From Polyangium sp. 15x6 (GTDB lineage: Bacteria; Myxococcota_A; Polyangia; Polyangiales; Polyangiaceae), in NCBI RefSeq assembly GCF_029960785.1, contig NZ_JASBQE010000110.1, positions 1-37,873 of the forward strand: a stretch of 37,873 nt of DNA, written 5' to 3'. The position numbers and the translations under genes were made by a program. Below the pieces are notes generated by a model. The model did no database searches. It had not been told where the DNA came from and was given only the letters and a program-made list of their open reading frames with translations. This document shows, in pieces, positions 1 to 37,873 of this stretch; position 1 is the stretch's first letter; each line of letters begins with the position of its first letter.

Positions 1-240
1 GGCGGAAGCGCAAGCGGCGGCGGAAGCGGTGGCGTCGGCGGAAGCGGCGGCGCTGGCGGAAGCGGCGGCGGCGGCGCAAGCGGCGGCGCTGGCGCAAGCG
101 GCGGCGGCGCGGCCCAACCGGGCGGAGATTGCCACATCGATAGGACGGGCGCTCCGGCGGGTGGCGCCTCCGAGCTCGTTGGCCTCGGCCTCGTGCTCCT
201 CGGCATGGTCACGCGCCGACGCCGGACCCTCCCTCGCTGA
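1..240 (+). CDS. C-terminal end of a cell-surface protein with Gly/Ser linker and MYXO-CTERM-like tail (5' truncated)
   Basis: Frame 1 is open from the window edge to TGA at 238-240, so only the last 79 residues are present. Roughly the first 37 residues are a low-complexity Gly/Ser/Ala linker. Then come a single Cys in a GGDC context, a short Pro/Gly stretch, a hydrophobic segment (LVGLGLVLLG) and a basic end (RRRR plus four residues). Cys, then a hydrophobic helix, then an Arg cluster at the extreme C-terminus is the layout of the MYXO-CTERM sorting tail, which in myxobacteria marks exported proteins processed by a rhomboid-like (myxosortase-type) enzyme and anchored at the surface. The function of the missing N-terminal part cannot be told. 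The linker resembles the one in the protein at the right edge (36403-37873), but that protein lacks this tail. Confidence 0.8.
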   Translation, partial: GGSASGGGSGGVGGSGGAGGSGGGGASGGAGASGGGAAQPGGDCHIDRTGAPAGGASELVGLGLVLLGMVTRRRRTLPR

Positions 241-284
241 TCGAGATCCCCCGAGCGACCTCGCTCGCTCCCGCCTCGCCCACC

Positions 285-447
285 CAGGCGCTCGAGCGAA
301 TGCATGCCCAGCTTTCGGGCGGGACTCGGCGTACCGCACGACCCGCCGCAGCACGTCGCACCCCTGAGCGATGATGTCCGCCTTCCCTTCGTAGCTGACG
401 ACCCCGAGCGAGTTCGTCTTCGCGCGCGGGTCGAGAGGGATCGAAGC
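285..447 (-). pseudogene. Possible coding remnant in the gap between two plus-strand genes
   Basis: The 275 bases between the genes ending at 240 and starting at 516 contain no complete gene that I trust. On the minus strand, from base 447 downward, one frame reads as a protein-like stretch of about 54 residues (starting ASIPLDPRAKTNSLG) with almost every third base G or C, as in the real genes here. The frame has no convincing start: the only upstream in-frame option is a GTG at 498, and TGA lies just before it. It runs open without a stop into the neighbouring gene. I read it as a decayed gene fragment. It could also be chance in GC-rich DNA. I do not recognise the family. Confidence 0.25.
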
Positions 448-515
448 AGACGCGCCGCCCCTCGCGCCATCCGGTACTCTCCGGCGCCGCGGGCGCACGT
501 CGCGTCCGATGCGAG

Positions 516-3041
516 GTGCTCATGGCTTGGAGATCAAAACGGAATGGCTGGCTCGCCGCGGCGGGCATTTTCGCGCTCGCGCTGTCCGCGCTGGCTCAGG
601 GATGCGGCGACGGCACGGGCACGGGCGCGGGCGGCTCGGGGGCGGCGGGCGGACCGGGCTCGGGCGGGCAGGGCGGCGACGGCGGTACGTTCACCGTCGG
701 CGCGTCGCAGGGCGGCGGGTTTCCGGGCACGTGTGATCCGACGTGCGACCCCGCGACGCAGGTTTGCTCGCACGGCGTCTGCGTGCCCGTGGCGGGCTGC
801 GCGAACGACGCGGATTGCAAGAACGACACGTATTGCGAGCCGATGCTCAAGCAATGCGTGCCGTGGGAGAGCGCGACGCCGCCGAACGATCCGACGTGCA
901 TCAACGTCATTGCCGCAGGTCAGTTCTCGCCGCGCGTCAAATGCGAGTTCAGCACGGCGCCGGACGGTGATCCGTTCCCCGGCCACGTCGACGTGCAGGG
1001 CACGCCGATCGTGACGAACTTCAACAAGCCCGCGGCCGCGGGCCCGCCGAGCATCGTCGCGGCGTTCACGCCGACCGTGATCGCGAATTACACCGAGGAT
1101 CAAGGCGTCATCCGCGTGCTCAGCGGCAAGGATTGCTCGCTCGAGGCGAACCTCGGCGGCACCGACCTGGACGGCGACGGCGCGCCGGATTGGGTGGTCT
1201 CTTCGTCCTCGCTCGCGTCCGGGGATCTCGACGGTGACGGCGTGGCCGAGATCGTCGCGTACGGGGCGGACGGCTCGACGCTCGCGTTCACGAAAAAGGC
1301 CGGTACGTGGGGATTGCTCTGGAAAGCGCCCTATCAGGCCGGCATCCCGGGCGGCCCCTGCGATTTCAACCAGCACCGCTGCCCCGTGGGCTGGGCTGGA
1401 CCTTCCATTCACGACATCGACGACGACGGCAAGCCCGAGATCCTGCGCGAGGGCGCCGTCTTGCGCTCCGATGGCTCGCTCGCGTCGGGCGCTCCGGCGC
1501 TTTATGCGAGTTACTCCGCGGGCCTCTTCTCCGTGGTGGCGAACCTCGATCAGGATCCGAACATCGAGTTCACGAACGGGCAGTTCATCTGGGAATGGGC
1601 GGGCGGCGCGTGGGTGCCCGAGACCTACTTCCCGGGCCCGTCGACCTCGGCGCCGGGGCACGTGGCCATCGCCGATTTCGGCGCGTATGGCGCCGGCGTG
1701 CCTGCGCAAAATCCCGAGATCGTGGTCGTGCGGAACAACCTGGTGATGATCTACGCGATCGACGGCACGCCGGTGCAGAACCCCGTGCCCGTCCCCGGAA
1801 ATGGGGGCGGCGGTCCGCCCACGATCAGCGATTTCGACGGGGATGGTTTGCCCGAGGTCGCGGTCGCCGGGCAGGCGTTTTACACGATCTACGACCTCGA
1901 TTGCGGCGCGGCCCCGAGGCCCGGCGGGCAATGCAACCTCGGCCCCTGCGACTACGTGGGCGGCACGTGCCCGGCGGGCCAGTACGTGCTCTGGTCACGC
2001 TCCACGCAGGACCTCTCGTCGAACGTCACGGGCTCGAGCGTCTTCGATTTCGAGGCCGACGGGTCGAGCGAGGTCGTCTACGGCGACGAGTGTTTCGTCC
2101 GCGTCTACGACGGTGACACGGGCGACGTGCTCTTCAGCCAGTATCGCTCGTCGTGCACCTGGTACGAAAACCCCATCATCGCCGACGTCGACGGCAATTT
2201 CCGCGCGGATCTCGTCACGCCGTCGAACAAGGCTTGCTCGCCCGACGGGACGGGCATCCCGTGCCAGACCCTCGACGCAAACGGCGTCGATCCGCAGTTC
2301 CCGGGCGTCCGCTGCCAGCAGGCGGCCGATTGTGTCTCCGGGGTGTGCGACGCCGGATTCTGCCGCTGCTCCGAGACGAAGCAATGCTGCGCGGCCCAGG
2401 ACGACGCGGCCTGTATCGAGGAGGGGCTCCGCTGCGCGCCGCCGCCCGCAGGCACGCCCGGGAGTGGCAACACCTGCCGCGCCGGCCACCCGCACGGCGT
2501 GTCCGGCATTCGCGTCTACTCGGACGCGAACGACAAATGGGTCCGCTCGCGGACGATCTGGAACCAGCATCCGTATGCCGTGACGCACGTGAACGAGGAC
2601 GGGACCATTCCCAAGACGAGCGCCTGGACGAACAACTGGGACGACCCCAAGCTGAACAACTTCCGCCAGAACGTGCCAGGCAACGCGAACGGCGCAGCCA
2701 CGGGGGATCCCACGGCAGGCGCGAGCACGCAATTCGCGTGCAGCGGGCAAGGCGCGGAGATCGGCGCTCCGATCTGCAATCGCGGCGCCGATCCAGTCGG
2801 CGCAGGGCTCTCCGTGGGCTTCTACGTCGGGCAGGCCAAGGTCTGCGAAGCAAAGACCACCGAAGTCCTGCCGCCCGGCGAGTGCCGGCTCGTCTCCTGC
2901 AACTGGAGCATGCCGCCCACCATCGAGGCCGACAAAGTAGACGTGACCGTCATCCCAAACGACGACGGCGCGTATGCCGAATGCAAACCGGGAAACAACC
3001 TGGGGACGATCGTCGGCATCTTCTGCAAGCCGCCGGCTTGA
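516..3041 (+). CDS. VCBS/FG-GAP repeat lipoprotein with Cys-rich insert and CARDB-like C-terminus
   Basis: 841 residues, predicted to be exported and lipidated: a basic N-terminus, a hydrophobic stretch and Cys30 (ALAQGC, a loose lipobox), followed by a Gly-rich linker to about residue 65. A short Cys-rich block (about 70-118) resembles the PATQVC/DADC modules of other myxobacterial lipoproteins. The body carries FG-GAP/VCBS calcium-binding loops: DLDGDGAPD near 217, then similar loops near 240, DIDDDGKPEI near 302, DFDGDGLPEV near 439 and DVDGNFRADL near 558. This predicts a beta-propeller with bound calcium. A second Cys-rich block (about 599-640) and an Ig-like, CARDB-type tail (about 740-841) follow. 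No enzymatic motif is visible, so a role in surface binding or adhesion is inference. The start is GTG 516 or ATG 522; GAGGTG just before 522 does not separate them. Confidence 0.85.
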   Translation: MLMAWRSKRNGWLAAAGIFALALSALAQGCGDGTGTGAGGSGAAGGPGSGGQGGDGGTFTVGASQGGGFPGTCDPTCDPATQVCSHGVCVPVAGCANDADCKNDTYCEPMLKQCVPWESATPPNDPTCINVIAAGQFSPRVKCEFSTAPDGDPFPGHVDVQGTPIVTNFNKPAAAGPPSIVAAFTPTVIANYTEDQGVIRVLSGKDCSLEANLGGTDLDGDGAPDWVVSSSSLASGDLDGDGVAEIVAYGADGSTLAFTKKAGTWGLLWKAPYQAGIPGGPCDFNQHRCPVGWAGPSIHDIDDDGKPEILREGAVLRSDGSLASGAPALYASYSAGLFSVVANLDQDPNIEFTNGQFIWEWAGGAWVPETYFPGPSTSAPGHVAIADFGAYGAGVPAQNPEIVVVRNNLVMIYAIDGTPVQNPVPVPGNGGGGPPTISDFDGDGLPEVAVAGQAFYTIYDLDCGAAPRPGGQCNLGPCDYVGGTCPAGQYVLWSRSTQDLSSNVTGSSVFDFEADGSSEVVYGDECFVRVYDGDTGDVLFSQYRSSCTWYENPIIADVDGNFRADLVTPSNKACSPDGTGIPCQTLDANGVDPQFPGVRCQQAADCVSGVCDAGFCRCSETKQCCAAQDDAACIEEGLRCAPPPAGTPGSGNTCRAGHPHGVSGIRVYSDANDKWVRSRTIWNQHPYAVTHVNEDGTIPKTSAWTNNWDDPKLNNFRQNVPGNANGAATGDPTAGASTQFACSGQGAEIGAPICNRGADPVGAGLSVGFYVGQAKVCEAKTTEVLPPGECRLVSCNWSMPPTIEADKVDVTVIPNDDGAYAECKPGNNLGTIVGIFCKPPA

Positions 3042-3059
3042 GCATCGGGGACCGTGGAG

Positions 3060-3357
3060 CCGGGGCGCCGCCCCGGACCCCGCGGGGGCTATCCGCCCCT
3101 CGACCCGGACCAGGCACGGCCTGGACCGAGGGTGGAAGAACTGCGCGATGCGCAGTTCTTCCAACGGGCCCGTTGGACCGCGTTGCCCGTCGAAAGGGCA
3201 GCGCGGCTGTCTTGATGGGCAGGGCGCTCGCCAGTCTTGCCTCGACCCGTTCGATGAACTGCGCATCGCGCAGTTCATCGACCCCGAGTCCAGCGCTTGC
3301 GCTGGTCCGGGTCCAGGGGTGGACAACCCCTGGTCGGGGTCCGGGGTGAAACCCCGG
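3060..3357 (+). repeat. Hairpin-rich dispersed intergenic element, copy A (eight stem-loops)
   Basis: A 298-nt element starts 18 nt after the stop codon at 3041. It contains eight small stem-loops: h1 3060-3076 (CCGGGGC, 3-nt loop), h2 3084-3100 (loop TATCC), h3 3110-3124, h4 3134-3162 (perfect 13-bp arms, loop GAT), a middle of about 88 nt, then h4' 3251-3281 (14-bp arms, loop ATC), h3' 3290-3305, h2' 3313-3333 and h1' 3341-3357. The second half is roughly the inverted complement of the first, so the element could also fold as one long cruciform. Copy B lies at 10058-10354 in inverted orientation. Strand is given as the direction of the preceding gene. The stems could end or stabilise the upstream transcript. 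Open frames in it are GC artefacts. Confidence 0.85.
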
Positions 3358-3410
3358 CGTGGCGCTTCCCTTGCCCGTGTTCGCGGCCTGCAACCTGGCC
3401 CACGTGCCCC

Positions 3411-3440
3411 TTGACACACCTTGCCCCGTCGTTCGACGCT
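3411..3440 (+). promoter_or_regulatory. Weak candidate sigma-70-type promoter, possibly for a leaderless message
   Basis: A perfect TTGACA lies at 3411-3416 and a poor -10 match (GACGCT) at 3435-3440, 18 nt apart. This would place the transcript start at about the ATG at 3447, which also has no clear ribosome binding site. The -10 box is weak, so this is a suggestion only. Confidence 0.25.
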
Positions 3441-3446
3441 GGCGGC

Positions 3447-4313
3447 ATGCCGATTCAGTCGAATGAAGATCCTGTTCACACGCTTGGAATCCTTGCCACG
3501 AAGGTTGGGCCGCCCCAGGTGGGGCTGCTCGACGCGCTGCTCGCGGGTACGGACAATGAACAGCTCACCGAAAAGGGGCGGGAGATCGCCACGGCGCGGA
3601 TCGTCGTCGATGGGGTACGGCTTTATCAGGAGGCGTATCATTTCTGGCAAGGCGCCTCGGAGGCGCAGAAGAGACGCCTCAAGGGGTTTTCGTTGCCCCT
3701 GCTCGGCGTCGCCGTGCACCAGCTCCTCGCGCTCCACGAGCGGGCGCAAAAGATCGCGGACGACACGACCGACGAGGTGAAGTCGCGCGCTCGACGCGCG
3801 AGCGAGGCGAGCCGCGCGGCGGCTCACGGGGTCGCGCTGCGGGATCAGGCGGCCTCGGCCTTGCGGGATGCCGCCGGGCTCGACACGGCGCTGCGTGTGG
3901 AGATCGAGGAGACGGTGGGCACCGCCCAGTCGACGGACACGCTCGCGCGGGGGCTCAGCGCGCTCGCTGATGTCTTGCGCGGGTGGCTGAAGTCCCCGGC
4001 GGGCTCGCCCCTTTTGGCGCGGCTCGCGCTGGCGAGCCTCGACGAGGCCTATGCGGATGAGCTCAGCGCTGCGGCGAACGCCGTGCAGACGACTGCGGCG
4101 CAGGCGGGCGAGCGTAAATCCGCGCGTGCTGCGGCGCAGGCGGGGCTCGATCGGGAAGATGGGGTGGCGCTCCTCCTGTTCGGGCAGATCGTCCGGGCCT
4201 TCGACGCGGCGAACGACCTGGATCCGACGGTCCCGCGGCTCTTGCCGAATGCGACGCGGCGGCTGTTCTCGCGGCGGACGAAGAAGAAGGCGACGGGCGC
4301 GGCGGGGGGCTGA
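3447..4313 (+). CDS. Hypothetical helical protein, 288 aa
   Basis: I do not recognise the family. The frame is open further upstream, but that part runs through the hairpin element, so I take ATG 3447 (MPIQSNEDPVHTLG) as the start. It lacks a good Shine-Dalgarno sequence. The product is rich in Ala, Glu, Arg and Leu with heptad-like spacing and few Gly or Pro, pointing to a mostly alpha-helical soluble protein. There is no signal peptide, no membrane segment and no Cys. The end is basic (RRTKKK). Codon use matches neighbouring genes, so it is probably real. It stands alone: the hairpin element lies upstream, and a 21-bp tandem array and a convergent efflux gene lie downstream. Nothing in the context suggests a function. 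Confidence 0.7.
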   Translation: MPIQSNEDPVHTLGILATKVGPPQVGLLDALLAGTDNEQLTEKGREIATARIVVDGVRLYQEAYHFWQGASEAQKRRLKGFSLPLLGVAVHQLLALHERAQKIADDTTDEVKSRARRASEASRAAAHGVALRDQAASALRDAAGLDTALRVEIEETVGTAQSTDTLARGLSALADVLRGWLKSPAGSPLLARLALASLDEAYADELSAAANAVQTTAAQAGERKSARAAAQAGLDREDGVALLLFGQIVRAFDAANDLDPTVPRLLPNATRRLFSRRTKKKATGAAGG

Positions 4314-4344
4314 TCCGTGCTTTCGGGGTGCTGGAGGCGCATCC

Positions 4345-4563
4345 CGGGATGACGAGGGCGCTCTGCGGGATGACGAGGGCGCTTTTCGGGATGACGAGGG
4401 TGCTCTGCGGGATGACGACGGCGCTTTTCGGGATGACGACGGCGCTCTGCGGGATGACGACGGCGTTTTGCGTGATGACGACGGCGCTTGCCGGTGGCCC
4501 GGGGCGGGATGACGACGGCGTTCTGCGGGATGACGACGACGTTCTGCGGGATGACGACGGCGT

Positions 4564-4566
<3 letters not shown>
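4345..4566. repeat. Tandem array of ten 21-bp units between convergent genes
   Basis: Ten copies of a unit close to CGGGATGACGACGGCGCTCTG run head to tail. The first three have GACGAGGG where later copies have GACGACGG. A block of about 13 extra bases interrupts the array after the seventh unit (around 4495-4506). It fills the gap between the plus gene ending at 4313 and the minus gene ending at 4564, and the last unit overlaps that stop codon. The unit is 7 codons long, so several frames read as heptapeptide repeats (GMTTALC on the plus strand, NAVVIPQ on the minus), but the insertion shifts the frame and no convincing start or gene is attached. Confidence 0.9.
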
Positions 4567-7650
<3,084 letters not shown>

Positions 7651-7655
7651 CGCAC

Positions 7656-9041
7656 TCAGTCGGCGTCGCAGCAGCCGGCGCCGATGCTCTCCTTCAACGT
7701 CTCGGTCTTGAGCAGGAAGCTGCCCGTGGTGACGACGTCCTCGGAAGGACGCACGCCCTTGCGAATCTCGACGAGGTTGCCCTCGCGTACACCCAGCTCG
7801 ACGCGCCGCGCTTCGTATTCGTCGTCCGCGAGCCGAACGAAGACGAGGTGCACGTCCTTCGCGCGCTGCATGGCCGCGTCGGGGACCATCACGCTCGCGC
7901 GTGCCGCGCCGACGTCGACACGCGCCCGCCCGAACATGTTGCCCCGCAAAGCCCCGTCGGCGTTTTCCAGCGGAACACGCGCCCGCACGGTGCGTGTCGC
8001 GAGATCGATCTGCGGGCTCAGATACGTGATCTTTCCGGAAAACGTGCGCCCCGCGAGCCCGTCGACGTCGAGCGTCACGGATTGCCCCACCGCGACGGCC
8101 GAGAGCTCGGCCTCGGGGACGTCGAGCTCGGCCCACATCGCGGACGTGTCCACGACCTCGAAGAGCATTTCTTCGAGCCCGACGAGCTTGCCCACGGTGG
8201 CGCTGCGCTGGGTCACGACGCCGTCGATCGGCGAGCCGAGCGTGTACGAACCGCCTGCCCCGGAGCCCGCCCCGATGATGGAGAGCGCCGTGGCGAGCGC
8301 CGTTTGCTCGGCCCTGGCGGTTTCGAGCTCCTGCTCTGCCGCGAGCACGTCCTTCTCGGAGCTGAAGCGGGACTTTTGGAGCGCCGTGACGCGCTCCAGG
8401 TTCTTCTGCGCGATGGAGACGCGCGCCCGCGCGGCCTGAAGCTTGGAGCGATCCGCCCCGACCTCGGCGCTCTCGATGACGGCGAGCGGGTCCTTCTTTT
8501 TGACCTGCGCGCCGATGTCGACCTTCATCGTGCGCACGACGCCGGGCGCCCGCGCATTGATGTGCGCGAGCCGCGTGGCGTCGTAGGCGAGCCGGGCCGT
8601 GACGAGGATGCCGCCCGCGTTTTTTCGTTCCTCGGCCTTCACCGTCTGGATGCCGGCGAGCCGCGCGGTCTCCTTCGTCTTGAAGCGGACCTTGGTCCCG
8701 TCGGCAGGGGCCTCCGCCTCGGGGGCGCTCTTGCCTCCGCTCTTGCCGCTCACGTCGGCGGCGGGGCGTCCGCCGCGCTCCGGATGGCAGACCGGGCAAA
8801 ACGACTCCGGAAAGCCGTGCTCGGCGCACCAATCGCCCTTGGCCTGGAACACGGCCGCGAGCTTGGGGTGGCACTTGGGACAAACCACCTCGAGCACGCC
8901 GTGCTCGCAGAGCTTCCCTTCGCCGTCCGTCTTCGCCGGCTGTGCGGAGCTCGCCGGACCCGCGGGCGATTCCTTCGGATCTCGGTCGCACCCGGCGATC
9001 CCCAGGAGGATCGAAAGGACGACCAGGAGGAGGGGACGCAC
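7656..9041 (-). CDS. RND periplasmic adaptor (CusB/CzcB type) with N-terminal Cys/His modules
   Basis: 461 residues. A lipobox (IAGC, Cys18) predicts an inner-membrane-anchored lipoprotein. Before the adaptor core lie two copies of a short Cys/His module: C45-x-H47-x6-C54-x2-C57 and C72-x2-H75-x6-C82-x2-C85, the second in the context DWCAEHGFPES. The core has the usual order: beta-barrel and lipoyl halves around RAPGVVRTMKVDIGAQVKK, a helical hairpin (about 190-260), the returning lipoyl half (SPIDGVVTQRSATVGK), and barrel and membrane-proximal domains to the end. The C-terminus is GAGCCDAD, another possible metal ligand. The start is GTG 9041, one base after the stop of the upstream lipoprotein, indicating coupling. 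It should bridge the pump to an outer-membrane channel; the modules suggest that it also captures metal. Confidence 0.93.
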   Translation of the reverse strand: MRPLLLVVLSILLGIAGCDRDPKESPAGPASSAQPAKTDGEGKLCEHGVLEVVCPKCHPKLAAVFQAKGDWCAEHGFPESFCPVCHPERGGRPAADVSGKSGGKSAPEAEAPADGTKVRFKTKETARLAGIQTVKAEERKNAGGILVTARLAYDATRLAHINARAPGVVRTMKVDIGAQVKKKDPLAVIESAEVGADRSKLQAARARVSIAQKNLERVTALQKSRFSSEKDVLAAEQELETARAEQTALATALSIIGAGSGAGGSYTLGSPIDGVVTQRSATVGKLVGLEEMLFEVVDTSAMWAELDVPEAELSAVAVGQSVTLDVDGLAGRTFSGKITYLSPQIDLATRTVRARVPLENADGALRGNMFGRARVDVGAARASVMVPDAAMQRAKDVHLVFVRLADDEYEARRVELGVREGNLVEIRKGVRPSEDVVTTGSFLLKTETLKESIGAGCCDAD

Positions 9042-9042
9042 C

Positions 9043-9384
9043 TCAGCTGCCCTTGGGAGGTCGAACGATCTTCAGGCCCGGGTTGCACTTCAAGCACTGC
9101 GACTCGGGGAGGCCGTGCTCGGGGCACCAGTCGCCCGTGGCCTTGAAGGCGGGGACGAGCTCGGGGTTGCACCGGGTGCACTGCGATTCGGGGACCGCAT
9201 GCTCCCCGCACCAGTCCTCGTGCGAGCCGGGCTTGACGGTGCTCGGCGCGTGGGCGCCGTCCTGCTTCGCGGGTTGTGCCGCGGCCGGCTCGGGCTTGGC
9301 CGTGGAGCCGGTGTCCTTGGAGCACGCGGGAGCGGCGAGGGAGAGGGCGGCGAGGAGCGGAAGGATCAAGGAACGATGCATCAT
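9043..9384 (-). CDS. Small lipoprotein with two Cys/His metal-binding modules, efflux-operon partner
   Basis: 113 residues from ATG 9384 (MMHRSLIL); an upstream in-frame extension to 9429 is less likely because AAGAGG sits 6 nt before 9384. A signal peptide ends at Cys21 (APAC, loose lipobox), followed by a Pro/Ala/Lys linker. The rest is two tandem modules: C59-x2-H62-x6-C69-x2-C72 and C87-x2-H90-x6-C97-x2-C100, each in the context DWCxEHxxPESQC followed by CNP. The same module occurs twice in the adjacent adaptor. Four Cys/His ligands per module would suit Zn, Cu(I) or similar ions. The inference is a periplasmic metal-binding protein that buffers or hands metal to the pump. It could instead be a structural zinc-knuckle protein. 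Confidence 0.85.
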   Translation of the reverse strand: MMHRSLILPLLAALSLAAPACSKDTGSTAKPEPAAAQPAKQDGAHAPSTVKPGSHEDWCGEHAVPESQCTRCNPELVPAFKATGDWCPEHGLPESQCLKCNPGLKIVRPPKGS

Positions 9385-9510
9385 GATGAGCCTCTTCGAG
9401 TTCGTCTTTGCCAACTGCGGACACGTCACCGCGCGCGCCGAGCGAGTACGCAGCTCGCGCGCTGGGACGATCGATCGATGGAGCCTCGTCCGGCGGTGCC
9501 GGGGCTCGGA

Positions 9511-9975
9511 TCAGCAGCGGAAGACTTGAAGGGCGATGCAACGCTCCGCGGAGGAGCGCGGTCCTGCGCGTGGGAGCGCTGGGCGAGCGACGATCCGCGG
9601 CGATGGCGCGAGGTACTGGCGCCCGCGCGGAGGGAGGAACGCGACCGGCCCCGCCTCGTCCGGCAGCGTCGTGACCGGCGCCGGAGGTACTCGCGGGAGC
9701 TCGACGCGCTTGTGCGCGGGAGGCAGCTCGCCGACCCGATGTTCCTCGCAGCAGCCCTCTCCGACGCTGGGGCCTTGCTCGTCGTCCTCACCGTGAACGG
9801 AGCAGTCGTCAAATTCGCAGGCGTGCTCGACGACCTCCTGGACCGCGACGCAGAAGTAGTAACTCCGGCCAGAGAAGAAGACGGCGAGCGCGACGACGGC
9901 GACGAGGAGCAACGCAAACACACGGCGAGGCCCAGGGGCCAGCGTGGAGCTCGCGAGGGCTCGGCGGTTCGTCAC
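9511..9975 (-). CDS. Single-span Cys/His-rich protein at the head of the efflux operon
   Basis: 154 residues from GTG 9975; no strong Shine-Dalgarno is visible, so the start is approximate. One membrane segment (about residues 18-36) is followed by an exported acidic part rich in Cys and His: CEFDDC near 52-57, then GCCEEHRVGELP near 74-85, and a Pro-rich tail ending RC. The segment could be an uncleaved anchor or a signal peptide. I do not know a named family. Its place directly upstream of the Cys/His lipoprotein, adaptor and pump (126 nt before the lipoprotein start) and its cysteines suggest a role in metal sensing or binding in the periplasm. Confidence 0.65.
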   Translation of the reverse strand: MTNRRALASSTLAPGPRRVFALLLVAVVALAVFFSGRSYYFCVAVQEVVEHACEFDDCSVHGEDDEQGPSVGEGCCEEHRVGELPPAHKRVELPRVPPAPVTTLPDEAGPVAFLPPRGRQYLAPSPRIVARPALPRAGPRSSAERCIALQVFRC

Positions 9976-10057
9976 GAGGCGCGAGCCTATCCGCGGGGGA
10001 GAAGCGCGTCCAGCAGCCCGTCAGGTGGGGCATTGGTCTCATCTGGGAGGCGTTTCG

Positions 10058-10354
10058 CTGGGGCGTTGCCCCAGGCCCCACCAGGGGCTATCCGCCCCTG
10101 GACCCGGACCAGCGCAAGCGCTGGACCCGGGGTCGATGAACTGCGCGATGCGCAGTTCATCGAACAGGTCCGAGGCAAGACCGGCGACGATCCTGCCAAC
10201 CGAGACCGTCGTGACTGGCAACGCTGTCGTTGGTCTTGCCACGGGCCTGTGGAAGAACCGCGCATCGCGCGGTTCTTCCAACCCGGGTCCAGCGCTTGCG
10301 CTGGTCCGGGTCGAGGGGCGGATAGCCCCCGCGGGGTCCGGGGCAGAGCCCCGG
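10058..10354 (-). repeat. Hairpin-rich dispersed intergenic element, copy B (eight stem-loops)
   Basis: 297 nt, the inverted counterpart of copy A at 3060-3357. Plus-strand order: h1 10058-10074, h2 10081-10101 (loop TATCC), h3 10109-10124, h4 10133-10163 (14-bp arms, loop GAT), a middle of about 86 nt related to that of copy A in inverted orientation, h4' 10250-10280 (14-bp arms, loop ATC), h3' 10289-10304, h2' 10314-10330, h1' 10338-10354. Strand is that of the preceding minus-strand gene, whose stop codon at 10375 is 20 nt away (18 nt in copy A). Several stem differences between copies are paired changes that keep base pairing. The remainder of the gap 9976-10374 holds no gene. Confidence 0.85.
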
Positions 10355-10374
10355 CGCGGCGTCCCCCGCGACGC

Positions 10375-10680
10375 CTAATCGCAGCGGCAGTAGAGGCACC
10401 CGCGGTGGTGCGGGCCCGTGCCGCAATATCCGGCCCACCCGGTGTTGCTACACGTGCAGGCGTCATGCGCATGGCTGCAGCCGTCGAGGCGGCACGATTG
10501 CGCTTCGAGCGATTGCCCGGCCGATTCCGTATTCTCTTCCGGCGCCGAGAAAGATTCGTCCTGCGCGGTGGGCTCCTCGGAGGGGAACGTCAGCTCCGAG
10601 GGCGTCCCGGCAAAAGCGGAAAACGAGATCAAGGAAGCCGCAAACGACACGACCATGGCCACGAGAGTCTTCTTCTTCAT
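10375..10680 (-). CDS. Small secreted protein with eight-cysteine C-terminal domain
   Basis: 101 residues. A clear signal peptide (KKK start, hydrophobic core, AFA before the cut) should be removed after Ala24. The mature part starts with an acidic Ser/Glu/Pro-rich stretch (25-60). It ends in a compact domain with eight cysteines at 63, 68, 75, 77, 86, 95, 98 and 100, plus histidines (CSHAHDAC, PHHRGC). An even number of closely spaced Cys suggests a disulfide-locked fold or a metal site. I do not recognise the family. ATG 10680 has a perfect AGGAGG 8 nt upstream, the best ribosome site in the window, so strong expression is likely. Downstream, after 20 nt, comes hairpin element B; upstream is an AT-richer leader. 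Confidence 0.8.
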   Translation of the reverse strand: MKKKTLVAMVVSFAASLISFSAFAGTPSELTFPSEEPTAQDESFSAPEENTESAGQSLEAQSCRLDGCSHAHDACTCSNTGWAGYCGTGPHHRGCLYCRCD

Positions 10681-10779
10681 GCTTGGTGCCTCCTGTGCAC
10701 ACCCTCATGAGAGGGCAAGCGACGTGCCCAGGACGCACCCCTCGGGCCGACAAGATAGATTTTCGGGAATCGATAACTT
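10681..10779 (-). promoter_or_regulatory. Leader and likely promoter region of the eight-cysteine protein gene
   Basis: Reading on the minus strand from 10779, the first part is noticeably AT-rich for this genome (AAAATCTATCTTG around 10750-10765), a plausible -10 region, although no matching -35 box at standard spacing is evident. Further down is a small inverted repeat, CCCTC-ATGA-GAGGG at 10702-10715, followed by AGGAGG (10694-10689) and the ATG. The hairpin is close enough to the ribosome site to affect translation, but this is inference. Confidence 0.35.
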
Positions 10780-12525
10780 TCAGCGACCCTTCGGCGCGTC
10801 GCAGCTCGCGGGGGCCTTCGGACCGAACGCAAACGAGAATCCGTCCACGTTTTCGCCTCGCGGGAGCCACCGCACCTTCGTGAGCTTGCCGCTGCGGTCG
10901 ACCTCGATTTCCACGGGGCGATCGATCGTCCCGTCTCCGAGATCCGCCGCCGTGATGCGATCCCCCTCCGCGAGGCCCGCCTTCGCCGCCGCCGATTTCG
11001 GCGACAGGCCACGCACCTTCTTTTCGCCCACGGATGCCGGATCGAAGCCGAGCTCGTAACGCGGGACCTTTTTCTTCACCTTCACGAAGCACGGGCCGAA
11101 TGCGTCGTCGGGCACCTCGGGCGCGCCGCCCTTGCCGAGCATTGCGCCGAAGCGTGTATTCCCCTCGGCCCCGAGCTCCTTCGTGATGGCCTCGCGCAGC
11201 GTCGCCTCGGGCACGCGGCGCGGGCCGCTCGCCGGGGCCTCGCCTTCACCGGCGATTTCGCGCGCCACGTCGGCGAGCGAGCGCTTGCCGCCGCTCTTCG
11301 CCCGGATGCGCGCGTCGAGCTCGGCGGCGAACAGCATTCCTCGATCCTCCGCTTGGGCTTCGGCTGCCGAAAAGTATCGCGTCGCCCGCGCATCGACCTC
11401 GGCGAGCACGTCCCGCGCCGGAACGAGCTCCGCCCGTCGCAGGGCGTCGATCGCGAAATACGAGACGAACCCCTCGTCGAACCAGGCGGCCACCGAATAC
11501 CCGAGGCTCGCCCGCGCCATGGCCCGACCGAGCGCACGTTTTTCCGGCCAACCAAAGCTGAGCCCCTCGTCTCCCACCGCGATCGCGCTCCGCCCCGCGA
11601 CGGAGGCGTCGAAGCGGCGCCCGGTCACCCCGCTCGAACGCAGAAAAATGTCGAAATGGCCGAGCGGCGCGTCGGCGAGCGGCCGGACCGAGACCCACGC
11701 CCGGCTCGCCCAGGCGCCCGCGTCGAGCACGTCGAACACGCCGCGCCCGAGCGACGTCACCGCGAACGAGGCGCCCTCGCCCTCGCGCATCGCCGGCCGC
11801 TCGATCGTCACCCGATGCAAGGGCCCCGCGGCCCATGCCGCCGCGGCGAGCGTCGTCGGCGAGCCGCTGACCTCCACGTCCCCCGCGCCGAGCGACGACG
11901 CGCCGCTCGCACCTTCCCCGAGCCCCGAGACGTCCCAGCGCACGCGCATCTCGTGGGGATCGGTCGTCTCCGGCACGAGCAAGAACGCGCGCCCGATCCC
12001 GAAAAAACCCCCCGCGGACGCCGAGAGCGGCGCGGCGGCTTGCACGGCAAGGCCGGTCGGGAGCTTCCGCGTGTAGCTCACGGTCACCGGCCCCCGCGCG
12101 CGCCGCTCGGCGCGCCAGGCGATCCTTGCCGTGTCCTTGCCGTCGCCCTCGTCCCGCACGAGCGCGAGTGATCCTTCTGCGTCACGCGCCGCGAGCTCGT
12201 CGATGTCCTCCACACGCGCGTCGTCGAGCAGGAACACGAGCGGCCGCGCCTCGCCGAAGTCCACGGGCGGCACGGAGTAGCGCATCGACACATCGATCGC
12301 GACGACCTCGCTGCCTCCGTCGCGCGTCGGCGCGAGCCGCACTTCGAGCGTGGGCGCCGCGCTCTCGGGCTTCGGCGGCGTCGAGGCCACGGGCGCCGTG
12401 CTCTTCGCGGGCGGCGGACAGGGATTCTCGGGGCGCAGCGGCTCGGACGCGCAAGCCGCGAGGCACGAGGCGAGGACGAGCGCGACGCTCGTGTTTGCCG
12501 GAGAGGTGGGGCGGAGAGGACGCAC
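10780..12525 (-). CDS. M61-like lipoprotein with PDZ domain, probably catalytically inactive
   Basis: 581 residues from GTG 12525; Cys25 in LAAC is a good lipobox. The layout resembles M61 (glycyl aminopeptidase-like) proteins: an N-terminal beta-rich domain, a helical domain and a C-terminal PDZ (about 500-550, RGLSPKSAAAKAGLAEGD). The segment AAWFDEGFVSYFAIDALRRAEL (near residues 345-366) matches the family region around WxxEGFTxYY, where Glu is a zinc ligand. The HExxH that should precede it is not seen: that stretch reads KRALGRAMARASLG. I therefore expect a non-catalytic peptidase-fold protein. It is the last gene of a likely operon, 45 nt after the AgmX-like gene. The family assignment rests on the WFDEGF region and PDZ and is moderate. 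Confidence 0.75.
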   Translation of the reverse strand: MRPLRPTSPANTSVALVLASCLAACASEPLRPENPCPPPAKSTAPVASTPPKPESAAPTLEVRLAPTRDGGSEVVAIDVSMRYSVPPVDFGEARPLVFLLDDARVEDIDELAARDAEGSLALVRDEGDGKDTARIAWRAERRARGPVTVSYTRKLPTGLAVQAAAPLSASAGGFFGIGRAFLLVPETTDPHEMRVRWDVSGLGEGASGASSLGAGDVEVSGSPTTLAAAAWAAGPLHRVTIERPAMREGEGASFAVTSLGRGVFDVLDAGAWASRAWVSVRPLADAPLGHFDIFLRSSGVTGRRFDASVAGRSAIAVGDEGLSFGWPEKRALGRAMARASLGYSVAAWFDEGFVSYFAIDALRRAELVPARDVLAEVDARATRYFSAAEAQAEDRGMLFAAELDARIRAKSGGKRSLADVAREIAGEGEAPASGPRRVPEATLREAITKELGAEGNTRFGAMLGKGGAPEVPDDAFGPCFVKVKKKVPRYELGFDPASVGEKKVRGLSPKSAAAKAGLAEGDRITAADLGDGTIDRPVEIEVDRSGKLTKVRWLPRGENVDGFSFAFGPKAPASCDAPKGR

Positions 12526-12570
12526 GATGGGCGCGAGGATACTGCCAGCGCGCGCGCGCGTGCACGGGAT

Positions 12571-13260
12571 TCAGAAGCCGAGGTTCGTGTTCGTCGAGAG
12601 GAAGTACGTGTGCTTCGCGGTGGTCTTCGCCCCCTCGAAGGGCCGGAACGCGAGGCTCCGGTAGGCCTTGGTCACGCAGGCCTCGAAGTCCGCGCTCCAC
12701 CAGCGGTCCGAGCCGGGCGACATCCCCTGGAAAGAGACGCGGCCGACCTTGCCCGCGGGCTCGACCTCGAAGACGACCGCGAGAAACCCGTACGCGTCGG
12801 GGTGCTTCTTGAGCTGCTCGACCTGGCAAGCCCGCACCTCGGGGCGCATGCGGTCGTTCGACTGCGTGACCGCGCTCTCCTCGGTGTCGCTGTCCGTGGC
12901 CTTGCCCTCGACGCTCGGGGTCGGGGGGTGGGCGGCGGGATCGTCCACGAGCGCCAGGGAGGGCGGCGCGGGGGGGCACTCGGGGCAGTTGATGTACGAG
13001 GGCGACGACCGCCCGAAGGCGCCGAGGAAGATCAGGCCGCCGAGGCCCGCGACGGCGACGTGGGTGAACGCGAGGAGCGCGATCCAAACGCCGCGCGATT
13101 GCGCGGGTTTGCCGCCGGCTTGTCGGAGCCGCGTGAGCTCGGCGTTCTGCTCGGCGAGCTCCGCCTCCCGCGCCCGGAGCGATGCCTCGCGCTCGGCGAG
13201 CTTCGCCTCGAGCGTCTCGATGCGCATCCGCGCCGCGTCGAGGTTGTTCCGGTACTCCAT
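12571..13260 (-). CDS. Coiled-coil membrane protein with AgmX/PglI (TonB-C-like) C-terminal domain
   Basis: 229 residues. The N-terminal 50 residues form a charged coiled coil (EAKLAEREASLRAREAELAE). One membrane helix follows at about 58-82, then NCPEC, a Pro-rich linker, and a C-terminal domain (about 130-229) with the pattern RACQVEQL...GFLAVVFEVEPAGKVGRV...FEACVTKAYRSLAF. That is the AgmX/PglI form of the TonB-C fold common in myxobacteria, where relatives are linked to gliding motility and envelope complexes. Orientation is probably cytoplasmic coil and periplasmic C-terminus. ATG 13260 lies 4 nt after the stop of the endopeptidase gene. Partnership with the endopeptidase in the envelope is inferred from this tight linkage. 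Confidence 0.8.
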   Translation of the reverse strand: MEYRNNLDAARMRIETLEAKLAEREASLRAREAELAEQNAELTRLRQAGGKPAQSRGVWIALLAFTHVAVAGLGGLIFLGAFGRSSPSYINCPECPPAPPSLALVDDPAAHPPTPSVEGKATDSDTEESAVTQSNDRMRPEVRACQVEQLKKHPDAYGFLAVVFEVEPAGKVGRVSFQGMSPGSDRWWSADFEACVTKAYRSLAFRPFEGAKTTAKHTYFLSTNTNLGF

Positions 13261-13264
13261 GGCC

Positions 13265-14500
13265 CTACCGCCCGTGCATGGGCCCGCGCGTCGCGCCCGC
13301 CGTGGTCCGCGGAGGCGGGGCTGCTCGTCGCTTCGGGACGGCCGGCGCTTTCGGCGGCGCCGGGGGCTTGGGCACCGGGATCCGGTACGTCCGGCCCATC
13401 TTGATGTCGATGGTCTTGAGCCCGTTCGCCCCCTGGATCGCCTCGACGGTCGTCCCGTACCGGCGGGCCAGGATCTGCAGCGTGTCGCCGCTCCGGGCCT
13501 TGTGCATCACCACGGAGTCGGCCACGTGCGGCGGCGCGACCTTCTCCCGCCGGAGGAACGCGCCCGCGCGGCGCCCGAGCTCCTGCGCGACCGGGCTGAC
13601 GAAGCGCACGTGCAGGTGGTTTCCGTGCCCGCGCGCGTGCCGCACCACGGGCCGGGGGTGTTTGCCGCGGACCTGGAAGACCTGATCCAGCCAGGCCTCG
13701 TCCTCGCCCTTCCGGAGCGCGTGGGCCACGAGCATGCGCTGCACGGCCGTGTCGATGAGCACGAGCTCCACGTCGGTGTCGCTCACGATCGTCTTCACCA
13801 GGGCGAACGTGCGTTCGAGATCGAGGTTTGCCTCGGTCGCCCGGACGAAGTGTGTCTTCGGGGGGCTGTGGTAGTAGCCGAGGTCCACGTCGCGGCCCGA
13901 CTGGTGGCTCCGGTGGGGCGAGAGGTGGCCGCCCTTCTTGCTGCTGATGTGCCCGATGGCGAGGGGCGGGGCGCCCGGGTGCTCGGTCGCGACCTTCTCG
14001 ATGCTGCGCGCGATGGCGTCCACCGTCTCCTGCGTGCCCCAGGCGCACGAGGGATCCGCCACGAGCCACTTCTCGCTCTTCGGCATCTGCACGCCGTTCA
14101 CGAGCGCGCCCGCGTTCGTCGCGCCGAGCGAGAGCGGGCCCACGGAGGCGGGATCGCTGCGGTAGCGCGCCTCGAGCTGGGTCACGCTGAGGGCGAGGAG
14201 CGGCGAGGGAGGCTTGGGCGCCGGCGGCGGGGCGGCGGGCGTGGCTTCCGCCTCGGCGCCCTCCTCGGCAGCCTCGGCCTCGTCGTCGTCCGGCCCCTCC
14301 TCGTCCTCGGCATCGGGGTCCGCTGCGGGCTCGTTCGTCGCGACGGGCGCGGGGCTCGGCGCGGCTTTGGGGGCCGTGGCTTGCACCGGCTGCACCAGGA
14401 TCGGCGCGCGTCCGCTCGTCTTCGGGCCTGCTTCCGCGGGCGCGGTGGCCGCGCAGCCGGGGAAGACCAGGAAAACGAGCCCGAAGAACCACCGCTGCAT
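13265..14500 (-). CDS. M74/MepA-like murein endopeptidase with LysM domain, lipoprotein
   Basis: 411 residues. A hydrophobic N-terminus ending at Cys16 predicts a lipoprotein. Residues 17-105 are a Pro/Ala- and acid-rich linker. The catalytic domain (about 105-310) carries the M74 (penicillin-insensitive murein endopeptidase) zinc motifs: HRSHQSGRDVDLGYY near 197-212, giving His and Asp ligands, and HGNHLHVRF near 291-299. These enzymes cut D-Ala-mDAP cross-links in peptidoglycan. A LysM peptidoglycan-binding domain follows (about 330-376, RSGDTLQILARRYGTTVEAIQGAN), then a basic Pro-rich tail. MepA of Escherichia coli has no LysM or lipobox. It is the first gene of the minus-strand operon running to 10780, with a divergent Spy-like gene upstream. 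Confidence 0.92.
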   Translation of the reverse strand: MQRWFFGLVFLVFPGCAATAPAEAGPKTSGRAPILVQPVQATAPKAAPSPAPVATNEPAADPDAEDEEGPDDDEAEAAEEGAEAEATPAAPPPAPKPPSPLLALSVTQLEARYRSDPASVGPLSLGATNAGALVNGVQMPKSEKWLVADPSCAWGTQETVDAIARSIEKVATEHPGAPPLAIGHISSKKGGHLSPHRSHQSGRDVDLGYYHSPPKTHFVRATEANLDLERTFALVKTIVSDTDVELVLIDTAVQRMLVAHALRKGEDEAWLDQVFQVRGKHPRPVVRHARGHGNHLHVRFVSPVAQELGRRAGAFLRREKVAPPHVADSVVMHKARSGDTLQILARRYGTTVEAIQGANGLKTIDIKMGRTYRIPVPKPPAPPKAPAVPKRRAAPPPRTTAGATRGPMHGR

Positions 14501-14518
14501 CGAAAGGACTATACCCGC

Positions 14519-14605
14519 GGCCGGTCGGATCCGGCCAGTCTCTTGGGTCTCGGCGCGCCTTTGCGCTTCTTCACACCGAGCGGGGCGCGCGCTTCACACG
14601 AGCGA
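14519..14605. promoter_or_regulatory. Intergenic region between divergent envelope genes with inverted and direct repeats
   Basis: The 162-nt gap between the starts at 14500 (minus) and 14663 (plus) must hold promoters for both. It contains an inverted repeat GGCCGG-TCGGAT-CCGGCC at 14519-14536 and a direct repeat TTCACAC(C)GAGCG at about 14570-14581 and 14593-14604. Either could be an operator; no factor can be named. Confidence 0.3.
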
Positions 14606-14662
14606 GTGATGTTCCTCTGCGTGAACGACGCGGCGCGCGACGAGCCGCGGAAGAGAGGGAAC

Positions 14663-15268
14663 ATGCTCGGATTTCTGATCGGAACCGCTTGCCTCATCGG
14701 CCTCATCAAGGTGCTGCGTCATGGCGGTTGTCACCGCGGCTACGGCTACCGGAGCTTCGGCTACGGCGGCGCTTGCAACGCGTACGGCGGCGGCTGGGGC
14801 GGGGGAGGGTACGGCCACGGCGGCTGGGAGGGCGGGTACGACCGTGAGCACGGCGGGCCCTTCCGGACGCACGGGCGGGCGGGCTTCCGGCGCGGCGGGT
14901 ACGGCGTGCCGCACTTCGTCCTGCGGCGGTTGTTCGAGGCGCTCGACACGACGCCGGGCCAGGAGAAGGCCATCGCGGCGGCGTTCGAGGAGATGCGCGA
15001 CGTGGCGGCGAAGCACCGCGGCGAGCTGCGCAAGAGCCGCGAGGATCTGGCGAAGGCGATGCGCAGCCCGAGCTTCGACGAGACCGTGATGGGCGAGCTC
15101 TTCGCGCGGCACGACGCGGCGCTCGAGGCGATGCGCCGGGCGGTGGTGGGATCGCTGGCGAAGGTGCACGAGGTGCTCGACGAGCGGCAGCGGGCGCGCC
15201 TTGCCGATTTCATCGAGCAGGCCCCGGGGTTCTGGGGCGGCTTCGGCGGGCGGGGCGTGGAGATTTGA
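14663..15268 (+). CDS. Spy/CpxP-like periplasmic stress protein (LTxxQ type)
   Basis: 201 residues from ATG 14663, with AGAGAGG just upstream; the open frame extends much further 5' but only as shadow. The first 20 residues form a hydrophobic segment that anchors or exports the protein. Residues about 25-75 are Gly/Tyr/His-rich with two Cys. The C-terminal half is four-helix Spy/CpxP-type: TPGQEKAIAAAFEEMRD, then KSREDLAKAMRSPSFD, then the second LTxxQ-like site LDERQRARLADFIEQ. Relatives bind unfolded proteins or metals in the periplasm and are often annotated as periplasmic heavy metal sensors. It is divergent from the endopeptidase operon and 86 nt ahead of the 61-aa gene. Confidence 0.85.
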   Translation: MLGFLIGTACLIGLIKVLRHGGCHRGYGYRSFGYGGACNAYGGGWGGGGYGHGGWEGGYDREHGGPFRTHGRAGFRRGGYGVPHFVLRRLFEALDTTPGQEKAIAAAFEEMRDVAAKHRGELRKSREDLAKAMRSPSFDETVMGELFARHDAALEAMRRAVVGSLAKVHEVLDERQRARLADFIEQAPGFWGGFGGRGVEI

Positions 15269-15354
15269 AGCGCGCGGGTTCGGGGGCAGAGCGCGGCTCG
15301 TCCGCGCGGAGCCCCCGACGTCGAGATGGGCGACGTCAATCGAGAGGTGAGACC

Positions 15355-15540
15355 ATGAAGCGGAGACTTGCGATCGTGCTTTTGACCCTGGGGACCATCG
15401 GCGGATATGCCGCCGGCTTCGCGAGCCTGCGTTGTCACAGCGGGCAACGAAGGCAGCACTTCGAGCATCACGTCGCGAAGATTTGCGTGGACGCCGCGCG
15501 ACACGCCGAGGCGCCGCCCCCGCCGCCGCCCCCGCGTTAA
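15355..15540 (+). CDS. 61-aa membrane-anchored peptide downstream of the Spy-like gene
   Basis: ATG 15355 has GAGAGGTGAG upstream, a good ribosome site. A basic start (MKRR) and one hydrophobic segment (5-24) are followed by a short exported part with Cys27, the stretch RRQHFEHHVAKICVDAARHA (second Cys at 44) and a poly-Pro tail. The family is not known to me; the position just after a Spy-like gene suggests shared function. The stop TAA (15538-15540) overlaps the stop of the convergent gene in the palindrome TTAA. Confidence 0.7.
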   Translation: MKRRLAIVLLTLGTIGGYAAGFASLRCHSGQRRQHFEHHVAKICVDAARHAEAPPPPPPPR

Positions 15541-16655
15541 CGCGATTCTGGTTGCGTCTCGGTCGGGGCAGGCCGCGCCTGCTCCGGCCCGGGCCAGAGC
15601 TCGGGCGGATAACTCAGCTCCACGAGCAGCTTCTCGAAATCCGCGATCGGCATCGTACAGCGGCCGTACCGGTCCACGATGTGCGTCCGGATCCCCTCGA
15701 ACCAGCTTTGTTGGGGGTCCATCGGATCATCGTAAACGACCGTTCCATTCGGACGATCGAGCTTGAGGACCCGGATCTTGTGCGCCGCGTGATCGGCGCC
15801 GCCCGCGGCCCTCCGCACGGGGCTCCGCACCTTGGGCAGCTCCAGCGTGGCGAAGACCGTCTCCCCCGCGCTCGTCACGCGCTCGATGATCGAAAGCGCG
15901 TCGCGGTGCAGGTCGGCCACGCGGCTCGTGTCCACGCCGAACCGCTTGAAGAGCGCCGCGAAACGCGCGTGCCCGTCGGAGAGCGTCTCCCAGCGGTGCC
16001 CCGTGATCCCCACGAGCAGCCGATCGAACGCGCCGAGGCTCAGCCCCGTGCCCGTGTTCTTCACGCCCTCGAACTGCCCGTCCTCGGCGTTGTGGTAGTC
16101 GAGCTCGGGGTAGGCGTACTCCATGCACGCGACCTGGAAGACCCGGCTCACCGGGCTCCTGCGGAACTCGTATTCGTCCGGCTCGAGCACGTCCTCGTCA
16201 CGCACGAGCTCCCCGCCGCTCCGGAGGAGCACCCGGCCCGCGGGGCTCACGAGACCCGCGATGATCCGCGCGTACTCCGCCGGATCCCGCTCGGCCACGT
16301 AGATCTCCACGCACGTCGCGGCGCACGTGCCCTTGAGGCCCTGCGTGATGCGGCCCGGATGAACGATGTTCCGGATGAGCTCGCCGAGCAGGATGGTTCG
16401 TCCCGGCGCATCCTCGAACGAGGCCACCATCGGCGCGTCGGCCACGGCCCAGAGGCTCTCGTGCAGCGGTTTTCCGAACGCGTCCTTGCGCTCGAAGAAG
16501 CCGCGGCTCCCGAGCTCGCGGAGCGCCTGGACGCTGCGCTTGCGCCAGATGCCCACGATCTCCCGGTCCCGGAGCGGGTAGGTGGGATGGACCGGGAGAT
16601 CGAGCCGCTCCTCGAGCTGATCGACGATCTCCTGAGGATCCTGCGGATCGTTCAT
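15537..16655 (-). CDS. Unknown 372-aa protein, possible papain-like-fold cysteine peptidase relative
   Basis: ATG 16655 has GGGAG 7 nt upstream. There is no signal peptide or membrane helix, so it is cytosolic or exported by a route that leaves no signal peptide. A Cys pair sits in KGTCAATCVEIYVAERDPAEY (Cys111 and Cys115). Near the C-terminus are HAAHKIRVL (His289, His292) and VVYDDPMDP (Asp309, Asp310). Cys at the start of a helix, then His on a strand, then Asp/Asn is the order of papain-like enzymes, and GTCAAT recalls proteins of that fold. The distance and overall match are not enough to claim activity. No partner genes lie on the same strand. The stop overlaps the convergent 61-aa gene. 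Confidence 0.7.
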   Translation of the reverse strand: MNDPQDPQEIVDQLEERLDLPVHPTYPLRDREIVGIWRKRSVQALRELGSRGFFERKDAFGKPLHESLWAVADAPMVASFEDAPGRTILLGELIRNIVHPGRITQGLKGTCAATCVEIYVAERDPAEYARIIAGLVSPAGRVLLRSGGELVRDEDVLEPDEYEFRRSPVSRVFQVACMEYAYPELDYHNAEDGQFEGVKNTGTGLSLGAFDRLLVGITGHRWETLSDGHARFAALFKRFGVDTSRVADLHRDALSIIERVTSAGETVFATLELPKVRSPVRRAAGGADHAAHKIRVLKLDRPNGTVVYDDPMDPQQSWFEGIRTHIVDRYGRCTMPIADFEKLLVELSYPPELWPGPEQARPAPTETQPESR

Positions 16656-16821
16656 GGTTTTTCTCCCGAATTCCCCGCCCCGGGCCATTCGCCCCCGACG
16701 TCGAGGCCCGATCCTGACGTGTTTCCGGGATTCGAGCAAGGCTCCGTCGCTTGCCCCAGGCCCCGATCCTGCTAAGGCGCGCCGCCGCCCCCGAAAGCCG
16801 ATTTCGAGTAGCATCCGCGCC

Positions 16822-18048
16822 GTGCACCGCGTCCGCGCGTCGCTTTTCGTCTCCGTCACGAGCCTGGCGCTCGCAGCGCTCGCGCCAGCCTTTGCCGAGG
16901 CCCACACGATCCCCGGCGGGCTCACGTTGCACCAGATGTCGAGCGCCGCCGACGTCATCGCGGCCGCGCGGATCGAGCGCGTCGGCCCGGAGCCCCGCGG
17001 CGCCGGCCCGCTCCCACCCGTCGAGGCCCGGATTCTCGAGCTTTTCCGGGAAGGTGACGCGAAGGTGGGGCCGATCCGCTTCGTGCCGCACCGTCACGCC
17101 GATGAGAGTTACGTGGCCGGCGAGGAGATCCTTCTCTTCCTCGAGCGCAGGCGCCCCGACGCGAAGGACGCCGCGGCCGTGCCGTATGAATCCGTCGAAG
17201 CCATCGCCGATCGTATCGTGCTCGTGCCCGCGACGCGCGCGACGTGGATCGACGCCACGCGCGCGTACGCCGCGCTCGGCAAGGGCGCGCGGAGCGGCGA
17301 TCCGGCCGCGCTCGGGCGCGTCACCGTCACCATGCTCGGGTCGCAGGAGCCCCGGATCGCGACCTTCGCGCTGCGGGACCTCACGCTCGCCGGCGCCACG
17401 CCCCTGATCGGGGAGGCCGACGTCCCCGCGCTCACCGCGCTCCTCGACGACGCCTCGCGGCCCGCCACCTTGCGCGCCGGCCTTCTCATGGAGCTCGAAC
17501 GGCGCAAGCTCGTCGCCGTCGGGCCGAGCTGGATCCCGCTCCTCCGCTCGGCGCCTCCGAACGATCGCGTGCAGGTCATCCGCGCGGCGGGGGCGCGCGC
17601 CTTCGTCCCCGCCGTCACGGCCGAGCTCGTTTCGATCCTGGAGAAGGGCGAGCGTGACGCGGCGATCGCGGCGGCGCGGGCCCTCGGCTTCGAGAGGAAC
17701 GAGGCCGCGGTCGAGCCGCTCGGGCGCGCCGTGGATCGGGAGCCGGACGAGATGCGCTTCGCGGCGCTCGGAAGCCTGCGCCGCATCGGCTCGCCGTCCG
17801 CGCGGGAGATCCTCGCCCGCGTGGCGACATCGCACCCCGATCCCGAGACCCGACGCGTGGCCACGACCGAGCAGAACCTCCTCGATGCCCGCGCCTCCGC
17901 GCCTCCGGCGGCGCCCGCCGCGACGAGCCCGCCGTCATCGCCGAGCACGGGCTTCGGCACGAAGGGCGTCATCGTGGGGATCGCCCTCGTGGTCCTCGCG
18001 TGCTACGCCCTGTTTTTTCTTCGCAAAGGGAAAGGAAAGCCGGAATGA
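16822..18048 (+). CDS. HEAT-repeat exported protein with C-terminal membrane anchor
   Basis: 408 residues from GTG 16822, chosen because it starts a good signal peptide (MHRVRASLFV..., cut after AEA at about 27); no strong ribosome site is seen. Residues 28-150 form a globular domain (MSSAADVIAAARIERVG...) resembling short surface domains of myxobacterial proteins. About 160-355 are HEAT-like helical repeats (for example EKGERDAAIAAARALGF and EPDEMRFAALGSLRRIG). A Pro/Ala linker leads to one C-terminal helix (about 382-401) and a basic end (RKGKGKPE). The repeats should face the periplasm and bind other proteins. The stop overlaps the next start (ATGA, 18045-18048), so both are translated together. 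Confidence 0.8.
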   Translation: MHRVRASLFVSVTSLALAALAPAFAEAHTIPGGLTLHQMSSAADVIAAARIERVGPEPRGAGPLPPVEARILELFREGDAKVGPIRFVPHRHADESYVAGEEILLFLERRRPDAKDAAAVPYESVEAIADRIVLVPATRATWIDATRAYAALGKGARSGDPAALGRVTVTMLGSQEPRIATFALRDLTLAGATPLIGEADVPALTALLDDASRPATLRAGLLMELERRKLVAVGPSWIPLLRSAPPNDRVQVIRAAGARAFVPAVTAELVSILEKGERDAAIAAARALGFERNEAAVEPLGRAVDREPDEMRFAALGSLRRIGSPSAREILARVATSHPDPETRRVATTEQNLLDARASAPPAAPAATSPPSSPSTGFGTKGVIVGIALVVLACYALFFLRKGKGKPE

Positions 18049-18716
18049 GTTTGGAAGGGCGAACCGCGCTCCTCGCGGGCGCGACGGGCCTCGTCGGTCG
18101 GGACTGCCTCGCGCGCCTGCTCGAGCACCCGGCGTACGCGCGCGTCGTCGTGCTCGTGCGCCGGTCGACGGGAATGAACCACGACAAACTGCACGAGATC
18201 CGCGTCGATTTCGACGCGCTGGGCGACCTCGCGTCCTTGCCTGCCGTCGACGACGTCTTCATCGCCCTCGGCACGACCATCAAGGCGGCTGGATCGCGAC
18301 CGGCCTTTTTCAAGGTCGATCACGATTATGTGGTCTCCGTCGCGAAGCTTGGAAAGCGTGCGGGAGCCCGCAGGCTTTCGCTCGTATCCAGTATCGGAGC
18401 GGATCCTACAGCGATGAATTTTTATCTGCGCGTCAAAGGTGAGGCCGAGCGCGATATCAGCGAGCTCGGTTACGAATGCGTCGATATCCTGCGTCCGAGC
18501 ATGCTCCTCGGCGATCGCACCGAGCACAGGACGGGCGAGGCGCTCGCCGCGCCTATCATGCGCGCCGTGAGCGGAGCCATGATCGGCCCGCTCCGTGTTT
18601 ATCGCGCGATTCAGGCGCGTGACGTCGCGGCGGCGATGGTGGGCGGCTTGGTATCCGATGCCACGGCAGGCGTGCGTATTCGCACCTTCGACGACATTCG
18701 CCGGCTCGCGTCCTGA
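18045..18716 (+). CDS. TIP30/HTATIP2-like NAD(P)-binding reductase
   Basis: 223 residues. A Rossmann dinucleotide motif GATGLVG (residues 12-18) starts the first strand. The family of atypical short-chain reductases is also indicated by VDDVFIALGTTIKAAGS, by YLRVKGEAE, which holds a Y-x3-K pair, and by LRPSMLLGDR. Relatives (HTATIP2-like) bind NADPH and have no firmly established substrate in bacteria. Start ATG 18045 overlaps the HEAT-protein stop and has AAGGAAAG upstream, so the two are translationally coupled, an odd pairing of an exported scaffold with a cytosolic reductase. 18717-18931 holds no gene that I accept; it should contain the promoter of the kinase. Confidence 0.88.
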   Translation: MSLEGRTALLAGATGLVGRDCLARLLEHPAYARVVVLVRRSTGMNHDKLHEIRVDFDALGDLASLPAVDDVFIALGTTIKAAGSRPAFFKVDHDYVVSVAKLGKRAGARRLSLVSSIGADPTAMNFYLRVKGEAERDISELGYECVDILRPSMLLGDRTEHRTGEALAAPIMRAVSGAMIGPLRVYRAIQARDVAAAMVGGLVSDATAGVRIRTFDDIRRLAS

Positions 18717-18931
18717 CGGTAAATCACAGTCTGGTTGTCCGGACCGACACTTGGGGCTCGAACGGGTTTTTCCCCATGCCGTTGGGCCGCACACGATGCA
18801 CAAGCACGAATTCCACAGGGGCATAAGGGTGTGCCCTACGCCGGAACCGGTGAGCGCCGGATTTCGTAAAGGGTCGCCCTCGGTAGGATGCGCATTGTTG
18901 CGGGCGGCGCGTCGTCGTCCCAGGGGGTACC

Positions 18932-21900
18932 ATGCCCAAACGTGCTCTGGAAGGAGCGACCCGCGGTGCGCGGGCGTCGAGCGCTCGTGAGAAAAGGGTC
19001 GCCGGCTCCAAACCCGTCGGGGCCAAGTCGAAGACCACTTCCGCCGAGGTGAAGAAGACGCGGGGCGCAAATGCCGAGCGACAACCACGCGACACCTCGC
19101 CGCGCAGCGGCTCCCTCGATCGCCGGCTGATGCTCGAAGCGCTGACGGCGCTCAAGAAGGGCAATTTCTCCGTGCGGCTGCCCATCGATTGGGATGGCCT
19201 CGATGGAAAAATCGCAGATACCTTCAATGACGTCGTCGAGCTGAACAGCCGGGTGGCGACGGAGCTCGAGCGCGTGAGCCGCGTCGTCGGCAAAGAGGGC
19301 CGCATCGGCGATCGCGCCGCAGTCGCGGGCCTGCTCGGCGCGTGGGCGCAGAAGGTCGGCAGCGTCAACGCGCTGATCAGCGATCTCGTGCATCCGACGA
19401 GCGAGATGGCGCGCGTCATCGGCGCCGTGGCCAAGGGTGATCTCTCGCAGGCCATGGCGCTCGAAGTCGACGGCCGCCCGCTCGAAGGCGAGTTCCTCCG
19501 CACCGCGAAGACGGTGAACACGATGGTCGATCAGCTCGGCTCGTTCGCGTCCGAAGTGACGCGCGTGGCGCGCGAAGTCGGCACCGAAGGCAAGCTCGGC
19601 GGTCAGGCGGAGGTGCAAGGCGTCGCCGGCACCTGGAAGGACCTGACCGATTCCGTGAACTTCATGGCCGGCAATCTGACGGCCCAGGTCCGCAATATCG
19701 CCGCCGTGACAACGGCCGTCGCGAACGGCGACCTTTCGAAGAAGATCACCGTCGACGTGCGCGGCGAGATCCTGGAGCTGAAGAACACCATCAACACGAT
19801 GGTCGATCAGCTTCGTTCGTTCGCGTCGGAAGTGACGCGCGTTGCGCGCGAAGTCGGTACCGAAGGCAAGCTCGGCGGTCAGGCGGACGTGAAGGGCGTC
19901 GCCGGCACGTGGAAGGATTTGACGGACTCCGTGAATTCGATGGCCGGCAACCTGACGAGCCAGGTGCGTAACATCGCCGCCGTCACGACGGCCGTCGCCA
20001 ATGGCGATCTTTCGAAGAAGATCACCGTCGACGTGAAGGGCGAGATCCTCGAGCTGAAGAACACCATCAATACGATGGTGGATCAGCTCAACTCGTTCGC
20101 GTCGGAAGTGACGCGCGTGGCGCGCGAGGTCGGCACGGAAGGCAAGCTCGGCGGGCAAGCCGAGGTGAAGGGCGTCGCCGGCACGTGGAAGGACCTCACC
20201 GACAACGTCAATTCGATGGCCGGTAACCTCACGGTGCAGCTCCGTGACGTGTCGAAGGTCGCGACGGCCATTGCGAACGGCGACTTGACCCAGAAGATCA
20301 CCGTCGATGCGCGCGGCGAGATCCTCCAGATCAAGAACGTCATCAACACGATGGTCGATCAGCTGAGCTCCTTCGCGGCCGAAGTGACGCGCGTGGCGCG
20401 CGAGGTCGGCACGGAAGGCAAGCTCGGCGGTCAAGCGGACGTGAAGGGTGTCGCGGGTACGTGGAAGGACCTCACGGACTCCGTGAATTCGATGGCCGGT
20501 AACCTCACGGTGCAGCTCCGCGACGTGTCGAAGGTCGCGACGGCCATTGCGAACGGCGACTTGACCCAGAAGATCACCGTCGATGCGCGCGGCGAGATCC
20601 TCCAGATCAAGAACGTCACGAATACGATGGTCGATCAGCTGAGCTCTTTCGCGGCCGAAGTGACGCGCGTGGCGCGCGAGGTCGGCACGGAGGGCAAGCT
20701 CGGCGGTCAGGCGGATGTGAAGGGTGTCGCGGGTACGTGGAAGGACCTCACGGACTCCGTGAATTCGATGGCCGGGAACCTGACGGCGCAGGTCCGCAAC
20801 ATCGCGGCCGTGACGACGGCGGTCGCGAATGGCGATCTCTCGAAGAAGATCACCGTCGACGTGAAGGGCGAGATTCTCGAGCTGAAGAACACCATCAATA
20901 CGATGGTGGATCAGCTCAATTCGTTCGCGTCGGAAGTGACGCGCGTGGCGCGTGAGGTCGGCACGGAGGGCAAGCTCGGCGGTCAGGCGGACGTGAAGGG
21001 CGTCGCGGGTACGTGGAAGGATCTCACGGACTCCGTGAATTCGATGGCCGGGAACCTGACGGCGCAGGTCCGCAACATCGCGGCCGTGACGACGGCGGTC
21101 GCGAATGGTGACCTCTCGAAGAAGATCACCGTCGATGTGAAAGGCGAGATCCTCGAGCTGAAGAACACCATCAACACGATGGTCGATCAGCTCTCGGGCT
21201 TCGCTTCCGAAGTGACGCGCGTGGCGCGCGAGGTCGGTACGGAAGGCAAGCTCGGCGGTCAGGCCGAGGTGAAGGGCGTCGCGGGTACGTGGAAGGACCT
21301 CACGGACTCCGTGAACTCGATGGCCGGGAACCTGACGGCGCAGGTCCGCAACATCGCGGCCGTGACGACGGCGGTCGCGAACGGTGACCTCTCCAAGAAG
21401 ATCACCGTCGACGTGCGCGGCGAGATCCTGGAGCTGAAGAACACCATCAACACGATGGTCGATCAGCTCCGATCGTTTGCGTCCGAAGTGACGCGCGTGG
21501 CGCGCGAGGTCGGCACGGAAGGCAAGCTCGGCGGTCAGGCGGACGTGAAGGGCGTCGCGGGTACGTGGAAGGATCTCACGGACTCCGTGAACTCGATGGC
21601 CGGGAACCTGACGGCGCAGGTCCGCAACATCGCGGCCGTGACGACGGCGGTCGCGAACGGCGACCTCTCGAAGAAGATCACCGTCGACGTGAAGGGCGAG
21701 ATCCTGGAGCTGAAGAACACCATCAACACGATGGTGGATCAGCTCAACTCGTTCGCGTCGGAAGTGACGCGCGTGGCGCGCGAGGTCGGCACGGAAGGCA
21801 AGCTCGGCGGTCAGGCCGAGGTGAAGGGCGTCGCCGGCACGTGGAAGGACCTCACCGACAACGTCAACTCGATGGCCGGCAACCTGACGAACCAGGTCCG

Positions 21901-24900
21901 CGGCATCGCGAAGGTCGTGACCGCGGTCGCGAACGGTGACCTCAAGCGAAAGCTCTCCGTCGACGCGAAGGGCGAGATCGCCGAGCTCGCGGACACGATC
22001 AACGGCATGATCGACACGCTCGCGACGTTCGCCGATCAGGTGACGACGGTCGCGCGCGAGGTCGGCGTCGAGGGCAAGCTCGGCGGCCAGGCGAGCGTGC
22101 CGGGCGCCTCGGGCACGTGGCGTGATCTGACGGTCAACGTCAACCAGCTCGCCGCGAACCTGACGACGCAGGTCCGCGCGATCGCCGAGGTCGCGACCGC
22201 CGTCACGAAGGGTGACCTCACGCGGAGCATCAAGGTCGAGGCCCAGGGCGAGCTCGCCGCCCTCAAGGACACGATCAACGAGATGATCCGGAACCTGCGC
22301 GACACCACGCTGAAGAACAGCGAGCAGGACTGGCTGAAGACGAACCTCGCCAAGTTCTCGCGCATGCTCCAGGGCCAGAAGGACCTGCTCACCGTCGGCC
22401 GGCTGATCCTCTCGGAGCTCGCGCCTGTCGTCTCCGCGCAGCAGGGCGTCTTCTACACGATGGACGTCTCGAAGGAGGAGCCGATCCTGAAGCTCCTCGC
22501 GAGCTACGCGTACAAGCAGAGGAAGCACTCGGACAACCAGTTCCGTCTCGGCGAGGGGCTCGTCGGTCAGTGCGCGCTCGAAAAGGAGCGCATCCTGCTC
22601 GTCAACGCGCCGCCCGACTACATCACGATCACGAGCGGCCTCGGCGAGGCCGCGCCCGTGAACATCGTGGTCCTGCCCGTGCTCTTCGAGGGCCAGGTCA
22701 AGGCCATCCTGGAGCTCGCCTCGTTCGAGCGGTACAGCCCCACGCACCTCGCGTTCCTCGATCAGCTCACGGAGTCGATCGGCATCGTGCTCAACACGAT
22801 CGAGGCGAACATGCGCACCGAGGATCTGCTGAAGCAGTCGCAGTCCCTCGCGCGGGAGCTCCAGAGCCAGCAGGAGGAGCTGCGCCAGACGAACGCGGAG
22901 CTCGGCGAGAAGGCGCGCCTGCTCGCCCAGCAGAACGTGGAGGTCGAGCGCAAGAACCGCGAGGTCGAGCAAGCCCGTCAGGCCCTCGAAGAGAAGGCCA
23001 AGCAGCTCGCGCTGACCTCGAAGTACAAGTCCGAGTTCCTCGCGAACATGTCGCACGAGCTCCGGACGCCGCTGAACAGCCTCCTGATCCTCTCCGAGCA
23101 GCTCTCGAAGAACACGGACGGCAACCTCTTCCCCAAGCAGGTCGATTTCGCCAAGACGATCCACTCGTCCGGAAACGAGCTGCTCGGCCTCATCAACGAC
23201 ATCCTCGACCTGTCGAAGATCGAGTCGGGCACCGTCGTCGTCGACGTCGGAGAGGTCTGGTTCCGCGACCTCGCCGACTACGTGGAGCGCACGTTCCGGC
23301 ACGTCGCGGACGCGAAGAAGCTCGAGTTCGAGCTCGACTTCGCGCCCATGCTGCCGCGTTCGATCCACACCGACGCCAAGCGTCTGCAGCAGGTGCTCAA
23401 GAACCTGCTGTCGAACGCCTTCAAGTTCACCGAGCGCGGCAAGGTGCGCCTCGAGGTACGCACCGTCTCGGACGGCTACAGCCCCGAGAACGAGCACATC
23501 GGCCGCGCGGGCTGGGCGATCGCGTTCAGCGTGCACGACACTGGCATCGGCATCTCCCCCGACAAGCAGCAGATCATCTTCGAGGCCTTCCAGCAGGCGG
23601 ACGGCTCGACGAGCCGCAAGTACGGCGGCACGGGCCTCGGCCTCGCCATCAGCCGCGGCATCGCGAACCTGCTCGGCGGCGAGCTGCGCCTGTCGAGCCA
23701 GCCCGGGCGCGGCAGCACCTTCACGCTCTACGTGCCGCACGTGTACGCGGCGCCGCAGCGCGTGGCCCGCACGCGCCCGTCCGCGATGCTCGAGTCCTCG
23801 AACGCGATCGCGGCCTACGAGGTGCCCGAGCCCTTGATCATCGACACCCCGCCGCTCCTGCCCGTGTCGATCGAAGACGATCGCACGGTCATCCGGCCGG
23901 GCGAGCGATCGCTGCTCGTCGTCGAGAACGATCTCGCGTTCGCGCGGCTCATCGTGGAGGTCGCGCGCGAGCGTGGGCTCAAGGCCGTGGTCGCGCATCG
24001 CGGGGCGGACGCGCTCTCCATGGCGCGCGAGCTCAAGCCCGCGGCGGTCTCGCTCGATCTGCACCTGCCCGACATCGACGGCCTGCGTGTCCTCGATCGG
24101 CTCAAGCACGACCTCGGCATGCGGCACGTGCCGGTGCAGGTGATCACGACGGACGTCGACGAGCGCGAGCGCGCGCTGCGGATGGGCGCGCGGGACGTGC
24201 TCTCGAAGCCCGTCCGCACGCGGGACGCGCTCTCGCACGCGATCGAGCGGATCATCGAGTTCCTCGACGCAGAGCGACGCTCGCTCCTCGTCGTCGAGTC
24301 CGAGGGGCCGGAGCGTACGGCCAAGATCAACCTGCTCCAGCACGACAACGTCGAGATCCGCGTCGCGGGCTCGCTCGACGAGGCCATCGATGCGCTCACC
24401 GTGGACCGCCCGGACGCGGTCGTCACGGCGGTCGACCTGCCCGACGGGCACGGGCTCGATCTCGTGCGGCGCGCGTCGAGCATCGCGGTGATCGCGAACG
24501 TGCCCTTCATCGTGCACGTGCCGGGCGGCATGTCACCGGCCGACGAAGAGCGCATCGAGCGGATCGGGCACGTCGGCGTGCTCAAGCACAGCCGTTCGGA
24601 GGAGCGCCTCATCGACGAGGTCGCGCTCTTCTTGCACCTGCCCATCGACAGGCTCACGCCCGCGCAGCGGCAGGCGCTCGAGCGGCTTCACAGCTCGCAG
24701 CAGGTTCTCGCCGGCAAACGCGTGCTCATCGTGGACGACGACATCCGTAACATCTTCGCCATGACGACCATCCTCGAAGAGCAGGGGATGATCACGCAGG
24801 CGGCGGAGACGGGGCGGGACGCGATCAAGGTGCTCGAAGAGAGCGCCGGAATCGACGTCGTCCTGATGGACATCATGATGCCCGAGATGGACGGATACGA

Positions 24901-25081
24901 TACGATCCGGACGATACGGGCACGCGAGGAATGGCGCGCGCTCCCGATCGTCGCCGTGACCGCGAAGGCCATGAAGGGCGATCGCGAGAAGTGCTTCGAG
25001 GCCGGGGCAACCGACTACATCGCGAAGCCCGTGGATCCCGAGCAGCTCTTCGCGCGGCTGCGCTTCTGGCTGCACAGGTGA
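18932..25081 (+). CDS. Poly-HAMP soluble hybrid histidine kinase with GAF and three receiver domains
   Basis: 2049 residues, no membrane helix. After a basic tail (1-65) come HAMP modules: one divergent pair (66-200), nine 92-aa units (about 204-1030) and a tenth divergent unit to about 1120. Each unit holds two HAMP-like halves ([12 protein letters not shown]... and [12 protein letters not shown]...). Then come GAF (about 1150-1300), a coiled coil, HisKA with His1375 ([10 protein letters not shown]), and HATPase ([10 protein letters not shown] near 1491; GTGLGLAIS near 1567). Three receivers follow: Asp1709, Asp1835 (degenerate; lacks the acidic pair after VVES) and Asp1980. Poly-HAMP cytosolic kinases resemble fungal group III (Nik1/Os-1) enzymes, which sense osmotic stress. 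ATG 18932 has AGGGGGT upstream. The partner kinase follows after 32 nt. Confidence 0.95.
19541..22024 (+). repeat. Nine tandem 276-bp repeats inside the poly-HAMP kinase gene
   Basis: Units begin at 19541, 19817, 20093, 20369, 20645, 20921, 21197, 21473 and 21749, exactly 276 bp (92 codons) apart. Many are nearly identical at DNA level, including synonymous positions. Units three and four share a variant second half ([21 protein letters not shown]); the ninth diverges in its second half, and a tenth, more distant unit follows at 22025. This points to recent expansion or homogenisation by recombination, and is a likely place for copy-number variation or misassembly. Confidence 0.95.
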
Positions 25082-25113
25082 GCGGAGCCCATCCACCAAG
25101 AGGAGAGAGCGGC

Positions 25114-27213
25114 ATGAAGCACGCTCGCGACAAGGTCGGAATTCTCGTCGTGGACGATCGCAGGGACAGGCTCCTCGCGGTCGAGACCATGCTCTCCGAG
25201 CTCGGGGAGCGGGTCGTCCTCGCGCAGAGCGGGCGGGAGGCGCTTCGGTTCCTCCTGCAGGAGGACTTCGCGGTCATCCTGCTCGACGTCGACATGCCGA
25301 TCATGGACGGCTTCGAGACGGCGCGCCTCATCCGACAGCGCAAGCGCTCGCGGCAGACGCCGATCATCTTCCTCACCGCGTTCGGCGACGCGATCCAGGC
25401 GGAGCAGGGCTACGCGCTCGGCGCCGTCGACTACATGCTCGTGCCCGTCGATTCGGACATCCTGCGCGCCAAGGTCTCGGTCTTCGTCGAGCTCTACCGC
25501 AAGACGGAGGAGGCGAACCTCGCGACGCAGGCGATCGCCAAGAAGGCGGGTCAGCTCGCGGCGCTGGCGCGAGCGTCGCTCTCGATCAACGCGGCGCGAT
25601 CGGTCGACGCGATGCTCGACGCCATCGCCTCGGGCACACGCGCCGCGCTCGGGGCGAGGTCGTCGTTCGTGGCGCTCGTGAGCGGTTCGAAGCACGGCTC
25701 CGCCGCGTCCTCGGCGGGCGGGCTCGCCGCGCCGCGGACGGTCCCGGCGGATCCCGCGAGCGACTGGATCTTCACGCGCGTCGCCACCGCGGGGAGCGTG
25801 GTCACGCTCTCCGCGTCGGAGCGCGCGCAGCGAGATCCGGTGAACGCCGACGAACCCGGCCCGCTCATGGCCGTGCCGCTCGTCGGCGCGGACGGCGCGT
25901 GCGTCGGGTGGATCGAGGTCACGAACGGCGAGGCCGACAGCTTCAGCGAGGACGACGAGTCGCTGCTCCTGCTCTCCGCGCAGCTCGCATCGGTCGCGCT
26001 GCAGAACCTCCTCCACGCCGAGGAGCGCGAGGTGAGCCGGCTCAAGGACGAGTTCCTCGCGACGCTCTCGCACGAGCTGCGCACCCCGCTCACGGCCATC
26101 ATCGGCTGGACGCGGATCCTGCGCGAGACGCAGCCCGACGCGGCCAAGCTCGCGCGTGGGCTCGAGGTGATCGATCGCAACGCCGGCGCGCAGAACAAGC
26201 TCATCGAGGACCTGCTCGACGTCTCGCGCATCGTCACCGGCAAGATGAGCATGGAGCAGCGGCAGGTGCGCCTCGCGCCGCTCGTCGAGGCCTCCGTCGA
26301 CGCGCTCCGCCCCGCCGCGCAGGCCAAGGACATCACGCTCGTGGTGGTGTCCTCCGCGGGCAAGGACGCGGTCGAGGGTGATCCGGAGCGGCTGCGGCAG
26401 GTCGCGACGAACCTGCTCTCGAACGCCATCAAGTTCACCCCGCGCGGCGGGCGCATCGAGGTGCGCCTGCGCCGCGTGGGCGACGAGCTCGAGCTCGCCG
26501 TCGCGGACAACGGCGAGGGCATCCGCCCCGATTTTCTCCCCTACGTCTTCGATCGGTTTCGCCAGGGCGACAGCTCCAGCCGCCGCATGCACGGCGGCCT
26601 CGGCATCGGCCTCGCGGTCGTGCGGCACATCGTGGTCTCGCACGGCGGCACGGTCAGCGCGCACAGCGAAGGGCCGCGCCAGGGCTCGACGTTCACCATC
26701 CGCCTCCCCTCGGTGTTCCTGCCCCGCGAGAACGACGGCCCGACGCCTCCGCCCTATGGCAAATCGCGCCTCCCGCTGCCCGATCTCAGCGGCCTGCGGG
26801 TCCTCGTGGTCGACGACGATCAGGACACACGCGAGATCCTGCGCCAGGTCCTCGCCGCGCATCGCGCCGACGTCCGCATCGCGGCCACGGTGCGCGAAGC
26901 GATCGCCGAGCTCGACGCCGCGCGTCCGCACGTGCTCGTCAGTGACATCGCGATGCCGGGCGAGGATGGCTACGACTTCATCGATTTCGTCCGTCGCCGC
27001 GCGCCCGAGCGCGGGGGCGCGGTGCCTGCGCTGGCCCTCACGGCGCATGCGCGCGCCGAGGATCAGGCCCGCGCGCTCGCGGCGGGCTTCCAGCGCCACG
27101 CTGCCAAACCGATCGATCCTGCCGAGCTCGTCCGCGCCATCGCGGGGCTCGTGGGTGCGCCTTGCGCGCGCGTCGAGTCTGCGGAGGCCGTGGCCCTCCG
27201 CGAGGTCCCCTGA
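25114..27213 (+). CDS. Hybrid histidine kinase REC-GAF-HisKA-HATPase-REC
   Basis: 699 residues, soluble. The N-terminal receiver has Asp58 (VILLDVDMP). A linker helix and GAF-like domain (about 150-305) follow. HisKA holds His320 ([10 protein letters not shown]); HATPase holds NLLSNAIKFT near 433 and GLGIGLAVVRH near 500. The C-terminal receiver has Asp611 (VLVSDIAMPGEDG). A kinase with a receiver at the N-terminus is often phosphorylated by another kinase, so the poly-HAMP protein just upstream is a natural donor. ATG 25114 has AGGAGA upstream and lies 32 nt after the previous stop, so both are probably in one operon. Output is not DNA binding; the winged-helix gene downstream may supply it. 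Confidence 0.93.
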   Translation: MKHARDKVGILVVDDRRDRLLAVETMLSELGERVVLAQSGREALRFLLQEDFAVILLDVDMPIMDGFETARLIRQRKRSRQTPIIFLTAFGDAIQAEQGYALGAVDYMLVPVDSDILRAKVSVFVELYRKTEEANLATQAIAKKAGQLAALARASLSINAARSVDAMLDAIASGTRAALGARSSFVALVSGSKHGSAASSAGGLAAPRTVPADPASDWIFTRVATAGSVVTLSASERAQRDPVNADEPGPLMAVPLVGADGACVGWIEVTNGEADSFSEDDESLLLLSAQLASVALQNLLHAEEREVSRLKDEFLATLSHELRTPLTAIIGWTRILRETQPDAAKLARGLEVIDRNAGAQNKLIEDLLDVSRIVTGKMSMEQRQVRLAPLVEASVDALRPAAQAKDITLVVVSSAGKDAVEGDPERLRQVATNLLSNAIKFTPRGGRIEVRLRRVGDELELAVADNGEGIRPDFLPYVFDRFRQGDSSSRRMHGGLGIGLAVVRHIVVSHGGTVSAHSEGPRQGSTFTIRLPSVFLPRENDGPTPPPYGKSRLPLPDLSGLRVLVVDDDQDTREILRQVLAAHRADVRIAATVREAIAELDAARPHVLVSDIAMPGEDGYDFIDFVRRRAPERGGAVPALALTAHARAEDQARALAAGFQRHAAKPIDPAELVRAIAGLVGAPCARVESAEAVALREVP

Positions 27214-27225
27214 CGGCGAGCCTGG

Positions 27226-27687
27226 ATGGTGGCAATGGGGGGAGATCATAACGATCGCGGCTCGAAACCGGACGGAGGCGTCAAGTTTTTCTCTGGGCCC
27301 ATTCCGGCGGAGCTCGCGCGATTCATCCAGGAGCACGTGTCCTCCCTCGAGCATCTCGAGGTGATCTGCCTTCTGCGTAACACCACGCCGCGCGAATGGC
27401 GCGCCGACGAGGTGAGCCGCGAGCTCGGATCGAGCTTGATGTCGATCGGGCGCCGCCTCGAGCACCTCGCGGACCAGCAGTTCATCAAGGTTCGCCACAC
27501 CGAGCGCGGGCCCGTGTACCAGCACGGCCCCGAATCCGAGGAGACCGCGGTGCTGATCGACGCTGCGGCGAGGCTCTACAAGGAGCGACGGCTCGCCGTG
27601 ATCGATCTCGTCTATGGGCGTCCCGAGAGTGACCTTCGCGCGTTCGCGGATGCGTTCATGCTGAAAAAGAAAGGAGGGGGAGCATGA
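27226..27687 (+). CDS. Winged-helix protein downstream of the kinases
   Basis: 153 residues from ATG 27226; ATG 27235 is an alternative and neither has a strong ribosome site. The middle (about 40-105) reads as a winged helix: EHLEVICLLRN, then WRADEVSRELG, a recognition-like helix SSLMSIGRRLEHLADQQFI and a wing KVRHTERGPVYQHG. The C-terminal part is a helix pair (ETAVLIDAAARLYKERR) that may dimerise. It lies 12 nt after the second kinase and overlaps the next gene by ATGA, so it belongs to the same operon. It lacks a receiver domain, so how the kinases reach it is unknown. A DNA-binding regulator is the likely role. Confidence 0.8.
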   Translation: MVAMGGDHNDRGSKPDGGVKFFSGPIPAELARFIQEHVSSLEHLEVICLLRNTTPREWRADEVSRELGSSLMSIGRRLEHLADQQFIKVRHTERGPVYQHGPESEETAVLIDAAARLYKERRLAVIDLVYGRPESDLRAFADAFMLKKKGGGA

Positions 27688-27947
27688 TACCGGCCGTCGT
27701 GTACATCCTCTGCACGCTCACCAGCCTCGTCGCGATGACGCTGCTCTGGCGTGCATATGCTGCGCGCAAGGTGCGCCTCTTGTTGTGGAGCGGGCTCTGC
27801 TTCGCCGGGCTCGCCTTGAACAACGTGCTCCTGTTCGTGGATCTGATCATGATCCCCGAGCACGATCTCTCCACGGTCAGGCAAATTCCCGCCCTGATGG
27901 GCGTCTCATTTCTCCTCTATGGTCTGGTATACGATCTTCGCGAGTGA
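27684..27947 (+). CDS. DUF5985-like small membrane protein, first of a pair
   Basis: 87 residues with three hydrophobic segments (about 4-22, 30-52, 66-83) and the pattern WRAYAARKVRLLLWSGLCFAGLALNNVLLF..D, which I recall from the DUF5985 family. No function is established for the family. ATG 27684 overlaps the stop of the winged-helix gene (ATGA) and has a strong AGGAGG upstream, so it is translationally coupled. Short hydrophobic products like this beside soluble kinases could act as the membrane part of the signalling system; that is inference from position. Confidence 0.8.
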   Translation: MIPAVVYILCTLTSLVAMTLLWRAYAARKVRLLLWSGLCFAGLALNNVLLFVDLIMIPEHDLSTVRQIPALMGVSFLLYGLVYDLRE

Positions 27948-27968
27948 ACAGAGGCGAGGCATGCCGAG

Positions 27969-28265
27969 ATGAACGATCTGTTCAGTGGAGCTCTGATCCT
28001 CGGATTTGCGGTGATCTCGCTATTTTTCCTGCGTTTCTGGCGCAGCACGCGGGATCGGCTCTTCGCGCTCTTCGCGCTCTCGTTCTCGCTCATGGCCGTG
28101 AACCGGCTGATCCTCGCCATCGTGAAGCTCCCCGAGGACGACTATCCTTACGTGTACCTCGTCCGCCTCTTCGCGAACGCCCTCATCATTTACGCGGTCA
28201 TCGACAAGAACCGCGCGGCCTCGAAGGCATCGGACAGCGGGGCGACGCCTCGACCGATTCCCTGA
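27969..28265 (+). CDS. DUF5985-like small membrane protein, second of a pair
   Basis: 98 residues with three hydrophobic segments (about 5-22, 28-50, 60-78) and a basic/polar tail (DKNRAASKASDSG). It shares with the preceding protein the arrangement FWRSTRDRLFALFALSFSLMAVNRLILAI, matching WRA...R..LL..GL...A.NN.LL, so the two look like diverged duplicates. ATG 27969 lies 21 nt after the previous stop, in the same operon. A pair of related small membrane proteins suggests a hetero-oligomer. This gene closes the signalling block; 28266-28351 separates it from a convergent gene and holds nothing I can identify. Confidence 0.8.
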   Translation: MNDLFSGALILGFAVISLFFLRFWRSTRDRLFALFALSFSLMAVNRLILAIVKLPEDDYPYVYLVRLFANALIIYAVIDKNRAASKASDSGATPRPIP

Positions 28266-28351
28266 AGACGAGAGCGGCGCGAGCGGAACGGCGAGAGGCA
28301 CGATCGCACGAGTGAGCTCGCTCGACCGGTAACTGACGCATGATCATCGTT

Positions 28352-29332
28352 TCATGAGGCGCCTCGGGCGAGCGACGAGAGGTGCTCGAAGTGAACGAAG
28401 CTCACGCGCGAGAGCGTTTCGTCGTCCACGTGATCGAGCGCTTCCATCTCGGTGAGCGTCACGGATTCCGGGCCGGCGGCGAACCAGAGGAGCGGGATCA
28501 CCGGCCCGGCGCCGCAGGCGCAGAACCAGGAGTAAGAAGCTTCGAGGACGCCGAATCGCTCGCCGAGGACCAGGGGGCGTTTCGCGTGGTAAAGGCGTGT
28601 GCTGCCGGGCGGGATCGGGACGGGGATCGCCTCGCCCGCGACCCATTCCGCGTAGGACGGCGCCTCCGGATCTTGAAAGAGAGACGTATGGCAAAATCGC
28701 GTCCGGCGGTCGCCGCACGCTCTGCAGCGCATCGGAGCCGAGAGGAAGTCCGATCCCACGGGCGAGGGCGTGCGTGGTGCGGAGACCAGCGGCAGGAACG
28801 CGTGCTCTCGATACGCGGCCGCGAGGATCCGCCTGCGCTCTTCGTGCGTTCCGTCCTTCAGGGCCTTCGCCCATTGCGAACGCTCCGCGAGCGGGACGAG
28901 CTCCGGCGGGATCAGCTCGGAGAAATGAACCCCGACGAGCGCGTCCTCGCGCGAGAGGAGCTCCGCTTCGACGCCGACGAGGCGGACGTCGGTGTGGTCG
29001 CCGTCCGCGCAGAGGTCAAAGTGGAGCTCCGGCACGACAAACGCGGCACATGAGCAGTAAAACGCCTGATCTTCGGCGATGACCACGAGCGGCATATCAC
29101 GCAGCCACGGCGCGAGCGCGATCCAATCGTCGTCCCAGCCCTCGCGGCCCGCGCGCTCTTCGAAGTGCTCGACCGAGAGGTGCACCCGGATCGGCGCTCC
29201 TCCGATCTCGAACGTCCCCCCGGGGCGATCGTGGTAGTCGGGCTCGAAGAGCGTCGTTTGAAGGCCACGATCGTGCCGCGCGCCGCACGCGGGGCAAGAC
29301 ACCATTCCGAGGACGTCGTCGAAGGCTCCCAT
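28352..29332 (-). CDS. Internally duplicated zinc-ribbon protein in the MoxR/VWA operon
   Basis: 326 residues, soluble. Two halves look alike. Half one has CPACGARHDRG (Cys13, Cys16), TTLFEPDY, GAPIRV and later AFYCSCAAFVV. Half two has CRACGDRRTRF (near 202), TSLFQDPE, GEAIPVPI and later SWFCACGAGPV. Each half thus offers C-x2-C plus C-x-C, enough for one zinc site per half. I do not recognise a named family. It is the last gene of a three-gene operon, 21 nt after the VWA/metallopeptidase-like gene, so it may be an accessory or substrate of the AAA/VWA pair. Confidence 0.7.
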   Translation of the reverse strand: MGAFDDVLGMVSCPACGARHDRGLQTTLFEPDYHDRPGGTFEIGGAPIRVHLSVEHFEERAGREGWDDDWIALAPWLRDMPLVVIAEDQAFYCSCAAFVVPELHFDLCADGDHTDVRLVGVEAELLSREDALVGVHFSELIPPELVPLAERSQWAKALKDGTHEERRRILAAAYREHAFLPLVSAPRTPSPVGSDFLSAPMRCRACGDRRTRFCHTSLFQDPEAPSYAEWVAGEAIPVPIPPGSTRLYHAKRPLVLGERFGVLEASYSWFCACGAGPVIPLLWFAAGPESVTLTEMEALDHVDDETLSRVSFVHFEHLSSLARGAS

Positions 29333-29353
29333 GATTGGTTCCTGTGCATCTCG

Positions 29354-30556
29354 TCACCGCGCGCGGCGGCGCTCCAGGATCGCACGTTCGCCCCACGGGC
29401 ACGCAAAACTCTGCGGCTTCGTGAGGATCCAGAGCGTGGGGATGGGCGGCGGCTCCTCGGGGAAGGGGCCCTCGCCGTCGGTGAAATACACGATTCCGTC
29501 GGGCGCGTGCGTGCGCCAAAAACTCTCGGCGAAGACCTTTCGAAGATCCGTACCGCCGCGGCCCTGCACGTCGGTGATCACGCCGGTGAACGGGTAGACG
29601 CGCTGGATCTCGCAATCGCATTCGACCACCGTGATCCGGGCCTCTTCCGCCAGCAGCGCGAGTTGCTTTCCGATCTCGGCGAGCTCGGCGTCCGTCATGC
29701 TCATCGACGTATCAATCGTCACGAGCACGCGCGGCCGCGCCATGGCCCGCGGCGACCACGCGCGCCCCGGGACCTCGCCGATTCGCGTGGGAAAACGCCG
29801 GCTCGGCCGCGCGAACGTGCCCACGGGCGTGCGCCTTCGCGACGTGAACATGCGCAGCGCCGTCTTCCAGTCGACGAAACATTCCGGCGGCCCGAGCACG
29901 CCGTCGAGCTCCGCGAGCAGCCGCCCCGGCTCCTTTCCCGCGAGCAGCCTGCGCTCCGGCGGCCCCTCTGGCCCCACGTCTCCCGCGGTCTCCATCGCCC
30001 GTGCCACGAGCATCCGGGCTTGCTCCACCGACCCAGGCGCGCCGGCCGCGCGCCGGAGCAGCCTGTGCTCGTCGACCGTCTCGCCGCCGGGCGCGTGCTT
30101 GGCCGTGAATTTACTGGCCCGCGCCGCTTCGAGCAGTTTTTCGTAGCGCTCCAGGCTGCTCTGGCCCGCGCGAATGCCGAACGCCGTGTATTTCTGCCAC
30201 GTGATCGGGTCGGGCAAAGGCTCCTCGATGAACTCGTTCGCGCTCATTTCGAGCGCGAGATCGAGGAGCTCCGGCTCCGCGGGATCCGCGAATTTGGGGT
30301 GCGAGAGGTGCCCGAGGACCACGTGATGCACCTCGTGCAGGAGCACCCCGCGCAGCCATTGGGGCTCGCGCAGGAACGAGTCCACGTTCACGTGCAGGAA
30401 AAACCGACCTTCGTGGAGCGAGACGGCCATCCGCTTCACGGAAGGATCGGCGACGGGCACCATCTTCGCGAGGACGGCCGCGTAATACGGGTATCGCCGC
30501 GCGAAATCGCTCGTTCGTACGAAATCGTCGAGGAAAGCGCGGACGGGATCGACCAT
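29354..30556 (-). CDS. VWA-like protein with putative metallopeptidase domain (DUF2201 type)
   Basis: 400 residues. The N-terminal half carries an HExxH zinc motif LLHEVHHVVLGH (His74, Glu75, His78), followed by ALEMSANEFIEE (Glu103/Glu108), the place of a third ligand. The C-terminal half is a VWA-type fold with a MIDAS-like DTSMSM near residue 284 and GRGGTDL later on. This combination is typical of DUF2201 putative metallopeptidases encoded next to MoxR-family ATPases. ATG 30556 lies 7 nt after the ATPase stop, so the two are tightly coupled. Known MoxR/VWA pairs mature or remodel metal-containing or complex proteins; the target here is unknown. Confidence 0.9.
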   Translation of the reverse strand: MVDPVRAFLDDFVRTSDFARRYPYYAAVLAKMVPVADPSVKRMAVSLHEGRFFLHVNVDSFLREPQWLRGVLLHEVHHVVLGHLSHPKFADPAEPELLDLALEMSANEFIEEPLPDPITWQKYTAFGIRAGQSSLERYEKLLEAARASKFTAKHAPGGETVDEHRLLRRAAGAPGSVEQARMLVARAMETAGDVGPEGPPERRLLAGKEPGRLLAELDGVLGPPECFVDWKTALRMFTSRRRTPVGTFARPSRRFPTRIGEVPGRAWSPRAMARPRVLVTIDTSMSMTDAELAEIGKQLALLAEEARITVVECDCEIQRVYPFTGVITDVQGRGGTDLRKVFAESFWRTHAPDGIVYFTDGEGPFPEEPPPIPTLWILTKPQSFACPWGERAILERRRAR

Positions 30557-30563
30557 AGCGACG

Positions 30564-31922
30564 TCAACCGGGGCGGATGGGGGTGATGCCGAGGCGCTTG
30601 CACGTCGCCACGAGATCGAGCGCCCAGCGCTCGGGCAGCTCCGCGAGCAGCACGCCGAGGCTCGCGCGGACCACGTTGCTGCGCTTGACCTCCGCGAGCT
30701 TGGTTTGTCGTTCGAGGTGCGACGAGAGCGCCGTCACGGCGAGGCCCACGCGGTGCTGCTTCAACGGATCGGCGGCCCAGCCCTGGACCTTGCGTTGCGC
30801 GGGGCTATTCGCGTAACGCTCGCAGAGCTCCTCGGGGCGCACGTCGACGAGCGAGGTCGCCGTGGGGTTTCGACCGAGCGCCTCGACGAGTTTGTCGCGC
30901 TGATCGCCGGGCAGATCCGCGAGCAGCGCCTCGAACGAGGCGAGCGTGATTTGCCGCTCGCCCGCGAGCACGCCGGCCTCGGGCCCTTCGAGCAGGCGCA
31001 CGAGGCGCGTCGTGATCTCGTCGAGGCGATCGGTTTGTCCGGCCTCCGCAAAGCCACGCACGGCGCGCGAGAGATCGGCGCGACGATCGTAGTCGGCGAG
31101 CAGCGCGCGCACGTCGAAGGGCAGGCGGCTCGACCACACGCCGCGGCTCGAAACGACGAGCTCGAGCCACGACGTCGGCAAATACCCCGAGAGCGCGTCG
31201 CGCAGGAGGCCCACGTTCTCGATTTCGTCGGGGCGTAGCGTCTTCAGGAGGTGCGAGACGTACGTCCAGGTCCGCGGCGGCACGTCGTCGAGCACGCGCT
31301 CGTGCGCCTGCGCGATCGCGATGACGCCCGGGTGCACGTCGTTCACCTGCGCCCACGCGAGCCAGCTCGGGCGATCAGCGCGCACGGGCAGGCTCAGAAA
31401 GCGCGCCCGGAGCGCCTTGTCGAGCGGCGTCACGTGATAACCTTCGCTTTCGGGGTTGACGGCGGCGAAGCAGGCCCAGCCCGGCGGCAGCTCGTATCCG
31501 TGCAGGCGCCGCGCGCTGAGGAGCTGCAGCGCCGGCTGCTGGATGTAGCGCTCGGCGCGGTTCAGCTCTTCGAGCATCAGGATGCCCGCGCCGTCTTGCG
31601 GCAGGATGTCGGGCACGGCGTAACGCGTGCGGCCGTCCTGAATGACGGGCAGGCCCACGAGGTCCGGCGGCTCGAGCAGCGACAGGTCGAGCACCACGTG
31701 GGCGATGCCGAGGCGATCGGCGAGCTTCTTGACGATGTCGCTCTTGCCGATGCCGGTCGGCCCTTCGAGCAGCACGGGGCGGCGCGCTCGATAGGCGAGC
31801 TCGAGCACGGCTTCGAGCCGGGGGCCGACGGGGATGTGCGCGGGGCGGCTTTCGAGGACGGGAGTGGGAGAAGACTTGGCCACGGGATGCTTTCGGCTAG
31901 CACGTGTGCGGGCTGCCGCCAC
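30564..31922 (-). CDS. MoxR-type AAA+ ATPase
   Basis: 452 residues. Walker A is GPTGIGKS (54-61) and Walker B ILMLEE (114-119). EELNRAERYIQQPALQLLSARRLHGYELPPGW and CFAAVNPESEGYHVTPLDKALRARF follow as in MoxR-family chaperone ATPases, giving the sensor and arginine-finger region. The C-terminal 200 residues are helical. Start GTG 31922 has GGAAGG close upstream; GTG 31883 is an alternative. The product should act with the VWA partner encoded directly downstream to remodel a target protein. It is divergent from the carotenoid oxygenase, with a 122-nt gap holding both promoters. Confidence 0.92.
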   Translation of the reverse strand: MAAARTRASRKHPVAKSSPTPVLESRPAHIPVGPRLEAVLELAYRARRPVLLEGPTGIGKSDIVKKLADRLGIAHVVLDLSLLEPPDLVGLPVIQDGRTRYAVPDILPQDGAGILMLEELNRAERYIQQPALQLLSARRLHGYELPPGWACFAAVNPESEGYHVTPLDKALRARFLSLPVRADRPSWLAWAQVNDVHPGVIAIAQAHERVLDDVPPRTWTYVSHLLKTLRPDEIENVGLLRDALSGYLPTSWLELVVSSRGVWSSRLPFDVRALLADYDRRADLSRAVRGFAEAGQTDRLDEITTRLVRLLEGPEAGVLAGERQITLASFEALLADLPGDQRDKLVEALGRNPTATSLVDVRPEELCERYANSPAQRKVQGWAADPLKQHRVGLAVTALSSHLERQTKLAEVKRSNVVRASLGVLLAELPERWALDLVATCKRLGITPIRPG

Positions 31923-32044
31923 GTCCCTTCCGAGAGCTCGTTTCCCTGGGACATGGACCCTTGCGCCCCGAAACGTGGTTCCTTATCCTCCCCGGCTCGC
32001 GCACGTGGGGCGCGCGAGCCGCCCCGTCCACGCCGGAGACAGCC

Positions 32045-33475
32045 ATGACGATGACCATGATTTCGGGCGCCGAGAGCCCCGCGCCGCCTTATCTTTCGGG
32101 CAACTACGCGCCCATCGATTGCGAGATCACGGCCCACGATCTGCCCGTGATCGGCGAGATCCCGAAAGACCTCGCGGGCGTGTTCGTGCGCAACGGCTCG
32201 AACCCGCGATTCCGGCAGAAGGGGCGTTACCACTGGTTCGACGGCGACGGGATGATTCACGCGCTCCAGTTCGAGGACGGGCGCGCGAGGTATGCGAACC
32301 GCTGGGTGCGCACGTGGGCGTTCCTCGAAGAAGAGAAGGCGGGCGCGTCGCTGTGGACGGGCGTCACGGAGCGGCCCGATTTCACGAATCCGCGCGGGCC
32401 TTTCAAGGACACCTCGAACACGGATCTCGTGTTTCACGGGGGCCGGCTGTATTCGCTCTGGTGGCTCGGCGGCGCGGCGTATGTCGTGAATCCGCTCTCG
32501 CTCGAGACCTCTGGCACCGAGACGTGGGGCGGCAAGATGCCCACGATCTCGGCGCACCCGAAGGTCGACGCGGTCACGGGCGAGCTGATGCTCTTCGATT
32601 ACAAGCCCTATCCGCCCTACCTCACGTACGCCGTCGTCTCGCCCTCGGGCGAGCTCGTGCACAAGACGGAGATCGATTTGCCCGGCCCGCGCCTCCAGCA
32701 CGATCTCGCGATCACCGAGCGTTTCACCCTCTTCTTCGACATGTCGATGCAATGGGACCCGGAGCTCCTCGCCGTCGGCAAGACGAAGGTCAAGTATTTT
32801 CGTGACAAACCGGCGCGGATCGGCCTGCTCCCGCGCCACGCGCCGGGGTCCCAGATTCGCTGGTTCGAAACCGAGCCGTTTTACATGTACCACACCATCA
32901 ACGCGTGGGAGGAGGGGGCTCGGATCGTGCTCGTCGGGTGCAAGATCGACGCGCCCGTCGTCGGGGACCCGCGAAATCCAGCGCGCGAGGTGCCGACGAT
33001 CGGGTTCTTGCGGCTCGAGCCGAACCTGTATCGATGGGAGCTCGATACGAAGACGGGGGGCGTGAAGGAGTCGCGCCTCGACGACGTGCTCACCGAGTTC
33101 CCCCGCATGGATAACCGCGCGCTCGGCCGGAAGACGCGATATAGCTACAACCCGCGGCTCCACGCATCGGCGCCGACGCTGCTCTTCGACGGCGTGGTCA
33201 AGTACGATTACGAGGCGGGGACGAGCGCCGCGCACGCGTATCCGGCGGGCCGCTTCGGCAGCGAGGTCGTGTTCGCGCCGCGCGTGGGCTCGATCCGCGA
33301 GGACGACGGCTATCTCGTGACGTTCGTCGTCGACGAGGCGAGCGGCGAGAGTGAGGCGTACGTGCTCGACGCGAAGGACGTCACGAGGGCGCCTCTCGCG
33401 CGGGTAAAACTCCCGCAGCGCGTGCCGACCGGGTATCACGCGTGGTGGGTGCCCGGATCGGAGATTCGGGCGTAA
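32045..33475 (+). CDS. Carotenoid cleavage oxygenase (RPE65/lignostilbene dioxygenase family)
   Basis: 476 residues from ATG 32045, close to the family's usual length. The seven-bladed propeller enzymes of this family bind Fe(II) with four His, and all four are visible: His171 (SAHPKVD), His219 (LQHDLAI), His283 (YHTINAWEE) and His465 (TGYHAWWVPG). Also present are the N-terminal GVFVRNGSNPRF and HWFDGDGMIHAL signatures. The enzyme splits a double bond of an apocarotenoid, carotenoid or stilbene with O2; the substrate cannot be told. There is no signal peptide. No carotenoid biosynthesis gene is nearby. Its stop lies 3 nt from that of the convergent cytochrome gene. Confidence 0.95.
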   Translation: MTMTMISGAESPAPPYLSGNYAPIDCEITAHDLPVIGEIPKDLAGVFVRNGSNPRFRQKGRYHWFDGDGMIHALQFEDGRARYANRWVRTWAFLEEEKAGASLWTGVTERPDFTNPRGPFKDTSNTDLVFHGGRLYSLWWLGGAAYVVNPLSLETSGTETWGGKMPTISAHPKVDAVTGELMLFDYKPYPPYLTYAVVSPSGELVHKTEIDLPGPRLQHDLAITERFTLFFDMSMQWDPELLAVGKTKVKYFRDKPARIGLLPRHAPGSQIRWFETEPFYMYHTINAWEEGARIVLVGCKIDAPVVGDPRNPAREVPTIGFLRLEPNLYRWELDTKTGGVKESRLDDVLTEFPRMDNRALGRKTRYSYNPRLHASAPTLLFDGVVKYDYEAGTSAAHAYPAGRFGSEVVFAPRVGSIREDDGYLVTFVVDEASGESEAYVLDAKDVTRAPLARVKLPQRVPTGYHAWWVPGSEIRA

Positions 33476-33478
33476 CGC

Positions 33479-34543
33479 TCAGGGCGGCGCGAGCGTCCCT
33501 TCGGCGAGCACGACCTCGCCTTCCACGACAGCCTGATCCGAGTCCTCTTCAATCGGGTGCTCCACCCGCTCATAGGCGACTTGCCAGAGGATCGGCGCGC
33601 CTCCCGCTTTTTCGCCGAGCGACAGCGTGACGATGGACGGCGCGCCGGGCATGACGCGGTCGTCGCCGGTGAGCACTTTGATGGAGCGGCCGTCGCGGCC
33701 TTTGCCGCGGCCGAAGCGCCGCGAGAGGTAACGGACGTCCTCGGAAAGCACGTTTTGCTCCGGGCCCACGGCCTCGGCGCGGATGGCGAGGCGCCGGAAG
33801 AGATCGCCGGTAGGGAATGCGTGCCCGAGGGCGAGCGGCTCGATACGCACCACGACCGTGCCCGCGCCCCCGCGCGAAGCCGTGATGCGGGCCGAGGCGC
33901 GCAGGAGCGCGGGATCCCGCGAGGCCGGGAAACGATGGCTGCGGTGCTTCGATGCGCCCTCGCCGACGAGGGGCATGTGGCATTCGGCGCAGCTTTGGCC
34001 GGCGAACGGCGAGGCGCGATGCTCGCTCGCCGTCGATTGCATGAAGAGCGGCGCGAAGCGTCGATCGGGATCGGGAAAGGAGAATTCGTGGCAACGGGCG
34101 CACGCGGAGGCCGAGGCAAAGGCGGCGTCGCGTGCGACCGGATGCGGCGCGATGCGCGGCGTCTCCCGCGGGGCGGCGAGCACGTGCGCGAGGTCGCCGT
34201 GGCACGAGATGCACGCGACGCCGAGGGAGCCGAGCTCGGGCGGTGGATCGCGCATCGGATCGGCCTCCGGCGCGTGGCAACCGCGGCAAAAGGGCAGGGG
34301 TTCGATGGCGAGGGCCCGTTGATATGCCGGATCGTCGTGGGCCTTCTTGTGCAGCGAGGCGCGCCATTCCGCGGCGATGTCCGCGTGGCAGCCCTCGCAA
34401 TGGGCGTTCTCCTCGGCCGCGTGAGCGCGGCGCGGCACGGGCGCGGGCCCCGGCATTCGCATGGGCTCGGCGCTTCGCGCGGCGGCGAGCCCGAAGAGCC
34501 CGGAGGCGAGCGTGGCGAGGAGGACGATCCTTCCGGAAATCAT
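33479..34543 (-). CDS. Pentaheme cytochrome c, exported
   Basis: 354 residues. A signal peptide (cut after about residue 25) is followed by five CxxCH heme-attachment motifs: CEGCH 49-53, CRGCH 86-90, CISCH 111-115, CARCH 148-152 and CAECH 185-189, with extra His (His65, His69, His120, His134, His175) as possible distal ligands. This resembles the c554-like multiheme fold (inference). The C-terminal 150 residues have no heme motif and look beta-rich (TVVVRIEPLALGHAFPTGDLFRR). The start ATG 34543 overlaps the stop of the propeller lipoprotein (ATGA), so synthesis is coupled. The likely role is electron transfer in the periplasm or at the surface. No oxidoreductase subunit is adjacent. Confidence 0.9.
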   Translation of the reverse strand: MISGRIVLLATLASGLFGLAAARSAEPMRMPGPAPVPRRAHAAEENAHCEGCHADIAAEWRASLHKKAHDDPAYQRALAIEPLPFCRGCHAPEADPMRDPPPELGSLGVACISCHGDLAHVLAAPRETPRIAPHPVARDAAFASASACARCHEFSFPDPDRRFAPLFMQSTASEHRASPFAGQSCAECHMPLVGEGASKHRSHRFPASRDPALLRASARITASRGGAGTVVVRIEPLALGHAFPTGDLFRRLAIRAEAVGPEQNVLSEDVRYLSRRFGRGKGRDGRSIKVLTGDDRVMPGAPSIVTLSLGEKAGGAPILWQVAYERVEHPIEEDSDQAVVEGEVVLAEGTLAPP

Positions 34544-36372
34544 GGGTTCGCCTTGACAATCTCCCCGGTGCGTAGGTCGATGCGGATGTCCCGGTTCGTC
34601 CGGGCGGGTTTACCGCAGAGGAGCTGCGGCGTCGAGTTCTTCACGCCTTCCTGCACGGTCTTCACGAGCTTCTGGCCGAGGGAAAAACTCGGCACGAAGG
34701 CCACGAAATAGCGGCGGCCCGCGTCCTCGGTCTCGGCGAATCTCACGCTCGAGAGCTCGGTGTGGCCCTTCAGCGCCGCGCGGGTCAGGGGAAAATCGTA
34801 ATCGGGCGGGGCCACCTTCGCGAGCTTGTAGAGCACGACGAAGAGATCCTTGCAGCCCGGTGTCCCGGGCGTGACGCGGGAGAACGCGTGGAGCTCGGTC
34901 TTGGGCGCCGGGCGCGGCGGCGGCGGCGCGCCTTCCGCGGGCGCGTCCGGGGCGTCGAGATCCAGCACCTTTGCGGGCTTTTTCGTGGAGAGCACCGTCA
35001 CCTGGCCGCCGGCGCGCGCCGGGACGAGGGTCTCGTCGCCGCGGAAGACGATGTCGATCGGTGTGCCTTCCTCCCGGGGATCGAGCTCCGGCAGCGGGAT
35101 GACGCGGAAGCCGTCCTTTTCGAGGGTCAAGAGCTCCTCGGAGCGGCCGGCCCAGATTTTATCGTCCGGGCCGACCTTTACCCATTCGATCGTGTTGCGT
35201 ATGCCGCCGGGCGTGAAGGTCGTCCATTTCCCGGACGTATATCGATCGAGCCCCTTCTCGCGCAGGAGCCAGAGCGCGCCGTCCTTCGTGCGGAAGGCGT
35301 CGTTCACGCTCTCGCTTCCGCCGGGCGAGATGTCGCTCCAGCTCTTTCCATTCCAGTGCGCCGTGTAGGCTGCCCCGTGGTCGCCGGGCAGGGCCACGGC
35401 GAGGACGTCGTTCGGGCCGAGCACGTAAAACCGCGAGCCCGGGAGGAGCGAGGTCACGACGTCGGAGCCCGGCAGCACGTCGAGCACCGATGTGCGTGAT
35501 CCCTTGGGCCAGCGCTCCACGGCGAGCGGCCCCGCGCCCGATTGCCCGTAAAACGAGGGCTTGTCTCCCTCGCGGCACTCCTTGCCGAAGCCGAGCAGGT
35601 CTCCCGAAGGCAATGCCCTGAGGTCTGCGTGGCCGAGCAGCTTCGTCTTGCAGCTCCCTGCGCCCTTGGCAATCTCGGGCACGGGCGGGCTGCTTCCGCC
35701 GGGACCGAGCACGAAGATCGGCTTGGATTCGTCGAGCTTGGGATCGTTGATTTCGTAAATCGTCCGCTCGCCCCAGGGCGCGGCCGAATAGATCCCGCCC
35801 ATATAATACGCGGACGAGACCGCGGGCGGCATGGGTTTGTCCGGGTCGCGGGCCCAGGTCGAGCCCTTCCACGAATAAAAAACATCCTCGCCGCCGCGCT
35901 CGCCGGGCAGGTTGAGCCCGAGCTTGCCGTGCTTCGGCAGATCCCCCGTGACCCACATGACGTAGAATGCATTCTGCTCGTCGAGGCCCTTGAGCCCGGC
36001 GTAGAGGCTCCGATCGACCCGCGCGCCGTTTCCGTCGATCCGAATGGGCGTCGAGAGGTAATCGCCGCTGATCGCCGCGATGAACGAGGGGAGCACGAAC
36101 ATCCGGAAGCTCGGCTGCGCGTGTATGACCAGAGGGTGAAAGGGGCTCGGCGGCCGCGCGGGTTTTTCGGGGGCGGGGCTCGGCGTTTCGTTCGTGGGGG
36201 GCGCGGCTTCGGTCGGCGGCGCCGTGCTCGCGAGCGGGGCCGGGGATTCAGCGGGCTTCGGGGCGGTCGCGTCGACGTTCGCCGGGGTTTGCGGCGCGCC
36301 GCAACCGAGCGGGAGGGCGGCGAGGAGCGCGGCGAGGGCAGGGGAGGGCGAGCGGCGGGCGCGGGAGACCAT
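34540..36372 (-). CDS. Propeller-like lipoprotein encoded upstream of the multiheme cytochrome
   Basis: 610 residues. A lipobox at PLGC (Cys24) is followed by a Pro/Ala-rich linker (25-75). The middle (about 230-460) has blades resembling two-component-regulator propellers, for example GALWLLREKGLDRYTSGKWTTFTPGG, then DDKIWAGRSEELLTLEKDGF. A C-terminal domain (about 500-600) contains two Cys (Cys-x-DLFVVLYKLAK and LLCGKPAR) that may form a disulfide. There is no catalytic motif. The gene overlaps the cytochrome gene by ATGA, so a complex or shared pathway is likely. ATG 36372 is 30 nt from the stop of the surface-protein gene upstream, so it may be co-transcribed with it. Confidence 0.8.
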   Translation of the reverse strand: MVSRARRSPSPALAALLAALPLGCGAPQTPANVDATAPKPAESPAPLASTAPPTEAAPPTNETPSPAPEKPARPPSPFHPLVIHAQPSFRMFVLPSFIAAISGDYLSTPIRIDGNGARVDRSLYAGLKGLDEQNAFYVMWVTGDLPKHGKLGLNLPGERGGEDVFYSWKGSTWARDPDKPMPPAVSSAYYMGGIYSAAPWGERTIYEINDPKLDESKPIFVLGPGGSSPPVPEIAKGAGSCKTKLLGHADLRALPSGDLLGFGKECREGDKPSFYGQSGAGPLAVERWPKGSRTSVLDVLPGSDVVTSLLPGSRFYVLGPNDVLAVALPGDHGAAYTAHWNGKSWSDISPGGSESVNDAFRTKDGALWLLREKGLDRYTSGKWTTFTPGGIRNTIEWVKVGPDDKIWAGRSEELLTLEKDGFRVIPLPELDPREEGTPIDIVFRGDETLVPARAGGQVTVLSTKKPAKVLDLDAPDAPAEGAPPPPRPAPKTELHAFSRVTPGTPGCKDLFVVLYKLAKVAPPDYDFPLTRAALKGHTELSSVRFAETEDAGRRYFVAFVPSFSLGQKLVKTVQEGVKNSTPQLLCGKPARTNRDIRIDLRTGEIVKANP

Positions 36373-36402
36373 GCCCGACGATAACGCGATTCGCCCGGAG
36401 GC

Positions 36403-37873
36403 TCAACAGCCGCAGCCGACGAGCTCCAGGGAGAGGTTGTCGATCCAGAGCGCGTTCGGCCCCGTGCCGTGGTCGAAGCGGATGTAGACGCCCTTCGAGC
36501 TGCCGAACGGGATCGTGATCTGCGTCTGCGCCGTGCAGGCCTGGAGCGGGGTATGGCCGGTGACGGTGGTGAAGCCGCCCGATTTCTCGCAGGATTCGAC
36601 CGTATCGTTGCTCTGCTGGTAGGAGACGTTCACGTTCGCGAGCGCGAACTGGTAGTAGGTGTAATTCAAGCGCACGGAGGTGCAGCTCGCGTCGCCCTTG
36701 TAGACCCAGATCGTGGGATCGATCGTGGAATCGTTCGTGCGGAGGGTGCGGCCCGTCATGCAGAGCGGCGAGTTCGAGGCGAGCGGGATGTAATCGTCGC
36801 ACCAGTCGACCTTGTACACGCCCGCGCTGAGCGGGCTCGCGGTGCCGTCGTCGAAGTTTTCCTGGTAGATTGCGCAGGTCTGTCCGGCGCAACCCTCGTT
36901 GGTTTGTCCGTCACAATCGTCGTCGTCGGCCGTCATGCAGCTCTCGGGTTGCGGCTGGACCTCGCCGGTGCAGGCCCCGTATCCGGTGCCTTGCGCATTG
37001 CAGCTCCGCGTGCCGGCCTTGCAGGCGCCGACGCCCGCGGTGCCCGCGGGGCCGGTGTAGCAGCTCTGCGTCGTGCCGGGGACGCAGACGCAGCCCTCGT
37101 TGGTTTGTCCGTCGCAATCGTCGTCGCCGGTCGTGGCGCAGGACTCGGTCGCCGGGAGGGTTTCTCCCATGCAGGGCCCGAGCGAGGTGCCGAGCGCGTC
37201 GCACATCGCCGTCCCGGCCTTGCAGAGGCCGACGCCGAGCGTGCCCATCGGCCCGGTGTAACAGGGGAGGACGGCATTCGGGGGGCAGACGCAATCGGCG
37301 CCTTCCTCGTTGGTTTGTCCGTCGCAATCGTCGTCCTCGGCCGTCGCGCAGGTCTCGGCCGCGGGCGTGATCTCGCCGGTGCAGGGTCCGTACGCGGTAC
37401 CGAGATCGTTGCAGGTCTGCGTGCCCGCCATGCAGATGCCGATGCCGGCGGTGCCCATGGGGCCGGTGTAACAAGGCTCGGACGAGCCGGGGGCGCAGAT
37501 GCAGTCGGCGCCTTCCTCGTTGGTTTGTCCGTCGCAATCGTCGTCCTCGGGCGTCGCGCAGACCTCGGCGGTCGGGAGCACTTCGCCGGTGCAGGGGCCA
37601 TAGGCCATTCCATCCGGATTGCAGGTGATCGTGCCGGCCTTGCAAACGCCGACGTCTTGCGTGCCGCGCGGGCCCGTGTAACAGGGCTCGACCGAGCCGG
37701 GCATGCAAAACGGAGGGGCGCCGCCGGTGCCGCCCATGCCGCCGGTGCCCATGCCGCCGGTGCCCATGCCGCCGGCGCCGCCCATACCGCCGCTGCCGCC
37801 TGTGCCGCCGGTGCCCATGCCGCCGGTGCCGCCGGCGCCGCCCATACCGCCGACGCCGCCGCCGCTGCCACCG
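36403..37873 (-). CDS. Gly-linker surface protein with four MopE-type repeats (5' truncated)
   Basis: The frame is open to the window edge, so the N-terminus is missing; 489 residues are visible. The first 50 or so are a Gly/Met/Thr linker (MGGAGGTGG-type). Four repeats of about 67-70 residues follow, each with CYTGPxGTxGVGxCKAGT, a GxCTGE segment and DDDCDGQTNEG, the putative metal-binding motif of MopE-like proteins. The repeat period is 201-210 bp. The C-terminal domain (about 320-489) starts QENFDDGTASPLSAGVYKV and ends with VYIRFDHGTGPNALWIDNLSLEL and GCGC; it looks like a beta-sandwich with several Cys. There is no MYXO-CTERM tail. It is a probable exported calcium- or copper-binding surface protein. 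Confidence 0.9.
   Translation of the reverse strand, partial: GGSGGGVGGMGGAGGTGGMGTGGTGGSGGMGGAGGMGTGGMGTGGMGGTGGAPPFCMPGSVEPCYTGPRGTQDVGVCKAGTITCNPDGMAYGPCTGEVLPTAEVCATPEDDDCDGQTNEEGADCICAPGSSEPCYTGPMGTAGIGICMAGTQTCNDLGTAYGPCTGEITPAAETCATAEDDDCDGQTNEEGADCVCPPNAVLPCYTGPMGTLGVGLCKAGTAMCDALGTSLGPCMGETLPATESCATTGDDDCDGQTNEGCVCVPGTTQSCYTGPAGTAGVGACKAGTRSCNAQGTGYGACTGEVQPQPESCMTADDDDCDGQTNEGCAGQTCAIYQENFDDGTASPLSAGVYKVDWCDDYIPLASNSPLCMTGRTLRTNDSTIDPTIWVYKGDASCTSVRLNYTYYQFALANVNVSYQQSNDTVESCEKSGGFTTVTGHTPLQACTAQTQITIPFGSSKGVYIRFDHGTGPNALWIDNLSLELVGCGC
36901..37731 (-). repeat. Tandem 201-210-bp repeats encoding MopE-type units
   Basis: The shared block ggtttgtccgtcgcaatcgt (first copy with one base change) begins at 36901, 37102, 37312 and 37522, giving periods of 201, 210 and 210 bp. 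The copies are highly similar over long stretches, indicating duplication by recombination inside the gene. Confidence 0.85.

Follow-up and report, generated by a model that had tools for sequence, protein, structure and literature searches.

The window analysed here, a 37,873-nt stretch of Polyangium sp. 15x6, carries two copies of an intergenic repeat with eight hairpins which in all likelihood (a probability of about 0.85) is a Polyangium MITE with IS4-family ends of the IS50/Tn5 type, probably moved in trans and with stems corrected from its own arms. The assignment follows from ends shared with an insertion sequence, hereafter the partner, from 9-bp target duplications and from the Tn5-type transposase which that partner encodes. 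The sequence-only reading of the window knew no named element of this design, which may hold for the interior, whereas the unit as a whole is a MITE with an IS4/IS50-type partner.

Copies A (298 nt) and B (297 nt) each consist, as had been described, of four hairpins, a variable middle of 85-90 nt and four hairpins in mirror order. The four paired substitutions quoted between them were all recovered once copy B was reverse-complemented (for instance, CCAGGC/GCCTGG versus CCAGCGC/GCGCTGG), and the h4 and h5 stems of copy A are real, but 14 bp long rather than 9 bp as quoted. Similarly, positions 3060-3357 are the core of the element but not all of it: the whole mobile unit reaches ~32 nt further on each side, extending over ~3038-3370 in copy A, where the ends are eroded, and over 10026-10374 in copy B, where they are partly kept. 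The features of the two copies in the window are:

516 to 3041, plus strand: 841-aa gene whose stop codon precedes the core of copy A by 18 nt
3038 to 3059, plus strand: left terminal inverted repeat of copy A, eroded, starting at the upstream gene's TGA stop (3039-3041)
3060 to 3357, plus strand: core of copy A (h1-h4, variable middle, h5-h8), from direct reading and script
3060 to 3076, plus strand: h1 of copy A
3085 to 3099, plus strand: h2 of copy A, 5-bp stem by eye
3110 to 3124, plus strand: h3 of copy A, CCAGGC-acg-GCCTGG
3133 to 3163, plus strand: h4 of copy A, perfect 14-bp stem, loop GAT
3251 to 3281, plus strand: h5 of copy A, perfect 14-bp stem, loop ATC
3290 to 3305, plus strand: h6 of copy A
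3313 to 3333, plus strand: h7 of copy A
3341 to 3357, plus strand: h8 of copy A
3358 to 3370, plus strand: right terminal inverted repeat of copy A, eroded, outer limit approximate
10026 to 10057, minus strand: terminal inverted repeat of copy B, nearly complete, GCATTGGTCTCATCTGGGAGGCG kept, outermost CTGAG altered
10058 to 10354, minus strand: core of copy B, inverted relative to copy A, from direct reading and script
10355 to 10374, minus strand: other terminal inverted repeat of copy B, eroded, abutting the minus-strand gene's stop codon (10375-10377)
10375 to 10680, minus strand: 101-aa reading frame adjoining copy B, its stop codon separated from the core by 20 nt

Hairpins of the h3 type are those in which several partner insertion sequences sit in other species. 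The start of the 101-aa frame beside copy B looks signal-peptide-like by eye. No Rfam family matches the window at the gathering threshold. Elsewhere in the window, positions 19487-22327 hold ten head-to-tail units of 276 nt within a long plus-strand reading frame (18932-25081).

The search of related genomes and the copy count that had been proposed for this element found the repeat in all six Polyangium genomes examined. The full repeat measures ~360 nt, and each genome holds ~98 to 431 first-look candidates, of which 40 per genome were scored and the remainder stand at the first-look level; the genome of the window accounts for the 431. The h4 pattern GAACNGCGCNNNGCGCNGTTC occurs at 511 places in this genome and its backwards control at none, so that the element is not a product of chance. 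Across the order, the full core was found in six of 144 genomes, all Polyangium, with only short matches in five others, and a contig scan recovered at least 59 stretches among the matches listed, every one from Polyangium. There are also partial copies of ~70-140 nt, some located just behind stop codons (L041:6419-6516, L070:4142-4230, L079:12779-12871). The titles and abstract openings listed from an open-licence library describe no Polyangium repeat of this kind, and the accessible part of the Sorangium genome paper (PMC3696898) does not mention such a repeat.

Outside the core, similarity between copies fades across ~30 nt, and the ends of most sampled copies are eroded. Copies with preserved ends carry the terminal inverted repeat CTGAGCATTGGTCTCATC... 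at either side. The end motif CTGAGCATNGGTYTC is found exactly at 128 places in the six genomes, compared to none for its backwards control. Of 24 units with both ends listed, 18 are shorter than 450 nt (336-392 nt, with CTGAGCATNGGTYTC at both ends and at most three mismatches) and were counted; the other six span 643 to 3539 nt. Nine of the 18 are flanked by a 9-bp duplication matching at 8 or more of 9 positions, perfectly in six, whereas exchanged flanks reached this level in 2 of 306 combinations and a perfect match in none. Repeat lengths of 4-8 and 10-12 gave at most one perfect match apiece; an additional copy, L184, has a 10-bp repeat. The remaining nine units lack a duplication at this level, and in L135, L191 and L192 it is missing despite intact or nearly intact ends. 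In a wider set of end pairs, 17 of 67 candidates passed the same threshold, versus 23 of 4422 exchanged pairs. A sister species provided an alignment for ten sites. The insertion is clearly missing from the sister at five of them (L040:9890, L084:4856, L110:9936, L130:9720 and L064:9753), the comparison is ambiguous at four, and L064:17688 is occupied in both species. The short units hold no transposase gene, and none of 155 full copies overlaps a called gene by more than 100 nt. Two other readings of the borders were dropped: exact insertion between stop codons without duplication, as both-ended copies carry 9-bp duplications, and TGA as a target trinucleotide, because TGA is part of the element's own end, CTGAG.

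The partner is an insertion sequence of 1503/1504 bp with nearly the same ends as the MITE, intact in two of the six species, with one full copy in G004 (1503 bp) and four in G002 (a 1504-bp form, 84% identical). The G004 copy (L168 and L203, the same locus) is flanked by the perfect duplication AACCAGGGC; altogether, four of the five full copies (L203, L204, L213 and L216) have duplications matching at 8 or 9 of 9 positions, and L208 does not reach this level. Over its terminal 19 bp, a MITE copy is identical to the two ends of the G004 element at 19 and 18 positions; for the G002 form, the counts are 18 and 17. The partner protein P0004 (474 aa) matches PF14706, PF02281 and PF01609, that is, the Tn5 DNA-binding, dimerisation and DDE domains, scores 240.6 bits against the NCBIfam IS4 model (cut-off 160), matches the solved Tn5 transposase with an E-value of 8.7e-31, and has the residues D96, D195 and E337 (DDE) together with the YREK signature, Y(2)R(3)E(6)K. 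The partner's end CTGAGCACTGGTCTCATCTC fits the IS50-subgroup consensus CW------Y---CA-A--W- at C1, W2, Y9, C13, A16 and W19, but has T in place of A14.

In the genome of the window, a draft of 275 contigs, no intact copy of the partner was found, only two partial transposase matches (60 and 72% identity), both of which adjoin a different end, CTGACCATTCATCTCATC. No match to the transposase was found in G003; G001 holds only fragments of the partner, mostly at contig ends, and the single match in G005 is split across two frames and has different ends. Outside the ends, the MITE interior has no similarity to the partner, so that the partner does not account for its origin. The 1011-bp L160, 2090-bp L030 and 3539-bp L183 units, all bounded by these ends, were considered as autonomous elements and discarded, as no Tn5-type transposase was found in them by eye or by the P0004 search. 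The L030 unit (G002, 17238-19327) is bounded by the ends of the partner, flanked by a perfect duplication of 9 bp, GGCACGGCC, and inserted in an h3 hairpin; its reading frame, judged by eye, is not the transposase and apparently represents a cargo gene moved by the partner's ends. The L183 unit (G003, 1760-5298) lies between MITE ends and has pieces of the repeat on either side, flanks matching at 4 of 9 positions and, on the minus strand of its interior, a foreign transposase-like frame of 401 aa (by eye). A 358-bp pair of exactly the MITE's ends is also present in a genome from another genus of the same family (G136, C9:27872-28229), where the best core match among those listed has an E-value of 0.105, none is listed on C9, and only a short fragment of the transposase was found.

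To characterize the targets, 17 distinct duplicated sites of the MITE, the insertion sequence and the cargo units were rejoined in silico, with L168 omitted as identical to L203 and L184 added. A target hairpin of at least 7 bp is present at eight of the 17, compared to 1.7% at random (n=4000) and 4.6% at sites 10-60 nt behind stop codons (n=7608), the latter including copies of the repeat. Five of the 17 lie in the repeat's own h3, four at its centre (L250, L204, L216 and L030) and one across one arm (L203); among the 12 targets outside the repeat, only four have a hairpin of at least 7 bp. Insertion occurred inside a called gene at three of the 17 distinct sites. At L147 and L186, the duplication spans the end of one convergent gene and the other gene ends 4-6 nt off, a geometry by which insertion can leave both convergent genes intact. 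By eye, hairpins of the type CCCCTCTCC...GGAGAGGGG recur as targets of three young insertions (L138:9422-9791, L160:1501-2511 and L184:1796-2162); these may be another repeated palindrome of Polyangium genomes.

Full copies are concentrated behind genes. Among the 155 from six species, 83 lie between convergent, 56 between codirectional and 10 between divergent genes, and six at edges. The gene calls came from an in-house script, and at least one small gene that seems plausible (10375-10680) escaped it. The core starts at a median of 21 nt from the stop codon on stop-facing sides (n=222) and of 133.5 nt on start-facing sides (n=76). Convergent gaps make up 81 of 147 occupied gaps versus 10.4% of empty gap DNA at the same loci, and 51 of the 56 copies between codirectional genes occupy the half of the gap nearer the stop codon; as the sampled loci centre on the best-scoring copies, these figures describe well-preserved copies. 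The junctions occupied in two species include three orthologous pairs between G001 and G002.

Pairing of the stems was assessed in 152 copies of 285-345 nt from 220 places, that is, in 304 half-elements from six species. Thirty stem pairs were scored, leaving aside the length-variable outer pairs of h2 and inner pairs of h3; when these are included, left halves show many non-pairs at the base of h2 and the top of h3. The scored cells comprise 9049 Watson-Crick pairs, 20 A-C, 3 G-T and 18 other mismatches, with 30 gapped cells set aside. Many copies with unpreserved stems had been named in advance as the outcome that would speak against the fold; instead, Watson-Crick pairing amounts to 99.67% in left and 99.43% in right halves of the sampled copies. 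With the partner position slid by one to three columns, pairing falls to 20-42%, and for neither half does any of 200 shuffles attain the observed value (both controls run with Python scripts). The eight-hairpin fold is thus conserved along with two-sided changes across the 304 halves, with fewer cases visible in situ between orthologues.

A tree of the copies, which may be disturbed by copying between elements, yields 74 two-sided changes versus 41 changes to a mismatch (20 A-C, 3 G-T and 18 other); no mismatch is inferred to have reverted to a pair, so that the mismatches sit at the tips. The excess of A-C over G-T, 20 to 3 with stems read from outside to inside, amounts to a strand bias. 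For comparison in situ, four of ten orthologous pairs were used (three G001/G002 and one G002/G003), the others being too diverged or doubtful as the same insertion. Differing sites number 16 of 671 in stems, 20 of 225 in loops and spacers and 67 of 322 in the middle, which shows that the stems are constrained in place. Among 331 orthologous stem pairs, some of them doubtful as folded, six changed on both sides, three changed to or from G-T and one otherwise; five of the six two-sided changes fall in the single G002/G003 pair. In the orthologues L126:2075 and L032:9072, one hairpin loop reads GGA and TCC, respectively, reverse-complemented over an unchanged stem. Overall, the two commonest h4 loops seldom occur in reverse-complement form, with ATC or GGA in eight of the 304 halves.

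These observations bear on the claim that compensatory change indicates selection on the fold. By themselves, the paired changes do not support it, because template switching yields them without selection, and here few one-sided intermediates occur, A-C outnumbers G-T, and a loop has been inverted. Selection at the RNA level, considered through G-U pairs, is not supported, given the lack of a G-U excess in the stems, and the pairing thus looks kept at the level of DNA. The maintenance of the stems is plausibly due to template switching, or else to selection, possibly on the hairpins as gene-end signals or landing sites.

The most coherent course of events that we can propose begins with the IS50-type transposase, which most likely moves the MITE in trans, since the ends and the duplication length are shared. 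This transposase would often enter GC-rich hairpins, both terminator-like palindromes and the MITE's own h3. Insertions within genes or promoters would tend to vanish, and old copies would persist where an array of hairpins is harmless or useful, right behind stop codons and chiefly in small convergent gaps, in which a 9-bp duplication can spare both gene ends. After insertion, the ends would erode and the middle drift, with the eight short stems remaining nearly perfect, preferably because each hairpin is corrected by its own other arm during replication and, as a second choice, through selection.

Whether the hairpins matter to the host is the point on which the main alternatives differ. A neutral MITE, with stems resulting only from template switching and copying between elements and a position set by purifying selection elsewhere, has in our judgement about even odds. 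The tree is consistent with it, given the preponderance of two-sided changes over changes to a mismatch and the lack of inferred returns, as is the inverted loop, a mechanism documented in the accessible part of PMC8794818, according to which template switching leaves footprints such as loop inversions and paired changes. However, the 152 sampled copies retain nearly perfect stems even though most of their ends have eroded, and template switching alone need not maintain stem length. Domestication as a bidirectional 3'-end element, with selection keeping the hairpins that end transcription or shield mRNA 3' ends for both convergent genes, the stems protecting trimmed ends, would account for the proximity to stop codons, including that of some of the short partial copies, for the stop-side placement in codirectional gaps and for the slower change of stems than of the middle between orthologues. 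Against this stand the lack of a T-tract intrinsic terminator in positions 2900-3500, the scanned region of copy A, and the missing G-U excess expected of RNA-level selection (3 G-T versus 15 A-C cells in stop-side halves), and the removal of harmful insertions also explains the position; we regard this explanation as rather doubtful, a role at gene ends being possible. Bolder, and in our opinion unlikely, is the idea that a hairpin-reading Tn5-type transposase has seeded the genus with a portable bidirectional gene-end module, which would insert into hairpins downstream of stop codons and come to form the 3' boundary of one or two genes, its own hairpins serving as the next landing pads. If so, palindromes would nest in palindromes, and convergent junctions would be progressively rebuilt of transposon DNA.

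Two further explanations concern the nature of the element itself. The consensus of 51 copies from the genome of the window also folds as one long rod, its lowest-energy structure (MFE -248.7 kcal/mol), and this rod or cruciform might be the functional fold, with the small hairpins incidental. At 15 variable stem columns, however, the halves agree at 0.478 within a copy versus 0.478 between copies; the halves of a copy thus show no covariation with each other, the predicted rod is accordingly not what is maintained, and we rejected it as the conserved fold, its functional role being very improbable. An element of the REP/BIME type moved by a RAYT (Y1) transposase would be in keeping with short intergenic palindromes that are frequent between convergent genes and form a mosaic in mirror order. 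Nevertheless, Y1_Tnp (PF01797) was found in only three of the six genomes and had no match in G002, a genome of two contigs with 224 first-look candidates of the repeat, and terminal repeats with 9-bp duplications are not known as a RAYT signature. RAYT was rejected as the mover, and the REP/BIME origin appears extremely improbable compared to a MITE with Tn5-type ends.

The repeat is a natural case on which to ask if compensatory changes in hairpins are proof of selection. Its many hairpins, evolving in DNA with few one-sided intermediates and no G-U excess, imply that covariation counts alone could mislead a search for RNAs. It equally provides a natural test of whether transposons supply gene-end signals in bulk, as the sampled copies lie mostly behind stop codons in six species.

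Among known systems, the Polyangium repeat resembles the bacterial MITEs, such as Chunjie, QMITE2 and Correia, for which waning duplications and many truncated copies are well known according to the accessible text of a review (PMC10969869): it is small and intergenic, encodes no transposase, and has terminal inverted repeats, duplications that wane with age and truncated copies. It differs in being GC-rich, whereas the same text calls MITEs typically AT-rich, as well as in its eight near-perfect mirrored hairpins, its strong bias to positions behind stop codons and its copy number of up to several hundred per genome. REP/BIME elements, to which roles in mRNA stability and as landing sites have been ascribed (PMC1525189, in the part available), are likewise palindromic, extragenic and often found between convergent genes, but the Polyangium repeat moves whole, bounded by terminal repeats and flanked by 9-bp duplications, and three of its six host genomes gave no Y1 match. 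The partner matches the IS50 subgroup of the IS4 family, characterized in the available portion of PMC2266710 by a length of 1350-1550 bp, CW ends and 8-9-bp duplications, in its length, CT ends, duplication length, DDE and YREK residues and Tn5-type domains. Unlike that subgroup, it agrees with the end consensus only in part, with T for A at position 14, has several copies in hairpins and accompanies a high-copy MITE of unrelated interior. A parallel in target choice is ISRm22 of Sinorhizobium meliloti, also an IS4-family element that enters GC-rich palindromes, inserting at the axis of REPs which are frequent between convergent genes; the same source, as far as its available part goes, states that Tn5 targets often are palindromic with GC pairs at the ends (PMC1525189). 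ISRm22 differs from the partner in its 6-bp duplications, its host REP targets and its place in the IS4Sa subgroup (PMC2266710, available part), and the available part of PMC1525189 describes no hairpin-array MITE alongside it. We found no description of an interior built of eight hairpins, of a preference for sites following stop codons, or of a Tn5-type element residing in hairpins of the MITE that it accompanies; the last of these extends the palindrome preference of some IS4-family elements, as exemplified by ISRm22, to the Tn5 type.
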